This document shows, piece by piece, positions 1 through 64,000 of a stretch of 64,000 nucleotides of DNA; within the stretch, counting starts at the first letter, position 1, and the number at the start of each line of letters is the position of its first letter. The notes beneath the pieces are model-generated. The model worked only from the letters and a program-made list of their open reading frames with translations. It ran no database searches and was not told the origin of the DNA. Origin of the DNA: Bordetella parapertussis (lineage in GTDB: Bacteria > Pseudomonadota > Gammaproteobacteria > Burkholderiales > SG8-41). Made by a program: the position numbers and the translations under genes. Location: NCBI GenBank assembly GCA_945861275.1, contig CAMATZ010000023.1:1-64000 (forward strand). The letters run 5' to 3'.

Positions 1-28
1 TGCCGTTCTACCATTGAACTACACCCGC
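1..28 (-). tRNA. tRNA-Gly, 5' part only (cut by window edge)
   Basis: Read on the minus strand from position 28, the sequence starts GCGGGTGTAGTTCAATGG and has the 5' acceptor strand, the AGTTCAATGGTAGA D-arm and the beginning of the anticodon stem of a bacterial glycine tRNA. The anticodon lies outside the window, so the isoacceptor (probably CCC or UCC from memory of betaproteobacterial tRNA-Gly) cannot be confirmed. Confidence 0.75.
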
Positions 29-41
29 GTGTTCGAGGCCC

Positions 42-307
42 AGGGCCTGTTAACAATTAATTCGTGAGATGCGTTGCTGTCCCAATCGTCGCTGGCAAGG
101 CGCTTGCCGCAGGCAATATCGCGAATATTGCCAAGGCAAGCAACGCAGCAAGCGGCGATTGGGGCAGCAACCCGTAGGGCCAGGGCGATTGGGTGGTAGA
201 TAGCACGGAGTCCTTGATACGCCACAGCGATATGATTTCCATTGGCTCCTTATTTACCAAACCCAATCGTCCCTGGCGCGCTCGCGAATTAATTGTTAAC
301 AGGCCCT
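42..307. mobile_element. MITE-like 266-bp inverted-repeat element
   Basis: The ends at 42-64 and 285-307 are a perfect 23-bp inverted repeat beginning AGGGCCTGTTAACAATT. The interior folds into nested hairpins: 73-92 pairs with 152-171 (two mismatches), 102-108 with 135-141, and a central palindrome 112-132; 183-198 pairs imperfectly with 255-274. No plausible protein is encoded inside. This architecture (short terminal inverted repeats, strong secondary structure, no transposase) is that of a miniature inverted-repeat element mobilised in trans. I do not see a clear target-site duplication, and I cannot name the parent insertion-sequence family. The right end supplies part of the stop codon of the neighbouring gene. 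Confidence 0.65.
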
Positions 308-1904
308 AAGACTCAATTCCCAGTACATTGAAACTGATGCGCGCACACGCCGCGTTTTTTTCCATCACTTCATTAAACTGCAATAGCAGCACGCTTTCAC
401 CGGCCAGCATATGCACATTGCCGGTGCTGTACGAGGCCGCGTTGCGCACCAGCACTTCGACGCCTTTCTGCTGCGCGGCATCGGCGGTGAGCAGGATCGC
501 ATGATCCAGCGGCATGCGCTGCGTCACGCGCATCGTGCGCGAGGTGTCTTCGCGCATCATGCGCACCGCCATCGCTTTGCGGGTGATGAGTTGCACGCCG
601 ATTTCCTGCTGTCCGTCGTCGAGCCGCGACACCCGGCGCACCATGCCCACGGACCACTCGCCGGCGATGTCGCTTTCGATGCCCGCGATGCCGCCCACGC
701 TCACCCAATCGCCGCTGACCGAGGGAATTACCGCGCCAAAGCCGCTGCTGCTGATGTCATTGGCCACCCAGCTTTCGACGTTGGATTTTTCGGTGAAGTC
801 AAAGGGATCGTCAGCCGCGCTTTCGAGCACGTCGATAATTTCCTTGAAGCCCGGCACCACGGTAATACGCGCATTGGATTTTTCTCGTGTGTGCTGGCGC
901 GCCGCCGGCGTGCCCGACCAATCCTGATACATTTGCGTAAGCACTGGCGTCAAAAACGGCAACTCAATGCCGTACGTGAAGCCCAGGTCTTCAGGCACCT
1001 CTTGTGCTTCTTCGATAAAGCGCAGTGCTTCGCCCAGCAATTCCATCGCCGCCCCGGCGCCAAAATATCGTAAATCGGCATCCGGCGAAGGCGCGCGGCC
1101 GATGCGCGCGATGGGCTGCGGATGCTTGAGATCGAACCAGTGCGTACAGCCGGCGTCCGGCGTTTTGGACATCACAAAGTGCGGCGAATAGCGGTTGACA
1201 ATAAACGATGATAGATCCTGCCCCGGCGGTTGCAGGTTTTCGCACGACAGCGACGACTGTATCAATACCTTGAGAAACTCACGCTTGATGGTGGAGGTTT
1301 CACCGGGATAAATCAGCATTTCCTCGTCGATGTTTTCCGATTCAATGTAGGCGTACAGATTAACCAGGCCTATCCAGATCGCCGGCACCGGCGCGGTATA
1401 ACGGATGCGCAACCACTGCAACTGGCGGCGCAACGCGCGCATCGCGCGCGCCACCGCCACCCGCGCCAGCTTTTTGAATACCGTGGCGCTTGCCGCATCG
1501 TCAGCATAACGCTGCACGCAGATTACGTAGGCCGTGGCCAGTTCGCTCCAGCAGTTGTAGGCGCCATTCCACAACGCAGCCTCGCGGCTTCGGGTCTGCC
1601 GCGATGTGTTCAGATATTCACGCAGCAACTGGCGGGTGTGCGCCACGACGGCGGCGTCGAGCAGGTAGATGTCGTCGTAGCGCTCCTCCAGTGTCAGCAT
1701 GGCGGAGCAGTTGATGGCTTCCAGCGCTGCGGTGATTTGCGTTACTGCCTCTACCGCATCGTCGGCCGGCAACGCGGCGATAACTTCGTGCACGTCCTTC
1801 AGCAAGGTTGTCGCGTCAGCAGTCTTTTGCGTGCCCATCCAGTTCAACATACGTACTCCGGTCGAAATCCAGTCAGCGCGAAATTCTAGCAAGAAATCAT
1901 GCAT
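306..1904 (-). CDS. Conserved protein of unknown function (532 aa)
   Basis: I do not recognise a named family with certainty. The protein has an N-terminal helical half of about 340 residues without signal peptide or membrane segments, then a C-terminal part (about 370-532) rich in beta-strand patterns (GAVIPSVSGDWVSVGGIAGI) that resembles small beta-barrel regulatory domains such as PilZ, but the diagnostic RxxxR and DxSxxG c-di-GMP motifs are not evident. It is likely cytoplasmic. The start is the ATG at 1904 with a weak AGGT upstream. The TAG stop at 306-308 coincides with the terminal inverted repeat of the adjacent MITE-like element, so the original C-terminus may have been altered by that insertion. 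Confidence 0.8.
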   Translation of the reverse strand: MHDFLLEFRADWISTGVRMLNWMGTQKTADATTLLKDVHEVIAALPADDAVEAVTQITAALEAINCSAMLTLEERYDDIYLLDAAVVAHTRQLLREYLNTSRQTRSREAALWNGAYNCWSELATAYVICVQRYADDAASATVFKKLARVAVARAMRALRRQLQWLRIRYTAPVPAIWIGLVNLYAYIESENIDEEMLIYPGETSTIKREFLKVLIQSSLSCENLQPPGQDLSSFIVNRYSPHFVMSKTPDAGCTHWFDLKHPQPIARIGRAPSPDADLRYFGAGAAMELLGEALRFIEEAQEVPEDLGFTYGIELPFLTPVLTQMYQDWSGTPAARQHTREKSNARITVVPGFKEIIDVLESAADDPFDFTEKSNVESWVANDISSSGFGAVIPSVSGDWVSVGGIAGIESDIAGEWSVGMVRRVSRLDDGQQEIGVQLITRKAMAVRMMREDTSRTMRVTQRMPLDHAILLTADAAQQKGVEVLVRNAASYSTGNVHMLAGESVLLLQFNEVMEKNAACARISFNVLGIES

Positions 1905-2025
1905 TTACCTAACGCTATCGGGAAACGGCTGTGATCGCGCGCGAACCCGGTAAAATAGCCGTTCCGACTCTGAGGAAAGCTTCGCACACTACCGTGGCTT
2001 GCGGCGAACCGCCCAATTATTTCCC

Positions 2026-2229
2026 GTGATAACCCTGACCGTTAACGGCGAATCGCGCCAGTATCAAAATGCGCTGAATTGCGCAGGCCTGATCGAGGCG
2101 CTGGGACTCGCGGGCAAGCGCATAGCGCTAGAATGCAATGGCGAAATCGTGCCGCGCGGCCGCCATGGCGAGCATACGCTTGCCGACGGTGACAAAATTG
2201 AAATCGTGGTAGCCGTCGGTGGCGGTTAA
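2026..2229 (+). CDS. thiS: Sulfur carrier protein ThiS
   Basis: Small ubiquitin-like sulfur carrier for thiazole formation in thiamine biosynthesis; its C-terminal Gly-Gly is adenylated and thiocarboxylated and delivers sulfur to ThiG. The 67-residue product starts [10 protein letters not shown] after an initiator GTG, ends in AVGGG, and has the normal ThiS length. The frame is open further upstream to a TTG at 1999, but the family begins at the I-T-L-x-V-N-G segment, so GTG 2026 is preferred. It lies 23 nt upstream of thiG, and the two are surely co-transcribed. I see no TPP riboswitch in front of it. Confidence 0.92.
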
Positions 2230-2252
2230 AACCACCTGAAAAAGGATGCCCT

Positions 2253-3065
2253 ATGACTGCGCATGAAAATCTGGACCCGCTGCTGATCGGCGGCAAGGCG
2301 TACGGCTCGCGGCTTTTGGTGGGCACCGGCAAATACAAGGATTTTGCCCAGACCCGCGCAGCGGTCGATGCCAGTGCCGCGCAAATCATTACTGTGGCGA
2401 TACGCCGCACCAACATCGGCCAAAATCCCGGCGAGCCGAGTTTGCTGGAAGTACTGCCACCGTCGAAATTCACCCTGCTGCCCAATACCGCGGGCTGCTA
2501 CACGGCTGACGACGCCGTGCGCACCTTGCGGCTCGCGCGCGAGCTGCTTGACGGCCACGACCTGGTCAAACTCGAAGTGCTGGGCGATCCGAAAACACTC
2601 TATCCCAACGTGGTCGAAACCATCAGCGCGGCAAAAACGCTGGTGAAAGACGGCTTCAAGGTGATGGTCTACACCTCGGACGACCCGATCATCGCCAAAC
2701 AACTGGAGGACATCGGCTGCGTCGCGGTGATGCCGCTGGCCTCGTTGATCGGCTCCGGCATGGGCATTTTGAATCCATGGAATCTGCAAATCATTATTGA
2801 AAATGCCAAGGTGCCGGTGGTGGTCGATGCCGGCGTGGGCACGGCTTCCGACGCGGCGATTGCAATGGAACTGGGCTGTGACGCGGTGCTGATGAACACC
2901 GCAATCGCCGCCGCGCGCGACCCGGTGTTGATGGCCAGCGCCATGAAAAAAGCCGTCGAAGCCGGACGCGAGGCCTGGCGGGCGGGACGCATGCCGAAAA
3001 AGCTGTATTCGGCATCGCCGAGTTCGCCGACGGGCGGCATGATAGCGGGCGGCAAGGCAGGTTGA
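2253..3065 (+). CDS. thiG: Thiazole synthase ThiG
   Basis: Cytoplasmic TIM-barrel enzyme that condenses deoxyxylulose 5-phosphate, dehydroglycine and ThiS-bound sulfur into the thiazole phosphate moiety of thiamine. The 270-residue length is normal. The Schiff-base lysine is Lys106 in [11 protein letters not shown], and the phosphate-binding [13 protein letters not shown] loop is present. It follows thiS by 23 nt, with an AAAAAGGA ribosome-binding site ahead of ATG 2253. A strong 25-bp inverted repeat lies downstream and may end the transcript. Other thiamine genes (thiC, thiE, thiO) are not in the window. Confidence 0.97.
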
Positions 3066-3126
3066 GCGTTCAGAGTTCAATGGCACTATCTTGATCCGTT
3101 GTAGCTTGAACAAGATCAACCCCTCG

Positions 3127-3221
3127 ACCGCAAAGACGCAAAAACGCAAAGAACGACACGCAAAGGAAAGAAAGGCCAGGGTTTTCCTTGCGTTTCCTTT
3201 GCGTTTTTGCGTCTTTGCGGT
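3127..3221. repeat. 25-bp perfect inverted repeat (intergenic hairpin)
   Basis: Positions 3127-3151 (starting ACCGCAAAGACGCAAAAACG) and 3197-3221 are perfectly complementary, with a 45-nt spacer. The CGCAAAGACGCAAAAACGCAAAG motif is a type of dispersed intergenic palindrome seen in many proteobacterial genomes. It may act as a transcription terminator for thiSG or as an mRNA-stabilising hairpin; there is no obvious T-run directly after it. Confidence 0.8.
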
Positions 3222-3296
3222 GAAGCTTTTAAGTTTGCACGTCGGCAATCATTGTGACTTGCGCCCCGCGCACTGTTCAAGGCTCCCGCTGGCACC

Positions 3297-3992
3297 GTGA
3301 CCTCTCCGCCTCACGCCCACCCCCACATCCGCAGCTACGTACTGCGCCAGGGCCGCATCTCCAACGCGCAGAGCCGCGCACACCTGACACTGTTACCTCG
3401 CTACGGCGTGGCATTTTCACAATTTTGCATCGACCTTGACCAGGTGTTCGGCCGCGCTGCGCCGAAAATTCTGGAAATCGGATTCGGCATGGGTGAAACC
3501 ACCGCAGCCATCGCGCACGCGCTGCCGCAAAACGATTATCTCGGCATCGAAGTACACACGCCGGGTGTGGGCAGTCTGCTCAAACACATCGAGAGCCTGG
3601 CACTCACCAATGTGCGCATCATCCAGCACGACGCGGTGGAAGTCCTGCATCACATGATCGCGCCGGCAAGCCTGGATGGCATCCACATTTTTTTCCCCGA
3701 TCCGTGGCCGAAAAAACGCCATCAAAAACGGCGGCTGATCCAGGCGCCGCTGGCCGCGACGCTGGCCGGCAAATTAAAACCGTCAGGCTATCTGCACGCC
3801 GCCACCGACTGGCATGAATACGCGCAGCAGATACTGGCGGTGTTCAGCGCCACGCCCGCGCTTGAAAATACCGCGGCAGATTTTGCACCGCGCCCGGACT
3901 ATAGACCGCGCACCAAATTCGAAGCGCGCGGGTTAAGACTCGGTCACGGAGTTTGGGATATTGTTTTTAAACGCGCCGCCAGCGGCGCATAG
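3297..3992 (+). CDS. trmB: tRNA (guanine46-N7)-methyltransferase TrmB
   Basis: SAM-dependent methyltransferase that makes m7G46 in the variable loop of tRNAs. The product is 231 residues with a GTG start. The SAM-binding motif [10 protein letters not shown] is near residues 58-67, and the family signature [15 protein letters not shown] is near 130-145. The C-terminus ends [15 protein letters not shown], after which a short AASGA tail is added. That tail and the preceding codons overlap the 3' end of the convergent EAL-domain gene by 49 nt, an unusually long tail-to-tail overlap. Confidence 0.95.
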
Positions 3993-6103
3993 AGCAGACT
4001 GCCCGACGCATCCGGCTCGGCACGCGCCGACAGCAGTTGACGCAGCGCAGACGGATCCAGCGGGCGCGAAAATAAATAGCCCTGGATCTCGTCGCATTCG
4101 TTCTCACGCAGAAATTTCAATTGCGCTTCGGTTTCAACACCTTCCGCAATCACCTGCAGCTCCAGCGCGTGGCCGAGTTGAATCACCGCGCGCGCGATGG
4201 CGGCGCCATCGCTGGATGAAGTCACTTCACGCGTGAAGGACTGATCGATCTTCAGACGGTCTATGGGAAATCGCCGCAGATAACTCAGGCTCGAATAGCC
4301 GGTGCCGAAATCGTCGATCGCCATCTGCAGGCCCAGATTCTTCAGTTCCCGGAGTTTGAGAACCACCGCATCGACATCCTTCATCATCAGGCCTTCGGTA
4401 ATTTCCAGTTCCAGGTGCTCCGGCGCCAACCCTGTACGCGCCAGAATTTCAGACACTTTCGAGATCAGATTCCGATCGCGAAACTGCCGCGGCGACAGAT
4501 TCACCGCAACGTGCCCCACCGCGAATCCTTCGTCAATCAAGGCCTTGGTTTCGCGGCAGGCTTCTTCCATGACCCAGGTGCCGATGCTCACGATGATATC
4601 GCTTTCTTCCGCCACCGGGATAAAGCGTACCGGCGACACCATGCCCATCTCCGGGTGCTGCCAGCGCACCAAGGCTTCCAGCCCGATCAAGCGGCCATCC
4701 TGTGCCGACACCTGCGGCTGGTAATGCACCAGCAACTCGCCTTTTTCAATGGCGTGCCGCAGATTCGCCTCGATATACAAGCGCTCTTCGGTGCGTTTAT
4801 CGCTGGCCGCCGAGTAAAAATAATAACAATCGCCGCCGAGACTGCGCGCGTGCCGCATCGCGGTGTCGGCGCGGCGCAACAACGTTTCCGGGTCGAGGCC
4901 GTCGTTGGGATACAACGCGCAACCCAGGCTGCACGTCACCACCACCTCTTGCTCACCGAGCATGACCGGCGCGCGCACCGCGCCCAATATGCGGGTCATC
5001 GCCTGCGCGGCGCCGCCCAGATTATCGATATCGATCAGCGTCATCGCGAATGAATCGGCGCCCAGCCGCGCCAGAGAATCATGGTCGCGCAGCGCGCCGC
5101 GCAGCCGCAGCGCGACACTTTTTAATAGCTCATCACCGGCGTCGTGTCCCAGACTTTGATTCACATACTTGAAGTGATCAATATTGACAACGAAAGTGGC
5201 AACCATGCGATTGTAGCGCTCGCCGTAGGCGATGCCGTAGCGCAGGTGATCCGCCAGCAAAGGCCGGTTGGCGACACCGGTCAGTGTATCGTGCGTATCC
5301 CGATGCACCATCTCGTCAAGGTAGTGCCGCGTCTCGCTGTAATCCATGATCACGCCCAGCAGCGATGTGAGCTCCCCTTCGGCGCTGCTGATGGCGACGC
5401 CGCGCTCGCGTATCCAGCGCGCTTCGCCATCCGGCAACATGATGCGATACTCAATGCTGTAGGTGGCGCCCTCGGAGAGCTGATTTTGCACGTCGTGCCA
5501 GGCGCCCGCCAAATCCTCGGTGTTAATGATCGAGCCCCAGGTGCGTACCGCATTGCCGATAAATTCCACCGGCTCGTAGCCGGAGAGCTCACGGCAGCCG
5601 TCGCTGATAAACACCATGCTCCAATCGGCATCCGGTTGCCGTTGATAGGCCACCACCGGCAGTTTGCCCACCAGCTGCGAAAGCTGGCGCTCGCTCTCTC
5701 CCACCTGCAGCAGGTGCCGCGCCTGATCCGTCACATCGAACGCCATGCCCAGCGTGCCGATGGCGGCGCCGCTGTCGTCCAGCAACGCCATGCGGCGGGT
5801 CTCGAACTGGCGCGCCTGACCCGCGAGATTAAAAATGAACAACTCGCCGCGCTTCGCCTCGCGCGTCGTCATCACATCCAGTTCTTCCTGCAGGCTGTGT
5901 TCCGCGATTTCCAGCGGAAACAGATTGAAATCGGTAACGTCGATAACCTCGAGCTCGGCGCCACCGGCCTGATACTCGCACAACCTGCGGAACGCGACAT
6001 TTACCGCCACGTAGCGATGCCCGAGGTCTTTCACCCACGCGGGTTCGGGCAGCGATTCGAGAAAACTTTCGCCCAGCGTGCACGCTAAATCATTGATGTC
6101 CAT
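3944..6103 (-). CDS. PAS-PAS-GGDEF-EAL cyclic-di-GMP phosphodiesterase (degenerate GGDEF)
   Basis: Signalling protein of 719 residues. Two PAS sensor domains occupy roughly residues 10-125 and 135-265, a GGDEF-type domain follows (about 280-435), then an EAL domain (about 450-700). The cyclase signature reads RLGADSF instead of RxGGDEF, so diguanylate cyclase activity is probably lost. The EAL domain keeps [21 protein letters not shown] and VIAEGVET, so it should hydrolyse c-di-GMP. No membrane segment is seen, so it is probably a soluble sensor. The frame is open upstream of ATG 6103, but that codon gives the natural start [14 protein letters not shown] and leaves 55 nt to the preceding gene. 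The 3' end overlaps trmB by 49 nt. Confidence 0.92.
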
Positions 6104-6158
6104 TGAATGAACCGGCACGTCACTCAACGTGCGGCACGGCTGATCGCTCGCTGCAACA

Positions 6159-7181
6159 TCATTTTTCAACCCTGAGATTTGCTTCCTTGATGAGCTTGCC
6201 CCAGCGCGCGGTTTCGCTCGCCATAAAGGCGCCGAACTGCTCCGGGCTGCTGGATATGGCCTCGACGCCGAGATCACCGAGGCGCGACTTTACGCTCTGC
6301 GTCGCCAGTGCCCTGACCAGATCGGCATTGACCTTGTCGATGATCGGTCGCGGCACGCCCGCCGGAAACAGAATGCCCCACCAATTGACCGCCGCAAAAC
6401 CTTTCAGGCCCTCTTCGGCCAGCGTCGGCAATTCAGGGGTAAAGGGCCAGCGCTTCTCGCTGGTGACCGCCAGCGCGCGCAGCTTGCCGGTTTTCATGGC
6501 CTGCATCGCCGGCACCGCGTCTGAAAACATGGTGGTGATCTGACCGCCCATGATGTCGGTAATCGCCAGCGCATTGCCTTTGTAATTGACCGTAATCATT
6601 TTAACGCCAGCGATGCGCTGGAACATTTCGCCCGCGAAGTGCGACATGCTGCCGGGGCCGCTGGTGCCGTAGGTCAACTCACCGGGGCGGGCTTTTGCCA
6701 GCGCCACCAGTTGTTTCACATCCTTCACCGGCAGGGTCACCGGCACCACCAGAATATTCGCCGAGTTGGTAATGCGCGACACCGGCGCGAAATCCTTCTG
6801 CCAGTCGTAATTCACTTTCGCCAGCAGCGGCTTGGCGACGACCGGACCGAAATTGCCGAGCAGAAAGGTGTAACCGTCCGCCGCTTGTTTCGAGGCATAC
6901 TCCATACCGATGGAACCATCTGCCCCCGGCCGCGACTCGACGATCACCGGCTGGCCCCAGTATTCACTCAACTGCTGGCCGATAATACGCGCCATCACAT
7001 CGGAACTGCCGCCCGGCGGATAGGTCACCACAAATCTCACCAGCTTGTTGGGATAGGCTTGCACTGAGGCTTGGCCCGAGGCCTGTGCTGCGCCTGGTGC
7101 AGGGGTTTGTGCCACTGCCGGCGCGCACGCCATGATGACCAGCGCCGCCGCGCCGAGGGTTGTTTTGATGACGCCATGCAT
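6159..7181 (-). CDS. Bug-family tripartite tricarboxylate transporter receptor
   Basis: Periplasmic solute-binding protein of the TctC/Bug family (340 aa), expected to bind a small carboxylate. A Sec signal peptide ends near ACAPAVAQ (residue 25) and is followed by a low-complexity Ala/Gln/Pro linker. Family landmarks are YPNKLVRFVVTYPPGGSSD, GQPVIVESRPGADGSIG, ADGYTFLLGN and VNYKGNALAITDIMGGQI. A good AAGGAG ribosome-binding site precedes ATG 7181. It lies 14 nt downstream of hemW on the same strand, probably as read-through company. No TctA/TctB membrane partner is nearby. The ligand is unknown. Confidence 0.93.
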   Translation of the reverse strand: MHGVIKTTLGAAALVIMACAPAVAQTPAPGAAQASGQASVQAYPNKLVRFVVTYPPGGSSDVMARIIGQQLSEYWGQPVIVESRPGADGSIGMEYASKQAADGYTFLLGNFGPVVAKPLLAKVNYDWQKDFAPVSRITNSANILVVPVTLPVKDVKQLVALAKARPGELTYGTSGPGSMSHFAGEMFQRIAGVKMITVNYKGNALAITDIMGGQITTMFSDAVPAMQAMKTGKLRALAVTSEKRWPFTPELPTLAEEGLKGFAAVNWWGILFPAGVPRPIIDKVNADLVRALATQSVKSRLGDLGVEAISSSPEQFGAFMASETARWGKLIKEANLRVEK

Positions 7182-7195
7182 ACCGTACTCCTTAT

Positions 7196-8440
7196 CTAAT
7201 CCGGGAGAAACAATTGTAGCAAATCATTCAGAAAGCGCTGCCCCAGCCGCGTCGGCGCGAGGTGCTGATGATCCCGCGTGATCAATCCGCGCTGCTCCGC
7301 CGCCTGCAACGGTTTTAACACGCTGGTCAGCGGCACGCCAGCGCGTTCGGTAAACAAACGCAGGTCGAAACCGCCATTCAGGCGCAGCGCATTCATCATG
7401 AACTCAAAACCAAGCTCGCCGGCAACGACCTCGTGTGTTTCCTGCATCGCGTTGCCGGCGGCGGCCTGTTCCATGAACTGCACGGGCTGGCGGTAGCGTG
7501 CCTCGCGCACCACGCGGTCGGCAAACGAAAGCTTGCCGTGCGCGCCCGCGCCGATGCCGATGTAATCGCCGAATAGCCAGTAATTCAGATTGTGCTGGCA
7601 ACGCATGGCGGGCTGGGCGAATGCCGAGGTTTCGTAATTGTCATAACCCCGCGCCGCCAGCAGCGCTTCGATTTCGGCCTGCATTTCGGCCGCGGTATCG
7701 TCATCCGGCAGTGGCGGCGGATAACGATGAAAGTAGGTGTTGGGTTCCAGTGTCAGATGATAGACCGACAGATGCGGCGGTTCGAACGCCAGTGCAGCTT
7801 CGACGTCGGCGCGCGCTTCGGCCACGTTTTGTTGCGGCAAGCCGTACATCAAATCCACATTGAAATTATCGAAATGCTCGCGCGCAATGTCGATGGCGCG
7901 CCGTGCTTGCGTGTCGTCGTGGATGCGCCCCAGCGCTTTCAGGTGGCGCGGATTGAAGCTCTGGATGCCAAGCGACAAACGATTCACCCCGGCCGCCCGG
8001 TAATCGCGAAAGCGCTGCGTTTCCACCGTGCCGGGATTCGCCTCCAGCGTAATCTCCGCATCGGGATTCAACGGCAGGCGCGCACGCACCGCCGCGAGTA
8101 TCGCGTCCACCGCCGCGCCCGACAGCAAACTCGGCGTGCCGCCGCCGAAAAACACGCTGTGGATGCGCCGGCCCCACACGCGGGGCAGCGTCTGCTCTAA
8201 ATCGGCGACCAGCGCGGCCACATACGCCTGCTCCGGAATTTCGCCACGCGCCCCGCGTAACTCATGCGAATTGAAATCGCAATACGGGCATTTGCGCAGG
8301 CACCACGGGATATGGATGTAGAGCGCCAGCGGCGGCAGCGCGGTGAAGCGCGGTTTTGCGTGAGGCGTGAGGGGTGAAGCGCTAGGCGCAGCTGTCAAGG
8401 CCATACTGGTTGAATCGTGCGACGCTCCCTCGCGCCTCAC
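7196..8440 (-). CDS. hemW: Radical SAM haem chaperone HemW
   Basis: Member of the HemN-like radical SAM family now regarded as a haem chaperone rather than coproporphyrinogen dehydrogenase. The [4Fe-4S]-SAM motif CLRKCPYCDF lies just after ALYIHIPW, with FFGGGTPSLL downstream and the usual C-terminal winged-helix-like part. It has 414 residues from a GTG that overlaps the rdgB stop as GTGA (8437-8440). The first 38 or so residues are an atypical Ala/Pro/Thr-rich extension encoded by a palindromic repeat (8365-8381 with 8440-8456); ATG 8404 is an alternative start. Part of an rph-rdgB-hemW group. Confidence 0.93.
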   Translation of the reverse strand: MRREGASHDSTSMALTAAPSASPLTPHAKPRFTALPPLALYIHIPWCLRKCPYCDFNSHELRGARGEIPEQAYVAALVADLEQTLPRVWGRRIHSVFFGGGTPSLLSGAAVDAILAAVRARLPLNPDAEITLEANPGTVETQRFRDYRAAGVNRLSLGIQSFNPRHLKALGRIHDDTQARRAIDIAREHFDNFNVDLMYGLPQQNVAEARADVEAALAFEPPHLSVYHLTLEPNTYFHRYPPPLPDDDTAAEMQAEIEALLAARGYDNYETSAFAQPAMRCQHNLNYWLFGDYIGIGAGAHGKLSFADRVVREARYRQPVQFMEQAAAGNAMQETHEVVAGELGFEFMMNALRLNGGFDLRLFTERAGVPLTSVLKPLQAAEQRGLITRDHQHLAPTRLGQRFLNDLLQLFLPD

Positions 8441-8456
8441 GCTTCACCCCTCACGC
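8365..8456. repeat. Palindromic repeat inside the rdgB/hemW junction
   Basis: Positions 8365-8381 (GCGTGAGGGGTGAAGCG) and 8440-8456 are a perfect 17-bp inverted repeat, with extra imperfect GCGTGAGGC copies beside each arm. This is a typical intergenic-type palindrome, but here it is translated. It supplies the last residues of RdgB (RGVRGEA) and the N-terminal tract of HemW (SASPLTPHAKPRF). Confidence 0.75.
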
Positions 8457-9096
8457 CCCGGCACAGCCGGGCCGCCAGCAACGCCAGCGCCTGTCCACGA
8501 TGACTGATAGCGTTTTTCTCGTGCGCCGGCAATTCCGCTGCAGTCTTGTTTAATGCCGGCAGATAAAAATACGGATCGTAACCAAAGCCACCCTCTCCGC
8601 GCGGCGCGGCGATAATTTCGCCGTTCCAGCGCCCTTCAGCGATGATGGGTTCGGGATCTTCAGCGTGGCGCACCAGCACCAGCACACAGGTGTAATGCGC
8701 GCTGCGATTGGCCGTGCCCTCCAGCATCTTGATCAACTTCGCATTGTTGCGCGCATCCTGCGTGTCACCCGCGGGTGCATCATCCGTCGTTGCGGCATAA
8801 CGCGCCCCTTGTTCGTTGGGCGCACAAAAACGCGCCGAGTGCACACCGGGTGCGCCGCCCAGCGCCGCCACACAGATGCCCGAATCATCCGCCAACGCCG
8901 GCAATCCCGACGCGCGGCTCGCATGACGCGCCTTGGCCAGAGCGTTTTCGACAAAGGTGCAATGCGGCTCGTCCGCGTCAACAATGCCCAGGTCGAATTG
9001 CGACAGGATCGTCATCCCCAGCGGCTCACACAACTGGCGAAATTCGCGCACTTTTCCGGCATTACCGGAGGCGATGACCAGCTTGTCCAGGTTCAC
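8437..9096 (-). CDS. rdgB: XTP/dITP diphosphatase (non-canonical purine NTP pyrophosphatase) RdgB
   Basis: House-cleaning enzyme that hydrolyses dITP, XTP and ITP to monophosphates, keeping deaminated purines out of DNA and RNA. The product is 219 residues. The N-terminus LVIASGNAGKVREF carries the family SxNxxK nucleotide-binding motif; ADDSGICVAAL and GEGGFGYDPYFYLP are the conserved substrate-pocket segments, followed by the SHRGQAL signature. The last residues are encoded by a palindromic repeat. It lies 34 nt downstream of rph and overlaps hemW by 4 nt, so it is probably one operon. Confidence 0.96.
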   Translation of the reverse strand: MNLDKLVIASGNAGKVREFRQLCEPLGMTILSQFDLGIVDADEPHCTFVENALAKARHASRASGLPALADDSGICVAALGGAPGVHSARFCAPNEQGARYAATTDDAPAGDTQDARNNAKLIKMLEGTANRSAHYTCVLVLVRHAEDPEPIIAEGRWNGEIIAAPRGEGGFGYDPYFYLPALNKTAAELPAHEKNAISHRGQALALLAARLCRGVRGEA

Positions 9097-9130
9097 AACA
9101 ATTTATTTTAAAACAATAGGTTATGAACTA

Positions 9131-9856
9131 TTATGCCTGCGCCAGCGCAGCACGCTGCGCGGCGATCAACGCGCGGATGCCGTTTTGTGCAAGTTCCACC
9201 ATGGCATCCATTTGCGCGCGCGAAAACGGCGCACCTTCAGCGGTGCCCTGAATTTCGATCATGCCGCCGCTGCCGGTCATCACCACATTCATGTCGGTGT
9301 CGCAGGTGGAATCTTCAGCATAATCAAGATCGAGCAACGGTGTGCCGGCGTGGATGCCCACGGAGACCGCCGCCACATGATCACGGATCGGCGTCGCGGT
9401 GATAATTTGCTTCGCCAGCAAGCCGCTTACCGCATCGTGCAGCGCGACGAAGGCGCCGGTGATGCTGGCCGTGCGCGTGCCGCCATCGGCTTGCAGCACA
9501 TCACAATCCAGATGTATCGCGCGCGGACCGAGCGCCTGCAAATCCACCACCGCACGCAGCGAACGGCCGATCAGGCGCTGAATTTCCTGAGTGCGGCCCG
9601 ATTGCCTGCCGCGCGCCGCCTCACGATCCATACGCGTGTGCGTGGAGCGCGGCAGCATGCCGTATTCCGCCGTCACCCAGCCTTGGGTGGTGCCGCGCAG
9701 ATGCGGCGGCTGTTTTTCAAGCACGCTGGCAGTGCACAGCACTTTGGTGTTGCCGCTTTCGATCAATACCGCGCCTTCGGCATGGCAGGTGTAACGCCGC
9801 GTGATGCGGATCGCGCGTAATGCGTCGGGATTCCTTCCGCTGGGGCGTGTGCTCAT
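9131..9856 (-). CDS. rph: Ribonuclease PH
   Basis: Phosphorolytic 3'-to-5' exoribonuclease that trims tRNA 3' ends (241 aa, normal length). Recognisable segments are the N-terminal [68 protein letters not shown] and [19 protein letters not shown], together forming the RNase PH core and phosphate site. The start is ATG 9856 with GGGAAG six bases upstream; an in-frame start 48 nt further up is not supported. It diverges from yicC with a short shared promoter region, and is followed by rdgB and hemW. Confidence 0.97.
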
Positions 9857-9894
9857 GCTATCTTCCCGGTTCAAACATTGAAAGCGGATTATAC

Positions 9895-10788
9895 GTGAGC
9901 GCATCCTCCACGATATGCAGTATGACCGGTTACGCGGTCGCGGCCCAGGCGTTGGCCGATGGCGCGTTTACCGGCACGCTGACCGTTGAAATTCGCGCGG
10001 TGAACAACCGTTACCTCGACATTCAGTTCAGGCTGCCGGAGGAATTGCGCGCGATTGAGCCGGCTTTGCGTGAATTGCTTGCGGCAAAATTAACGCGCGG
10101 CAAGATCGAGTGCCGCATTTCGCTCACGGCATCGGCAACCACACCCGCGGCAGCAGAGCTCAATACAGCGATGTTGCAGCAGCTCGCCACGCTCAATGCG
10201 CAGGTACTCAAGGTGTTCCCGCAAGCCGGGACGCTGCGCGCGGCCGATGTGCTGCGCTGGCCCGGCATGCTGGGCGCAGACACCTTGCCGGCGGAAACGC
10301 TGCACCGCGTCTGTCGCACGTTAACCGCTGCGGCGCTGGATGAATTCACGGCGGCGCGCGCGCGCGAAGGCGCAAAACTGAAAGACGCCATACTCGAACA
10401 CGCCACCGCGATTGAAAAACGCGTGCAGGAAGTGGCGCCCAGAATGCCCGCCGCCATTGCCGCATTCCAGGAAAAACTCAATCAGCGTCTGCGCGATGCG
10501 CTGGCCAATGCCGACGACGAACGCATCCGTCAGGAAGTGGCGCTCTACGCCGGCAAAATCGATGTCGATGAAGAACTCACGCGGCTTAAAACCCACATGG
10601 CCGAATTGCGGCGTATCCTCGCCCGAGGCGGTGCCGCAGGCAAACGGCTGGATTTCCTGATGCAGGAGTTAAATCGCGAGGCCAACACGCTCGGCTCTAA
10701 AGCCGCTGACATTGACATTACGCAGGTGTCGATGGATCTAAAATTGTTGATTGAACAAATGCGCGAACAAATACAGAACATCGAGTGA
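9895..10788 (+). CDS. yicC: YicC family endoribonuclease-like protein
   Basis: Conserved YicC/YloC family, described in E. coli as an endoribonuclease involved in small-RNA turnover. The N-terminal segment ICSMTGYAV matches the family opening (MIxSMTGYA), then [22 protein letters not shown]; the C-terminal part contains [20 protein letters not shown]. Start choice: because the I-x-S residues before MTGYA are kept, GTG 9895 (297 aa) is preferred over ATG 9922 (288 aa), but this is uncertain. Its stop overlaps the gmk start as GTGA, giving translational coupling in yicC-gmk-rpoZ-spoT. Confidence 0.92.
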
Positions 10789-11408
10789 CAGGCAATCTCA
10801 TCATCGTAAGCGCGCCCTCCGGCGCTGGTAAAACCAGCCTGGTGGCGGCGCTGTTAAAGTGCGATCCCCAGGTGCGCCTGTCGGTGTCGTTCACCACGCG
10901 CGCGCCGCGCGCGGGCGAAGTCAACGGGCGCGAATACAATTTTGTCGATGTCGCGGCGTTTGAGCGCATGCGCGCGAACGGTGAATTCGTGGAAAGCGCG
11001 CTGGTACACGGCAATTACTACGGCACCTCGCACCAGTGGATGAGCGAGCGCCGCGCCGAAGGTCAGGACATCCTGCTCGAAATCGACTGGCAGGGCGCGC
11101 TTCAGGTGCGGCGCACGCACAGTGACGCGATTGGTATTTTCATTGTGCCGCCGTCCTACGAGGTGCTGCAGTCGCGGCTAAAGGGCCGTGGCACCGATGC
11201 GCCGGAGGTGATCGCACAACGCCTGCGCAATGCGCGCGAAGAAATCGCGCATCTCATTGATTTCGAATATGTTATTATCAACCAGGCGTTTGATCGTGCG
11301 GCGCGGGAACTGGCTGCGATTGTGGTTGCCGAAAGGCTTAAGCGCGAACGCCAGATCACGCGCCATCGCGAAATCATCGATCAACTGCTGAATCCGCCCA
11401 CCCGATAA
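10785..11408 (+). CDS. gmk: Guanylate kinase
   Basis: Converts GMP to GDP with ATP; cytoplasmic, essential for GTP supply. It has 207 residues. The P-loop SAPSGAGKTSL is near residues 8-18; the GMP-binding segment SVSFTTRAPRAGEVNGREYNF and the lid and core ILLEIDWQGALQV are present. GTG start overlapping the yicC stop. The linkage gmk-rpoZ-spoT is classical in proteobacteria and ties guanine nucleotide supply to (p)ppGpp control. Confidence 0.97.
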   Translation: MTGNLIIVSAPSGAGKTSLVAALLKCDPQVRLSVSFTTRAPRAGEVNGREYNFVDVAAFERMRANGEFVESALVHGNYYGTSHQWMSERRAEGQDILLEIDWQGALQVRRTHSDAIGIFIVPPSYEVLQSRLKGRGTDAPEVIAQRLRNAREEIAHLIDFEYVIINQAFDRAARELAAIVVAERLKRERQITRHREIIDQLLNPPTR

Positions 11409-11441
11409 TCGACCGTGTTACAACTGGATGACTGGAAAACC

Positions 11442-11648
11442 ATGGCCCGCATCACTGTAGAAGACTGCCTCAGACTCATCCCCAACCGTTTCGAGATGGC
11501 GCTAGCCGCAACCTTTCGCGCGCGCCAGATCGCCAACGGCTCGCAAGCGATGGTGGAAGCCAATCGCGACAAGCCCACCGTGATCGCGCTGCGCGAGATG
11601 GCGGCAGGCAAGTATGGCAAAGAAATTCTCGTAAAATCAACACTTTAA
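11442..11648 (+). CDS. rpoZ: RNA polymerase omega subunit
   Basis: Small subunit that helps assemble beta-prime and forms part of a ppGpp site on RNA polymerase. The 68-residue protein starts [21 protein letters not shown] and has the omega signature [14 protein letters not shown] and [14 protein letters not shown]. An upstream in-frame ATG (11415) would add nine untypical residues, so ATG 11442 is chosen. It lies between gmk and spoT as usual. Confidence 0.97.
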
Positions 11649-11672
11649 GCACTGTGGCGCAACAATTCCGGG

Positions 11673-13787
11673 ATGCCCGACGGCGCGGCACTGTTCAAGG
11701 AATGCGCCGGCTACCTTAAGCCGGACGATATCTCGCAGCTGCAAGCTGCGTATCAATTCAGCGAATCGGCGCACCACGGCCAGTTTCGCAATTCCGGCGA
11801 GCCGTATATCTCGCATCCGCTGGCGGTCGCCGGCATTCTGGCCAAGTGGCACCTCGATTCACAAGCGCTGACGGCAGCGCTGCTGCACGACGTGATGGAA
11901 GATACTGCCGTCACCAAAAACGATCTGCTGCGCAACTTCGGCAAGCCGGTGGCCGAGCTGGTCGATGGCGTGTCCAAACTCGACAAGGTGGAATTCGAGT
12001 CGCGCGAAGACGCGCAGGCTGAAAACTTCCGCAAAATGCTGCTGGCGATGGCGCGCGACGTGCGTGTCATTCTGATCAAACTCGCCGACCGGCTGCACAA
12101 TATGCGCACGCTTGAGGCGGTGCCCGGACACAAGCGCCGCCGCATCGCGCGCGAGACGCTCGAAATTTACGCGCCTATCGCGAACCGCCTGGGACTGAAC
12201 AGCATTTATCAGGAGTTGGACGATCTGTCGTTCAAATACCTGTATCCCGACCGTTGCCGCGTGCTGACCAAGGCGGTTACCGCCGCGCGCGGCAACCGCC
12301 GCGAGGTGGTGGGCAAGGTGCTCGCCAGCATCGAAAAACGCCTGCTTGATAACGGCATCGCGGCGCAGGTGCAAGGCCGCCAGAAGCATCTGTACTCGAT
12401 CTACAGCAAGATGCGTGACAAACATCTGTCGTTTGCGCAAGTGCATGATGTGTTCGGCTTTCGTATCGTGGTCAAGGATGCGCACGCGTGTTACATCACG
12501 CTGGGCGTGTTGCATGGGCTGTATAAACCGATACCCGGAAAATTCAAGGATTACATCGCCATCCCCAAGGCCAACGGTTATCAGTCACTGCACACGCATC
12601 TGTTCGGGCCCTTCGGCAGCCCAATTGAGATGCAGATCCGCACCCAGGAAATGCACAAAATCGCCGAAGCCGGCGTGGCCTCGCACTGGCTCTACAAAAG
12701 CTCGGATCAATCCATCACCGAGATGCAGAAAAAAACCCACCAGTGGCTGCAAAGCCTGCTGGAAATGCATGGCGAGCCGGGCGATCCGGTGGAATTTCTT
12801 GAACACCTGAAGGTGGATTTGTTCCCGGATGCGGTCTACGTGTTCACGCCCAAGGGCAAGATCATGGCAATGCCGCGCGGCGCCACCGCGGTGGATTTCG
12901 CCTATGCCGTGCACAGCGACGTGGGCAACCGCTGCGTCGCGGTCAAGATCAACCAGGAACTGATGCCACTGCGGCAAGCGCTCAAAAACGGTGACCGCGT
13001 GGAGATCATCACCGCATCGCACGCCAAGCCCAATCCGCTGTGGCTTAATTTTGTCGCCACCGCCAAAGCGCGCGCGCACATCCGTCATTTTTTGAAAACC
13101 ATGCACTTCGATGAATCGGTGCAATTGGGCGAGCGGCTGTTGAATCAAGCCTTGTCGGCCTTCAAGTCCAGCCTGAACGTCATAACCGAGCAGCAGTGGC
13201 TGAAGCTGTCACGCGACAATAATGCCCTGTCGCGCGCGGACATTCTCTCCGACATAGGCCTGGGCAAACGCCATGGCGTGGTGGTGGCGCGCCAGTTATT
13301 GTCAATACGCGAGAGCGTGGCAAGCGAAAATCCCGCCATGGGGCCGGTGGTGATACACGACGCCGAAGGCATGGCGCTGCAGTTCTCCAAGTGCTGTCAT
13401 CCCATTCCGGGGGACCGCATCGTCGGTCTCATCAGCAAGGGTCAGGGTATGGCGATACACACCCACGATTGCCCGGTGCTGGCGAAATCGCACGCCGAAC
13501 CCGAGCGCGTGCTTGACGTGGAGTGGGACAACGAATCCAGCAAGCTGCACGATGTGAATGTACGTATCGTCGTCGCCAATCAGCGCGGCGTGCTGGCGCA
13601 GGTAGCTGCCAGCATCGCTGACGCGGAATCCAATATCCAGAATGTCGCCGTCGAACCGCAGGATGGCGGCAAATATGCCAGCATGCAATTTACCCTGCAG
13701 GTAGTGAACCGGATGCATCTGGCGCGTATCATGCGCGAGTTGCGGCGAGTGCCCGAGGTCACGCGAATCACGCGCATGCGCAATTGA
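11673..13787 (+). CDS. spoT: Bifunctional (p)ppGpp synthetase/hydrolase (SpoT/Rel)
   Basis: Long RSH protein controlling the stringent response (704 aa). The HD hydrolase domain keeps His72-Asp73 in LHDVMEDT and the ADRLHNMRTL segment. The synthetase domain (about 220-345) has GRQKHLYSIYSKM, DVFGFRIVV and PKANGYQSLHT. A TGS domain follows (about 385-450, DLFPDAVYVFTPKGKI), then a helical/zinc-finger-like region (KCCHPIPGDRIVG) and a C-terminal ACT domain (about 625-704). The intact HD motif argues for a SpoT/Rel-type bifunctional enzyme rather than hydrolase-dead RelA. It starts 24 nt after rpoZ. Confidence 0.96.
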   Translation: MPDGAALFKECAGYLKPDDISQLQAAYQFSESAHHGQFRNSGEPYISHPLAVAGILAKWHLDSQALTAALLHDVMEDTAVTKNDLLRNFGKPVAELVDGVSKLDKVEFESREDAQAENFRKMLLAMARDVRVILIKLADRLHNMRTLEAVPGHKRRRIARETLEIYAPIANRLGLNSIYQELDDLSFKYLYPDRCRVLTKAVTAARGNRREVVGKVLASIEKRLLDNGIAAQVQGRQKHLYSIYSKMRDKHLSFAQVHDVFGFRIVVKDAHACYITLGVLHGLYKPIPGKFKDYIAIPKANGYQSLHTHLFGPFGSPIEMQIRTQEMHKIAEAGVASHWLYKSSDQSITEMQKKTHQWLQSLLEMHGEPGDPVEFLEHLKVDLFPDAVYVFTPKGKIMAMPRGATAVDFAYAVHSDVGNRCVAVKINQELMPLRQALKNGDRVEIITASHAKPNPLWLNFVATAKARAHIRHFLKTMHFDESVQLGERLLNQALSAFKSSLNVITEQQWLKLSRDNNALSRADILSDIGLGKRHGVVVARQLLSIRESVASENPAMGPVVIHDAEGMALQFSKCCHPIPGDRIVGLISKGQGMAIHTHDCPVLAKSHAEPERVLDVEWDNESSKLHDVNVRIVVANQRGVLAQVAASIADAESNIQNVAVEPQDGGKYASMQFTLQVVNRMHLARIMRELRRVPEVTRITRMRN

Positions 13788-13836
13788 CGGATAGGCTCGG
13801 GACTGAAAATTTCGGCCCCGCGCGATAACGCGTGAA

Positions 13837-14445
13837 TCAACCTGCGGCGTTCACCCGGTTTTTTGCGTCCAGCGCCTTGATCAGGCCATCGATACCCGAC
13901 CTGCCGATTTCGCTGTTGAACGAATCGCGATAGTTGGTGACCAGGCTCAGGTTCTCGACCACCACGTCGTAAACCTTCCAGCCGTTGGCGGTCTTGGCAA
14001 GACGGTAATCCACCGCCAGCGGCTTGCGTGACGAATCTTTCACCAGTGTTCTCACCGTGACGTCATCATCCGCAGGGCGCACCACCAGCGGACGCACTTC
14101 AACGGTTTGATCCGCAGTGCTCGATTGCGTCAACGCCGTGGTGTAAGTCGTCACCAGCAGTGCGCGAAACGCATTCTCCAGCGACTGCTGTTGCGCGGGC
14201 ACCGCCTCGCGCCAGTGTCTGCCCACCGCCTGGCGCGTCATCGCCTGGAAATCAAAATGGGGCAGCACTTTTTTCTCCACCACGTCGTTGAGCACGCGCC
14301 GGTCTTTGTTGGCTTTGATCACGCCCAACACTTCATTGACCGTGCTCTTGACCAGCGCGTCGGGCGCTATCTGCGCAAATGCCTCGGTGGCCGCGCCGCT
14401 CATCAACAGCAGCGCACTCAAAATCACCGTCATTTTTTTAATCAT
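13837..14445 (-). CDS. MlaC/Ttg2D-family phospholipid-binding periplasmic protein
   Basis: Periplasmic lipid-carrier family (toluene-tolerance Ttg2D/MlaC), which shuttles phospholipids between outer- and inner-membrane Mla complexes. It has 202 residues with a Sec signal (MIKKMTVILSALLLMSG...AFA), then DALVKSTVNEVLGVIK and HFDFQAMTRQAVGRHW, typical of the family, and a C-terminal GWKVYDVVVENLSLVTNYR. The start is ATG 14445 with AAGGAA upstream; the longer frame is not needed. Unlike the usual mlaFEDCB operon, no other mla gene is beside it. It is convergent with spoT. Confidence 0.9.
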   Translation of the reverse strand: MIKKMTVILSALLLMSGAATEAFAQIAPDALVKSTVNEVLGVIKANKDRRVLNDVVEKKVLPHFDFQAMTRQAVGRHWREAVPAQQQSLENAFRALLVTTYTTALTQSSTADQTVEVRPLVVRPADDDVTVRTLVKDSSRKPLAVDYRLAKTANGWKVYDVVVENLSLVTNYRDSFNSEIGRSGIDGLIKALDAKNRVNAAG

Positions 14446-14660
14446 TGCAATTCCTTTGCGTGTGCCTGTCGGCGTCTGAAGAATGAAGAATTTCCAGCAT
14501 GGCTTAGGCACTCATCCAATAACGCCGTTCCGTGCCAGCGGTTACAACTCTCTTGGGTGTAGCGTAAAAATAATAATTCCTTTAAAAACATATACTTATG
14601 ATCATATTCTGAAGACGAGCATGCACCGGCACAATTCGTTACAAAGTTTTGCGCAAAACG

Positions 14661-15878
14661 TCAGGATTGACGGCTCGCCTGCGCTGCCACCGGCGCAACA
14701 CCCGGGTTGCCGCTACGCCGCAGCCAAATCAGCCACGAGGTCATGCCCAGCGCCAGCAACAAAAACGGAATGGTGCCGTAATTTACCGCGTGCCAGCCGC
14801 TGGCGTTTAGCAACAGTCCCGACGACATCGACGAAATCGACATCGTGACAAACACCGCGAAGTCATTCGCGGCCTGTGTCTTCGCGCGCTCGGCGGGCGT
14901 GTGGCACTCGGTGAGCAGCGTCGAGCCACCCACGTACATAAAATTCCAGCCCACGCCGAGTACGAACAGCGCCAGCCAGAAATTCACCACGCCGGTGCCG
15001 GCCAGCGCGCACAACACGGCCACGAACAACAGCGCAATACCCGCGAGGATCACCTTCAGCACGCCAAATTTCTGAATCAGCGAGCCGGTGAAGAACGACG
15101 GCCCGTACATGCCGAGCACGTGCCACTCAAGCACGAATGCCGCCGAATTGAAATGGTGATGGTGCGCATGCATCGCAAGCGGCGTGGACGTCATGAACAA
15201 ATTCATGATGCCGTACGACAACGCCCCCGCCAGCGCCGCCACGATGAACACCGGCTGGCGCATGATCTCGCGCAAGGGGCGGCCGCCTTCCTTGCGCTCC
15301 TGTTCCGACAACTGTGGAATTTCCAGCCGGCTCAACAGCAGCGCAGCAATCATGCACACCACAATCAGCGACAGGTACGAACCCAGAAACACATGCTCGG
15401 CAAATAAATCCTTGGTGCGCTTGGCCATTTCCGGCGCGACAAATCCGCCCACGATGCCGCCCGCCAGCGTCAGCGAAATCGCCTTGGCGCGAAATCTGGG
15501 CTCGGCCACATCGGCGGCGGCAAAACGGTAATACTTGCCAAACGCGGTATACGAACCCATCACCATCATGCCGAAACACAACAGCCAGAAATTCGCCAGG
15601 TAAATCGCCAGCCCGCATAACGCAGCACCCAGCATGCCGATGCCGGTGCCCACCTGAAAGCCCGCGCGGCGACCGATCGATTTCATCAGCATCGACGCCG
15701 GAATCGTTGTGATCGCCGAGCCAATCACGTAGCAAGTCAGCGGCACCGTGGCAAACGCTTTATCAGACGCCAGCGCAAAACCCGCCAGCCCGGTGATCGC
15801 AACCAGCGTCACGCCGCCGGTTTGCAGCGTGGCCTGACAGGCGGAGAGCACGAGGACGTTACGGTGTTGTTTTTCCAT
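14661..15878 (-). CDS. MFS transporter
   Basis: Integral membrane protein of 405 residues with about twelve hydrophobic segments in two halves, and the MFS-like loop KSIGRRAGFQVGTGIGML between helices 2 and 3. The substrate is unknown. It starts MEKQHRNVLVLSACQATLQ at ATG 15878; an upstream in-frame start is possible, but those residues look non-coding. The 215-nt region between it and mlaC is A+T-rich and shows no gene. There is no linked enzyme to hint at its cargo. Confidence 0.9.
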   Translation of the reverse strand: MEKQHRNVLVLSACQATLQTGGVTLVAITGLAGFALASDKAFATVPLTCYVIGSAITTIPASMLMKSIGRRAGFQVGTGIGMLGAALCGLAIYLANFWLLCFGMMVMGSYTAFGKYYRFAAADVAEPRFRAKAISLTLAGGIVGGFVAPEMAKRTKDLFAEHVFLGSYLSLIVVCMIAALLLSRLEIPQLSEQERKEGGRPLREIMRQPVFIVAALAGALSYGIMNLFMTSTPLAMHAHHHHFNSAAFVLEWHVLGMYGPSFFTGSLIQKFGVLKVILAGIALLFVAVLCALAGTGVVNFWLALFVLGVGWNFMYVGGSTLLTECHTPAERAKTQAANDFAVFVTMSISSMSSGLLLNASGWHAVNYGTIPFLLLALGMTSWLIWLRRSGNPGVAPVAAQASRQS

Positions 15879-15950
15879 TATTTTTTTGTGTGCATGCGGT
15901 GCAACGGCACAAGGGAACACTTGAAGCGAAGCATTGCGGCCTACGGGCTA

Positions 15951-16295
15951 TTACTTGATTAGCAGCAGCGCTTTGATCCTGGCTCGGACCTCGAACATGA
16001 CTGCTTCGGGAACGGATCCCTTTTTCCTGGCCTTGCGAACCTTCCAGTCCAGTGACTTGACTTGATCTGAGAGTACGACACCCGCCTGCCCACCCGCTTC
16101 GATCCGCACCTCAAACGGGTAACCTTTGATCTTTGTAGACAGGGGACAACAGATCATCAAACCTGTCTTGCTGTTGTACACGGACGGACTCATTACCAGC
16201 GCCGGGCGATGCCCTGCTTGCTCATGACCTGCCTGGGGGTCAAATTCAAGCCAGACTACGTCGCCTGCATCTGGCACGTAAGCCCGCCTTGCCAC
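15951..16295 (-). CDS. mazF: MazF/PemK-family toxin
   Basis: Type II toxin, a predicted sequence-specific mRNA interferase (114 aa). PDAGDVVWLEFDPQAGHEQAGHRPALVMSP is the conserved PemK beta-barrel start (GDVVWLxFDPxxGxEQxGxRPAxV), followed by GLMICCPLSTKIKGYPFEV and GVVLSDQVKSLDW, including the catalytic-region Ser/Thr and Arg positions. The start overlaps the mazE stop by one base, so the pair is co-translated. Confidence 0.95.
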   Translation of the reverse strand: MARRAYVPDAGDVVWLEFDPQAGHEQAGHRPALVMSPSVYNSKTGLMICCPLSTKIKGYPFEVRIEAGGQAGVVLSDQVKSLDWKVRKARKKGSVPEAVMFEVRARIKALLLIK

Positions 16296-16537
16296 TACAA
16301 CGCTTCCTTGCCTGCGGGGCCGCCAAAATCGACTTCACCGTGAATGTTTTCAGGGGTGATGCGGGACATCAGATCTTCAAGTTTGAACTCAAGTTTATCG
16401 GCAGGCTCAATGACGATGCGCCCTTTGGAGGCCTTGATCGTCACGCGCTGCTCAATGTCGAATGCAGCGACCTTCATTGCGGACGCATTGAGCCGCACCG
16501 CAGGACTGTTGCCCCATTTTCTGATAACCGCGTCCAT
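16295..16537 (-). CDS. mazE: MazE-family antitoxin (AbrB fold)
   Basis: 80-residue antitoxin with an N-terminal swapped-hairpin AbrB-type DNA-binding domain (IRKWGNSPAVRLNASAM ... ITIKASKGRIVIEP pattern) and an acidic C-terminal tail (FKLEDLMSRITPENIHGEVDFG) that would thread into MazF. A strong GGGAGGAAG ribosome-binding site precedes ATG 16537. A 19-bp palindrome 27 nt upstream is the likely autoregulatory operator. Confidence 0.94.
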   Translation of the reverse strand: MDAVIRKWGNSPAVRLNASAMKVAAFDIEQRVTIKASKGRIVIEPADKLEFKLEDLMSRITPENIHGEVDFGGPAGKEAL

Positions 16538-16563
16538 AGCTTCCTCCCAAGTTAAACCCGTAT

Positions 16564-16582
16564 GTTTCTACATTGTAGATAC
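16564..16582. promoter_or_regulatory. Palindromic operator in the mazEF promoter
   Basis: GTTTCTACATTGTAGATAC is a 19-bp palindrome with a single mismatched pair (core TCTACA-T-TGTAGA), located just upstream of mazE. AbrB-fold antitoxins usually bind such sites to repress their own operon; binding is inferred. Confidence 0.6.
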
Positions 16583-16686
16583 GCTGGCGTTCCGGGTCAA
16601 GGATGAAGGGTCGCGCGCGCGCCAGTACTCATCAGCGCATCGTCGATTCCCTTGCGCTGCAACTCGCGGCAATCTCATCGAGAACT

Positions 16687-17451
16687 TCAAGACCCCGCAA
16701 TCGTCACCCCGCCATCCACCACGATCATTTGCCCGGTGACAAAAGACCCCGCCTCCGACGCCAGAAATACCGCCACGCCGCCGATGTCTTTCGGTGCGCC
16801 GATGCGGCGCAGCGGCGTTGTCGCTTCGCGAGATTTAAGCCGCGCCGCGTCCGACCACAGCGCTTTGGCAAAATCGGTCTTGACCAATCCCGGCGCAATG
16901 GTGTTGACGCGGATGTTCTGCGGCCCCCACTGCACCGCCAGCGCGCGGGCAAGCCCCGCTTCCGCCGCTTTGGATGTGCCATAAAGCCCCAGCACCTGAC
17001 TGCCGCGCAACGCGCCGATGCTGGAGATGATGATCATCGCACCGCCTTCGCCACGTTCACCCATCTGCGGCAGCACCATGTTGCCGAGCCAGAATACGCT
17101 CTTGACGTTGGTCTGCATGATTTTGTCAAACATCTCATCGGATGCCGTGGCCAACGGCCCGAAATGCGGGTTCGACGCCGCATTGCATACCAGGATGTCG
17201 ATGCGGCCCCACTGCTTGATGACGGTATCGACCAGGTTTTGCGCCGCAGCCTTGTCGCCCACGTTGCACGCGACGGCCATCGCTTCCTGCCCGCGCGCGG
17301 CGAACTCCGCCCGCACCGCATCGCACGCATCGGCTTTGCGGCTGGAGATCACTACCTTCGCGCCGGCATTCGCCATTTCTTCAGCGATGGATTTGCCGAT
17401 GCCTTTGGTGGAACCGGTTACCAGCGCGACTTTTCCCTTGAGACTGAACAT
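16687..17451 (-). CDS. SDR family oxidoreductase
   Basis: Short-chain dehydrogenase/reductase (254 aa), probably NAD(P)-dependent oxidation or reduction of a hydroxyacyl or alcohol substrate. The cofactor motif TGSTKGIG is near residues 12-19, followed by NAG in the VCNAASNPHF segment; the active-site Ser in IIISSIGALRG and YGTSK (Tyr-x-x-x-Lys) are intact. It ends with the usual FVTGQMIVVDGGVTI. It is divergent from the CMD-fold gene at 17498, with a 46-nt gap. Confidence 0.93.
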   Translation of the reverse strand: MFSLKGKVALVTGSTKGIGKSIAEEMANAGAKVVISSRKADACDAVRAEFAARGQEAMAVACNVGDKAAAQNLVDTVIKQWGRIDILVCNAASNPHFGPLATASDEMFDKIMQTNVKSVFWLGNMVLPQMGERGEGGAMIIISSIGALRGSQVLGLYGTSKAAEAGLARALAVQWGPQNIRVNTIAPGLVKTDFAKALWSDAARLKSREATTPLRRIGAPKDIGGVAVFLASEAGSFVTGQMIVVDGGVTIAGS

Positions 17452-17497
17452 GTTTGCTCCGGTTAAAATGACGACTTCAATTTACCACGGATCATCC

Positions 17498-18121
17498 ATG
17501 CCCAACATCACCATGCTCGATATCGAGCAATTGAAAAACACGCGGCTCAAACCGTACATCGAAAAATGCCTTATCAACAAGGCGCCCGATCCCGGCTTTC
17601 ATGCCATGATGGGCCACAACATTGCGTTGTGCGAGGCGATGTTCGTGGCCTGGGATACCGTGTTCAACAGCGGCAGCGTGGATCACAAACTGAAAGAGAT
17701 CATCCGCGTGCAACTCTCGCGCATGGCCTCGTGCGTGTATTGAGGCAACGTCCGGTCCGCTTCGGCGAAGCGGCAGGGTCTGACCGAAAACGATATCGAC
17801 GAGGCGATTGCGAACTATGCGGACAGCGCGCGCTTCAGCGCCGCCGAAAAGATCGCGCTGCGCTACAGCGAATGGATGGCGCTCGATCCCGAAAAAATCG
17901 ATGCCGCGTTTCATGACGCGCTGCGCCTGCACTATAGCGAAGAGGAAATCATCGAACTTGGCGCGTTCATCGGCTTTAACATCGGCTATCACACGTTTTT
18001 CGGCTCGCTCAGGTTCTACCCGATGTTTGCGCCCGACGGGCGGCTGGTGAATCAGGCGGAATCCGCGCGCCTCTACGGCGATGCCCCTGCCACGCTCGCG
18101 GCGGCACGGAGCGCAGCATGA
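17498..18121 (+). CDS. CMD/AhpD-fold protein with in-frame TGA: candidate CxxU selenoprotein
   Basis: One continuous frame of 207 residues containing an in-frame TGA at codon 82 (17741-17743). The residues around it, MASCVY-TGA-GNVRSASAK, align with the redox CxxC of carboxymuconolactone-decarboxylase/AhpD proteins (CxYC), so TGA replaces the second cysteine (Cys79-x-x-Sec82). After the TGA the frame stays open for 125 codons with family-like sequence (GLTENDIDEAI, FSAAEKIALRYSEW, SEEEIIELGAFIGFNIGY) that parallels the next gene. The true stop overlaps the next start as ATGA. A 7-bp hairpin sits at the expected SECIS distance. The alternative is a nonsense mutation or sequencing error making an 81-residue fragment. 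No sel genes are in the window. Confidence 0.75.
17757..17773 (+). promoter_or_regulatory. Candidate bacterial SECIS hairpin
   Basis: CCGCTTC-GGC-GAAGCGG forms a perfect 7-bp stem with a GGC loop. The loop starts 21 nt after the in-frame TGA at 17741-17743, within the UGA-to-loop distance known for bacterial SECIS elements, and begins with GG as many do. It lies inside the coding frame, as bacterial SECIS elements must. Function is inferred from position and structure only. Confidence 0.5.
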
Positions 18122-18663
18122 GCGCGCCGCACATCTCGCCGCTCGCACCCGCGGGGGCAGTGGATGCCGAGTTGCAGGCGCTGCTCGCGCACTGCGACGC
18201 GCTGGGGGTTCCCGATGCCCGCTTCACCCGCATACTCGCGCGCGTGCCCGCCTACGCCAAGGCGCTGTTGCAGGCGATGCGGGTCTCGCACACCGAAGGC
18301 AGCATCGATCACCGCCTGAAAGAAATCATCCGCGTGCAACTCGCGCGCACCGCGGGTGATGGTTATTTCGCCGCCTTGCGTTCGTCACAGGCGCGGCAGC
18401 AGGGGCTGACCGAAGCGCGCATCGACGCCGGCTCGGCGGATTTCGAAAAAGACGCACGCTTCACGCCGGCTGAAAAATGGGCGCTGCGCTACGCCCATGA
18501 GATGTACACCAACCCGCAAACCGTAAACGCCGCCTTCTACGCCGAAGGCAAGCGCCACTACAGCGAAGCCCAGATCATGGAACTCGGCGCGTTTATCGCG
18601 TTTCACTACGGCATGCAGGCGTGGGCGCGCACGCTGAATTTGCGAGGCGGCGAATCCCCATGA
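18118..18663 (+). CDS. CMD/AhpD-fold protein, cysteine-less paralogue
   Basis: 181-residue carboxymuconolactone-decarboxylase-like protein, clearly paralogous to its upstream neighbour (HRLKEIIRVQLART, QGLTEARID, FTPAEKWALRYAHEMY, YSEAQIMELGAFIAFHYGMQ). Where the neighbour has CVY-TGA it reads GDGYFAAL, so the redox cysteines are absent and it cannot use CxxC chemistry itself. It starts by an ATGA overlap, implying translational coupling to full-length readthrough of the upstream gene. The two may form a mixed oligomer; the reaction is unknown. Confidence 0.9.
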   Translation: MSAPHISPLAPAGAVDAELQALLAHCDALGVPDARFTRILARVPAYAKALLQAMRVSHTEGSIDHRLKEIIRVQLARTAGDGYFAALRSSQARQQGLTEARIDAGSADFEKDARFTPAEKWALRYAHEMYTNPQTVNAAFYAEGKRHYSEAQIMELGAFIAFHYGMQAWARTLNLRGGESP

Positions 18664-18811
18664 CGCGCAGCAGGTGTTTTCATCGCCGAAGACGGCGCAG
18701 TTTCTACCCGCACACGCGAGGCGTTCGCAACGTTTCTGCGCAGCGAAGCCGTAAAATGGGCGCAAGCGATCCGACGCGCCGGAATTATTGCTGAAAAATC
18801 ATCAGGTCATC

Positions 18812-20008
18812 ATGAACACACAACCTTTGCCGCTTGCCGGCATGCGCATCATCGAATTGGGCCACACCGTGATGGGACCCTCGTGCTCGGTCGTGTTCGC
18901 CGATCTGGGCGCAGATGTGATCAAAGTTGAACCACCCGAAGGCGAGCGCACACGCCACAACGGCGGATTTGGCGCGGGGATGTTCCCGCTCTACAACCGC
19001 AACAAACGCAGCATCTGCCTCGACCTGAAATCAGATTCCGGCAAAACCATCGTGCACCAGCTTATCGCCACCGCGGACGCGCTGATCGAAAACTTTGCCG
19101 CCGGCACCATGGATAAACTCGGCCTGGGGTACGACGAACTGTCAAAACGCAACCCGCGGCTTATCTACTGCGCGTTAAAGGGCTTTCTGGGCGGCCCCTA
19201 CGAACATCGCCCCGCGCTGGATGAAGTGGTGCAGTTCATGGGCGGACTGGCTTACATGACCGGGCCGCGCGGCCGGCCGCTGCGCGCGGGCGCGTCGGTG
19301 GTCGATCTCATGGGCGGCATGTTCGGCGCCATTGGCATCCTTTCCGCGCTGCGTGAGCGCGAACGCACCGGGCGCGGGCAACTGGTAAAAAGCGCGCTGT
19401 TTGAATCCACCGCGTTTATGGTGGCGCAACACATGACCGGACAAGTCGTCACCGGCAATGAGCCGCCGCCGATGCCGGAAAAATTGAGCTCCTGGGCCAT
19501 TTATGAGACCTTCACCACCGTGGACGCAAAAACCATTTTCATCGCCATCACCAGCGACAATCACTGGCGCGCCTTCTGCAAGGAATACCAACTCGGTGAT
19601 CTGCTCGCCGACCCTTCGCTCAAAACCAATCCGCAGCGCGCGGCACAGCACGACCGGCTGGCGCCGGTGGTCGAGAACATCGTCAAGCTGCGCACGTATG
19701 CCGACATGGCCGCAGTGCTGGAACGATTGAGCATTCCGTTTGCGCCACTCGCCAGGCCGTCTGATCTGTTTGACGATGTGCATCTGAATCAAGGCGGCCA
19801 TATGCTTGACATGCATTTTCAGAACGGCAAACGCGCCAACATTCCCGGACTGCCACTGGAGATGGGCGAACATGATCTGTCGATCCGCATGCAAACGCCT
19901 GGCAAGGGTGAACACACGCGTGAGGTGCTGACGGATATAGGCTTTAGCACCGCACAAATCGATGCCTGGGTCGCGCAAGGCGTGGCCCTGTTGCCGGACA
20001 AACCGTAG
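18812..20008 (+). CDS. CaiB/BaiF family CoA-transferase
   Basis: Class III CoA-transferase (398 aa), moving CoA between carboxylic acids. It has the N-terminal LAGMRIIELGHTVMGPSCSVVFADLGADVIKVEPPEG, NRNKRSICLDLKS and ADALIENFAAGTMDKLGLGY. The catalytic aspartate is in ASVVDLMGGMFGAIG, and the GRGQLVKSALFESTAF tail of the active-site region follows. Start ATG 18812 (MNTQPLPLAGMR); a TTG eight codons earlier is less likely. It is followed after 18 nt by an enoyl-CoA hydratase, so the two probably activate and process an acyl-CoA together. Confidence 0.94.
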   Translation: MNTQPLPLAGMRIIELGHTVMGPSCSVVFADLGADVIKVEPPEGERTRHNGGFGAGMFPLYNRNKRSICLDLKSDSGKTIVHQLIATADALIENFAAGTMDKLGLGYDELSKRNPRLIYCALKGFLGGPYEHRPALDEVVQFMGGLAYMTGPRGRPLRAGASVVDLMGGMFGAIGILSALRERERTGRGQLVKSALFESTAFMVAQHMTGQVVTGNEPPPMPEKLSSWAIYETFTTVDAKTIFIAITSDNHWRAFCKEYQLGDLLADPSLKTNPQRAAQHDRLAPVVENIVKLRTYADMAAVLERLSIPFAPLARPSDLFDDVHLNQGGHMLDMHFQNGKRANIPGLPLEMGEHDLSIRMQTPGKGEHTREVLTDIGFSTAQIDAWVAQGVALLPDKP

Positions 20009-20026
20009 CAAATTTTAAGGATACCG

Positions 20027-20827
20027 ATGACCATGGACACTCGCACCGAAAAACTCCTCGCGCACAAAGACGGCGCCGCCGGATGGATCACCTTCAACAA
20101 TCCCGCCAAACGCAACGCCATGTCGTTCGACATGTGGCTGGGGCTCGACATCGCGCTGAACGATTTCATTGCCGATCCAGCGATCCGCGTCATCGTATTA
20201 AAAGGCGCGGGCGACAAAGCGTTCGTATCGGGCGCGGACATCAGCGAATTCAAGGAAAAGCGCGCCACCGCTGAAGCCGTCGCCGAATACAACAAAGTCT
20301 CCGTCACCATCGCCACCAAGCTGCTCGAATGCCCGAAGCCCACGATTGCGATGATTCGCGGCTTTTGCATGGGCGGCGGGCTGGGCACCGCGCTCACCTG
20401 CGATCTGCGCATCTGCAGCGAAGATTCGCGCTTCGGCGTCCCTGCCGGCAAGCTCGGCGTGGGCTACAAATACAGCGCGTTAAAGCGCCTGGTCGACATC
20501 GTCGGGCCGGCAAACACGGCCGAGATTTTTTACACCGCGCGCCAGTTCGATGCGCAGGAAGCCAAGGACATGGGCCTGGTGAACCGGGTGCTGGCGGCGG
20601 ACAAGCTGGAAGCATACGTCGCCAACTACGTCGACAGCATCGGTGGCAACGCGCCGCTCACACTGAAAGCGGTGAAGGCGTGCCTCAACGAAATTGCCAA
20701 GGACGATAGCCAGCGCGACCATGCTCTATGCGAACGCGTGGTGGACGATTGCTTCGCCAGCGCGGACTACACCGAAGGCCGCACCGCGTTCATGGAAAAA
20801 CGTAAACCCGTGTTTATGGGGCGCTAA
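20027..20827 (+). CDS. Enoyl-CoA hydratase/isomerase family protein
   Basis: Crotonase-fold enzyme (266 aa). Oxyanion-hole segments KAFVSGADISEF and RGFCMGGGLGTALTCDLRI are intact, but the two glutamates used by classical hydratases (GGGxE and PE) are replaced (GLGTAL, VPAGKLGVG), so isomerase or hydrolase activity on an acyl-CoA is as likely as hydration. AAGGA precedes ATG 20027. It forms a pair with the upstream CoA-transferase. Its 3' end overlaps the convergent oxidoreductase gene by 14 nt. Confidence 0.92.
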   Translation: MTMDTRTEKLLAHKDGAAGWITFNNPAKRNAMSFDMWLGLDIALNDFIADPAIRVIVLKGAGDKAFVSGADISEFKEKRATAEAVAEYNKVSVTIATKLLECPKPTIAMIRGFCMGGGLGTALTCDLRICSEDSRFGVPAGKLGVGYKYSALKRLVDIVGPANTAEIFYTARQFDAQEAKDMGLVNRVLAADKLEAYVANYVDSIGGNAPLTLKAVKACLNEIAKDDSQRDHALCERVVDDCFASADYTEGRTAFMEKRKPVFMGR

Positions 20828-21809
20828 TCTGCTTCGCCGGGAGTGGCGACATCGCGTAGGCCGCTTCGATCAACGCGACCGAGGCGGCATTGTCCGCGAG
20901 ATTCGCGATCGGCGGGCGCCCCTCCCGCACCCGGCGCAATGTGTCGTGGACGAACTCCGGGTAGAAAAACACGTTGGTCAGCTTCATCTCGCGCGTGGTG
21001 CGTTGCCGGTCATTGGTGACGATTTCCAGCATGCCGTTGTCGCGCGCGGCGAAATAATGTTTTTCGGTGCGAATGCTGTAATGCATGTCGAAGACCGAGT
21101 TCGGCGCCGGATATAGATAGCCCGTTTCGACCATGCAACTCGCGCCGCCACCATGCATCAGCATGATGGCGTGATCCTCGATGGTCAGGCCGGCGGCGCG
21201 ATTGGACATCATCGCACCGCTCACCGTCAACTCTGCGTTGTCCAAAAGCACACGGCACAGATCGACGAAATGAATGCCCAGATTCAGCAGCGGCCCACCG
21301 CCGGAAGTCGCACGATCGATCACCCACTCCACGTTTTGCTGGTGGTAGCGATCGACCATGCCGCCGACGAACTTGAACGACAGATACTGAATTTGTTCCC
21401 CCGCGGCGAGCTCACGTATGGTAGCGATGAGCGGACAGTAGCGGAACACCAGCGGCACCGCGGCGAACACGCCGGCGCTTGCGGCGCGGTGCGCGATGTC
21501 CTGCGCCTCTGTGGCATTGACTGCACAGGGTTTTTCGATCGCGAAGGGAATGCGGCTGTCGATCAGAAAGCGCGCCTCTGCAGCCATGTCGCAGTGGCGG
21601 CCGAGCACGAAAGCGAAGTCCGGCTTGAGCTGCGCACACATCTCCCGATAATCGGTAAACACCGGGCACTTTGCCTGAGCGGCCAGCGGCGCCGCGCGCG
21701 CGGCATCGGGGTCGCTGACACCAACGATCGCGGCATCGGTCATCGCCAGCACCGGGGTGGAATAAAACGGGGTATGCCAGTGCGAGACCCCGATCAGTAC
21801 GATGCGCAT
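20814..21809 (-). CDS. Gfo/Idh/MocA family oxidoreductase
   Basis: NAD(P)-dependent dehydrogenase-like protein (331 aa). Rossmann start MRIVLIGVSHWHTPFY, then VSDPDAARA, EKPCAVNATEAQDIA (the EKP signature, with the lysine normally catalytic) and a C-terminal alpha/beta domain containing GGGPLLNLGIHFVDLCRVLL. The start is ATG 21809 with GGAGAAG upstream; the frame continues upstream without coding character. The substrate is probably a sugar or polyol-like compound, but not identifiable here. Confidence 0.92.
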   Translation of the reverse strand: MRIVLIGVSHWHTPFYSTPVLAMTDAAIVGVSDPDAARAAPLAAQAKCPVFTDYREMCAQLKPDFAFVLGRHCDMAAEARFLIDSRIPFAIEKPCAVNATEAQDIAHRAASAGVFAAVPLVFRYCPLIATIRELAAGEQIQYLSFKFVGGMVDRYHQQNVEWVIDRATSGGGPLLNLGIHFVDLCRVLLDNAELTVSGAMMSNRAAGLTIEDHAIMLMHGGGASCMVETGYLYPAPNSVFDMHYSIRTEKHYFAARDNGMLEIVTNDRQRTTREMKLTNVFFYPEFVHDTLRRVREGRPPIANLADNAASVALIEAAYAMSPLPAKQISAP

Positions 21810-22151
21810 GATTTGCTTCTCCCTGCTTGCTCTCGCCTCCGCCGGACAGACCCACAATGCGGTTGGGTCGTGAGCAGATTGAGCGGGCAAGCACCGGGCA
21901 ATCTATTCCAGCGGCCCACGTTCGGCAAGCGCTTTCCCACAGCTCCTGACGCAGCGTGCTGTCGATAGCGCTGGAAATGCGCCAGATTGCCGGGTAAGCT
22001 ATTGCAAACACGATTCAATAAAGCACCCAGGATCGGCCGCGCCGGATCAGCGCGCGCCGCCAGCGGGCACACGCACGAACAGGGCCGGATTGAATTGCCT
22101 GCGAATTGCCTGCATTTTGCAGGTGCAGCGACGGTAACCAGGGAGACCATC
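21810..22151. other. Intergenic region (342 nt) between divergent genes
   Basis: No gene is seen. Near the right end there is an 11-bp tandem repeat (GAATTGCCTGC at 22092-22102 and 22103-22113) running into the palindrome CCTGCA-TTT-TGCAGG (22109-22123), about 30 nt ahead of the Bug-gene start. These could be operator elements; this is a guess from symmetry alone. Confidence 0.4.
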
Positions 22152-23120
22152 ATGTTGACGATACGTACGGCGGTGATCAGCGGTGTGTTGCTGTTGGCGC
22201 AGGCGGCATTCCCGGTGTTCGCCCAGACCTGGCCTACCCGGCCGCTCAGACTGGTGGTTCCCTTTTCGGCCGGCGGCAGCACCGATCAAACCGCCCGCGT
22301 GCTCGCGGAGGGCCTGCGACCGGTACTCGGTCAGACTTTGCTGGTCGACAATCGGCCCGGTGCAGGGGGCAATATCGCGGCAGAGCTGGTCGCCAACGCC
22401 ACGCCCGACGGCTACACGTATTTGGTGTCGGGCGCCACGATGGCGGCCAACATGAGCCTGTACAGGAACCTGCGCTACGATTTCGTGCGAGATTTCGCGC
22501 ACGTATCACAAACCTTTTCGTCTTCCAACGTGCTGGTGGTGGTCCCCAACCTGCCCGTCGCCAATCTCGCTGAGTTCATTGCCTATGTGAAAAGCGGCCA
22601 GCACACGGTGAACTACGGTTCAGGCGGACACGGCACTTCGCAGCACCTCGCCGCCGCGTTGTTCAACAATATGGTTGCGGGAAAGATGGTGCACGTACCG
22701 TACAAGGGCGGCGCCCCTGCGACCATAGCGCTGCTCAGCGGCGAGATTCACACCATATTTGCGCCGCTGATCGAAGTGCTGCCGCATATCAGGGCAGGAT
22801 CAATCAAGGCGCTCGCCGTCACCGGCAAGAAGCGTTCGCCGCTGTTGCCCAATGCGCCCGTGATCGGCGACTTGCTGCCCGGCTATGAAACGTCGTCATG
22901 GGGCGGCATTTCCGCGCCGGCCAAAACGCCTGCCGCTATTGTGAATAAACTGAACGAGGCAATTGTAAAGGTGCTGACTCAGCCGGCTGTAAAGGTGCAC
23001 CTTGCCGAGGCGGACAAAGAGCCGGTGGGCAGTACACCGGCGCAGTTTAATCAATTTATTGCCATCGAAGTCGAACGATTGCGGACGCAGGTCAAGATTT
23101 CCGGCGCCAAAGCCGATTGA
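22152..23120 (+). CDS. Bug-family tripartite tricarboxylate transporter receptor
   Basis: Periplasmic binding protein (322 aa). The signal peptide ends at AAFPVFAQ; mature start TWPTRPLRLVVPFSAGGSTD; GQTLLVDNRPGAGGNIAAE; PDGYTYLVSG; HVPYKGGAPATIALLSGEI. The start is ATG 22152 with GGGAGA upstream; a longer frame begins at 21987 but precedes the signal peptide unnaturally. It heads a run with a TauD-type dioxygenase and an amidohydrolase, which suggests the ligand is the substrate of those enzymes. Confidence 0.94.
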   Translation: MLTIRTAVISGVLLLAQAAFPVFAQTWPTRPLRLVVPFSAGGSTDQTARVLAEGLRPVLGQTLLVDNRPGAGGNIAAELVANATPDGYTYLVSGATMAANMSLYRNLRYDFVRDFAHVSQTFSSSNVLVVVPNLPVANLAEFIAYVKSGQHTVNYGSGGHGTSQHLAAALFNNMVAGKMVHVPYKGGAPATIALLSGEIHTIFAPLIEVLPHIRAGSIKALAVTGKKRSPLLPNAPVIGDLLPGYETSSWGGISAPAKTPAAIVNKLNEAIVKVLTQPAVKVHLAEADKEPVGSTPAQFNQFIAIEVERLRTQVKISGAKAD

Positions 23121-23187
23121 GGCGCCGGCTTGCGGCCGTTGAAGAACCACCCCTGTTTTGAAACTTTGATTCAAGGAGATTCGCATC

Positions 23188-24078
23188 ATGTCCATTCAAG
23201 TTCGCCCGCTGGGAACGTGCATCGGCGCCGAAGTAGACGGCATCGACCTGCGCGAGCCGCTGACCGCCGCTCAAGCAGAGGAAATTCACCACGGCATGGA
23301 CCGCCACGCCGTGCTGGTGTTTCACGATCAGCCCCTCGCCAATGAACAGCACCTCGCTTTCACCAAAGCGCTGGGCCCGCTGGAAAACACCGTGAACAAC
23401 AGCCTGCGCAATGCCGCGGATTTCCGCTTGCCGCCGAACTTCGCCGACGTCTCGAACCTCGACGGCAACAATCAGCCGTACGGGCGTGATGACCGCAAGC
23501 GTCTTTTCGCCATCGGCAATCGTTTGTGGCACTCCGATTCGTCATTCAAGGCGATACCTGCGAAATACTCGCTGCTGCGCGCGGTGCGCATACCGTCGAA
23601 GGGCGGCAACACCGAGTTCGCGCACATGGGTGCGGCTTACGAGGCGCTCGACGACGAAACCAGGGAAATAATCGAGCCATTGGTGTGCGAGCACTCGCAA
23701 TTGTTCTCGCGCGATCTCATCGGTTTCCGCGAGTTCACAGAGGAAGAGCGCGAACGCTTCAGGCCCGTGCGCCAACGGCTGGTGCGCATCCTGCCGCGCA
23801 CCGGGCGCAAATCGATCTACCTGTCGTCCCACGCCGGCACCATACTCGGCTGGCAACTGCCGGAGGCGCGGCTGCTGTTGCGCGATCTGATTGAGCACGC
23901 GACACAACGCGAATTCGTCTATTCACACCAATGGCAGGTGAATGATCTGGTGATGTGGGACAACCGCCAGACCATGCACCGCGGGCGGCCGTTCCCGGCC
24001 GACGAGGTGCGCGACGTGCGCAGGACCACGCTGATGGGGCATGCGCCGACGGTGGAACAGCAGGCAATCGCCGCATAA
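23188..24078 (+). CDS. TauD/TfdA family Fe(II)/2-oxoglutarate dioxygenase
   Basis: Non-haem iron dioxygenase (296 aa) hydroxylating an organic acid, sulfonate or aryloxy-type substrate. It opens IQVRPLGTCIGAEVDGIDLREPL, has the metal-binding HxD in LWHSDSSFK, the distal His in QTMHRGRPF, and the 2-oxoglutarate arginine in DVRRTTLMGHAP. CAAGGAGATT precedes ATG 23188. It follows the Bug protein by 67 nt and precedes an amidohydrolase, as part of a catabolic set. Confidence 0.94.
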   Translation: MSIQVRPLGTCIGAEVDGIDLREPLTAAQAEEIHHGMDRHAVLVFHDQPLANEQHLAFTKALGPLENTVNNSLRNAADFRLPPNFADVSNLDGNNQPYGRDDRKRLFAIGNRLWHSDSSFKAIPAKYSLLRAVRIPSKGGNTEFAHMGAAYEALDDETREIIEPLVCEHSQLFSRDLIGFREFTEEERERFRPVRQRLVRILPRTGRKSIYLSSHAGTILGWQLPEARLLLRDLIEHATQREFVYSHQWQVNDLVMWDNRQTMHRGRPFPADEVRDVRRTTLMGHAPTVEQQAIAA

Positions 24079-24129
24079 TCAACTACGCATTACGCACTAC
24101 CAATAACTTGTTAGAGAAAGAACGCTTAC

Positions 24130-25125
24130 ATGAAAACTATCGACATCCACGCGCATGTGGTCCCGCGTTCGCTATTGAAGGCGGCCGATGCGCAAACGGA
24201 ATGGTACGGTTTTCGGCACGAACCCGGCGTTGGCGCCGGCACCATGGTGGGAGGTGGCAAGCGCACCGAGTTGACCTCGCCCAAGGTGCGTTTTACGCCG
24301 GAACAACGGATGCAGGATATGGATGCGCAGGGTGTGGACGTGCAGGTGCTCTCTGTTCACACGCCGTTCTTTGGCTACCACCTCGACGCGGCGCAGGGGC
24401 TGGCGCTGGCGCGCGATGTCAATGAGGAGATCGCCGCCACCGCACGCCAGTGGCCTGCACGTTTCGCGGGGCTCGCCACGCTGCCCATGCAGGACGTGAA
24501 GACCGCCATCAACGAACTGGAGCGCGCAGTCACCAAGCTGGGACTGAAGGGCGCCGAGCTCGATACCCACGTCAACGGCGAACAATGGGACGAACCGAAG
24601 TTTCTGCCGTTCTTCAAGGCAGCGGAGGCGATGGGCGCGGTGCTCTTCTATCACCCGCAGCCGCAAAACAATTTTCTGCGCGAGCGCATGCCGCGTCACG
24701 GGCTTTATAACAGTCTCGGCGTCATCCTCGACGACGCGATCGTCACCGCGGTGCTGATCTGCGGTGGCGTGCTGGAAGCGTGCCCGGATATTCGCATTTG
24801 CATCGCTCACGGCGGCGGCCCCGCGTGCTACGCGATGGGGCGGCTCGACCGCGGTTGGGAAAGACTCCCCGAAGGCCAACGCACCCCGCTGCCACCGAGC
24901 GAATACCAGAAACGTTTGTACTACGACACCGTGACCAGCAGCGAGGAGGCGCTGCGCTTTCTGCTCGACCGCGTGGGCGCCGAGCACGTGGTTCTCGGCA
25001 GTGACTGGCCCTTCGTGCCATGGAAGCCCGGTCCCGGGGGTTGGGTGCAGAGCCTGAAGTCCCTCACGCAGGACGAGAAAGACAGGATACTGTGGAAGAA
25101 TCTGGAAACCCTGCTGAAGTTGTAG
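24130..25125 (+). CDS. Amidohydrolase, ACMSD-like
   Basis: Metal-dependent TIM-barrel hydrolase or decarboxylase (331 aa) of the aminocarboxymuconate-semialdehyde-decarboxylase-like family. The metal HxH is in MKTIDIHAHVVP; further ligands are in YHPQPQNN, IAHGGGPACYAMGRLDR and the aspartate of LGSDWPFVPW. These enzymes usually decarboxylate or hydrate aromatic-derived acids. A GAGAAAG ribosome-binding site is present. The placement downstream of a dioxygenase fits ring or side-chain degradation. Confidence 0.93.
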   Translation: MKTIDIHAHVVPRSLLKAADAQTEWYGFRHEPGVGAGTMVGGGKRTELTSPKVRFTPEQRMQDMDAQGVDVQVLSVHTPFFGYHLDAAQGLALARDVNEEIAATARQWPARFAGLATLPMQDVKTAINELERAVTKLGLKGAELDTHVNGEQWDEPKFLPFFKAAEAMGAVLFYHPQPQNNFLRERMPRHGLYNSLGVILDDAIVTAVLICGGVLEACPDIRICIAHGGGPACYAMGRLDRGWERLPEGQRTPLPPSEYQKRLYYDTVTSSEEALRFLLDRVGAEHVVLGSDWPFVPWKPGPGGWVQSLKSLTQDEKDRILWKNLETLLKL

Positions 25126-25265
25126 CTGCGCTGTCTCGCGGGCAGTGGATAGAGAGTTGCAACCGCAAGCCCGGCAGCGTAGTCTTAGCCACCCAAAATG
25201 CTACCTGGTGAACGTCGCATTAAGCGAACTGCCGCCGAGTACGAACCCAATGGAGGCGTTTCTCA

Positions 25266-26249
25266 ATGCGCAAGCTGATTGCTCTGATTGCCGCAGTTCT
25301 TTTCCTGCCGCAGGCCGCGCTCTACGCGCAGCCCGCTTCGACTGGCTCAGGACAGGCCTATCCGTCGCGGCCGATCAGGTTCGTCCTCCCGTTCGGGCCG
25401 GGCTCGGCGACTGACGTCCTCGCCCGCATAACGGGCCAGGAGCTGTCGCAGTCGATTGGGCAACCGGTTGTCGTCATCCCCAAGGCCGGCGCCGATGGCG
25501 CCCTCTCGGCGCTGGATGTGAAACGCTCGACGGCCGACGGCTACACTTTCCTGTTCGGCACCAACAGTCCGCTCGCCGTCGTGCCCAACATTCGCAAGGA
25601 CCCGCCGTACGATGTGATGGCGGATTTCACGCCGATCACTTTCCTCGGCGACAACACCTTCTTCATCGTGGTTCATCCGTCGGTGCCGGTGAAATCGATC
25701 GCCGAGCTGGTCGCCCATGCCAAGGGCAATCCGAAAGCGCTCAACTATCCGTCCGCCAACACCTACGCCCTGGTAGCGACGGCCACCTTCGCGCTGAACA
25801 ACGGCATTGCGATGCACGCCGTTCCCTACAAATCGGAGCCCGACGCCATGCCTGACCTGCTGTCCGGCCGCATGCATATGATGTTCGGAACACCGACGAG
25901 CGTCCTGGCGCACGCGAAGGAAGGCCGGCTCAGAGTGCTTGCGACCACTTTGAACGAACGCAGCCCGTTGATGCCCGACGTGCCGTCCTTCCTGGAGGCG
26001 GGCCAGGTAAAGCTGCCGATCGGCCCGTGGTTTGCCTTTGTCGGCCCCGCCGGTCTGCCGTCCTGGATCGTCGCGCGCATGAACAAGGAGATGGTCGCGG
26101 TTCTGGCCAAGCCTTCGGTCAGAGAACTTATGCAAAAGCAGGGCTTCATGCCGAGAACCTCCACGCCGGAGGCGCTTACGGCCTACATGAAGGACCAGCT
26201 CGCGGTGTGGAAGTCCGCGCTCAAGGCCGCCGGCGTCGAACCGCAGTAA
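25266..26249 (+). CDS. Bug-family tripartite tricarboxylate transporter receptor
   Basis: Periplasmic binding protein (327 aa), signal peptide MRKLIALIAAVLFLPQAALYA, mature YPSRPIRFVLPFGPGSATDVL, GQPVVVIPKAGADGALSA, ADGYTFLFGTNSP, HAVPYKSEPDAMPDLLSGRM. GGAGG lies ahead of ATG 25266. It probably heads the set 25266-28133 (NTF2-like protein, CMD-fold protein, SDR). The pocket loop VIPKAGADG differs from the more usual xxNRPGAGG. Confidence 0.94.
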   Translation: MRKLIALIAAVLFLPQAALYAQPASTGSGQAYPSRPIRFVLPFGPGSATDVLARITGQELSQSIGQPVVVIPKAGADGALSALDVKRSTADGYTFLFGTNSPLAVVPNIRKDPPYDVMADFTPITFLGDNTFFIVVHPSVPVKSIAELVAHAKGNPKALNYPSANTYALVATATFALNNGIAMHAVPYKSEPDAMPDLLSGRMHMMFGTPTSVLAHAKEGRLRVLATTLNERSPLMPDVPSFLEAGQVKLPIGPWFAFVGPAGLPSWIVARMNKEMVAVLAKPSVRELMQKQGFMPRTSTPEALTAYMKDQLAVWKSALKAAGVEPQ

Positions 26250-26295
26250 ACTCTGAATAGCGTTTAGATTTCCCACCCCACACAAGGAGAAAGAC

Positions 26296-26670
26296 ATGGC
26301 CGGCAATGGACAGATGATCATCGATCTCGATAAGAAACGCATGACCGCGACAGCACAAAAGGACATCGCAACCCTGAAAAACCTGCTGTGCAACGGCCTG
26401 ATCTACACCCATTCCTCCGCGCGCCAGGACACCAAGCAGAGCCTGATCGGGGCGATGGAATCCGGCAGCACCGTCTATACCTCGATGGAGCCGTCCGACG
26501 TGAAAGCGCAGGATCTTGGAAACGCGGTCGTGCTGACCGGTGTCGCGGCCATAAGCGTCAATTCCAACGGCAAGCCGAATGCCTTCCGGGTGCGCTTCAC
26601 TGACGTTTATGAAAACCAGAACGGAACCTGGCGCATGGTAACCTGGCAGTCGACCAAAATTCCGGACTAG
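26296..26670 (+). CDS. NTF2-like (DUF4440/SnoaL-type) protein
   Basis: 124-residue cone-fold protein. DLDKKRMTATAQKDIATLKNLLCNGLIYTHSSA and ENQNGTWRMVTWQSTKIP are typical of NTF2-like DUF4440 proteins, which include small isomerases and dehydratases as well as non-enzymes. AAGGAGAAAG precedes ATG 26296. It lies 46 nt after the Bug gene and 65 nt before a CMD-fold gene, probably in one transcript. Confidence 0.88.
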   Translation: MAGNGQMIIDLDKKRMTATAQKDIATLKNLLCNGLIYTHSSARQDTKQSLIGAMESGSTVYTSMEPSDVKAQDLGNAVVLTGVAAISVNSNGKPNAFRVRFTDVYENQNGTWRMVTWQSTKIPD

Positions 26671-26735
26671 ATCCCGCGCGCCGGTGCGTGAACGGTACGC
26701 GCCCCCACTAATTTATCAAGCAGCGGAGACAGACT

Positions 26736-27293
26736 ATGCCCGAGACACCCACTTTCGGACGTTATGCCGAGATTCCCTATGATCGGATGACGCCGGAGCA
26801 GCAGGAAGGCTATCGGTCGATGATCGAGTCGCGCGGCCGGCTGCCCGGTCCGAACAAGATCTTCGTGCACAATCCCAAGCTGGCGAAAGTGATAGGTCCG
26901 TTTGGGGGGCATTTCCGCAAGGGCTACTCGCTGAGCGAGCGCGAGCGTGAGATTGCGGTCAACGTCATCAACAGCAAATGGCATTCGGCCTACCCGACCA
27001 ATGCGCATGAACGGGCCGCCAAGGCGGCCGGGCTGCCGCCCGACAAGGTCGAGGCAATACTCTCGGGCCTGCCGACCTCGTTCTCCGACAAACGCGAACA
27101 GGTGGTCTACGAAATGGCGATCTGCCTCACTAATTCGCGCTGGGTGGCGAAAGGTCTTTATGACCGCGCGGTCGAAGCTCTCGGCCATGTCGGCATCACC
27201 GACGTGATCACCCTGATGGGCCATTACAGCAGCGTCTCGATGACGCTCGCCTTCTACGACGTGCCGGCCGGCGCGACCGGCATCGAGCGCTGA
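26736..27293 (+). CDS. Carboxymuconolactone decarboxylase (CMD)-fold protein
   Basis: 185-residue AhpD/CMD-like protein (LPGPNKIFVHNPKLAKVIGPFGGHFRKGYSLSEREREIAVNVI ... HERAAKAAGLPPDKVEAIL). The usual CxxC is replaced by SAYPTNAHE, so thiol redox chemistry is excluded; a decarboxylase, isomerase or binding role remains. GCGGAGA ribosome-binding site. Part of the catabolic run with an NTF2-like protein and an SDR. Confidence 0.9.
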   Translation: MPETPTFGRYAEIPYDRMTPEQQEGYRSMIESRGRLPGPNKIFVHNPKLAKVIGPFGGHFRKGYSLSEREREIAVNVINSKWHSAYPTNAHERAAKAAGLPPDKVEAILSGLPTSFSDKREQVVYEMAICLTNSRWVAKGLYDRAVEALGHVGITDVITLMGHYSSVSMTLAFYDVPAGATGIER

Positions 27294-27362
27294 ACGCCGC
27301 CACAACCGTCATTGCAATACGCGCAGCAGCAATCCATCAAAATAAATTAAAGGAATTGGACC

Positions 27363-28133
27363 ATGACCGAACCCGGCATGCATAAAGGCGATGAGTTCGC
27401 CGGCAAAGTAGCGCTCGTCACAGGCGCTGCGCGCAACATCGGACGCGCGATCGCGTTATCTCTGGCCACGGGCGGCGCTAAAGTAGCGGTGAACACGCGC
27501 TCGAATATCGAGCAGGCGCGTGGCGTCGTCGATGAGATCAAGGCGTTGGGTACGGAGGGCGAGGCCTACGTCGCTGACGTCGCCGAGCCCGCCCAGGTAC
27601 AGGCAATGGTCGGCGCCGTGTTGAAGCGTTTCGGCCGCCTCGATATCCTGGTGCTCAATGCCGCTCTTCGCGAGCATGTGCATTTCGATGAAATCAGCTT
27701 CGAGGACTGGCGCCGCGTCCTGTCCACCAATCTGGACAGCGCATTCGTCTTCACCAAAGCCTGCCTGCCCGCGTTAAAGCTGGCGGGCGACGGACGCATC
27801 GTCACCTTCGCCGGCGTCACAGCGTTGCTGGGGCTCAAGGACCGCGTGCACGTCGCGGCGTCCAAACACGGGATCGTCGGGCTGACCAAGGCTCTGGCGC
27901 AGGATCTGGCGGAGTTTGGTATACGCGTGAACTGCATATCTCCCGGGCAGATCGATACCTCGCGCGCGCCCGGGCGCGAATTGCCCAATCGTGCGAGCAA
28001 TATTCCGCTCGGCCGCAGGGGCACGCCGTTCGAGATCGCCGGCATGGTGCGTAGTCTGTGCGGCCCGGCTGGCGCTTACGTGACCGGGCAGACGCTGCAT
28101 ATCAACGGCGGGCTCTCCAACTCGGGTATCTGA
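27363..28133 (+). CDS. SDR-family protein lacking the catalytic tyrosine
   Basis: 256-residue Rossmann protein with TGAARNIGRAIA near the N-terminus and the family end GAYVTGQTLHINGGLS. The active site is unusual: where YxxxK is expected it reads V164-A-A-S-K168, and the catalytic serine region is VTFAGVTA, so Ser and Tyr are both missing while Lys is kept. It may bind nucleotide without classical dehydrogenase activity. AAAGGAA ribosome-binding site. Downstream of the CMD-fold gene by 69 nt. Confidence 0.88.
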   Translation: MTEPGMHKGDEFAGKVALVTGAARNIGRAIALSLATGGAKVAVNTRSNIEQARGVVDEIKALGTEGEAYVADVAEPAQVQAMVGAVLKRFGRLDILVLNAALREHVHFDEISFEDWRRVLSTNLDSAFVFTKACLPALKLAGDGRIVTFAGVTALLGLKDRVHVAASKHGIVGLTKALAQDLAEFGIRVNCISPGQIDTSRAPGRELPNRASNIPLGRRGTPFEIAGMVRSLCGPAGAYVTGQTLHINGGLSNSGI

Positions 28134-28283
28134 CACCGCAGTCACGAATCCAGTCGCGGTCATCCGCACATCAATGTAACGCCAAGGTTCAGTCCAGCAG
28201 GCCCGAGTCCCAGGGCCGAGGGTGTCGCCTCGCGCCTGCGACAGACTGAATGTCCCCAACCGGTTTGAACGAAAAACAATCCC

Positions 28284-29249
28284 ATGCTCAAGCTCTCGTT
28301 ACCCGTCGCAGCCGCATCGGCGCTGCTCGCCTCCGGCATCGCCTGCGCGCAAGCCTACCCGTCCCGACCCGTGCGCATGCTGGTGCCCTCTGCACCCGGC
28401 GGCAGCCCGGATATCAACTCGCGTGAACTCGCGAACGAACTCAGCAAGCAGATGGGGCAGCAAGTGGTGGTTGAAAACCGCCCCGGCGCCAGCGGCATTA
28501 TCGGCTATGAGTTGCTGTTGCGCGCTACGCCCGATGGTTACACGTTAGGCTATATCTCAAACTTTATTGCCACCAATCCCAGCCTGTACTCGAAGCTGCC
28601 TTACAACTTTGCCAGGGATTTTCTGCCGGTCATCCGCTATTTTTCAGGCCTGAACGTGCTCACCGTGTCACCGTCGCTGCCGGTGCGTTCGGTAAAGGAA
28701 TTGATCGAACATGCCCGCGCCAACGCCGGCAAGTTGTCCTTTGGCAGTTCCGGGATCGGGGCGACGCCACACCTGTCGATGGAACTGTTTAAAAGCATGA
28801 CCGGCACCTCGATTGTTCATGTGCCCTACAAAGGCACTCAGCAAGCGGTCTCCGACCTCATCGGCGGCCAGATCGACATCTTGTGCGACAACATGGCGTC
28901 ATTGCTGCCGCTGGTGCGGTCCGGACGGTTGCGCGCTCTCGGCGTCACCTCGCTCAAGCGTTCAGCGGCATTGCCTGAACTGCCGACGCTCGACGAGGCA
29001 GGCATCCCGGGCTTCGAATTAACCGGCTGGTCGGGCTTCGGGGTACCGGCAGGTGTGCCGCGCGCTATCGTGCTACGGCTGAACGCAGAAATTAATAAGG
29101 CGCTGACTTCACCCGCTGTGCTCAAAGGCATTGCCTCGCGCGGCGGTACGCCACTGGGTGGAACACCTGAGCAATTCGCGGAACACGTGCGCAAAGAAAC
29201 CGAGAGACTGGGCAAGCTGATACGGACGGTGGGCATCAAGCCGCAATAA
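28284..29249 (+). CDS. Bug-family tripartite tricarboxylate transporter receptor
   Basis: Periplasmic binding protein (321 aa). Signal peptide up to ASGIACAQ, then YPSRPVRMLVPSAPGGSPDI, GQQVVVENRPGASGIIGYE, PDGYTLGYISNF, HVPYKGTQQAVSDLIGGQI. The ribosome-binding site is weak (AACGAAAAACAATCCC before ATG). It is followed by a di-haem peroxidase gene. The ligand loop SPDINSRE and the GIIGYE segment are close to the Bug protein at 44398-45357, suggesting those two are near paralogues. Confidence 0.94.
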   Translation: MLKLSLPVAAASALLASGIACAQAYPSRPVRMLVPSAPGGSPDINSRELANELSKQMGQQVVVENRPGASGIIGYELLLRATPDGYTLGYISNFIATNPSLYSKLPYNFARDFLPVIRYFSGLNVLTVSPSLPVRSVKELIEHARANAGKLSFGSSGIGATPHLSMELFKSMTGTSIVHVPYKGTQQAVSDLIGGQIDILCDNMASLLPLVRSGRLRALGVTSLKRSAALPELPTLDEAGIPGFELTGWSGFGVPAGVPRAIVLRLNAEINKALTSPAVLKGIASRGGTPLGGTPEQFAEHVRKETERLGKLIRTVGIKPQ

Positions 29250-29324
29250 ACGAACGTGCTCACACTGCGTCTTGTCCCCCTTCGGGATCGTCGCACTCAC
29301 CAAACACAGAGCAAGGCGTTGCAT

Positions 29325-30557
29325 ATGATGAATCCAAACACCCGTCAGGTGCAACGCACGGCGTTGCGTATCGCATGCGCAGCGCTCAGCGCGGTGTGCA
29401 CCCTGTTGCCCTGGGCCAGTGCGGCGGACGAGCGCGTCGTAACCAAACCTGTTTTCACCGACGGCGAGATCAGCATCATCCTCTCTCATGGACCGTGGCC
29501 GGCGCCCGCGCCGCCGGATTCGACCAACCGGGTATCGGGAAAACCGCACGCGATCGAGTTCGGCACGCTGCTGTTCTTCGATCAGCGCCTCTCCGGCCCC
29601 GCAACAAAATCCTGCGCCAGCTGCCACGTCCCGGAGCGCAACTGGACCGACAACCTGCGGCGCGGTGTGGGTGTGGCTGAGCTGGATCGCAACACGCCGA
29701 CGCTGATGAATCTCAGCGCCCGGCGCTGGTACGGCTGGGACGGCGCTGCCGATAGTTTATGGTCGCAAAGCCTGCGTCCGATTCTGGACCCGCGTGAGCT
29801 GGCCGCAACGCCGCGCCACGCGGCTCAATTGGTGCGCAGCGACAAAGAGCTATCCTGCCGCTATCGAAATACATTTGGCGCCTATCCGTCACCGACCGAC
29901 GACGAGGCCGTGTTCGTCAATGTGGGAAAGGCGCTGGCCGCCTTCCAGGAGACGCTGGCAAGCGGGCGCACGCCATTCGATCAGTTCCGTGACGCGCTGG
30001 CGCGGGCGGCACCGCCCGCCACCTGGAGTTATTCCGAGCCGGCGCAACGAGGACTCAAGATTTTCATCGGCAAGGGCGGCTGCACCACCTGCCATGCCGG
30101 CCCCAATTTCACCAGCGGCGCGTTCTTCAACACCGGCCTGTCGCGCTTTGCACCGCAAGGCAAGCCCGATCCCGGACGCCACGCGGGAATCGGGCAACTA
30201 CTGCAAAGCCGTTTCAATCTGCTGGGTTCCTACAATGACGACACCACAGGCGCCGGCACTGCGCACACCCGCCAGGCATCTATCGAGAAAGGAGGTTTCG
30301 GCGAGTTCAAGGTGCCGTCACTGCGTAACCTGATGCTGACTTCTCCCTATGGCCGCGATGGCAGCGTCGATACGCTCGCTGAGGTGGTGCGGCATTACGC
30401 CGGCCTCGATCCCGTTCGCCTGCATGCGAAGGACGGGCTGCCCGCCAAACCCCTAAACCTCAGCCCGCGCGAGCAGACTGATTTGGTGGTCTTCCTCGAA
30501 TCGTTGAGCACCTTCAGCAACCCCTGGCGCCCGGAGGACGGCGGGCGCTGCGAGTGA
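29325..30557 (+). CDS. MauG/cytochrome c peroxidase-like di-haem protein
   Basis: Exported c-type di-haem protein (410 aa) of the MauG/CcpA family, reducing peroxide or oxidising a partner. A Sec signal ends at LLPWASA. The two haem-binding sites are CASCH (in TKSCASCHVPERNW) and CTTCH (in KGGCTTCHAGPNF); the later conserved KVPSLRNLMLTSPYGRDGSV is the family C-terminal signature. ATG 29325 follows AAGG; a further in-frame ATG at 29328 is equivalent. The gene is the last of the GC-rich catabolic block before the accessory island. Confidence 0.93.
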   Translation: MMNPNTRQVQRTALRIACAALSAVCTLLPWASAADERVVTKPVFTDGEISIILSHGPWPAPAPPDSTNRVSGKPHAIEFGTLLFFDQRLSGPATKSCASCHVPERNWTDNLRRGVGVAELDRNTPTLMNLSARRWYGWDGAADSLWSQSLRPILDPRELAATPRHAAQLVRSDKELSCRYRNTFGAYPSPTDDEAVFVNVGKALAAFQETLASGRTPFDQFRDALARAAPPATWSYSEPAQRGLKIFIGKGGCTTCHAGPNFTSGAFFNTGLSRFAPQGKPDPGRHAGIGQLLQSRFNLLGSYNDDTTGAGTAHTRQASIEKGGFGEFKVPSLRNLMLTSPYGRDGSVDTLAEVVRHYAGLDPVRLHAKDGLPAKPLNLSPREQTDLVVFLESLSTFSNPWRPEDGGRCE

Positions 30558-30656
30558 CGGGTTTGCTGGTGCGCTGAGGGAGTTTTGAGAGTTTTAATCT
30601 ACTAATTAACTATAATGCTCAGATTGCCCACCTTCGCCTGATCAGTATAGGTTCAC

Positions 30657-31757
30657 GTGAAAAAGCTCTGGGAGTTTCCTGAAGAACATCAAGTGAAGCT
30701 GGTTGCCTCCTGCCTTTGCAAATACGGTCCGCTAATCGGTAAGATGTCGAGTCCGCACTCAAGCATCTTTACCTTTGATCAGGGCCCACAGGTTTCCCCA
30801 AGGTATGTTGTCGCGAAGGGGATACAGGTGGCAGCGGCAATGTCTACGGAGGAAAAGAGGAAATATTTCATCCGCGTACTTTGTGAAGTGAATAACGCCT
30901 ACGCGGTATGTCACCACCCATCGATTCAGCGCTTTTTCGACGTAGAGTTTGTTTGCGGTGTTCCGTTCCTCCTGTCACGCAAACGCAATGCCACCCTGCG
31001 CGATGTAATAGCTGGTACGCCACTCTCCGAATCCGAAGTGCTAAGCATCGCGGTTCAGATTGTTCATGCTCTCGCTTACTGCGCAAAGAAGGGAATAGTC
31101 TGTCACCAGGACTTGAAGCCGGAAAATGTATTCATTGACTTTTTTCGTGAGAGTCTCTCTGTGCCAACTTACCCGCTACGGTGTCGAATATTTATTGCCG
31201 ACTTCGAGTTAGCCAATGCTTATTTCGTCTTGCGTCATCCATATGGAAGCCGCCCGTATATGGCGCCCGAACAGTATGAAAAAGTGCAGGAAGGAGCGCT
31301 GCCGGATTTCTCGCGTGCTGACGTCTTTGCCGTTGGGGTGATCCTTTTCGAAATGCTGACCGGGGGTCTTCATCCGGTTGGAGAGCAAACCAGCTTGATT
31401 TGGCCAGCTCCTGCAGAAGGAAAGAGTCGCAAATGGTTGCGGGAAGATCCATGGAAGAAATGGCTGAAAAGCGGTGCGCCAACGGTTACTGATAACAATT
31501 GCGTAAATTCTGAGTTGCTTCTGATCGTTCAAGATTGCTTGAAGACTGAACGTAGCGAGCGCCTAACCAAAAAGGCGTTGGAAGCGTGCCTGCTTGAACG
31601 CCTTCGTATTGTGGACAAGAGCGCATTTGATACGCTATCGATGACACTCACCTACTTTGATCAACTCGCGGATAAGAGCGAAGAAAGTGGCTGGCCGTAC
31701 TATGCGGATCGGATTGTTAAACTCAATGAAGAATTTACCGATAGTGCCTCACTCTAA
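30657..31757 (+). CDS. Serine/threonine protein kinase-like protein
   Basis: 366-residue cytoplasmic kinase-fold protein with a GTG start and a TATAAT box about 40 nt upstream (30611-30616). Kinase landmarks are VVAK (probable ATP lysine), the catalytic loop H150-Q-D-LKPENV (HRD to HQD), D182-F-E (DFG to DFE), RPYMAPEQ and SRADVFAVGVILFEMLTGG. Asp152, Asn and Asp182 are retained, so phosphotransfer is possible, but the Gly-to-Glu change after DF is unusual. There is no membrane or sensor domain; the last 60 or so residues are helical. Base composition is more A+T-rich than the upstream genes. It converges on the LRR/CHAT operon. Confidence 0.88.
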   Translation: MKKLWEFPEEHQVKLVASCLCKYGPLIGKMSSPHSSIFTFDQGPQVSPRYVVAKGIQVAAAMSTEEKRKYFIRVLCEVNNAYAVCHHPSIQRFFDVEFVCGVPFLLSRKRNATLRDVIAGTPLSESEVLSIAVQIVHALAYCAKKGIVCHQDLKPENVFIDFFRESLSVPTYPLRCRIFIADFELANAYFVLRHPYGSRPYMAPEQYEKVQEGALPDFSRADVFAVGVILFEMLTGGLHPVGEQTSLIWPAPAEGKSRKWLREDPWKKWLKSGAPTVTDNNCVNSELLLIVQDCLKTERSERLTKKALEACLLERLRIVDKSAFDTLSMTLTYFDQLADKSEESGWPYYADRIVKLNEEFTDSASL

Positions 31758-32033
31758 TCCACACGCCAATCTATCATTGCACTGGACCTGCGCAAAAAAC
31801 CGCGCAGTTTGGTAAATTGAGCCTCGTTAGATTACACATATGCAAACTTCACTGTTTTTGAGCGTCTTGCGATCAATCACGGAATTTCATTAGGCCGTTC
31901 ATTCCGCGACCCTGCGTTTGATCTAACTAATTCCAGGCTCATAAGTTTTTCCTGCAACGTCACAGCACTCCTGAAATGGCGTTCATATAATGCGTATGAG
32001 AAAGATATTCGTGCACTGCTTAATATCTAGCTA
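31758..32033. other. Convergent intergenic region, A+T-rich
   Basis: No gene is seen. A small hairpin CTGCGC-AAAAAACC-GCGCAG at 31788-31807, followed by TTTGG, may serve as a weak terminator for the kinase gene. Confidence 0.35.
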
Positions 32034-32777
32034 TCAGTGAATAGTTAATTTTCCTTGTTCAATTTTGAATTTCTGGCGAGAGTCCTTCTTGATGTTGACG
32101 AACGGATCGCATTCCAGCGTGGTCAGCTTGGTCAGGCATCGCACATCAAGTTCGGTGATTTGGTTACTTGTGCAGCTGAGTGAGGTGAGCTGCGGGACAC
32201 GGTTAAGGTCGAGTTCGGTGAGGTTGTTGAAGTCGCACTTGATATCCGTAACTTCTGGCACGTTTGCAAGATCAAGTTCAGTGAGTTGGTTGTTAAGGCA
32301 GTAGAGCGCGGTAAGTTTCGGCACGTTTGAAAGGTCGAGCCTGGTTAGTTGATTGTCGTCGCACCAGAGGTGGGTGAGCTGCGGCACATTTGAAAGGTCG
32401 AGCTCAGTGAACCGGTTGGCAAATCCCCCCAGCACCCGGAGTTTCGGCACGTTGGATAAATCAATATGAGTTAACTGATTGTCGGCGCACCCGAGAAAGC
32501 GGAGATGCGGCACGTTGGATAGATCAAGATAGGTGAGCTTGTTGTTGTCACACCCCAGTGCGGCCAGATGCGGTACGTTGGATAGATCAAGCGCCGTGAG
32601 GTTGTTGCCTGCACAATCCAATTCGGTCAGGTGTGGCACGTTGGATAGGTCGAGCGCGGCGATCTCGTTATTACTGCATAGCAGCTTAACCAGGTCTGGA
32701 AATTGCAGGAGATCGAGTTCGGTGAGCTGTTCGCTGTTGCGCACAAGTTCAGTAATTTTATTTGCTGAGTCGTTCAT
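32034..32777 (-). CDS. Leucine-rich repeat protein (ten 21-residue repeats)
   Basis: 247-residue cytoplasmic LRR protein with no signal peptide. Ten consecutive 21-residue units follow the pattern LTxLDLSNVPxLxxLxCxxNQ, with a cysteine before the asparagine ladder position in most units, then a short charged cap (DPFVNIKKDSRQKFKIEQGK). Such solenoids bind proteins; the repeats are near-identical at DNA level (63-bp period), suggesting recent expansion. ATG 32777 is 15 nt after the CHAT gene stop on the same strand, so it is probably the last gene of the sigma - TM - CHAT operon. The partner is unknown. Confidence 0.9.
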   Translation of the reverse strand: MNDSANKITELVRNSEQLTELDLLQFPDLVKLLCSNNEIAALDLSNVPHLTELDCAGNNLTALDLSNVPHLAALGCDNNKLTYLDLSNVPHLRFLGCADNQLTHIDLSNVPKLRVLGGFANRFTELDLSNVPQLTHLWCDDNQLTRLDLSNVPKLTALYCLNNQLTELDLANVPEVTDIKCDFNNLTELDLNRVPQLTSLSCTSNQITELDVRCLTKLTTLECDPFVNIKKDSRQKFKIEQGKLTIH

Positions 32778-32792
32778 TCCATTTTCCGTTTG

Positions 32793-35621
32793 TTACAGCC
32801 AGTTTCCCATCAGAATAAAAGGTGCCCAAAAATAGGGATGGGCATATGGACGCTTAGGGTCTGGGCTATAGTCGAGTGCCTCAGGCGTGCGGGGGCGCAC
32901 TTTTCCCGGTGTCGATTCTGGCTTCGCATGCCGGCCATTTAGCAGAGCCAATTGCGCCTGGCGCAACGACTCTGCCTTTGTGAATTGTTTGTCCTGAAGG
33001 CGCTGATAAAGCTGGCTCATGAATATGGACGTGCTTTGGTCGACCACTGGCCATAGCGTAGCCAAGACCCCTTTGGCGCCCTGCTGTTGGGCAATGACGC
33101 CAAATCCTTCGATTTCCCGGCCATTCGCATCTCTGCCGCCGCCAAGCCCGGTTTCGCAGGCGGAAAGCGTAAACAAATCAACGTTGGAGAAGCGCCAGCC
33201 ACCGGTTCGAATATCGCCAAGCGTGAGTTGCTTTCCGTCGCCGAGCAAAAGAAACGAATTGATTTCTGTGCCCGGACTGAATCGAAAATGGCTGGCGATA
33301 TGGAGCAACTGGAATGGCCGCTGCGTCACGTCGCGCAGACGCTGTTCGGTGAACTGTTCGTCAAAATAAAGCTCGCCCGAGACCACACCGCTGTTGCCTG
33401 TACGCAGAATACTGTTGAGTTCTGCCCGTACTGCAGGCAGTGCTGCAAATTCACCAATCTTGCGTGTCACGCCCAGCCCAGCAACCTGCAACCGTAGCGT
33501 GGCCGCCTCGCGCAACCTGTCTTTCGCGACTTCGGTATAAACAGGCAATCGCCAACGCTCAATGAGATAACGCTCGCCATCGTGCAACGCGCCGAACGGG
33601 ATGTAACGCAGGACACCATCGAGCGATAACATCACTGTCTTCGCGCCAGCCTGCTCCAGATCGGCGGCGATGGGCGCCACCAGCACGCGGTAAAGGTCCT
33701 GCGCGGTAGCGCGAGGGTCTACGCCGGGATCACGCAGCAGGCGCCCGAATTCAGCAATCTTGCGGTTGAGTTCCTTGATTTCTATCGTACTGTGGCGTGC
33801 CAAGTGTACGCCTGGTGTGGTTACCAGCATGTTCACTCTACTGCCGGTGACGTAATAACGCACCAGAACAACATCAACACCCAATCCCCTGATTGTCGCT
33901 TGCAGTTGTTTGAAGTTTTCCGCACCGCTTTCGATTATGTCAGCTTGGCGTGCAGGTCCTTCTGCTTTAAACGAACTCTGCATTGCTTCCAAAAATGACT
34001 TGAATGCCGCCTGCGCCACTGCCAAATCTGCCAGCAGCGCTTGCTTGCGCCGCTGTTCTTCGGAGGTCAGGCCGGCCTTACTTTTTCGTTCTAGTGCTTG
34101 TTCTTCTGCGCCCAGCGCTGAAAGCCGTCCAGCTATTTGGTTGTATCGATCCATCCACGTTTTTTCTTGAGCGGTATAGCCGGCGCGCGTTTTGCGTGGA
34201 TCGGCGCCCGCCGCACGGCGTATGAACTCGAAATACTCGGATTCCTTGAGCATATCCAGCACTTGCTGGGCTTCGGCCAGGCGACCTTCATCGGTGAGCC
34301 ATTGGGCGAGTGTTTGATACACGAGCTCTACAGAGATCGTGTAACTTTGCATTGCCAAATCATCTATTCTTAACGAGCGTTCCCGCTGAGTCTGCTTGAT
34401 ATTAACGGCGCGCTTGGCCAGCGCAATGGCAAAACCCTTCTGATCACGGCGAAACATTTCTACAGCTAAATTTTCCAGGCTGATTGCCGTATCCGGGTGC
34501 TCAGGTCCACGTGCTTTTTCAAAAGTGGCAAGCGCCCGGATGAGTAAAGGTAAAGCTTCATCAAATTGTGCGAGATACCAATACGTCAACGCTAGATTGT
34601 TGAGGCTTTCAGCCGTATCCGGATGTTCAGGCCCAAGCACTTTTTCGCGAATGGCGAGCGCTTGCAACTTCAACGGCAACGCTTTGTCGTACTGGGCCAG
34701 TGCCGAGTAGATTTCAGCTAGACCACTCATGATATTGGCCGTAATTGGATGCTCGGATCCGCGTGCTTTTTCGTATATAGCAAGCGCCCGTATTAGCAAC
34801 GGTAAAGCCTTATCAAATTCTGCAAGATGCCAGTAGGTTGACGCCAGAATGTTGAGGCTTAGCGCTGTATCCGGATGTTGAGAGCCGAGCACTTTTTCGC
34901 GAATGGCAAGTGCTCGTATATTCAAGGGCAAAGCTTTGGCATGCTGGGCAAATGCAGAGTACGCGAGCGCAAGATTGTTCAGGCTTATGGCCGTATCTGG
35001 ATGCTCGGGACCGAGCACTTTTTCGCGAATGGCGAGAGCCCGTATATTTAATGGCAGCGCTTTGTCGTACTGGGCGAGCGCCGAGTAGGCGACCGCAAGA
35101 TTGTTGAGGCTTAATGCCGTAGCTGGATGTACGGGGCCGACAACTTTTTCGCGAACAGCAAGAGCCCGTATATTTAATGGCAACGCTTTGTCGTATTGGG
35201 CAAGCCGCCAATAGACTTCGGCCAGATTGTTAAGGATTGTTGCGGTAGCTGGGTGTTCAGGGCCGAGAGCTTTTTCGAGTATAGCGAGCACCCGTATAAG
35301 CAAAGGTAAAGCTTTGTCGTACTGGGCAAGCTGCCAATAGGTCGACGCAAGATTGTGGAGGCTTTCTGCTGCATCTGGATCTTCAGGGCCGAGCAACTCC
35401 TGATAAATAGCAAGTGCGCGTATTCGTAATGGTAGTGCCGCATTATGATTACTAGTTTCAGCAAATTTCTGCGCCGACGCTTCCAACTCGTTCGCCTTCT
35501 GTAATTCGTGAGTTACCGCGGCAGACCGGGACGTATTCGCGGCTCCGCTAGTGATCGCGTCCTGAGCGACAACAACGGTGGTCATCAGAACCGTCAGCAC
35601 CGCTAAGCACGCTAATTTCAC
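32793..35621 (-). CDS. TPR-CHAT protease
   Basis: 942 residues: a signal peptide or N-terminal anchor (MKLACLAVLTVLMTTVVVAQ), about nine 42-residue kinesin-light-chain-type TPR units (about 37-400; LGPEHPDTAxSLNNLA...YDKALPL), a helical linker (about 400-620), and a C-terminal CHAT (caspase HetF-associated with TPRs) domain. The Cys-His dyad is visible: His778 in HIASHFRF and Cys822 in LSACETGLGGG, followed by GFGVIAQQQGAKGVLATLWPV. It is a probable caspase-like peptidase, with TPRs as the substrate or sensor platform. The ATG overlaps the preceding gene by 4 nt (ATGA). The signal peptide implies a periplasmic or membrane-bound location. Confidence 0.94.
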   Translation of the reverse strand: MKLACLAVLTVLMTTVVVAQDAITSGAANTSRSAAVTHELQKANELEASAQKFAETSNHNAALPLRIRALAIYQELLGPEDPDAAESLHNLASTYWQLAQYDKALPLLIRVLAILEKALGPEHPATATILNNLAEVYWRLAQYDKALPLNIRALAVREKVVGPVHPATALSLNNLAVAYSALAQYDKALPLNIRALAIREKVLGPEHPDTAISLNNLALAYSAFAQHAKALPLNIRALAIREKVLGSQHPDTALSLNILASTYWHLAEFDKALPLLIRALAIYEKARGSEHPITANIMSGLAEIYSALAQYDKALPLKLQALAIREKVLGPEHPDTAESLNNLALTYWYLAQFDEALPLLIRALATFEKARGPEHPDTAISLENLAVEMFRRDQKGFAIALAKRAVNIKQTQRERSLRIDDLAMQSYTISVELVYQTLAQWLTDEGRLAEAQQVLDMLKESEYFEFIRRAAGADPRKTRAGYTAQEKTWMDRYNQIAGRLSALGAEEQALERKSKAGLTSEEQRRKQALLADLAVAQAAFKSFLEAMQSSFKAEGPARQADIIESGAENFKQLQATIRGLGVDVVLVRYYVTGSRVNMLVTTPGVHLARHSTIEIKELNRKIAEFGRLLRDPGVDPRATAQDLYRVLVAPIAADLEQAGAKTVMLSLDGVLRYIPFGALHDGERYLIERWRLPVYTEVAKDRLREAATLRLQVAGLGVTRKIGEFAALPAVRAELNSILRTGNSGVVSGELYFDEQFTEQRLRDVTQRPFQLLHIASHFRFSPGTEINSFLLLGDGKQLTLGDIRTGGWRFSNVDLFTLSACETGLGGGRDANGREIEGFGVIAQQQGAKGVLATLWPVVDQSTSIFMSQLYQRLQDKQFTKAESLRQAQLALLNGRHAKPESTPGKVRPRTPEALDYSPDPKRPYAHPYFWAPFILMGNWL
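34480..35450. repeat. 126-bp tandem repeats encoding TPR units
   Basis: The TPR-coding part of the CHAT gene consists of successive 126-bp (42-codon) units with long near-identical stretches such as the GAATGGCGAGCGC and TTTTTCGCGAA motifs recurring each period. Such DNA-level similarity suggests recent unit duplication or gene conversion and potential length variation between strains. Confidence 0.75.
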
Positions 35622-36244
35622 TGCTGGCGTACCGCTACCGATTCAATTACCAGTGTGCACCACACTCCGGCGGGCGGTTGTATGCGCCGGGTCTGCAGCA
35701 GTTCGAGCGCTTCGGGTGTCAGCCGTAAGCGAATCAATATGCGTTGCGGGTTCTCGAAAGACACCGCGTGCTCGACCCCAGCCTGCAACAATGCGCTCTG
35801 CCATTCCTGAGCAATCACCTTCGGTTCATTAACACGCAAAACGACTCTTTCGGCGGATGTGCCACCTCGCAATATGTCATGTTCAGACCGATTGCTCAGT
35901 TCAACGGTCTGCAAGTGCACAATGATGCCGAGGCCTAAAACAATAGCGATAGTTGCCATGACGCCTGCCGGATGAGCCAATGCCTCATAAAGCCTCTGCA
36001 ATGCCAGCATGAGACGCCAAATGCGTGGCTCAGCTCGCAGTAACCCTCGCTTATTGGCAGTGTCCACCAGTTTCTGAAAACCTGCCTCGGTGGTTTCGAA
36101 GGCTCGTTCCTGTGCGTGGCCAGGGCGCAGAACGGCTTTGCGTATGAGCTGTGCCTCGGCTAGGGTTGCCGAATCAACGGTGCCGTGCTGGCTGCGACCG
36201 GCCAGCGCATCCAGCCATTGTTGATCGTCCTCTTTTTCTGCCAT
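35618..36244 (-). CDS. Single-TM protein between ECF sigma and CHAT genes (candidate anti-sigma or regulator)
   Basis: 208 residues of unknown function. The N-terminal cytoplasmic part (about 1-88, beginning DDQQWLDALAGR) is charged and helical, one transmembrane helix lies near 90-112 (PAGVMATIAIVLGLGIIVHL), and a C-terminal domain of about 95 residues would be periplasmic. No zinc anti-sigma motif (HxxxCxxC) is present. It sits 11 nt after an ECF sigma gene and overlaps the CHAT gene by 4 nt. This position and topology are those of an anti-sigma factor or membrane signal relay, but this is inference from context. Confidence 0.85.
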   Translation of the reverse strand: MAEKEDDQQWLDALAGRSQHGTVDSATLAEAQLIRKAVLRPGHAQERAFETTEAGFQKLVDTANKRGLLRAEPRIWRLMLALQRLYEALAHPAGVMATIAIVLGLGIIVHLQTVELSNRSEHDILRGGTSAERVVLRVNEPKVIAQEWQSALLQAGVEHAVSFENPQRILIRLRLTPEALELLQTRRIQPPAGVWCTLVIESVAVRQQ

Positions 36245-36255
36245 GGCGGCGCCCT

Positions 36256-36900
36256 TCAGTCAGGCAACAACTGTAAACAGTGCTGTATAAACGGCGCCAA
36301 ACGCTGCCGGCACTGTGAAAGATATTCACGTGTCGCGCCATATTTGCGGCCAATACGTTCCGCGATCTCGCGCTGGTCAATCTCTTCGATCACCAGTGCT
36401 ATGGCATAGGCACGTTCAGGTTCTTCAAGCGCAAAACGCGCCAACCCGTTTGCGACGCAATCCTCAGCCAAGCGGGCGGGATCTGGGTCGCCGGTGATCT
36501 GCAACGCGGGTTCCTGATAGGTGCCGCGCTCCCAATGCGCATCGGCGGCAAGCTTGCGGCTGCTGGCTTGCAGGGGTTGGGTATCGCTAAGTGCGTGTTC
36601 TTTCAGTTCTCGCATCACACGCTCGCCCCCGGCCTGCCGGCGGTGGTGGTCAATCAGGCAGTTGCGCGCGATTTGCCACATCCATGAATTGACTGACCCT
36701 TCGCCCCTGAAGCTGGTCGCACGTTGCAGAATTTTGAGGACGGTTTCCTGTAGCACGTCATCCGCGTCCTGGCGGGTGAGGCCGTTGCTCACAAAAAAAC
36801 GGCTGAACTCACGCCCCTTGCCGTGGTACAGACGTTGCAGCGCCGCAGTTTGTCTCGGCCCGCCCGTGCCCAGTTGCTCAAGGAGTTCTTCGTCGGTCAT
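36256..36900 (-). CDS. ECF-type RNA polymerase sigma factor
   Basis: 214-residue sigma-70 family factor. Region 2 is at about 30-95 (DADDVLQETVLKILQR, FRGEGSVNSWMWQIARNCLIDHHRR); region 4 at about 160-210 (IALVIEEIDQREIAERIGRKYGATREYLSQCRQRL) as a helix-turn-helix. The start is ATG 36900 (MTDEELLEQL); the frame extends 50 codons upstream without coding character. It heads the operon sigma - TM protein - TPR-CHAT - LRR and probably regulates it. It is divergent from the gene at 37195. Confidence 0.93.
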   Translation of the reverse strand: MTDEELLEQLGTGGPRQTAALQRLYHGKGREFSRFFVSNGLTRQDADDVLQETVLKILQRATSFRGEGSVNSWMWQIARNCLIDHHRRQAGGERVMRELKEHALSDTQPLQASSRKLAADAHWERGTYQEPALQITGDPDPARLAEDCVANGLARFALEEPERAYAIALVIEEIDQREIAERIGRKYGATREYLSQCRQRLAPFIQHCLQLLPD

Positions 36901-37194
36901 GGCCGGGAAACCGTGTGGTATCAATCGTATGATTTTAATGCGTTTTATTGAAATGCCAAGCACGCTAGTTGACTCGCAAGCTGGCGCCCAAAGATGAAAT
37001 GCGTCCGTTCCATGTATGTCCATCCAACTATAGACGCAAAAACACACCAAATGTCATGCAATGCCATCTCCGCGTGGTTCGCGCCGGACATTCTCTCCTT
37101 CAAAGAATGGTAACTGACATTTTTGCAGGACCGTCCGTCTATGGGGTAAGCGGTTCAATTTGACTTGAGCCGCAATACAGAAAGGAACCCGAAG
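36901..37194. other. Divergent promoter region of the sigma/CHAT and DUF4407 gene groups
   Basis: About 290 nt without a convincing gene, A+T-rich near the sigma start. GGTAAC (37109-37114) followed after 17 nt by CGTC (37132-37135) faintly resembles an ECF-type promoter pointing toward 37195; this is weak and only suggestive. Confidence 0.35.
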
Positions 37195-37476
37195 ATGAAC
37201 ACGCTACACGCCGCAACCCGCATTCAGCAGCGCGGCGTACCACCATTGATCGTTGACTGGCTGGCGGGCTACGGCGAGGAAATGTATGACGGCCGGGGAG
37301 GTGTCACTCGGTATTTCACTCGTCGCAGCATTCGCCGTATGGAGCGTGACTTTGGGCGAGTCCCGTTGCGGCGCATGTCGGAGTACCTACGGTGTTACCT
37401 GGTGGAGGCAACGGGTAACGGTCAGATTATTACCGTTGGAAAGCGCTACCCCAATGCACATGTATTGCGGCCCTGA
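37195..37476 (+). CDS. Small DUF4258-like protein
   Basis: 93 residues, MNTLHAATRIQQRGVPPLIVDWL, rich in Arg (RRSIRRMERDFGRVPLRR) and ending in ITVGKRYPNAH. The spacing of the RxxQRGV segment and the final ITVxxR strand resemble DUF4258, a RelE/BrnT-like small fold often found in toxin or accessory loci. There is no partner antitoxin that I can identify. AAAGGAA precedes ATG 37195. It is first of three co-directional genes in the island. Confidence 0.75.
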   Translation: MNTLHAATRIQQRGVPPLIVDWLAGYGEEMYDGRGGVTRYFTRRSIRRMERDFGRVPLRRMSEYLRCYLVEATGNGQIITVGKRYPNAHVLRP

Positions 37477-37520
37477 TCACACTACCCCGAGATCGGCCCT
37501 AACTTTCACCTGGAGAGATC

Positions 37521-38156
37521 ATGAACCTGCGTAACGTTTGTTTTTGGAAAACACAAACCGTAAGCCCAGTCGAGGCGGCAGCGCAATCCCTCGGTAACGA
37601 TACGCAAGGGCGCATACCCGCTGGGGTGCCTGCCGAAGCTGTGGACAACGTAGTTGCCTTGCCCGGGCGTTCTGATGGGCGCGGGTGGAGGCCTAACCAT
37701 CCAGGCGAGGACTTCGTAACTCATACTTCTCCCAGCCCCATTCGGTTCACAGGACTGATGAATGCGCCGGAACTGACCGCCTTCTTCGAAGAGAACTATT
37801 TTGGACTGGGGCGTCATAACGGCGCAAATTATAAAACGCAGGAGGCGCTGGATTTGGGCAAGGAATCTTTGATTGCCAAATTTCAGAATGCCCTGACCGA
37901 TTTAATTGAGCGTAACCAGACAAGGGGTAACAGAATACAAAATGAGTTGATAGCTATCGAGGGTGTAAGCCAGCCCATGAGCGCGCAACTGCGTTTGGCC
38001 TGCGAGCACCTGCGACGCGACATAGCCGTGTTGCACGAGCAGATCGACAGCGCCCGCGAGGGAAAGGGCTGGATACTGGAGGCACTGAACCGCTACCAGA
38101 TGGGCTTTACCAAAGGGTTGCGGGAAGCAATCAATTTCGAATTGCTGGCGGGTTGA
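37521..38156 (+). CDS. Protein of unknown function (211 aa)
   Basis: I do not recognise the family. There is no signal peptide or membrane segment. The N-terminal 90 residues look disordered (Pro/Gly/Ser-rich, RSDGRGWRPNHPG); residues of about 95-205 are helical with long coiled-coil-like stretches (FQNALTDLIERNQTRGNRIQNELIAIEG; LRRDIAVLHEQIDSAREG). CTGGAGAG ribosome-binding site. It stands only 10 nt before the DUF4407-like gene, so the two products probably act together. Confidence 0.8.
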   Translation: MNLRNVCFWKTQTVSPVEAAAQSLGNDTQGRIPAGVPAEAVDNVVALPGRSDGRGWRPNHPGEDFVTHTSPSPIRFTGLMNAPELTAFFEENYFGLGRHNGANYKTQEALDLGKESLIAKFQNALTDLIERNQTRGNRIQNELIAIEGVSQPMSAQLRLACEHLRRDIAVLHEQIDSAREGKGWILEALNRYQMGFTKGLREAINFELLAG

Positions 38157-38166
38157 GGAGACGACA

Positions 38167-39093
38167 ATGATTATTCGAAATTATCTGTGTCATGTCGTCG
38201 GTGAGCATCCGAAACGGGTCGATTACTTTCACCCATCCACGCTAAAGCGGATGAAGGCGTTCGCAATTGCCATCCATATCCCGGTAACTCTCTGGGCGAT
38301 GACGGGCTACGTGATCGCGTCACGGATATTCAGTCTGGACAGCACGAGCGCTTTAGCTATCGCGGCCTTTTGTGCAAGCCTGATCTATATGGTCGAGCGT
38401 TTGGTGCTGGCCACACCCAAGGTCTGGTACGTGAACCTGGGTCGCGTGGCGATTGGTATCGTGATTGCCGTGCTTGGGGCATCCACGGTCGATCTGGTGA
38501 TATTCGAGCGCGAGGTTGGGCAGCATCTCCGCCAGACAGGGGAGGTGCGGCTCAACCACGAGCACAACCAAGCGCTCGCCAGCCAGTTGCAAGCGACTGC
38601 ACAAAGCAAAGCAGACTGGTTCAAGGCGCAGGACGCTGCGAATTGTGAAGCCGACGGGACATGCGGCAGCCGCCTTCGCAGTGTCGGTCCGGTCTACCGC
38701 CAGCTCGCTCGTCAGGCCGAGTTGCTGCGTTTGGAATACGCTGCGGCGCAAACCAAGCACGACGCACTTTCCGAGGCAAAGGTTCGGGTCTTGGAAGAAT
38801 GGCGTTCATCATCGCAGGCGATTGAACAGGCTGGATTGCTGATGCGCGTCGAAGCACTGCATCAGTACACCATGAACAACAACGCGGCCTTCGTAGCGTG
38901 GCTCCTCTTTTTCACGCTGCTGTTGTTCTTCGAACTGATGGTTATTTTCGTGAAGCTGGTATTCGGCGAAACCGTAGACGACAAAATCGACATGATCCGT
39001 GAACAGATCAGCCACAAGAAAGTTGCGGACTACATGGAGGCGATAACTTCACCACTTGCCGGCGCCCGCAAGCTCCTGGATGCGACGTATTAA
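38167..39093 (+). CDS. DUF4407-like membrane protein
   Basis: 308-residue integral membrane protein. Hydrophobic segments lie near 33-55, 62-80, 92-112 and 240-262, with a roughly 110-residue helical coiled-coil domain (about 115-235) between TM3 and TM4 containing a cysteine pair in NCEADGTCGSR, and a C-terminal cytoplasmic tail (ETVDDKIDMIREQI). Topology and the periplasmic coiled coil match DUF4407 proteins of unknown function, often seen near secretion or defence loci. GAGGAG is immediately upstream. Co-transcribed with the preceding gene. Confidence 0.85.
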   Translation: MIIRNYLCHVVGEHPKRVDYFHPSTLKRMKAFAIAIHIPVTLWAMTGYVIASRIFSLDSTSALAIAAFCASLIYMVERLVLATPKVWYVNLGRVAIGIVIAVLGASTVDLVIFEREVGQHLRQTGEVRLNHEHNQALASQLQATAQSKADWFKAQDAANCEADGTCGSRLRSVGPVYRQLARQAELLRLEYAAAQTKHDALSEAKVRVLEEWRSSSQAIEQAGLLMRVEALHQYTMNNNAAFVAWLLFFTLLLFFELMVIFVKLVFGETVDDKIDMIREQISHKKVADYMEAITSPLAGARKLLDATY

Positions 39094-39100
39094 TATAACC

Positions 39101-39279
39101 GTCTCTATTCAGCGTGAATGACAAATCAACTACCTTCCCTCACCCCTGACCGGCTCCGCCCCCCCTCGCTGCGCTCTCCCCGGAGGGAGAGGGGAACAAA
39201 CCCTCGCCCTGCGGGAGAGGGTGGCGCGCAGCGCCGGGTGAGGGAAGCCCTTGACTTTTCATTCGCGCTGAATAAAGAC
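39101..39279. repeat. Large composite palindrome (179 bp)
   Basis: Outer arms 39101-39129 and 39251-39279 are inverted repeats with few mismatches (TATTCAGCGTGAATGA against TCATTCGCGCTGAATA). Inside lie further inverted segments, CCTTCCCTCACCC with GGGTGAGGGAAG, and GGAGAGGGG/CGGGAGAGGG-type motifs common in dispersed proteobacterial intergenic repeats. It separates the DUF4407 gene from the convergent fimV and could terminate both transcripts. It marks the right edge of the A+T-rich island. Confidence 0.7.
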
Positions 39280-39357
39280 TAATAACCTTAGTCGAAAATC
39301 CACACCTTTGATGGGTCACCAGGGGATACATTGCCGCTTGGTGACCTGACAAGCCAT

Positions 39358-41274
39358 TTACGCAAACGTCTGCAGTAATTCCCGCGCTTCGGCTTGTTGT
39401 CCAGCGTCACCCTCGCGCTCGACTTCGCGCAGCAGTTCCAGGGCGCCTTCCTGGTCGCCCATTTCACGGTAGGCACGAGCAAGCACAATCTTTTCCTGCA
39501 CCTCCTCCGCGCGCGAATCTTTTGCGTCAGTGGCTGCCACCGCGGTCGCCGCAGGTTCGTCTTTCGGCTGCGGTGTGACGCTGGAAAAGTCCACCTTGAA
39601 ATCGAGCCCGAGGTCGTCTGTGGCTACAGGGGCGGCGGCCGTTTTTACGGGGTTATCATCAGGCGCAGGCGCAGTGGACGGCGGCAATTCAAATGCGATA
39701 TACGGCAGTGGCTCGGGCGCATCCGCGCCCGGCGCCGCGCCGGCGAGCGCACGCACTTTCGTCTCTTCCTCGTCGCCGCCTGCGACGCCACGGTCCAGAA
39801 CAATGTCTGCAGTGTCGCTCACGTCGTAGGATAGCGCGGGGCTGCTGAGATCAATATCTACAGTGGCCTCCGCCGGGCCAGACGCCTCGTACGCCACCCC
39901 CTCGTCAGTGGGCGAGTAAAGCGGATAGCTTGGATCGAGTGCATATCCCATCGCCATTGCACGTTTCCACTGTTCTCCCACACCGCCAGTCTGCTTGTGC
40001 AGACGGCCAGCGAGCTGGTTAAAACCGTCCTTGTCGCCGCGCCCAGAGAGGATTTCCAGTATGAGTATCTGTATGTCCTCGCGCCCCGGCTGCTTGCTCA
40101 AGGCTTCGCGCAGAACTTTTTCGGCTGGCTCATCCTGCCCATGTTCGAGATACACGTTTGCTTCGTCGATCGCATCGACATCAGTAATAACGTTTGCGGC
40201 CCTGACATGAAGCGCAGTGACCGTATTGGGTGCAGTTGTGCCAGCAGCGAACGCTTCAGTAGCAACCGTTTCAGTATCAACCGTTGGTGCAGTGGGCTCG
40301 CTCGCTTGTGCGACGACAGGCACTGGCTTGCGGCGGCGCAACGCCCACAGGCCGACAACGCACGCCAGCAGCGCCAACACAATGCCACCGATCAGCACGA
40401 TGTGCTCCATCACAGTATCGATGACGCCCGGCGCAGGCGGCGGGGCCGGCGCATGCTTCGCTGCGGATGATTGAGATTCCGCAGCAGGCACGCCGCCCAC
40501 TGCACTGGATTCGGATTTTATGGGCTCTTCCTTGCGCACGTCCGCTGCAGCAGGTTCCGGTTTTGGCGGGGCGGGCGCAACGAGTTCAGGCTTGGCTGAT
40601 GCAGCGGCTCCGGATTCGAGCGGGGCAACCACGTTTTTACCTGCCTCCGCGGGCGTCACCGGCGTGCGCGCTGTAGCGGGGGCGGGTGCTGGAACCACCG
40701 TTGCCGAAGCCGGTGTCGCATCCGCAGTCACTGCCGGCTTGCGTACGCGCGGCGCGCGAGGGGGCACGACTTCCGCCTTGGACGCGGGTGCCGCAACGGC
40801 CGGCGCAGGTGCTGCCGGCGCAGGTGCTGCCACCGCGGGTTCGGCCACGCCAGGCAGGTCGAGCAGTGCGGCGTATGTGCGCTGCACCTTGCCGTCCTGC
40901 CAGGTGAGCACAATCAGCAAATCTAGGTAAGGCTCGGTCACGCGGCGCGCCGAGGTGGCGCGAATGTAGGGCGTACCGTTGTCGTAGCGCTCCACGGACA
41001 AGCGCAAGGCGTTGAGCGCTGGATCAAACTGCAGGTTCTCCGCCTGATACGCGGCGACCGGTGCAAGGCTGGCATTCAGCGTCGCCAGCTCGGCCCTGGT
41101 CACATTGATCAGCTCGATTTCAGCAGCAAACGGCTGTCCCAGTCGCGACAACACATTGAGCCTGCCCAATCCGGCGGCATCCACCATGCCTGCATGGAAA
41201 AACGCTGCCAGCACCGTGGCGGCCACCCATTTTTTGAGCTTGAACGTCCGTGTATGTTGTGGGTTCGAACGCAT
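39358..41274 (-). CDS. fimV: FimV-family protein (type IV pilus / polar hub)
   Basis: 638-residue inner-membrane protein. The signal peptide WVAATVLAAFFHAGMVDA is followed by the FimV N-terminal domain AGLGRLNVLSRLGQPFAAEIEL, a long Ala/Pro-rich linker, one TM helix (IVLIGGIVLALLACVVGLWAL), an acidic region, and the C-terminal FimV/TPR-like motif ARAYREMGDQEGALELLREV. FimV/HubP proteins organise polar assemblies and type IV pili. No clear LysM motif is seen. AAAGGA precedes ATG 41274, which I take as the true start; the upstream ORF6N frame reads into it without a stop. Confidence 0.88.
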   Translation of the reverse strand: MRSNPQHTRTFKLKKWVAATVLAAFFHAGMVDAAGLGRLNVLSRLGQPFAAEIELINVTRAELATLNASLAPVAAYQAENLQFDPALNALRLSVERYDNGTPYIRATSARRVTEPYLDLLIVLTWQDGKVQRTYAALLDLPGVAEPAVAAPAPAAPAPAVAAPASKAEVVPPRAPRVRKPAVTADATPASATVVPAPAPATARTPVTPAEAGKNVVAPLESGAAASAKPELVAPAPPKPEPAAADVRKEEPIKSESSAVGGVPAAESQSSAAKHAPAPPPAPGVIDTVMEHIVLIGGIVLALLACVVGLWALRRRKPVPVVAQASEPTAPTVDTETVATEAFAAGTTAPNTVTALHVRAANVITDVDAIDEANVYLEHGQDEPAEKVLREALSKQPGREDIQILILEILSGRGDKDGFNQLAGRLHKQTGGVGEQWKRAMAMGYALDPSYPLYSPTDEGVAYEASGPAEATVDIDLSSPALSYDVSDTADIVLDRGVAGGDEEETKVRALAGAAPGADAPEPLPYIAFELPPSTAPAPDDNPVKTAAAPVATDDLGLDFKVDFSSVTPQPKDEPAATAVAATDAKDSRAEEVQEKIVLARAYREMGDQEGALELLREVEREGDAGQQAEARELLQTFA

Positions 41275-41796
41275 TTCTGTCCTTTGCGTAAGGCAAACCT
41301 CGTGACAGTCGCACACCCCGCGGACGATGGCCGTTCCAGCTTGCCGCAGTTCCTTAAAGTCTCGCTCGACGCCGATGTTCATGTGTATTTTAAACTGCGC
41401 TGCAAGTTCTTTATTCGTGGCAAGAAGCTCGCGCAAACGCACGAATGCACGGACAACGAGCAGACTCATATCAACCGCGCGCCCGGACTTGAGCACGCTC
41501 GCAAGTTGAAGTGCGCCGTGCTCGGTGAATACGTAAGGCGGGCGGCGAAGGCCCATTCGAGCACCCGGATTGGAGGTCACAATTTGTGACCTCCAATGAT
41601 CGAACTCCTCGGCCGTTAGCTGAAACATGAAATCGGAGGGAAATCGCTCGATATTGCGCTTCACTGCCTGGTTAAGCACTTTTGTGAAAACGCCGTAGAG
41701 TTCAGCAAGATCAGAATCGAGCATGACGCGGTGGCCACGGATAATGCGGATGCGGTTTGCAACTGATTGCAGTGGGATAAGCGTTTTCTGTGCCAT
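41275..41796 (-). pseudogene. ORF6N-domain gene, 3'-truncated and open into fimV
   Basis: From ATG 41796 the protein reads QSVANRIRIIRGHRVMLDSDLAELYGV, NQAVKRNIERFPSDFMFQLT and RPPYVFTEHGALQLASVL, the ORF6N domain found in phage antirepressors and chromosomal ORF6N proteins. After about residue 135 (LATNKELAAQFK) the normal C-terminal coiled coil (ExxVxxHDEAI) is replaced by unrelated sequence with no stop, continuing in frame into FimV. It is probably a decayed mobile-element gene; an 812-residue fusion protein cannot be excluded. Confidence 0.7.
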
Positions 41797-41869
41797 CGCT
41801 TCTTATAGCGCGCCCTTACTTCGCTTGCAAGATGTCAAATGGCTGCCTCGGCGAAAATTCTCCCGAAAC

Positions 41870-43264
41870 TCAGCCACCAAACGCCGCTGCATTCTGCCCC
41901 GCAATCCGCCCAAAGATCACGCATTTACCCAGCGACGATCCAGTCATGTAGGCCACGCCGTGAAAGCCGCCGGTCATCTCACCTGCCGCAAATAGCCCCG
42001 GTATAGCCTCGCCAAACACATCGATCACTCGTGTATCGGTATCCACGGTCACGCCACAATAGGTTGCAATCAGGCCGCTGGTCGATGGATAAGCGTACCA
42101 CGGGCCGCGCTTTAATTCGAGGAGTTTGCCGTAGCCCGACGACAGCCCGCTGCGCCCGAAGTCTTCGTCGCGGCCAGCGCGCACAAAACCGTTGTAACGC
42201 GCCACGGTCGCAACCAGCGTTGCGGGATCCAGTCCGACGCGGCAGGCCAGCGTTTCCAATGTCGGTTCGCTCAGCAAGCGCCCCAGCGCCAGCGCCTCCT
42301 TGAATTTGAACAGTGGCGCAGTGTCGCTGGACGTATCCATCACGCTCTGATCGAAAATCTGGTACGACAGCGCGCCGGGCTGCGTCAACACGGCGTCACC
42401 CAGCAGCTTGTAGGATTTCGATTCATCAACATAACGTTGCGCGTGCTTGTTCACCAGTATGGCGCCGCGATACACCGAGTGTTTACTCCAGTCGCGCCCC
42501 GGCGTCTTGGCCGTGTCCGGATGAAAACCGAAGGTGCCCTTGATATGCACCACATCGCGCAAGCCCGCGCCCAGCGCCCACGCCATGCGCACGCCGTCGC
42601 CGGTGCAGCCCGCGCCGCAGTAGACCACGCATTGCGCCTGATGCGGCACGAAGAGATTAACCATTTCCGCGTTGCGCGCGAAGCCGCCGGCGGCCAGCAC
42701 CACGCCGCGCCGTGCGCGGATGTTCGTCGCGTTACCGTCGATGCGCGCAGCCACACCTTCCACGCGGGCGCCAACGCGATGCAACCGCACAGCGTGCGCG
42801 TTAAAAACGATGTTCACGCCTGCCTCGCGCGCGCGGCTCTCCATCAACGCCATGAATTCCTGCGAGCGCAGCGAGTGTGCGCGGGGTGCTGCGTGGCCCG
42901 CGCCCAGTTCGACCGAGAGGAATTTCGTGCCGAGTTGCAACAGCCACTGGTAGGCCGCCATCTGCTGCGCGACATAGGTGCGCACCAGCGCTTCCACGTT
43001 TTGATACTGACCCGCACGGCGCAAATCGTCGTAGAGCAGCGTCTCGTTGTCGCTGATGCCGGCGGCCTGCTGCATGTCAGTTCCCGAGAACGCCAGCAAG
43101 CCGCCCGACAGCACACTGCTGCCACCGCACGCCGGGAGTTTTTCCAGCAGCGTGACCTCGGCGCCGGCGTTCGCGGCTTCGATTGCCGCGCACAGCCCGG
43201 CGAGCCCGCCGCCGATTACCAGCACATCGGTTGTAGTATCGTAACTATATGTTCTTATTGGCAT
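41870..43264 (-). CDS. FAD-dependent oxidoreductase (fumarate reductase/3-ketosteroid dehydrogenase-like)
   Basis: 464-residue flavoprotein. The dinucleotide motif DVLVIGGGLAGLCAAIEAANAGAEV is near residues 13-37, with GGSSVLSGG, a second FAD segment RRGVVLAAGGFARN, and the C-terminal GLFAAGEMTGGFHGVAYMTGSSLG typical of the flavocytochrome c/KstD-like family. No signal peptide or haem motif is visible, so it is a soluble enzyme reducing or dehydrogenating a C-C bond next to a carbonyl. It lies upstream of two Bug receptors on the reverse-strand map but is transcribed after them. Confidence 0.9.
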   Translation of the reverse strand: MPIRTYSYDTTTDVLVIGGGLAGLCAAIEAANAGAEVTLLEKLPACGGSSVLSGGLLAFSGTDMQQAAGISDNETLLYDDLRRAGQYQNVEALVRTYVAQQMAAYQWLLQLGTKFLSVELGAGHAAPRAHSLRSQEFMALMESRAREAGVNIVFNAHAVRLHRVGARVEGVAARIDGNATNIRARRGVVLAAGGFARNAEMVNLFVPHQAQCVVYCGAGCTGDGVRMAWALGAGLRDVVHIKGTFGFHPDTAKTPGRDWSKHSVYRGAILVNKHAQRYVDESKSYKLLGDAVLTQPGALSYQIFDQSVMDTSSDTAPLFKFKEALALGRLLSEPTLETLACRVGLDPATLVATVARYNGFVRAGRDEDFGRSGLSSGYGKLLELKRGPWYAYPSTSGLIATYCGVTVDTDTRVIDVFGEAIPGLFAAGEMTGGFHGVAYMTGSSLGKCVIFGRIAGQNAAAFGG

Positions 43265-43353
43265 TTTTAGTTATACAGCATCACAAATCGGGTGCCGAAC
43301 CCGGTCTTCGACATGCATTACAGCAGGTGTTGCCAGTCGCGGGGTGACCACCC

Positions 43354-44328
43354 TCACTCCGCTTTGATGCCAGCCGTTTTGGCGATCTTCCCGATCCTCG
43401 CGATCTCCGCTTTAATGTAATCGGCAAACTGTTCGGGAGAGCCGAACATGATTTCCGCTCCCTGTGCCGCGGTAGCGGACTTCAGGTCGGACGTGCTCAA
43501 CGCCTTGATCGTTTCCGCGTTCAGCCGGCTGATGATCATTTGCGGGGTCGCGGCGGGCGCGAGCAGGCCGAACCACGACAGCATTTCGAAGCCCGGCAGC
43601 CCTGCTTCAGACAGCGTCGGGATTTCAGGCAGCAGGCTCGAGCGCCTGGCAGTGGTCATGCCAAGTGCCTTCAGTCTTCCGCTCCGGATATGCGAATGGA
43701 GAGCGCTGACACTGGAAAAATGCATCGACATCTCGCCGCCGAGCACCGCCATGGTGGCCGGCGGCCCGCCTCTGTACGGCACGTGGACAATATCGATGCC
43801 TGCCGTCGACTTGAGCAGCTCGCCGCATAGATGATGCGTGCTGCCGTTGCCTGCCGAAGCGTAATTCAGTTGTCCGGGTCTCGATTTTGCGAATGCGATG
43901 AGCTGTTTCAAGGTCGCCACGGGTAGCGACGGATGCACGGCCAATACGTACGGTGTGCCCACCATCAGCGTGATCGGCGCAAAATCCTTGATCGGATCGT
44001 AGGGGAGCTTCGCATACAGCACCGGGTTGGAACCGTGAGTGGAATTGGTTGCCATCAGCAGCGTATAGCCGTCCGGCGCAGCGCGAGCCACAATCTCGGC
44101 GCCGATGGCGCCCCCGGCGCCCGGGCGCGGGTCGCTGATCACGGCTTGACCAAGGCTTTCGCCGAGCTTTTGTCCGAGCAGGCGGGCGAAAAGATCGGAT
44201 TGCGCTCCCGGTGCCTGAGCGACTACGATGCGCACCGCTTTGGTTGGGTAGCTCTGGGCGAGAGCTGATTCAGCGCGCGATCCTGCCAGCGCTGCGATAC
44301 AGACAATGACTGCGGCCTGCGTTTTCAT
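43354..44328 (-). CDS. Bug-family tripartite tricarboxylate transporter receptor
   Basis: Periplasmic binding protein (324 aa). Signal peptide to AESALAQ, then YPTKAVRIVVAQAPGAQSDL, GQAVISDPRPGAGGAIGAE, PDGYTLLMATNSTHG, HVPYRGGPPATMAVLGGEM. The GAQSD loop replaces the usual GGSxD. GGGGAGGAAG precedes ATG 44328. It lies between another Bug gene and the flavoprotein gene on the same strand. Confidence 0.94.
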   Translation of the reverse strand: MKTQAAVIVCIAALAGSRAESALAQSYPTKAVRIVVAQAPGAQSDLFARLLGQKLGESLGQAVISDPRPGAGGAIGAEIVARAAPDGYTLLMATNSTHGSNPVLYAKLPYDPIKDFAPITLMVGTPYVLAVHPSLPVATLKQLIAFAKSRPGQLNYASAGNGSTHHLCGELLKSTAGIDIVHVPYRGGPPATMAVLGGEMSMHFSSVSALHSHIRSGRLKALGMTTARRSSLLPEIPTLSEAGLPGFEMLSWFGLLAPAATPQMIISRLNAETIKALSTSDLKSATAAQGAEIMFGSPEQFADYIKAEIARIGKIAKTAGIKAE

Positions 44329-44397
44329 CGCTTCCTCCCCGATTTACCCCTACGTGCTTGAAGTTCCCCGTAGGAGCCCGCGAGTGTCCCGAGCAAA

Positions 44398-45357
44398 TCA
44401 GTCCGCCTTGATACCGGCCGCCTTTATAACCGCTCCCCACTTTTCGGTCTCGCGGCGTATGTGTTCGGCGAATTGCTCCGGTGTACTGGCGGTAATCGTG
44501 CTGCCGGCGGGAATGACTATTTCTGCAAACACCGGAGATTTCAGGGCTTTGTTGAGCTCGGCATTCATGCGCAGAATAATTTCCCGCGGTGTGCGCGCCG
44601 GAAACATATAACCGCTCGAGGGCGCCATCTCGTACCCGGGAAAACCCGCCTCGGCGACCGTCGGAATGTCGGGCGCGGCCGGAATGCGCTTCAGCCCGGT
44701 AACGCCGATCGCGCGCAGGCGCCCCCCCAGCACGTGCGGCAGCATCGACGCCGCGTTATCGCAGACGATTTGAATCTGTCCTCCAATCGTGTCGGTAATG
44801 GCCTGCTGTATCGCCTTGTAATAGATCTGAGTGATCTGCGTCCCGGTCATGCTCTTGAGCAACTCGACGGAGAGTTGCTGGCTTGCGCCTCCTCCGGGAC
44901 CGCCGTAGGAGAGCTTGGCTGGTTGTGCACGCGCGAGTTCGACCAGCTCACGCACCGATCGCACAGGCAGCGAGAGTGTGACCGTCAGGATATTGGTGCC
45001 GGAAACGCCTCGAGTCACGGGCTGGAAATCCTTAGCCGAGTCATAGGGGAGCCGCGAGAAGGCCAGCGCGTTTGTGATGAAGGTGAATGCGGAGTAGCCC
45101 AGCGTGTAGCCGTCGGGCGCCGCCTTCGCGATCACGTCGTATCCGAGGATGCCGCTCGCCCCGCCGCGATTGTCGACCACCACCTGCTGCCCCATCTGTT
45201 TGCTGAGCGCGTTTGCAATGATGCGCGCCTGGATGTCGGGCGTGCCGCCCGCCGCTGACGGCACCACCAGGCGAATCGGCTTGTTTGGATAGGCCTGGCC
45301 AAACGCGGTGGATGCCGCAAGCGACAGGATTGCGGGAACGGCGAACAATGGTTTCAA
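44398..45357 (-). CDS. Bug-family tripartite tricarboxylate transporter receptor
   Basis: Periplasmic binding protein (319 aa). Start choice matters: TTG 45357 (encoding KPLFAVPAILSLAASTAFGQ as signal peptide) has AGGGGA seven bases upstream, while the ATG at 45375 has none; the frame remains open much further into the next gene but only as an overlap. Mature part: YPNKPIRLVVPSAAGGTPDI, GQQVVVDNRGGASGILGYD, PDGYTLGYSAFTF, QITQIYYKAIQQAITDTIGGQI. Close in sequence pattern to the Bug protein at 28284-29249. 68 nt downstream of the tandem CaiB gene. Confidence 0.92.
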   Translation of the reverse strand: MKPLFAVPAILSLAASTAFGQAYPNKPIRLVVPSAAGGTPDIQARIIANALSKQMGQQVVVDNRGGASGILGYDVIAKAAPDGYTLGYSAFTFITNALAFSRLPYDSAKDFQPVTRGVSGTNILTVTLSLPVRSVRELVELARAQPAKLSYGGPGGGASQQLSVELLKSMTGTQITQIYYKAIQQAITDTIGGQIQIVCDNAASMLPHVLGGRLRAIGVTGLKRIPAAPDIPTVAEAGFPGYEMAPSSGYMFPARTPREIILRMNAELNKALKSPVFAEIVIPAGSTITASTPEQFAEHIRRETEKWGAVIKAAGIKAD

Positions 45358-45425
45358 TGAATATTCCCCTGGCATACGCGTCCGACCGGCGGGCCGGGCA
45401 AGCAACTGTACGTTTCCCGCCGAGT

Positions 45426-47654
45426 TTAACACCCCGCCTTCACACCATCCACGGCGATGACGCCTGCGCGGATCAAGCGCTCCAGTTCGCCGCCGAGGCC
45501 GATTTCCGCAAGCACACTGGCGGCATCCGATCCGGGCTTGGCCGCCGGCCGTCCGACTGTCATCGGCGTACGCGACAGCTTTACCCCAGGCGCCGTGGTG
45601 GTAATGGGCCCGAAGCCTTCGTGATCGCGGGTGATGGCCAAGCCGCGCGCCTGCACCAGCGGATCGGTCATCAGCTCGACCAGGCTGGCCACGACACGGT
45701 GGGCGCCGATGCCGGCCTTGTTCAGCACATCCACCCACGCCGCTACACTGCGGCTACGCATACGCGCTTCCAGTTCGCGCTCAAGGTCCGCGCCACTGCG
45801 CCCGGCGAGGTCAGCCAATTCCGCGCAGTGTGCCAGCTCTCCCGCCCGAGCCGCGAGGAACAGCCAGCCGTCACTGGCCTGATAAAGGCGGTTAAGCGGC
45901 CCACTGCCCGTTGCTTCCTGCCCGTGCGGTTCGTCCCACTTTTTACCTGCGTAATCCTGCAGCAGCGCCGACTGCAGCATGGTAGCGGTGTAGGCCAGCG
46001 CGCTGTCCACAAACTGTCCTTCTCCGGTGCGGCGCCGGTGCAACAGAGCCAGCGCCACGCCATAACACGCCATCAGGCCGGTGCCGTAATCGTTGGCGGC
46101 GAAAGGCGCGGTGGCCGGCTTGGCCGAGCCGTAGCGCACCTGCATGCCCGACACCGCCTGGCCAATCTGCTCATGGCCGGGACGGCTCGCGTAAGGACCA
46201 ATGTGACCAAAGGTATTCATGGAACCGTAAACGATGTCCGAGCGGCGCGCACGCACCCGTTGGTAATCGATGCCGAGTTTCTCGGCAACGCCGCCGCGGA
46301 AATTCTGCAGTACCACGTCCGCCTGATCCACCAACTTCCAGAAAATCTCCAGCCCCTCCTTGGTCTTGAGGTCGATGAGCACGCTGCGCTTGGCACGGTT
46401 GATGTCGTTATGCCGCAGCACGGTGCCTTTGTGCGGGCTGTCGATCTTGATCACATCCGCGCCGAACTCGGCCAGGGTGCGGGCACAGGTCGGCCCCGCG
46501 AGCACGATGCACAAGTCCACCACCTTTACGCCCTGCAGCGCCGAGCGCAGCATTTCGCCGCCCGCCGCTGCATCGATCGGTTTGCGCGCGGTCAGTTCGT
46601 TCAGTATCTCCACTCGATGCGCATCCGTCTTCGGGCGCGGCGTGCGCACCGAGCCCGGCATCGCCGAGAGGCGCACGTTGATGGCGGGGCCACGAAAGCG
46701 GCCCAGTTCCGGATCATCGTAGTCAGCGACAATCTTTGATTCCAGCGCCTGCGGGTGCTGCAGCCATTCAGCGCTGGAATGGCAGATCACACCTTCGGAA
46801 CCGATCTCCGCAATTAAGTCCTCCCATTCTTTGGCCGTGCGGGTGCGCATCACCTCGTCGAACTTCTGCGCCAGTTCATGCGGCGGCAGATTGGCATCGC
46901 GCCATTGGTCCATGCCGATGCCCTTGATGAAAGCGTCGAACTTCTTGTTGTTCGCCACGTACATCAACCAGCGCCCATCCTTGCAGGGCAATTGCCGGCT
47001 CCAGTTGAATGCGGGTTCGGCCTCGGGTTTGCCGTTGACCAGCAGGCCACGCGCACCGACCACAGTGAAGGTCGCATCGAACAGCGGAATTTCCACGCGC
47101 TGACCGAAGCCGCAACGCGCCCGCGCATTCAACGCCATGGCGACGCTGACCGCGCACAGAAAGGCCGCGTAGGCCGACCCATAGGGAACGACGGTATACA
47201 CCGGCCGGCCTTGCGTCGCACGACTGGCACGATAGGCGCCGGTAGCCGCACCCACCACGCCCTCCCATGCGCGGACCTGGGCACGCGGATCGTCCGCGCC
47301 GAAACCCGGCAGCGAGCAGTAGATGAGCCGCGGGTTCACCGCCGCTGCGGTCATGGCCGCTGCCCCCAATCCGAGGCGCTCCATCACGCCGGGACGGAAG
47401 TTCTCGATCACCACGTCGGCGCCTGCGATCAGTTGCCGCGCCGTCTCCCGCTCTGCGTCCTGTTTCAGATTGAGGACTATGCTGCGCTTGTTGCGGTTCC
47501 AGGTGGCATTGGCGGGCGTATTCCAGCGCGGCCCGCCCGGCGGATCGATGCGTATGACGTCCGCACCCTGGTCGCCCAGCAGCATGGCCGCCATAGGGCC
47601 GGCGATGTACTGACCGAAATCGATGACGCGTATACCTTGCAGAACGCCTGTCAT
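45426..47654 (-). CDS. Tandem CaiB/BaiF CoA-transferase fusion
   Basis: 742 residues made of two complete class III CoA-transferase domains in one chain (about 1-375 and 385-742). Each begins with the family start (LQGIRVIDFGQYIAGPMAAMLLGDQGAD; LQGVKVVDLCIVLAGPTCARTLAEFGAD). The catalytic aspartate is kept in the second half (AANDYGTGLMA), but the first half reads VVPYGSAYAA at that place, so it is probably inactive and structural. GGAGGAAG precedes ATG 47654. It is divergent from an alpha/beta hydrolase and followed by two Bug receptors and a flavoprotein, likely one catabolic transcript. Confidence 0.93.
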   Translation of the reverse strand: MTGVLQGIRVIDFGQYIAGPMAAMLLGDQGADVIRIDPPGGPRWNTPANATWNRNKRSIVLNLKQDAERETARQLIAGADVVIENFRPGVMERLGLGAAAMTAAAVNPRLIYCSLPGFGADDPRAQVRAWEGVVGAATGAYRASRATQGRPVYTVVPYGSAYAAFLCAVSVAMALNARARCGFGQRVEIPLFDATFTVVGARGLLVNGKPEAEPAFNWSRQLPCKDGRWLMYVANNKKFDAFIKGIGMDQWRDANLPPHELAQKFDEVMRTRTAKEWEDLIAEIGSEGVICHSSAEWLQHPQALESKIVADYDDPELGRFRGPAINVRLSAMPGSVRTPRPKTDAHRVEILNELTARKPIDAAAGGEMLRSALQGVKVVDLCIVLAGPTCARTLAEFGADVIKIDSPHKGTVLRHNDINRAKRSVLIDLKTKEGLEIFWKLVDQADVVLQNFRGGVAEKLGIDYQRVRARRSDIVYGSMNTFGHIGPYASRPGHEQIGQAVSGMQVRYGSAKPATAPFAANDYGTGLMACYGVALALLHRRRTGEGQFVDSALAYTATMLQSALLQDYAGKKWDEPHGQEATGSGPLNRLYQASDGWLFLAARAGELAHCAELADLAGRSGADLERELEARMRSRSVAAWVDVLNKAGIGAHRVVASLVELMTDPLVQARGLAITRDHEGFGPITTTAPGVKLSRTPMTVGRPAAKPGSDAASVLAEIGLGGELERLIRAGVIAVDGVKAGC

Positions 47655-47811
47655 GTTTCTTCCTCCGTGTGAGACCCCTAAACTAGCGCAAAGCGCTGCC
47701 ACGGACAACAACAATCAACTGCCGCTCTGATCCGCGAACAGCTTGACTCGGCCGCTGCGCCGGAGCAATCTGTCGTCCGCGCAACAACACACTGGGCAAG
47801 GAGAAACCGCT

Positions 47812-48576
47812 ATGCCGTTCTACGAAAAAGGCGACGTCCGTATCCACTACGAAGACCACGGCGGGGCCGGCTTTCCGTTGTTACTCATCGCCGGCGGAGG
47901 TTTGAACTCGAAAATCTCTTACTTCAGCGATGGCGCGCCGTTCAACCCGATCGAGGAGTTCAAGAATGAGTACCGCTGCATCGCCATGGACTTGCGCAAC
48001 GCCAACGGCGGGCAGTCCTCCGGTCCGCTTGAAATCGACCGCCCCTGGGATGCGCACACCGATGACCAGCTCGGTCTGATGGATCATCTGGGTATCAAGC
48101 AGTTCATGGTGATGGGCTTTTGTATCGGTGGCCCCTTCATCTGGAACCTGTTGCAGCGGGCCCCTACGCGTATCGTCGCTGGCGTGCTGGCGCAGCCCAG
48201 CGGGTCCCGCCCTGAGAAGCGCGACCTTTTTTACGACAACAACATGAAAGGCTGGGGCCCACCGCTGTGCGCCCGCCGCCCTGACATCACGATGGCGACA
48301 GTCGACAAATTCCTCACCAGGATGTACCGCACCAACCCCGACTTCGTATTCACCGTGACGCGCGATTTTGTGCGCGCCTGCCAGACGCCCATCCTGGTCC
48401 TGCCGGATGACGTGCCGTCGCACCCGTACGCCGTGGCCATGGAGTCGGTAATGCTCTCGCCGAAGTCCGAAGTGAGCCTCTTCCCGTGGAAGGAGCCGAA
48501 GGAACTCATCCCCCCGGTGGTGCGCCAGGTACGCTCCTTTATGCGGGCGCATCGGCCTGTGACAGCCGCCGGCTAA
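47812..48576 (+). CDS. Alpha/beta hydrolase with cysteine nucleophile
   Basis: 254-residue alpha/beta hydrolase (RIHYEDHGGAGFPLLLIAGGGLNSKISYF). The nucleophile elbow is G-F-Cys104-I-G-G rather than GxSxG, as in dienelactone-hydrolase-like enzymes; the acid and base probably lie in LVLPDDVPSHPYAVA. AAGGAG precedes ATG 47812; an in-frame start 69 nt earlier is unlikely. It is divergent from the tandem CaiB gene and 108 nt before a GMC oxidoreductase. Confidence 0.9.
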   Translation: MPFYEKGDVRIHYEDHGGAGFPLLLIAGGGLNSKISYFSDGAPFNPIEEFKNEYRCIAMDLRNANGGQSSGPLEIDRPWDAHTDDQLGLMDHLGIKQFMVMGFCIGGPFIWNLLQRAPTRIVAGVLAQPSGSRPEKRDLFYDNNMKGWGPPLCARRPDITMATVDKFLTRMYRTNPDFVFTVTRDFVRACQTPILVLPDDVPSHPYAVAMESVMLSPKSEVSLFPWKEPKELIPPVVRQVRSFMRAHRPVTAAG

Positions 48577-48593
48577 GACGAGGGCCATACTAC

Positions 48594-48607
48594 GTGCACC
48601 GGTGCAC
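48594..48607. other. 14-bp perfect palindrome
   Basis: GTGCACCGGTGCAC lies in the gap between the hydrolase and the GMC oxidoreductase, followed by a further CGGCGC. It could be an operator for the downstream gene; no other support. Confidence 0.35.
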
Positions 48608-48684
48608 CGGCGCGCAGGCGTAAGCGTGCAGACTGCACGGGTTAGGCCGGCCAACCAACAGCAGCTTTGCCTGCGGGCTACTCC

Positions 48685-50295
48685 ATGACACCTACTACCT
48701 ATGACTACATCATTGTCGGCGCCGGTTCCGCCGGCTGCGTGCTGGCCAACCGCCTGACCGCATCCGGCAAACATCGCGTGCTACTGCTGGAAGCCGGCGG
48801 CCGCGATAGCAATCCGTGGATCCATATTCCCCTGGGCTTCGGCAAGACCATGTTCGACAACAAGGTCAACTGGATGTTCGAGACCGATGCCGAACCGGGC
48901 ATGCAGGGCCGGCGCATCAAGGTGCCGCGCGGGCGCGTGCTCGGCGGATCGAGTTCGATCAACGGACTGATCTACATTCGCGGCCAGCGTGAAGATTTCG
49001 ATGATTGGAAAAATCTCGGCAATCCCGGCTGGGGCTATGATGACGTCCTGCCCTACTTCAAGAAGTCGGAGGACCAGGAACGCGGTGCGGATGCCTGGCA
49101 CGGCACTGGCGGGCCGCTGGCGGTGTCCGATGTCAAGGACACCCACCCGCTGGCCGAAGCCTTCATCGCTGCAGGGATCGATGCCGGCATCCCGCGCAAT
49201 GACGATTTCAACGGCGCCAAGCAGGAAGGTGTGGGCTACTTTCAGGGCACCGCGCGAAACGGCCTGCGTTGCAGCGCGGCGGTAGGCTATCTGCGCCCGG
49301 CAATGAAGCGCGCCAATCTCGAAGTGGTGACGCATGCGCTGGCTTCGCGCGTGCTGACCGAAGGCACGCGCGCGACCGGCGTTGCGTATCGTGTGGATGG
49401 CGTGGACGGCGCGGAACGGCAGGCGTTTGCGGCGCGCGAAGTGCTGCTGTGTGCCGGCGCCATTCAGTCGCCGCAACTGCTGCAACTCTCGGGCATAGGG
49501 CCGGGGGCATTGCTGCAACGCCATGGCATCGCGGTGGTGAAGGACGCGCCCGGCGTGGGCCGCAATCTGCACGACCATCTGCAGACGCGCGTGGTGTGGA
49601 CCTGCAACGAGCCGATCACGGTGAACGACATCATGTTGAGCCCCTGGCGCAAAATGATGATGGGCATGCGCTTTGCGCTTACGCGCAAAGGGCCGCTTGG
49701 CTGGTATGCAGGTCTGGCCGGCGGGTTCGCGCGCACCCGGCCCGAACTCGAGCGGCCCGATGTGCAGTTCCATTTCTTCCCCTACAGCGCTGAACGCACC
49801 GATCCCAGCCTGCACCCTTTTTCGGGTTTCTCGATGTCGGTGTGCAAGCTGCGGCCGGAGTCGCGCGGCGTGCTGGAAATCCGCTCGAACGATGCCGCGA
49901 CGGCGCCATCGATCCGGCCCAATTTCCTCGAGCGCGAGGCCGATGTGGCCACCATGCTCGACGGACTAAAACTCATACGCCGCATCGGCGAGGCGCCGGC
50001 GCTTAAGCGCTGGATATCAGCCGAACGCGATCCGGGACCTTCGTTCGTAAGCGACACGCAACTGGTCGATTACGTGCGCGCCAAAGGCTTCACCGTCTAC
50101 CATCCGGTCGGGACCTGCAAGATGGGCAGCGATGCGCAAGCGGTGGTCGATCACGAACTGCGCGTGCACGGTATGTCTGGGCTGCGCGTGATCGATGCAT
50201 CGGTGATGCCGGTGGTCACCTCGGGCAACACCAACGCCGCGACCATCATGATTGCGGAGAAAGCCGCGGATGCATTGCTGCAGGTGGCGCACTGA
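48685..50295 (+). CDS. GMC-family oxidoreductase
   Basis: FAD-dependent glucose-methanol-choline oxidoreductase (536 aa) that oxidises an alcohol. The N-terminal YDYIIVGAGSAGCVLANRL, the GMC signature PRGRVLGGSSSINGLIYIRG, LCAGAIQSPQLLQLSGIGPG (second signature), and the C-terminal active-site FTVYHPVGTCKMG with the His/Asn region (VTSGNTNAATIMIAEKAAD) are present. It starts at ATG 48685 with a weak ribosome-binding site. It is followed by a Bug receptor and a D-aminoacylase-like hydrolase. Confidence 0.95.
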   Translation: MTPTTYDYIIVGAGSAGCVLANRLTASGKHRVLLLEAGGRDSNPWIHIPLGFGKTMFDNKVNWMFETDAEPGMQGRRIKVPRGRVLGGSSSINGLIYIRGQREDFDDWKNLGNPGWGYDDVLPYFKKSEDQERGADAWHGTGGPLAVSDVKDTHPLAEAFIAAGIDAGIPRNDDFNGAKQEGVGYFQGTARNGLRCSAAVGYLRPAMKRANLEVVTHALASRVLTEGTRATGVAYRVDGVDGAERQAFAAREVLLCAGAIQSPQLLQLSGIGPGALLQRHGIAVVKDAPGVGRNLHDHLQTRVVWTCNEPITVNDIMLSPWRKMMMGMRFALTRKGPLGWYAGLAGGFARTRPELERPDVQFHFFPYSAERTDPSLHPFSGFSMSVCKLRPESRGVLEIRSNDAATAPSIRPNFLEREADVATMLDGLKLIRRIGEAPALKRWISAERDPGPSFVSDTQLVDYVRAKGFTVYHPVGTCKMGSDAQAVVDHELRVHGMSGLRVIDASVMPVVTSGNTNAATIMIAEKAADALLQVAH

Positions 50296-50380
50296 TGCGG
50301 CACCATTGATTCGGTTAGTGAATTACATGCCGTCAGGGTTGCGAAGGTGTCGGCAACGCACATCGACCAGGAGGTTCATC

Positions 50381-51343
50381 GTGCCAAAAACAATAGCGTC
50401 TGCATTGCTCACTGCCCTGTGCCTGACCGCGGGCGCAGCCGTTGCCCAGAGTTATCCCGCCAAGGCGATCCGCATTATCGTGCCGTTTCCGCCCGGCGCG
50501 TTCAACGACACGCTTGGGCGCACCATCGCGCAGAAATTTTCCGACAGCGGTTTCGGCACGGCCATCGTCGATAACCGTCCCGGTGCGGCCAGCACGCTGG
50601 GCGCCGACATTGCCGCAAAATCACCGGGCGACGGCTACACCTTGCTGATCGTGGCAGTGCCGTTTGCCGTCAACCAGACGCTTTACACCCGGCTGCCGTA
50701 CGACACCTTGCGCGACCTGACGCCCGTCATCTACGCCGGCGCGAGTGCGAACATACTGACGGTGCATCCTGCGCTGCCGGTGAAAACCGTGCAGGATCTG
50801 ATCAAGCTGGCCAAAGCTAAACCCGGGCTGCTCACTTACGCCTCCGCCGGCAGCGGCACTTCGCCGCACATGGCGATGGAATTGTTGAAGCTGATGACCG
50901 GTGTCGACATGTTGCACATCCCTTACAAGGGCGGCGCGCCAGCGGTCACCGAGCTGATCGGCGGCCACGTAATGATGTATTGCGAGAACCTGCCGAACCT
51001 GCTGCCGCATGCGCAGGCCGGAAGGTTGCGTGCGATCGCGGTGACCACGGCGGCGCGCATCAAACAGGCGCCGGAGATTCCCACTATTGCGGAAACCGTG
51101 CCCGGCTTTGAGGTGGTGGTATGGTTCGGCGTGGTCGCGCCGGCTGCCACGCCGCGCGACATCATCGTCAGGCTCAACGCCGAGATCAACAAAATTCTGA
51201 CGCTGCCCGACGTGCGCGAGCGCTTCCTCAACGGCGCCGTCGATCCGATCGGCGGCCCGCCCGAGCGATTCGGTGCGCACCTGAAGTTGGAAGTCGATAA
51301 ATGGGCGAAGGTGGTCAAGGCCACCGGCGCGCGCGTTGAGTGA
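50381..51343 (+). CDS. Bug-family tripartite tricarboxylate transporter receptor
   Basis: Periplasmic binding protein (320 aa) initiated at GTG 50381, which has a perfect AGGAGG eight bases upstream; the frame is open much further but only this start gives a signal peptide (KTIASALLTALCLTAGAAVAQ). Mature: YPAKAIRIIVPFPPGAFND, GTAIVDNRPGAASTLGAD, GDGYTLLIVAV, HIPYKGGAPAVTELIGGHV. The GAFND loop is an unusual ligand loop (GGSxD expected). It is 35 nt before an amidohydrolase gene. Confidence 0.94.
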   Translation: MPKTIASALLTALCLTAGAAVAQSYPAKAIRIIVPFPPGAFNDTLGRTIAQKFSDSGFGTAIVDNRPGAASTLGADIAAKSPGDGYTLLIVAVPFAVNQTLYTRLPYDTLRDLTPVIYAGASANILTVHPALPVKTVQDLIKLAKAKPGLLTYASAGSGTSPHMAMELLKLMTGVDMLHIPYKGGAPAVTELIGGHVMMYCENLPNLLPHAQAGRLRAIAVTTAARIKQAPEIPTIAETVPGFEVVVWFGVVAPAATPRDIIVRLNAEINKILTLPDVRERFLNGAVDPIGGPPERFGAHLKLEVDKWAKVVKATGARVE

Positions 51344-51378
51344 CATCCGAATTGTTCTGAATAGGGGAGAGACCTGCG

Positions 51379-53091
51379 ATGCAATATGACCTGGTAATCA
51401 AAAACGGAACTGTGATAGATGGTTCGGGCATGCCGCGCTATCGCGCGGACGTCGGCGTGGTTCAAGGCAAGATCGCGACCATAGGGCGCATCCGCGAGCC
51501 TGCAACGGAGGTGCTGGACGCCGAGGGCCATGTGGTCGCGCCCGGATTCGTGGACGGCCACACCCATATGGACGCGCAGATATTTTGGGATCCGCTCGGC
51601 ACCTCGTCCTGTTATCACGGCATCACCACGGCGGTGATGGGCAATTGCGGCTTCACGCTGGCGCCGTGCGCGGCGCAGGACAAACATATGGTGGTGCGCA
51701 ACCTGCAGCGTGCCGAGGACATCTCACCGGTAGCGATGGAGGCGGGCATTCCATGGAGCTGGACCACTTATCCCGAGTACCTCGCGACGCTCGAAAAGCT
51801 GCCCAAGGGTATTAACTATGCGAGCTACGTCGGGCACTCGGCCATCCGCACGTTTGTGATGGGCGAGCGCGCGTTCACGCAGACTGCGACCGAGGACGAC
51901 CTGCAGGCGATGGAACGCCAGGTGCATGATGCAATATCCGCCGGTGCCGTTGGTTTCACCTCGTCACGATCGCCGGCCCATGAGACGCCGGATGCGCGTC
52001 CGGTCGCAAGCCGCGCCGCCGCGTGGGACGAGGTGCGGCGCCTGGTGGGTGCGATGGGCAAGTTGAACGCGGGTCTGTTCGAAATTGCCGGTGAGGGCGT
52101 GGACCGTAACGCGGGCGACCCCGGCGTGCGCGAATGGCACACGCGCTTGCGTGATCTCGCAGTCGAGTCAGGCCGCCCGATTACCTTCGGCGTGTTCAGC
52201 CGGCGCAATTCACCGGGCACCTGGAAAAAATATCTTGATCTGCTCGACGAAACCGCGGCTGCAGGCGGCCGCATGTTCGCGCAGGCGCACAGCCGCTCGC
52301 TCTCCGCACTGCTGTCGTTCAAGACGCAAATGCCGTTTGACCGCCTGCCGCTGTGGAAAGACATTCGCGCGCTGCCGCTGGATGAGCAAAAGCACAAGCT
52401 GCGCGATCCCGCATTGCGCGCCAAACTCATTGAGGCTTCGGGCGCGCGTGACGATCGCGAGGCGCGCGGCACCGAGGCGAAGCCAGCCGACTACGACTGG
52501 TTGTTCGTATTGGATACCGTGGAAGGGCCGCACCGCTCGGTAGCCGAAGTCGCGCGTGAGCGCAGGCAGCATCCCGCCGAGACCATGATCGAGCTCGCGC
52601 TGGAAAAAGACCTCGACCAGTTTTTTCTGCAGCCCGTGGCCAACGAGGACCAGGACATCGCGCTGCAGATCATGCGCCACCCGCGCACCGTGACCACATT
52701 TTCGGATTCCGGCGCGCACGTCTCGCAGCTCATGGACTCCTCGCTGCAGACGCACCTCTTATATCACTGGGTGCGCACCAAGCAGGCATTCACGCTCGAA
52801 CAGGCTGTCAGGATGCTCTCGCTGGTGCCCGCAACCCTCTGGGGTTTCCACGACCGCGGCCTGTTACGCACTGGCATGGCGGCCGATATCGTGGTGTTCA
52901 ATCCTGACACGATCATGGCCGAGTTGCCGGAGGTGGTGGACGATCTGCCGGCTGGTGCGCGCCGACTGGTCCAACGCACGCGCGGTATGGCCGCAACGGT
53001 GGTGAACGGCAAGATCCTGCTGCGTGATGGCAAGCCTACCGGCGCACTGCCCGGAAAACTGCTGCGCGGTCCGCTAGGACAGCGCGCCTGA
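51379..53091 (+). CDS. N-acyl-D-amino-acid deacylase-like amidohydrolase
   Basis: 570-residue metal-dependent amidohydrolase of the D-aminoacylase/dihydroorotase superfamily. It opens YDLVIKNGTVIDGSGMPRYRADVGV; the metal HxH is in FVDGHTHMDAQIFWDP, the metal-site Asp in TFSDSGAHVSQLMD, and the C-terminal beta-barrel return is ADIVVFNPDTIMAELPEVV. Family members cleave N-acyl or cyclic amides. GGGGAGAG precedes ATG 51379. Tightly following the Bug receptor, it may act on the transported compound. It is convergent with an enoyl-CoA hydratase gene after 2 nt. Confidence 0.93.
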   Translation: MQYDLVIKNGTVIDGSGMPRYRADVGVVQGKIATIGRIREPATEVLDAEGHVVAPGFVDGHTHMDAQIFWDPLGTSSCYHGITTAVMGNCGFTLAPCAAQDKHMVVRNLQRAEDISPVAMEAGIPWSWTTYPEYLATLEKLPKGINYASYVGHSAIRTFVMGERAFTQTATEDDLQAMERQVHDAISAGAVGFTSSRSPAHETPDARPVASRAAAWDEVRRLVGAMGKLNAGLFEIAGEGVDRNAGDPGVREWHTRLRDLAVESGRPITFGVFSRRNSPGTWKKYLDLLDETAAAGGRMFAQAHSRSLSALLSFKTQMPFDRLPLWKDIRALPLDEQKHKLRDPALRAKLIEASGARDDREARGTEAKPADYDWLFVLDTVEGPHRSVAEVARERRQHPAETMIELALEKDLDQFFLQPVANEDQDIALQIMRHPRTVTTFSDSGAHVSQLMDSSLQTHLLYHWVRTKQAFTLEQAVRMLSLVPATLWGFHDRGLLRTGMAADIVVFNPDTIMAELPEVVDDLPAGARRLVQRTRGMAATVVNGKILLRDGKPTGALPGKLLRGPLGQRA

Positions 53092-53093
53092 AG

Positions 53094-53903
53094 TCATTTC
53101 CCCGCCGCCCGAAACTTGGGCGTGCGCTCGCGGTCGCCGGGGTTGTCCCAGCCCTTCCAGTTGGGTTTGCGTTTTTCCGCGAACGCCTTGCGCGATTCCA
53201 CGCGATCGGACAGCGCACCATGGCTATGCAGGAGCTTGGCGTAGGCTTCTAGTTCGTCGGACACGCGCCCGCGCGAGGCGCGTGTCATGTGCAGCGTATT
53301 GACACGTGAGGCCGGCGGCAAGCTCAGCAGATGGGCGGCCATTTCGCGCGCAATGGGCATCAGTTGATCGGCATCGGTGAGGCGGTTCAGATAGCCCAGT
53401 TCGTACATGCGCTCGGCGGTAAACCGGAACGCGAAGGCAATTTCAGTGGCGATGACATGCGGCAGGTTGTTGACGATGCCGTGGCTGTGGCCGCCCAGCA
53501 GCCAGCGCTTGGCCTCGGACGATTCAAAGGTCGCGCCGCGCACCGCCACGCGCAGATCCGCGCGCTCGGTGAGCATGAAGCCGCCGCCCATGGCAAAACC
53601 GTTGATCGCCACGATCACGGGTTTATCAAGCGTGCCGTCGTTGTAGGGGTTTTCGCGCTGCGCGGATTCTGTCGACGAACCCACGCGGCCTTTTTCCACC
53701 GACTCTTTCATATCTTCGCCTGCGCAAAACGCGCGGCCGGTGCCGGTGAATATCGCCACCTCCAGGTCCTTGCTGTCGCGAAACTCGCACCAGGCATCGG
53801 CCAATAGACCGCGCAACTCCGTGCCCAGCGAGTTCATGCGCTCCGGGCGATTCAAGCGCACCACCATAATGCCATCGTTACGTTCGACTTCGACAAAACT
53901 CAT
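53094..53903 (-). CDS. Enoyl-CoA hydratase/isomerase family protein
   Basis: Crotonase-fold protein (269 aa): MVVRLNRPERMNSLGTELRG, the oxyanion-hole segments RAFCAGEDMKE and AINGFAMGGGFMLTERADLRV, and a C-terminal RKAFAEKRKPNWKGW. The hydratase PE motif is replaced by SSEAKRWLLGG, so the exact reaction is open. GAGAAGG precedes ATG 53903. It is followed upstream on the same strand by an MFS gene. Confidence 0.92.
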   Translation of the reverse strand: MSFVEVERNDGIMVVRLNRPERMNSLGTELRGLLADAWCEFRDSKDLEVAIFTGTGRAFCAGEDMKESVEKGRVGSSTESAQRENPYNDGTLDKPVIVAINGFAMGGGFMLTERADLRVAVRGATFESSEAKRWLLGGHSHGIVNNLPHVIATEIAFAFRFTAERMYELGYLNRLTDADQLMPIAREMAAHLLSLPPASRVNTLHMTRASRGRVSDELEAYAKLLHSHGALSDRVESRKAFAEKRKPNWKGWDNPGDRERTPKFRAAGK

Positions 53904-53964
53904 GACCTTCTCCTGTTCTATGGATACGACATCATACAGAAATCAGCGCCGCCGCTAGGGCCGA

Positions 53965-55218
53965 TTATCGTCGATTCCCGGGCGCATCCGCGCGCCAGAT
54001 ATGTGCACGCCAGTACCAGCCGATGAGCGCGGTGCAGAGCAGCCCCGACACGCAATACAGCGTGGCCGTTACGCGGTAACCGTAATGGGCAATAAGCGGA
54101 CCCGCGATCAAGAGGCCGACTGGCACGCCGTAGATCATCAGCGTGCGCGTGCCCATGACGTGGCCGCGGTAACCCTCGCGGGTGGTGCGCAGGAGCATCG
54201 CCGACAGCGGCACCATGCTCATGCTTTGCGCACAGCCTGCGAGCATGATCATCGGTATGCCGGCGGTGAAACCCGGCATTTGCGCGAACAGCAGCGTCAT
54301 CGAATACCACACGGCACAAAAAATGATCATCATGCGCGCCGGCGGCAGCCGGTAGCCGATGCGGGACAGAATGATCGATCCCATCAGCGCGCCAAAGGCA
54401 AAACCCGCCGTGAGATAACTCAAACCGCGTTGATCGGTGTGGTACACATCCTTGGCGACATAAGGCAATAAAGTATTGGTCAATGGAAACGCCGTTACAT
54501 TCACCAGAAACGCAATCGCCATCGCCGCCAGCAGGTGCGGTGTGCGCCACACATAGACCATGCCGTCACGCAAATCGCCCAGTGCTGAAGCAGGCCGCGC
54601 ATCCTTTGCCGCTTGTGACACCGGCTTGCCCGACACCTTGAGGCTTAGCATCAGCGCACAGCCATAGAAGCACACGATCACCATGTAGGTGTGGGCCATG
54701 CCCAGCCACACCACCAGCGCAGCACCCGTCAACGCGCCCATCACACGCGCGGAATCCTGCGTGGTGCGCGAGACGCTGGTCGCGCTCATCAACTGCGCCG
54801 TGGGTATGGTCTCGCCCACCAGCGCATAGCGCAGCACCATATCCGCGGGCCGTACCACGCTCATCGCTGCGCCGATAAAAAACACGTGCAGCGGCATCAA
54901 TACGCCGCTCACTGCCAGCGTCATGGTAATGGCCGCGCACATGGTGAAGGCAAGCCGCAAGCCACAGTAGGTTTTCTTGTTGCCGATGCGCTGGCCGGTC
55001 ACGCCCAGCACGGGTGCGAACAGCGTGCCCAGATATTGCAGCGAACCAAACAGCGTCAGCATCACCACCGACTGCGTCTCGACGAGGATATACCACGCCA
55101 GGATGATGTTCTCCATCTCGATCGCCCACGAGGTCGCGAGATCACCCGGCCATTGAAAGCGAAAGCTCCTCACCGCGAATGGCGCGAGCGCTGACTGCGG
55201 CGGATTCGCAGCGCTCAT
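53965..55218 (-). CDS. MFS transporter (proton-driven exporter-like)
   Basis: 417-residue major facilitator with about twelve hydrophobic segments and a central charged loop (QAAKDARPASALGDLRDG). FLYALVGETIPTAQLMSATSVSRT and GVLMPLHVFFIGAAMSV resemble the 'DHA3-like' permease group with antiporter character. The substrate is not identifiable. It is flanked by an enoyl-CoA hydratase and a Bug receptor on the same strand. Confidence 0.9.
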   Translation of the reverse strand: MSAANPPQSALAPFAVRSFRFQWPGDLATSWAIEMENIILAWYILVETQSVVMLTLFGSLQYLGTLFAPVLGVTGQRIGNKKTYCGLRLAFTMCAAITMTLAVSGVLMPLHVFFIGAAMSVVRPADMVLRYALVGETIPTAQLMSATSVSRTTQDSARVMGALTGAALVVWLGMAHTYMVIVCFYGCALMLSLKVSGKPVSQAAKDARPASALGDLRDGMVYVWRTPHLLAAMAIAFLVNVTAFPLTNTLLPYVAKDVYHTDQRGLSYLTAGFAFGALMGSIILSRIGYRLPPARMMIIFCAVWYSMTLLFAQMPGFTAGIPMIMLAGCAQSMSMVPLSAMLLRTTREGYRGHVMGTRTLMIYGVPVGLLIAGPLIAHYGYRVTATLYCVSGLLCTALIGWYWRAHIWRADAPGNRR

Positions 55219-55273
55219 CGCGCACCTTCACACATGCGTGTATATGCAGGCATTTGTTTTTATGTGCTACTGC

Positions 55274-56299
55274 CTACTGAATTTTGATATTCGCCGCCTT
55301 CACCACATCGCGCCACATGGCGATTTCCCTGCTAATTTGCTCATGCAGCGCTTCAGGCGTGCCGCTCGCGGGTGATACGCCGTCGCCGCGCAAGCGCTCT
55401 TCCATGTCTTTGGCACGGAGGATTTTCGTGACTTCGCTGTTGATGCGCTCGACCACTGCGCGGGCTACGCCCTTGGGCCCGATCAACGCGTGCCAGTTGG
55501 ACACATCATAACCCGGCACACCGGCCTCGGCGATGGTGGGAATACCCGGCTCGGCGGCCAGGCGCGTGGCGGTGGTCACCGCCAGCGCGCGAATACGCCC
55601 CGCCTTCACCTGCGGCAATCCAGTCTGCGGCGTCGCGAACACCAGCGAAATCTGCCCGGCGATAAGTTCGGTCAGCGCCGGTGCGCCGCCTTTGTAAGGC
55701 ACGTGAATCATTTTGATGCCCGCCCTGTGCAGAAACTGCGCGTTCGCCAGATGCACTATCGTGCCCTGCCCGGCGGAACCATAAACGATTTGTTCGGGCC
55801 GCGCTTTGGCCAGCGCGATCAATTCGCGCAGCGTTTTTGCCGGCACTGAAGGATGCACCACGGCAACCAGCGGCCCCCGCGCCACCGGCACTATAGGCGT
55901 GAAATCATTAAGCGGATCGAACCTGAGATTATAAAGACTCGCATTGATCGCGTAACTCGGCGTAACGATATTGAAGGTGTAACCGTCGGGCGCCGCGCGG
56001 ATGCCAGCCTCTATGCCCAGCGTGCCACCAGCCCCGGCACGATTCTCGACGATGACTTGCTGCGCCAATGCTTCACCGAGTTTTTGCGCCAGCAGGCGCG
56101 TGATGAAATCGCTGCCGCCGCCGGCCGCCGAGGAGACAATGATGCGCACGGTTTTGGCGGGATAGGCCTGCGCCGATCCCTTCTGCAAGCTCGGAACAGG
56201 CTCGGTCGCAGGGGTTTGTGCGCTCGCCGAAAACGCCGCCAGCATGCCTGCCACGCAAATGGCCGCGCCTGAAACCTTCGCATTACCCTTGCCCCACAT
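55274..56299 (-). CDS. Bug-family tripartite tricarboxylate transporter receptor
   Basis: Periplasmic binding protein (341 aa). The signal peptide MLAAFSASAQ is followed by a linker (TPATEPVPSLQKGSAQ), then YPAKTVRIIVSSAAGGGSDF, AQQVIVENRAGAGGTLGIE, PDGYTFNIVTPSY, HVPYKGGAPALTELIAGQI. First of four adjacent Bug genes (55274-59516). It is divergent from the next one across 131 nt. Confidence 0.94.
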   Translation of the reverse strand: MWGKGNAKVSGAAICVAGMLAAFSASAQTPATEPVPSLQKGSAQAYPAKTVRIIVSSAAGGGSDFITRLLAQKLGEALAQQVIVENRAGAGGTLGIEAGIRAAPDGYTFNIVTPSYAINASLYNLRFDPLNDFTPIVPVARGPLVAVVHPSVPAKTLRELIALAKARPEQIVYGSAGQGTIVHLANAQFLHRAGIKMIHVPYKGGAPALTELIAGQISLVFATPQTGLPQVKAGRIRALAVTTATRLAAEPGIPTIAEAGVPGYDVSNWHALIGPKGVARAVVERINSEVTKILRAKDMEERLRGDGVSPASGTPEALHEQISREIAMWRDVVKAANIKIQ

Positions 56300-56430
56300 G
56301 GTTAAACCCCCTGTCGACTCCAGTCATGCCGCCGCTATCCTATTCTGCACGGCGGCGTGATTCAATCAATATCGCATGTAATTCACGCCGGCGCTATACT
56401 CCCGCCAACATTCATGGCTCACCTATCCAT

Positions 56431-57396
56431 ATGCTGCAGCTTCGTCTATTGATGCGCACTGCGCTCGCCAGCGTAGCGCTCATTTGCGGCGGTGTAGAGG
56501 CGGCGGATATTGCCTACCCCACACGTCCGGTGCGCATGCTGGTCGGCTTCACTCCCGGCGGCACCAGCGATGTGGTGGCGCGCATCATCAGCAAAAAACT
56601 TTCCGAAACCTGGGGCCAGCAGTTCGTGGTCGACAACCGCGCCGGCGCCGCAGGCATGCTCGCCACCGAACTCACCGCGCGCGCCAACCCGGATGGGCAC
56701 ACGCTGATATTTATTTCATCCACCTTCGCCATGCAACCCAGCACCACGCCCAATCTGCCGTACCATCCGCTACGCGACTTCACGCCGGTGACGCTGGCGG
56801 TGGCGTCACCCTACCTGCTGGTGGTGCATCCCGCAGTGGAAGCAAAGTCGGTCAGGGAGCTGATCGCACTGGCGAAAGCGAAACCCGGCCATCTGACCAG
56901 CGCAACCGCGGGACCGGGCAGCGCGATACACGTGGCCGCCGCGTTGTTCAACAGCATGGCTGGCATAGACATACTGCTGGTGCCCTACAAGGGTGCGGTG
57001 GGTATCACCGATTTAATCGCGGGACAGGTCAACATGTCGTTGACAGGCTTTGCCCAGACCATGCCGCATGTGAAGAGCGGACGTCTCAGAGTGCTGGGCA
57101 TTTCATCCGCGAGCCGTTCGCCCTTGCTGCCGGATACGCCGGCGATTGCCGAAGCGGGTGTGCCGGGTTTCGACGTGTCGATCTGGTACGGTGTGATCGC
57201 GCCGGCGAATCTGCCCAAGCCCGTACTCGCCAAGCTGCACGGTGGCGTGGCAAAAACACTGCACGCGCCCGACGTGCGTCAGGCGCTGACCGGTTTGAGT
57301 GTGGACATCATCGGCAACACACCGGAACAATTTGCCGCCATCATCCGCAGCGATCTCGACAAATGGATGCGGCTGGCCAGACAAACTCAGCAATAA
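56431..57396 (+). CDS. Bug-family tripartite tricarboxylate transporter receptor
   Basis: Periplasmic binding protein (321 aa), starting at ATG 56431 with a poor ribosome-binding site; signal peptide LRLLMRTALASVALICGGVEA. Mature: YPTRPVRMLVGFTPGGTSD, GQQFVVDNRAGAAGMLATE, PDGHTLIFISSTF, LVPYKGAVGITDLIAGQV. It lies between Bug genes on the opposite strand; convergent with the next one across 13 nt. Confidence 0.93.
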   Translation: MLQLRLLMRTALASVALICGGVEAADIAYPTRPVRMLVGFTPGGTSDVVARIISKKLSETWGQQFVVDNRAGAAGMLATELTARANPDGHTLIFISSTFAMQPSTTPNLPYHPLRDFTPVTLAVASPYLLVVHPAVEAKSVRELIALAKAKPGHLTSATAGPGSAIHVAAALFNSMAGIDILLVPYKGAVGITDLIAGQVNMSLTGFAQTMPHVKSGRLRVLGISSASRSPLLPDTPAIAEAGVPGFDVSIWYGVIAPANLPKPVLAKLHGGVAKTLHAPDVRQALTGLSVDIIGNTPEQFAAIIRSDLDKWMRLARQTQQ

Positions 57397-57409
57397 CGCT
57401 AATCATTTC

Positions 57410-58366
57410 TCAATCCTGCGGTATGTTGGTTTCACGGATGATGCGCGTCCAGGCCTGAAATTGTTCTTTGGTATACGCAGCCATTTCCGCCGACGTCGTG
57501 GTCTGCACTTCGATGCCTTGGCGTCCGATTTGCTCGCGTATGTCCGTGCGCGACAGCACCGCGTTTAGATCGCGCGATAGCCTCGCAACCACATCACGGC
57601 TCAATCCCGCGGGACCGAACAAACCTGTCCACGGCGTGATCGAAACGCCCGGCATGCCCGCCTCGGCGATGGTCGGCACTTCAGGCACCATCACGCTGCG
57701 CTTGGGCAGCAGCACCGCCAGCATGCGCAGCCGGCCCTCGCGCGCCTGCGCCAGCGCCGGGATCGGCGCCATAAACGCAAACTGTATGCGCCCGCCGATC
57801 AAGTCGGTGGTGGTCGGCGCATCGCCTTTGTAGGGAATATGGGCAACGTCCAGCTTCGCCAGCAACTTGAACTGCGCGGTCGCTACAATCGACGCAGTAT
57901 TGCCAGTGCCATAGTTGAACTTGCCCGGATTGGCGCGCGCATAGTCGATCAGTTCAGCGAGCGTTTTCGCGGGAATGGTAGGCGACACGAACAGGAAAAA
58001 AGTAGGGTAGCCGAACAATCCGATAGCCGTGAAATCCTTTACCGGATCGTACGGCGGGATTTTACGTAACGCAGGCGCTGCTGACAGCGGCGTGTTGCTG
58101 CCGAAAAACAGCGTGTGTCCATCGGGCGCGGCCTTGATCACGATACCGCCAGCCAGCGCGCCGTCCGCGCCGGCACGATTATCCACCAGCCACTGCTGAC
58201 CCATCGCCAGCGTCATCTGCGCGGCGATGATGCGTGCCGCGCCGTCCGCCGTTCCGCCCGGCGGGAACGGCACGATGAAACGGATCGGGCGGGATGGATA
58301 TTGCGCAGCCGCTATTTGTGTTAGAGCGAATGACAGGAGTGCTGTGACTACGTAAACAAGCTTCAT
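57410..58366 (-). CDS. Bug-family tripartite tricarboxylate transporter receptor
   Basis: Periplasmic binding protein (318 aa). Signal peptide to LTQIAAAQ, then YPSRPIRFIVPFPPGGTADG, GQQWLVDNRAGADGALAGG, PDGHTLFFGSNTPLS, HIPYKGDAPTTTDLIGGRI. AGAGGAGAA precedes ATG 58366. Its pattern (NTPLSAAPALRKIPPYDP) resembles the Bug protein at 25266. Confidence 0.94.
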   Translation of the reverse strand: MKLVYVVTALLSFALTQIAAAQYPSRPIRFIVPFPPGGTADGAARIIAAQMTLAMGQQWLVDNRAGADGALAGGIVIKAAPDGHTLFFGSNTPLSAAPALRKIPPYDPVKDFTAIGLFGYPTFFLFVSPTIPAKTLAELIDYARANPGKFNYGTGNTASIVATAQFKLLAKLDVAHIPYKGDAPTTTDLIGGRIQFAFMAPIPALAQAREGRLRMLAVLLPKRSVMVPEVPTIAEAGMPGVSITPWTGLFGPAGLSRDVVARLSRDLNAVLSRTDIREQIGRQGIEVQTTTSAEMAAYTKEQFQAWTRIIRETNIPQD

Positions 58367-58422
58367 TGCGTTCTCCTCTGGCGTGATGACACTTATTTTT
58401 CACTGGCGCATGCTGCGATATC

Positions 58423-58501
58423 TTGTAGGGCGAGAGGAGCAAAGCGTATCCCGCCGGCTGTATCGTGCATTCATCAGAGGCGGGATACTCCCGCCCTACA
58501 A
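58423..58501. repeat. Intergenic nested inverted repeat
   Basis: TTGTAGGGCG (58423-58432) pairs with CGCCCTACAA (58492-58501), and inside GTATCCCGCC (58446-58455) pairs with GGCGGGATAC (58479-58488). This is a common dispersed palindrome type, located between two co-directional Bug genes. Confidence 0.65.
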
Positions 58502-58541
58502 CTCTGCGTTTCTTCGTCGGCAAAAACGTTTTTCCTTCACC

Positions 58542-59516
58542 TCAATCGATGCGCGCACCCGACTCCTTGATTACTTTCGCCCACTTCGACACTTCAATTT
58601 TGATGTAAGCCGTGAACTGCTCGGCGCTATTGTTGACCGGATCAAAGCCCAGCGCCGACAGCCGCTCCCTCGAATCGGGCGCCGTGACAATCGCGCTGAT
58701 GCTGCGGTTGAGTTTATCGACGATGGCCTTGGGCGTGCCCGCCGGCGCGAAGTACGCAATCCAGGTGTAATCCTCGTAGCCGGGAAAACCTTGTTCCGCC
58801 ACGGTCCCGACCTCAGGCAGCGACGGCATGCGCTGCGGGCTGGTCACCGCGACGGCGCGTACTTTTCCGGACTTTATCATCGGCACCGACGGCGGCATCG
58901 CCGTCAATCCGATCGGCACCTGACCCGACGCGGTAGCGAGTACCGCGGGCGTCGCGCCGTTATAGGGCACGTGCTGGATATCGAGGCCGGCCAAAAGTTT
59001 GAGCAGCCTTTCGCCGGTGAGGTGCGGCGTGCTGCCGGCGCCGGCCGAGCCATATTGCAATTTTTGTTTTTTGCCGAGCGCGATCAGTTCCGTGAGATTT
59101 TTCGCCGGTGTCGAGGGCGTGACGAAGATGATGTTGGGGGTGGTGCCGGCATTGATGATGGGCGCGAAATCCTTGAATGCGTTGTAGCCGGGCTCCTTGT
59201 ACAGGCTGTACGCGGCGGCATACTGGCTGCTGTTGCAAAGCAATGTGTGGCCATCGGGCGTGGCGCTGACGGCAATGCGGGTGGCGAGTGTGCCGCCCGC
59301 GCCGGCGCGATTATCGATCACCACGGATTGGCCGAGCTGCTCCGACAGTTTTTGCCCCACCAGGCGTGACATGACGTCAATCGGCCCGCCCGTAGGACCC
59401 GCCGCCAGTATGCGTATGGTTTTAGTGGGCCAGGCGCCGGCGGCAAAACTGGACGTGCTGCACAGTGCGGTCGCGGCCATTGTAGCCATTGCAACAGGTA
59501 GCCATTTCGCGTGCAT
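58542..59516 (-). CDS. Bug-family tripartite tricarboxylate transporter receptor
   Basis: Periplasmic binding protein (324 aa). Signal peptide with cleavage after TSSFAAG, then WPTKTIRILAAGPTGGPIDV, GQSVVIDNRAGAGGTLATR, PDGHTLLCNSSQY, HVPYNGATPAVLATASGQV. The PTGGPID loop and the N in VPYNG set it apart from the others here. CCGGAGAG precedes ATG 59516. It lies 57 nt downstream of the HpaI-like gene on the same strand. Confidence 0.94.
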   Translation of the reverse strand: MHAKWLPVAMATMAATALCSTSSFAAGAWPTKTIRILAAGPTGGPIDVMSRLVGQKLSEQLGQSVVIDNRAGAGGTLATRIAVSATPDGHTLLCNSSQYAAAYSLYKEPGYNAFKDFAPIINAGTTPNIIFVTPSTPAKNLTELIALGKKQKLQYGSAGAGSTPHLTGERLLKLLAGLDIQHVPYNGATPAVLATASGQVPIGLTAMPPSVPMIKSGKVRAVAVTSPQRMPSLPEVGTVAEQGFPGYEDYTWIAYFAPAGTPKAIVDKLNRSISAIVTAPDSRERLSALGFDPVNNSAEQFTAYIKIEVSKWAKVIKESGARID

Positions 59517-59573
59517 GAGTTATTCTCTCCGGTGATGGTTGTGTTCAACTGTGGTTAACTGGTTTTCGCGTTT

Positions 59574-60368
59574 TTACCCCAGCGCAGTGCGCAATTCACC
59601 GGTAACGCGCGACCCTTCCGCAAGTATGAAGGCGATCTCGCTGTTGGTGGTGATAAAGCGCATGCCTTTGCGGATGAATTCCACCTGGCGCGCGAGGTTG
59701 CGGTCGCCCCCCGCCCCGGGGACCTTGCCGTGTTTCTTGCAGGCCGCGATCACCTTATCCAGCGCGGCCACATGTTCGGCGCTGCCGAATGTACCGGGCT
59801 TGCCCATCGCGGTGAGCAGATCATTAGAGCCGACGTGAATCACATCCACGCCTTCCACCGCGCAGATGGCGTCAAGGTTGTCCATCGCCTCCGGCGTTTC
59901 GATCATGCACACCACCAGCGTGTTGTCCTGCAGCGCCGCCACCAGCTCACCCATCGGCGCGGCGCGATAATGAAGTATGGTATAGGCGCCGGCGACCGAA
60001 CGCGTGCCCACCGGCGGAAATTTCGCCCGCGCCACCGCGCGCCGCGCCTGATCCGCTGTATTGATATCGGGGAAGACTATGCCAACCACACCGTTGTCGA
60101 GCAGCGCCTGCGTGTTCGGATCGTCGCAACTGCTCACGCGCACCAGCGGCGCAATGCCCATGCCGTTGGCGGCCATGGCCATATGCCCGATGGTTTCGAC
60201 GTTATACAGCGCATGCTGCCCGTCGATAAAGATGAAATCGTGCCCGGTAGTTTTGGCGATGCCCGCGATATCGCCGGAGCGCGCCAGGCGCACATTCATG
60301 CCGAGCGCGATTTTGTCCTGCTTGAATAATTCTTTGATGGGGTTGGGTAGGGATACGGGGGACGCCAC
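59574..60368 (-). CDS. HpcH/HpaI-family aldolase
   Basis: Class II metal-dependent aldolase or citrate-lyase-beta-like protein (264 aa), cleaving 2-keto-hydroxy acids to pyruvate and an aldehyde. GHDFIFIDGQHALYNVE holds the catalytic His/Asp region, CMIETPEAMDNLDAI the metal-binding glutamate, and VIHVGSNDLLTAMG the metal-binding Asp. The GTG at 60368 has CAGGAGAACAAC in front and is preferred to upstream codons. Between a Bug receptor and an FMN dehydrogenase, suggesting hydroxy-acid degradation. Confidence 0.92.
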   Translation of the reverse strand: MASPVSLPNPIKELFKQDKIALGMNVRLARSGDIAGIAKTTGHDFIFIDGQHALYNVETIGHMAMAANGMGIAPLVRVSSCDDPNTQALLDNGVVGIVFPDINTADQARRAVARAKFPPVGTRSVAGAYTILHYRAAPMGELVAALQDNTLVVCMIETPEAMDNLDAICAVEGVDVIHVGSNDLLTAMGKPGTFGSAEHVAALDKVIAACKKHGKVPGAGGDRNLARQVEFIRKGMRFITTNSEIAFILAEGSRVTGELRTALG

Positions 60369-60390
60369 GTTGTTCTCCTGAGCTTTAAAT

Positions 60391-61659
60391 TCAAAACTTC
60401 CGCACAAAATTCGGATTGAGATCCTTGATCGAACGCGCACCGCATTGCTGCATCACGGCCCGCGTTTCTATGCGCAGCAGTTCGAGCACGCGCTCGACAC
60501 CGGCCTGACCGAACGCACCCAGGCCCCACAGATACGGCCGCCCGATGCACACGGCGCGAGCGCCCATCGCCAGCGCCTTCACCACATCGGCGCCGCGGCG
60601 GAATCCGCTATCGACCAGCACCGGCAGGCGCCCTTTCACCGCTTCGATCACTTCGGGCAACGCATCGATGGCGCCGCGGCCGCTGTCTTCGCCGCGCCCG
60701 CCGTGGTTGGATACGATGATGCCATCGACGCCGTGCTGCACTGCAGCCGCTGCGTCTTCGGCGGTGAGGATGCCTTTCAATACTATCTTCATGCTGGTGG
60801 TGTCGCGCAGCCGCTTGACGAAATCCCAGGTCATGTTGTTGGACTGCATGCTGGCCACCTTGGATAAATCGATGCCGGCGTAATTGGGCCTGCGGTCGCG
60901 GTCCCCGCCGCTGCCCCCGCCGCCCGACGGCGAACTGTGGCACTGCCGGCAATCGCGCGTGTCCGTGGCACGCAACCTGAACAGCGTCTCCTGATTACGG
61001 CCACCGACGCGGTCCACCGTCACCGCCACCACCGGCGCGCCCGCGGATTCCGCGCGTTTCACCAGCGCGCGCGCAACCTCCCAACTCGATGTCGCGTAGA
61101 GCTGAAACCACACCGGCCCGCCGCGTGCCTCGATTGCATCATCAATCGATGTGGTAGCCCCGGACGCCAGCATTTCCAGATGATTGCCCACCCGGGCCGC
61201 GCGCGCGACCGCCATTTCGCCGTCTGCGTGATAGGCCTTGTTACCACCGGTGGGCGCGATGCAAATCGGCGACGCGTAGGTGGTGCCAAAAATTTCCATG
61301 CTCATATCCATCTTTGACACGTCGTTCAAGCGGCGCGGCCGCAGGTAATACTTGAGAAACGCTTCGCGATTGGCGCGCAAAGTCACCTCGTCATCCACAC
61401 CCGACGCCATGTAACCAAAATGCGCGGGCGGCACGTTCTTGCGGCAGGCCAGCTCAAAATCAAAAACGTTGATCGCCTCTTTGGGATTGCTAATGACTTT
61501 CTGCGGCGACAGCGATCCCCACATCAGCGGGTCGGGCGAGCGCGTGGTGGGCACCGCCTCCGCTGCGATAGCAGCGAAGCCGGGAGATGCCAGCAAGGGG
61601 CTCGCGGACATCCATTTCAAAAATTGGCGGCGATTGGCGGCGGTGTCGTTCGGTAACAT
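60391..61659 (-). CDS. Tat-exported FMN-dependent alpha-hydroxy-acid dehydrogenase with CxxCH
   Basis: 422 residues. The N-terminus NRRQFLKWMSASPLLASPGFAAIAAEA is a twin-arginine signal, so the folded flavoprotein should be periplasmic. FMN-barrel landmarks are ASPICIAPTGGN, MLASGATTSIDDA, VTVDRVGGRNQET, KIVLKGILTAEDA, the catalytic His-Gly-Gly-Arg in VSNHGGRGED, and VLVDSGFRRGADVVKALAMGA. An unusual insertion carries C237-RQ-C240-H241 (TRDCRQCHSSPSGGGG), a potential c-haem site, suggesting a lactate-type dehydrogenase wired to cytochrome c. GGGGGAG precedes ATG 61659. Confidence 0.93.
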   Translation of the reverse strand: MLPNDTAANRRQFLKWMSASPLLASPGFAAIAAEAVPTTRSPDPLMWGSLSPQKVISNPKEAINVFDFELACRKNVPPAHFGYMASGVDDEVTLRANREAFLKYYLRPRRLNDVSKMDMSMEIFGTTYASPICIAPTGGNKAYHADGEMAVARAARVGNHLEMLASGATTSIDDAIEARGGPVWFQLYATSSWEVARALVKRAESAGAPVVAVTVDRVGGRNQETLFRLRATDTRDCRQCHSSPSGGGGSGGDRDRRPNYAGIDLSKVASMQSNNMTWDFVKRLRDTTSMKIVLKGILTAEDAAAAVQHGVDGIIVSNHGGRGEDSGRGAIDALPEVIEAVKGRLPVLVDSGFRRGADVVKALAMGARAVCIGRPYLWGLGAFGQAGVERVLELLRIETRAVMQQCGARSIKDLNPNFVRKF

Positions 61660-61990
61660 GTGGATTCTCCCCCTTTAAACATTATTCGTTCGACTTTTGA
61701 GTGGGTCAATACCAACCCTGTCATTCCCGCGCAGGCGGGAATCCATACGGTGGTGCAAATAGCGAAAGTGTTATGGGTTCCCGCCTGCGCGGGAACGGCA
61801 GAATAAGTTTTTCAATTCTTGAATACCAAGATTAGATTTCTGTCGATACCCACTGAAAAATCCGATGAACTTCTAATACTCAACAGAGAATCCGCCTGTT
61901 GGGTGGCAGAGTCAAGCATCGACGCCATGCCACGCCACTAAGGGAGCGAAACTGGCACAATCATGGCCTTCGCATCGTTGGGTAAACACC
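61660..61990. repeat. Intergenic region with paired REP-like hairpins
   Basis: No gene is seen. Two hairpins of the widespread CCCGCGCAGGCGGG type lie in inverted orientation: TTCCCGCGCAGGCGGGAA (61724-61741) and GTTCCCGCCTGCGCGGGAAC (61777-61796). The rest, up to the PanE-like start at 61991, is A+T-richer and presumably holds the promoter of that gene. Confidence 0.75.
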
Positions 61991-63022
61991 ATGAACAAAA
62001 AAATCGCGGTTCTGGGGTGCGGCGCCATCGGCAGCAGCGTCAGCGCCGATCTAACGCAAGCCGGTTACGACATCACCGTCATCGATCAATGGCCCGCGCA
62101 GGTCGAGAAACTCAAGGCCGACGGCCTTGAAATCACGATGCCGGATGGCGTAGTCAAAACACCGATCCGCGCCCTGCATCTGTGCGAGCTCTCGTCCGCT
62201 CGTCTTGAATTCGACATCGTATTGATGGCGGTGAAATCCAACGACCACCGCTGGCTGGCGGAATTCATCAAGCCGTATCTGAAAAGCGACGGCATGTTCG
62301 TCGCCATCCAAAACGGCTTCAACGATGATTCCATAGCTTCGATCATTGGCAAACAACGTGTGATCGGCTGCGTGGTCGAACTGTCGGCGGAAATCTTCAA
62401 TCCGGGATTCGTCAAGCGCAATACCACGCATCAGACGACGTGGTTTTCAGTGGGCGAACTGGATGGATTTTTCACCGAGCGGGTGAAGGAGATTCAATCC
62501 ATTTTGAATCACGTCGGCCGCTGTGACGTGACCAACACCATCTACAGCGCGAAGTGGACCAAGCTCATCGCCAACAGCATGACCATGGGGCCGTTCGGCC
62601 TGCTCGGCCTGGGCAACTCCGAAGCCGCGCACCTGCCCGGCATGTTCGATCTCTCGGTGCAAATCGGCAAGGAATCGGTGGCGGTGGGTGAAGCGCTGGG
62701 TTATCGCATGGAGCCGATCTTTGGACTGCGCGCCGATGAGTTTGCAGGCACCAGCGATGAAAATCTGGTGACCGCGATGAAAACACTGCTCGGTCATGTC
62801 AGCCGCGGCCGCACCGCCCCGATACACGACCACATGAAAGGGCGCACCAGCGAAATGGCATACATCAGCGGCTTGGTGGCGCGCAAAGGCAGGGAACTCG
62901 GCATAGCGGTGACGGGCAACGCTGCGGTTGCCGAAATCGACCGCCAGATCAATCGCGGCGAGATCAGGATGGAGCGGTCGAATTTTGAATTGTTAAAGCA
63001 GAGGGTCAACAAGCAGGCTTGA
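61991..63022 (+). CDS. Ketopantoate reductase (PanE/ApbA)-family oxidoreductase
   Basis: 343-residue NADP-dependent reductase-fold protein: IAVLGCGAIGSSVSADLTQAGYDITVID (Rossmann start), DIVLMAVKSNDHRWLAEFIKPYL, and the catalytic-lysine segment in SAKWTKLIANSMTMGPFGLLG. Whether it makes pantoate or acts on another 2-keto acid is not determined: homologues near catabolic genes are often not pantothenate enzymes. Convergent with the amidase gene; the stops overlap by 17 nt. Confidence 0.92.
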   Translation: MNKKIAVLGCGAIGSSVSADLTQAGYDITVIDQWPAQVEKLKADGLEITMPDGVVKTPIRALHLCELSSARLEFDIVLMAVKSNDHRWLAEFIKPYLKSDGMFVAIQNGFNDDSIASIIGKQRVIGCVVELSAEIFNPGFVKRNTTHQTTWFSVGELDGFFTERVKEIQSILNHVGRCDVTNTIYSAKWTKLIANSMTMGPFGLLGLGNSEAAHLPGMFDLSVQIGKESVAVGEALGYRMEPIFGLRADEFAGTSDENLVTAMKTLLGHVSRGRTAPIHDHMKGRTSEMAYISGLVARKGRELGIAVTGNAAVAEIDRQINRGEIRMERSNFELLKQRVNKQA

Positions 63023-64000
63023 CGGCCAGCACTGCGTGCGCCACCCGTTCATAGACATAGGCCAGTTGCAACACCCCTGAATCATCCTGCGGCTTGCCGA
63101 TAATCTGCACCCCCATCGGCAAGCCTGCGTGGTTGAAGCCACAGGGCATGCTGATGCAGGGCAACCCCGCAAAGGTGGCGTAGATCGACGACTCCATCCA
63201 GCGGTGATAGGTGTCCATCGGCTTGCCATTGATTTGCCGGGGCCAGCGATCCTCTACCGGGAAAGGCCACACCTGCGCGCTGGGCAACGCAAGATAATCA
63301 AACTTTTCGAACAACGTGAGCAGATGCTGATAAAAGCTGCTGCGGGTGGCGCTGGCGCGCATGAATTCAGATCCCGTCAGACTTTGCGCGCTGTCATGCT
63401 CCCACAGCGCTTCGGGTTTGATCTGTTCGCGGTTGCCGGCTTGCAGCAAGTATGGTGCGATGCGTGAGGCGACGAGGGCTTTGCGCCACACCAGCCAGGC
63501 ATCCCACACGCGCTCGGGTGCGTAGCCCAGGACAGCAGGCGCCACCGCACAGCCTGTACCCTGCAGGCGCTTGAGACCTTGCTCACACACATCCAGTATG
63601 CCGGGTTCCATCGGCAGGTAGCCGTTTAAATCACCCAGCCATGCAACACGCTTGTTTGGCGCATGAAAATCAGCCAGCGTCTTCGCAAATACAGCGTGAG
63701 CGGCGATTGAAAAAGGCGCGCGCGGATCGAAGCCGGATTGTGTTTCGAGCAACATCGCGAGGCTACGCACATCCCGCGCCATCGGCCCATCGGTGCTGAG
63801 CTGTGCCATCCACACATCGCTCGCAGGCCACGCCGGTACGCGGCCATAGCTTGGGCGCATGCCAAAAATATTGCACCACGCCGCCGGATTGCGCAGGCTG
63901 CCCATGAAATCGCTGCCGTTGGCCACACACAACATGCCGCTGGCCAGCGCTGCCGCCGCGCCACCACTCGACCCGCCTGCGGATTTCTGCGGATCATAGG
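63006..64000 (-). CDS. Amidase-signature family protein, N-terminus cut by window edge
   Basis: The C-terminal 331 or so residues of an amidase-signature hydrolase. The frame continues to the right edge, where it reads YDPQKSAGGSSGGAAAALASGM, the GGSSGG signature with the cis-Ser and Ser nucleophile; then GSDFMGSLRNPAAWCNIFGMRPSYGRVP and the C-terminal FAGLPCISMPCGFNHAGLPMGVQIIG. It hydrolyses an amide, substrate unknown. The catalytic lysine lies upstream of the window. Confidence 0.93.
   Translation of the reverse strand, partial: YDPQKSAGGSSGGAAAALASGMLCVANGSDFMGSLRNPAAWCNIFGMRPSYGRVPAWPASDVWMAQLSTDGPMARDVRSLAMLLETQSGFDPRAPFSIAAHAVFAKTLADFHAPNKRVAWLGDLNGYLPMEPGILDVCEQGLKRLQGTGCAVAPAVLGYAPERVWDAWLVWRKALVASRIAPYLLQAGNREQIKPEALWEHDSAQSLTGSEFMRASATRSSFYQHLLTLFEKFDYLALPSAQVWPFPVEDRWPRQINGKPMDTYHRWMESSIYATFAGLPCISMPCGFNHAGLPMGVQIIGKPQDDSGVLQLAYVYERVAHAVLAVKPAC

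Follow-up and report, generated by a model that had tools for sequence, protein, structure and literature searches.

AhpD, a protein of the CMD fold, has a catalytic His after its CxxC motif and works through a proton relay. The principle of a CxxU selenoprotein among CMD/AhpD-like proteins is already published: the Sargasso Sea survey gives 4 CMD and 27 AhpD-like selenoprotein sequences (PMC1088965), GOS gives 70 selenoproteins and 207 Cys homologues for AhpD-like 2 (pfam02627; PMC2398784), and reviews also cover such proteins (PMC9312934, PMC13188914). According to one of these reviews, for nearly all selenoproteins there are homologues in which a different residue replaces Sec (PMC9312934). 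The terms AhpD, carboxymuconolactone, alkylhydroperoxidase, and CxxU are absent from the deep-Sep paper (PMC12013277), and in the literature that we covered, mostly papers outside subscription and some of them in part, we found no description of a motif-less paralogue as the partner of a CMD/AhpD-like selenoprotein or of an Arg at the AhpD-like His position in such a selenoprotein.

The predicted Sec gene and its family

The DNA analyzed here (the window, 64,000 nucleotides) is part of contig C23 of a 5.5-Mb assembly in 95 contigs; to judge from how the relatives are named, the source is probably a betaproteobacterium. Wrong binning of this contig was considered and rejected, because the RelA/SpoT-like protein that it encodes (named by eye) shares 98% and 97% identity with the counterparts in two congeners; the contig belongs to this organism. 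An earlier note on the window had proposed a selenoprotein of the CMD/AhpD fold in which a TGA occupies the second Cys position of a CxxC motif (Cys79-x-x-TGA), followed by 125 codons and an ATGA overlap with the next gene. The frame and all of these features were confirmed (Table 1), with the overlap at 18118-18121, and the translation around codon 82 reads ...SRMASC-V-Y-(TGA)-GNVRSASAKRQG....

Table 1. Coordinates of the Sec gene, its neighbors, and the Sec machinery of the same assembly
Feature	Position	Strand	Remarks
Sec-containing CMD-fold gene (predicted)	17498..18121	+	207 residues with Sec82; last TGA is the real stop; orthologues found; PF02627, 39 bits
TGA, putatively read as Sec82 (codon 82)	17741..17743	+	TGA in 63/63 distinct orthologues
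Cys79, opening residue of CxxU	17732..17734	+	TGC or TGT in 63/63
Glu67	17696..17698	+	Invariant in 31 aligned rows; aligns with Glu of PA0269 (2o4d)
Arg86	17753..17755	+	Invariant in 31/31 aligned rows; aligns with His of PA0269
SECIS-like hairpin, 7 bp, GGC loop	17757..17773	+	Synonymous sites nearly invariant in codons 17759-17770
Paralogue, Asp/Phe replacing Cys/Sec	18118..18663	+	PF02627; start overlaps Sec-gene stop (ATGA); 41% identical to Sec protein
Segment missing from congener G005	17510..18799	+	Flanks abut there; holds both genes and little else
Short-chain dehydrogenase, divergent flank	16687..17451	-	Also near the pair in G018
CoA-transferase family III, downstream flank	18788..20008	+	Also near the pair in G018
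selA	C6:32846-34192		586 bits; same assembly
tRNA-Sec	C6:29548-29638		74.5 bits; anticodon tca; same assembly
selB	L025:6639-8714		SelB-specific beta-barrel and winged-helix domains; same cluster as selA/tRNA-Sec
selD	C21:19971-20891		427 bits; one in-frame TGA in this gene too

The placement of the protein in the CMD superfamily held, with a PF02627 score well over the gathering cut-off of 23 bits, but the protein is not AhpD itself: the AhpD core model TIGR00778 scored 20.3 bits, below its cut-off of 27.8, and Arg86 is found where a His is expected after the CxxC in AhpD. The Sec protein and AhpD have the CMD fold and the Glu and C-x-x-C/U positions in common, but, by comparison with PA0269, a CxxCxxxH homologue, the His is replaced, and the proton relay of AhpD therefore cannot be the same in the Sec protein. 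The predicted structure of the Sec protein is helical (pLDDT 80.4, pTM 0.76), and that of the paralogue scored 91.2 and 0.88, respectively. The best NCBIfam match, NF053654 (YciW-related (seleno)protein), matches all 31 members scanned, but its score for the window protein, 66.9 bits, lies far below the cut-off of 310; no NCBIfam model exceeded its cut-off for this protein, and the scans suggest that the same holds for the other 30 members (best E 1.2e-19, NF053654). Standard annotation would therefore probably break up or shorten genes of this type. In the PDB, the family profile matched best to the debrominase Bmp8 (6ohi, 6ohj; 5e-13), whose CxxC aligns with the CxxU. Bmp8 was set aside as a functional clue because the match is not specific: the motif-less paralogue likewise has Bmp8 as its top match, and, with the window protein as lone query, Bmp8 ranks behind three other CMD-family chains.

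The earlier note's statement that Sec occurs in AhpD-like proteins of metagenomic surveys was borne out by two surveys (PMC1088965, PMC2398784). As far as the available descriptions go, PF02627 and CxxU are common to the Sargasso/GOS CMD-like selenoproteins and the Sec protein (PMC1088965, PMC2398784, PMC13188914); by the same descriptions, through which alone the sets were compared and which leave room for overlap with the Sec clade here, GOS AhpD-like 2 includes its Cys homologues, whereas no Cys form is seen among our 63 orthologues.

Codon 82, its orthologues, and the Sec machinery

Contigs were searched with peptide patterns that excluded codon 82, which yielded 62 loci; with relatives, these gave 79 orthologue matches (>55% identity, reaching residue 100), of which 63 are distinct around codon 82. 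Two loci, L043 and L118, were left out at this codon, as both stop at residue 76. The orthologues are 60-100% identical to the window protein and come from assemblies named Beta- or Alphaproteobacteria, Tectomicrobia, Nitrospinaceae or Nitrospinae, and Chloroflexi. The search for homologues with TGA or Cys at codon 82, which the earlier note had proposed as a check, returned TGA in every distinct orthologue and Cys in none, and the codon of Cys79 is TGC or TGT throughout. The identical base in so many assemblies makes a sequencing error at codon 82 untenable. Random stops in relatives, which the earlier note would have held against Sec insertion, were not the pattern seen: the relatives share the same TGA, with the exception that L042 carries an extra in-frame stop upstream. 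L042 and L108 also appear to have a deletion, and the extra stop and apparent deletion make the dN/dS of L042 against L030 (1.78 upstream) meaningless. Downstream of the TGA, dN/dS ranged from 0.13 to 0.27 in seven comparisons with the window gene, and by this measure that part of the gene is under purifying selection. The orthologues end in TGA (26), TAA (20), or TAG (14), and three run off their contig.

Some of the names attached to these sequences call for comment. L096, named Chloroflexi, closely resembles L094 (Nitrospinaceae) and may be misbinned. L057 and L070, whose titles are marked MAG, are listed under pathogen names (Bordetella parapertussis, Klebsiella pneumoniae); the coordinates of L057 are those of the G018 locus, from the window's family, so the name of L057 is probably wrong. 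By contrast in kind of record, L073 is Rhodoplanes tepidamans DSM 9987, a TGA carrier with a strain name and with tRNA-Sec and selA.

The nearest CxxC homologues found are ~30-36% identical to the window protein, and one of them (G000:C1:107894, ~30%) lies in the same genome. Among 398 genomes of the phylum searched at E 1e-15, the sole full-length match was in the organism's own genome, alongside three weak matches of 60-63 bits, and none of 13 congeners had an orthologue of the Sec gene. Plasmid carriage was considered and rejected: 13 plasmid records matched, all at <60% identity and none spanning 80% of the query.

The earlier note had named absence of selA, selB, selC, and selD as grounds for doubting Sec insertion; all four were found in the same assembly (Table 1). 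We also note a thioredoxin-reductase-like pyridine nucleotide-disulfide oxidoreductase at L025:5709-6629 (- strand), between selB and tRNA-Sec. The TGA gene was present in 16 of 149 genomes, the organism's own included (G023, with a fragment only, was counted among those without it). A strong tRNA-Sec, defined as 66 bits or more and present by hand count in 89 of the 149, was found in 15 of the 16 TGA-gene genomes versus 74 of the 133 others (Fisher p 0.002); the exception, G124, has no convincing tRNA-Sec and is 84% complete. When 10 further carriers were picked from the 62 loci, eight had a tRNA-Sec of >67 bits and a selA over cut-off, and two (G536 and G542) had neither tRNA-Sec nor selA over cut-off. 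The pair formed by the Sec gene and its paralogue lies ~0.7 kb from tRNA-Sec in G075, ~7 kb in G083, and ~2 kb in G540, if L098 is contig 27 of that bin.

The hairpin downstream of the TGA

A bacterial SECIS is a stem-loop just 3' of the UGA with a G in its apical loop. The perfect 7-bp stem with a GGC loop claimed by the earlier note was verified; it begins 14 nt after the TGA, with 20 nt between the TGA and the loop, so that the first loop base is the 21st. Codons +6 to +9 after the TGA (GCT TCG GCG AAG) are identical in 62-63 of the 63 orthologues, against a mean synonymous identity of 0.48 at 75 other codons of the Sec gene. The homologues served as controls for codons +5 to +10: neither the motif-less paralogue (56 distinct; 0.42 versus 0.46 outside) nor the CxxC homologues (17; 0.58 versus 0.55 outside) displayed a group excess, although the single codon +6 reached 0.86 in the latter set. 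Stem cells pair in 97.7% of cases across the 56 distinct rows, compared with 28-66% when the stem is slid, and the stem pair 18-32 is C-G in 31, U-A in 16, and U-G in 9. Changes on both sides were seen at a single stem pair, and two other pairs are broken in 5 and 4 of the 56 rows; the rows are related, and independent events are therefore fewer than cells.

We then applied the limits of bSECISearch, which ask, at 16-37 nt past the TGA, for a stem of at least 6 pairs whose loop has G as its first or second base. Of the 62 distinct orthologues, all with the loop at +20, 58 had such a hairpin; so did 14 of the 15 other TGA-bearing CMD genes (the 11 shown place the loop at +19 or +20). Among homologues without the TGA, it occurred in just 3 of the 56 paralogues and one of the 17 CxxC genes, and codon shuffles produced it in 5-16%. 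The folding energy of the stretch was not lower than that of dinucleotide shuffles (z 0.31, -0.23, and 0.68), and an Rfam search with E up to 10 returned no SECIS match and one unrelated sRNA at 0.59. As the folding energy is ordinary, the case for a SECIS rests on conservation and on the homologue controls.

The genome to which the window belongs contains a second CMD-fold gene with an in-frame TGA at a CxxU (CHYU-TQHN; G000:C1:17383-17691, - strand; L022/L026), which has a possible hairpin (by eye) and scores below the cut-offs of NF041238, NF053654, and TIGR01926. Other CMD subfamilies with a TGA at the same position are represented in relatives by L044, L128-L137, L140, and L141 (15 distinct genes, L022 included), and the TGA label changes at least three times on the tree (see below); four of the proteins were tested, and none passes an NCBIfam cut-off. 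Six CMD matches in G056 contain one internal TGA, and for four of them its position was seen to be CxxU. In the window itself, the protein at 26736-27293 has weak similarity to TIGR01926 (26.6 bits, cut-off 81.8) and no Pfam match.

Could codon 82 nevertheless be something other than Sec? A former CxxC gene hit by a nonsense mutation, or misread in sequencing, is conceivable in that the TGA is one base from TGC/TGT and a CxxC homologue resides in the same genome, but the same TGA in all orthologues, the purifying selection downstream of it, and the conserved hairpin make this explanation extremely improbable. Read-through is possible without Sec, whether by suppression of the UGA with an ordinary amino acid, by general read-through, or by use of UGA as a sense codon; however, of the 60 distinct orthologues with a visible end, 26 use TGA as the terminator of this same gene, so UGA is not sense throughout, and the presence of the Sec machinery, the location of the TGA at a redox Cys position, and the fixed offset of the hairpin all speak against these alternatives. 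We consider this second group of explanations very unlikely. The selA/B/C/D genes, the conserved TGA, and the hairpin support the earlier note's preference for Sec insertion over a nonsense mutation, and, judged from these sequence comparisons, the TGA at codon 82 would almost certainly be decoded as Sec.

The motif-less paralogue and the proposed mechanism

The gene that follows encodes a paralogue of the Sec protein, a relationship on which the earlier note is silent; the paralogue has a Cys elsewhere than at the motif positions. It adjoins the Sec gene in 56 of 62 loci and in 56 of the 57 with room for it (five run out of sequence); at L116 the paralogue is missing although the sequence extends far enough. 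The paralogue's motif is DxxF in 49, DxxS in 6, and AxxF in 1 of the 56, with Cys never at either place, and the Glu, Asp, and Arg of its site are invariant in 28 aligned rows. In several relatives, such as L058, L059, L061, and L083, the Sec-gene match ends ~70-140 bases before the paralogue match starts, and the ATGA overlap is thus not general. In a tree of 64 chosen rows, the Sec group (91/78) and the paralogue group (100/100) were joined as sisters at 92/79, with the values 91/78 and 92/79 below the program's firm mark and with a program warning about long branches. The distance matrices of the 56 Sec/paralogue pairs correlate (r 0.82, permuted maximum 0.21), which would be expected of genes that travel together but is in part a reflection of shared species history. 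We also observed an alphaproteobacterial locus (L100:3001-4893) in which two TGA-bearing copies flank a motif-less paralogue.

The congeners G004 and G005 match both flanks of the pair at 91-95% DNA identity and have neither gene; in G004, the missing segment is 17484-18799, with 113 unaligned bases in its place. In G018, which belongs to another genus, the dehydrogenase and the CoA-transferase again flank the pair, there with additional DNA on either side of it. We considered joint loss in the congeners and dropped it: as 0 of 13 have an orthologue, gain here by recombination is as likely as loss there. A thioredoxin-like frame lies directly upstream of the Sec gene, on the same strand, in 10 of 61 loci (L079 being doubtful), and in nine of the 61 it carries a CxxC (that of L113 is cut short); two of the nine were tested, and both match PF00085. 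No thioredoxin-like gene stands beside the Sec gene in this window. An attempt to read function from the neighbors was abandoned, since the flanks vary apart from the paralogue and thioredoxin (other family names were assigned by eye), and the pair counts of the neighbor-ORF survey were left out, as it often took antisense frames.

Overall, we favor, with a probability of roughly 85%, a CMD-fold selenoprotein with hairpin-directed Sec82 that is paired with a motif-less paralogue, perhaps as a thioredoxin-linked redox unit. SelB and tRNA-Sec, directed by the hairpin, would decode UGA 82 as Sec, a strongly indicated step that would create the Cys79-x-x-Sec82 redox pair. Sec82 would then attack the substrate, Cys79 would close a selenenylsulfide, and thioredoxin would reduce the latter; in this reaction the substrate reduced is probably a peroxide or some other electrophile. 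The Sec protein and the paralogue may form one mixed assembly, with redox chemistry in the Sec subunit only. Thioredoxin is suggested as the reductant by the thioredoxin-like gene directly upstream in nine of the 61 loci, and we rate a thioredoxin-linked reductase at slightly under even odds. For the heteromeric unit the odds may be even, and they are put no higher because joint loss of the pair is unsupported.

Sec could also be inserted while the paralogue acts independently, the Sec protein working alone as a homo-oligomer. L116, which lacks the paralogue despite having room, fits such an arrangement, and one event can move two neighbors, so that their joint absence is modest evidence for a functional unit; against this stand the adjacency at 56 of 57 loci, the ATGA overlap here, the sister grouping in the tree (not strongly supported), and the correlated distances. 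We regard the homo-oligomer as a serious contender, if somewhat less probable than not. Another possibility is that the UGA is mainly a selenium switch, low selenium giving an 81-residue product and less coupled translation of the paralogue. The ATGA overlap would indeed tie paralogue translation to read-through in this genome, but the gaps in the relatives named above show that such coupling would not be general, and we find the switch improbable. Returning to the paired selenoprotein, its boldest version would be an obligate two-subunit, always-Sec CMD enzyme, fed by thioredoxin, in which the paralogue keeps Glu and Arg and which performs a reduction beyond the reach of Cys, e.g. selenium-dependent reductive dehalogenation. 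This is a long shot, for which Bmp8 and the deiodinases offer a parallel; if true, selenium-dependent reductive dehalogenation on a CMD fold would be a bacterial counterpart of the deiodinases.

In the Sec clade, the 63 TGA orthologues include no Cys form, the CxxC homologues are distant, and a motif-less sister adjoins the gene. The carrier Rhodoplanes tepidamans DSM 9987 makes the Sec claim testable, and the Sec gene with its motif-less sister offers a compact system in which one can ask why selenium is retained.
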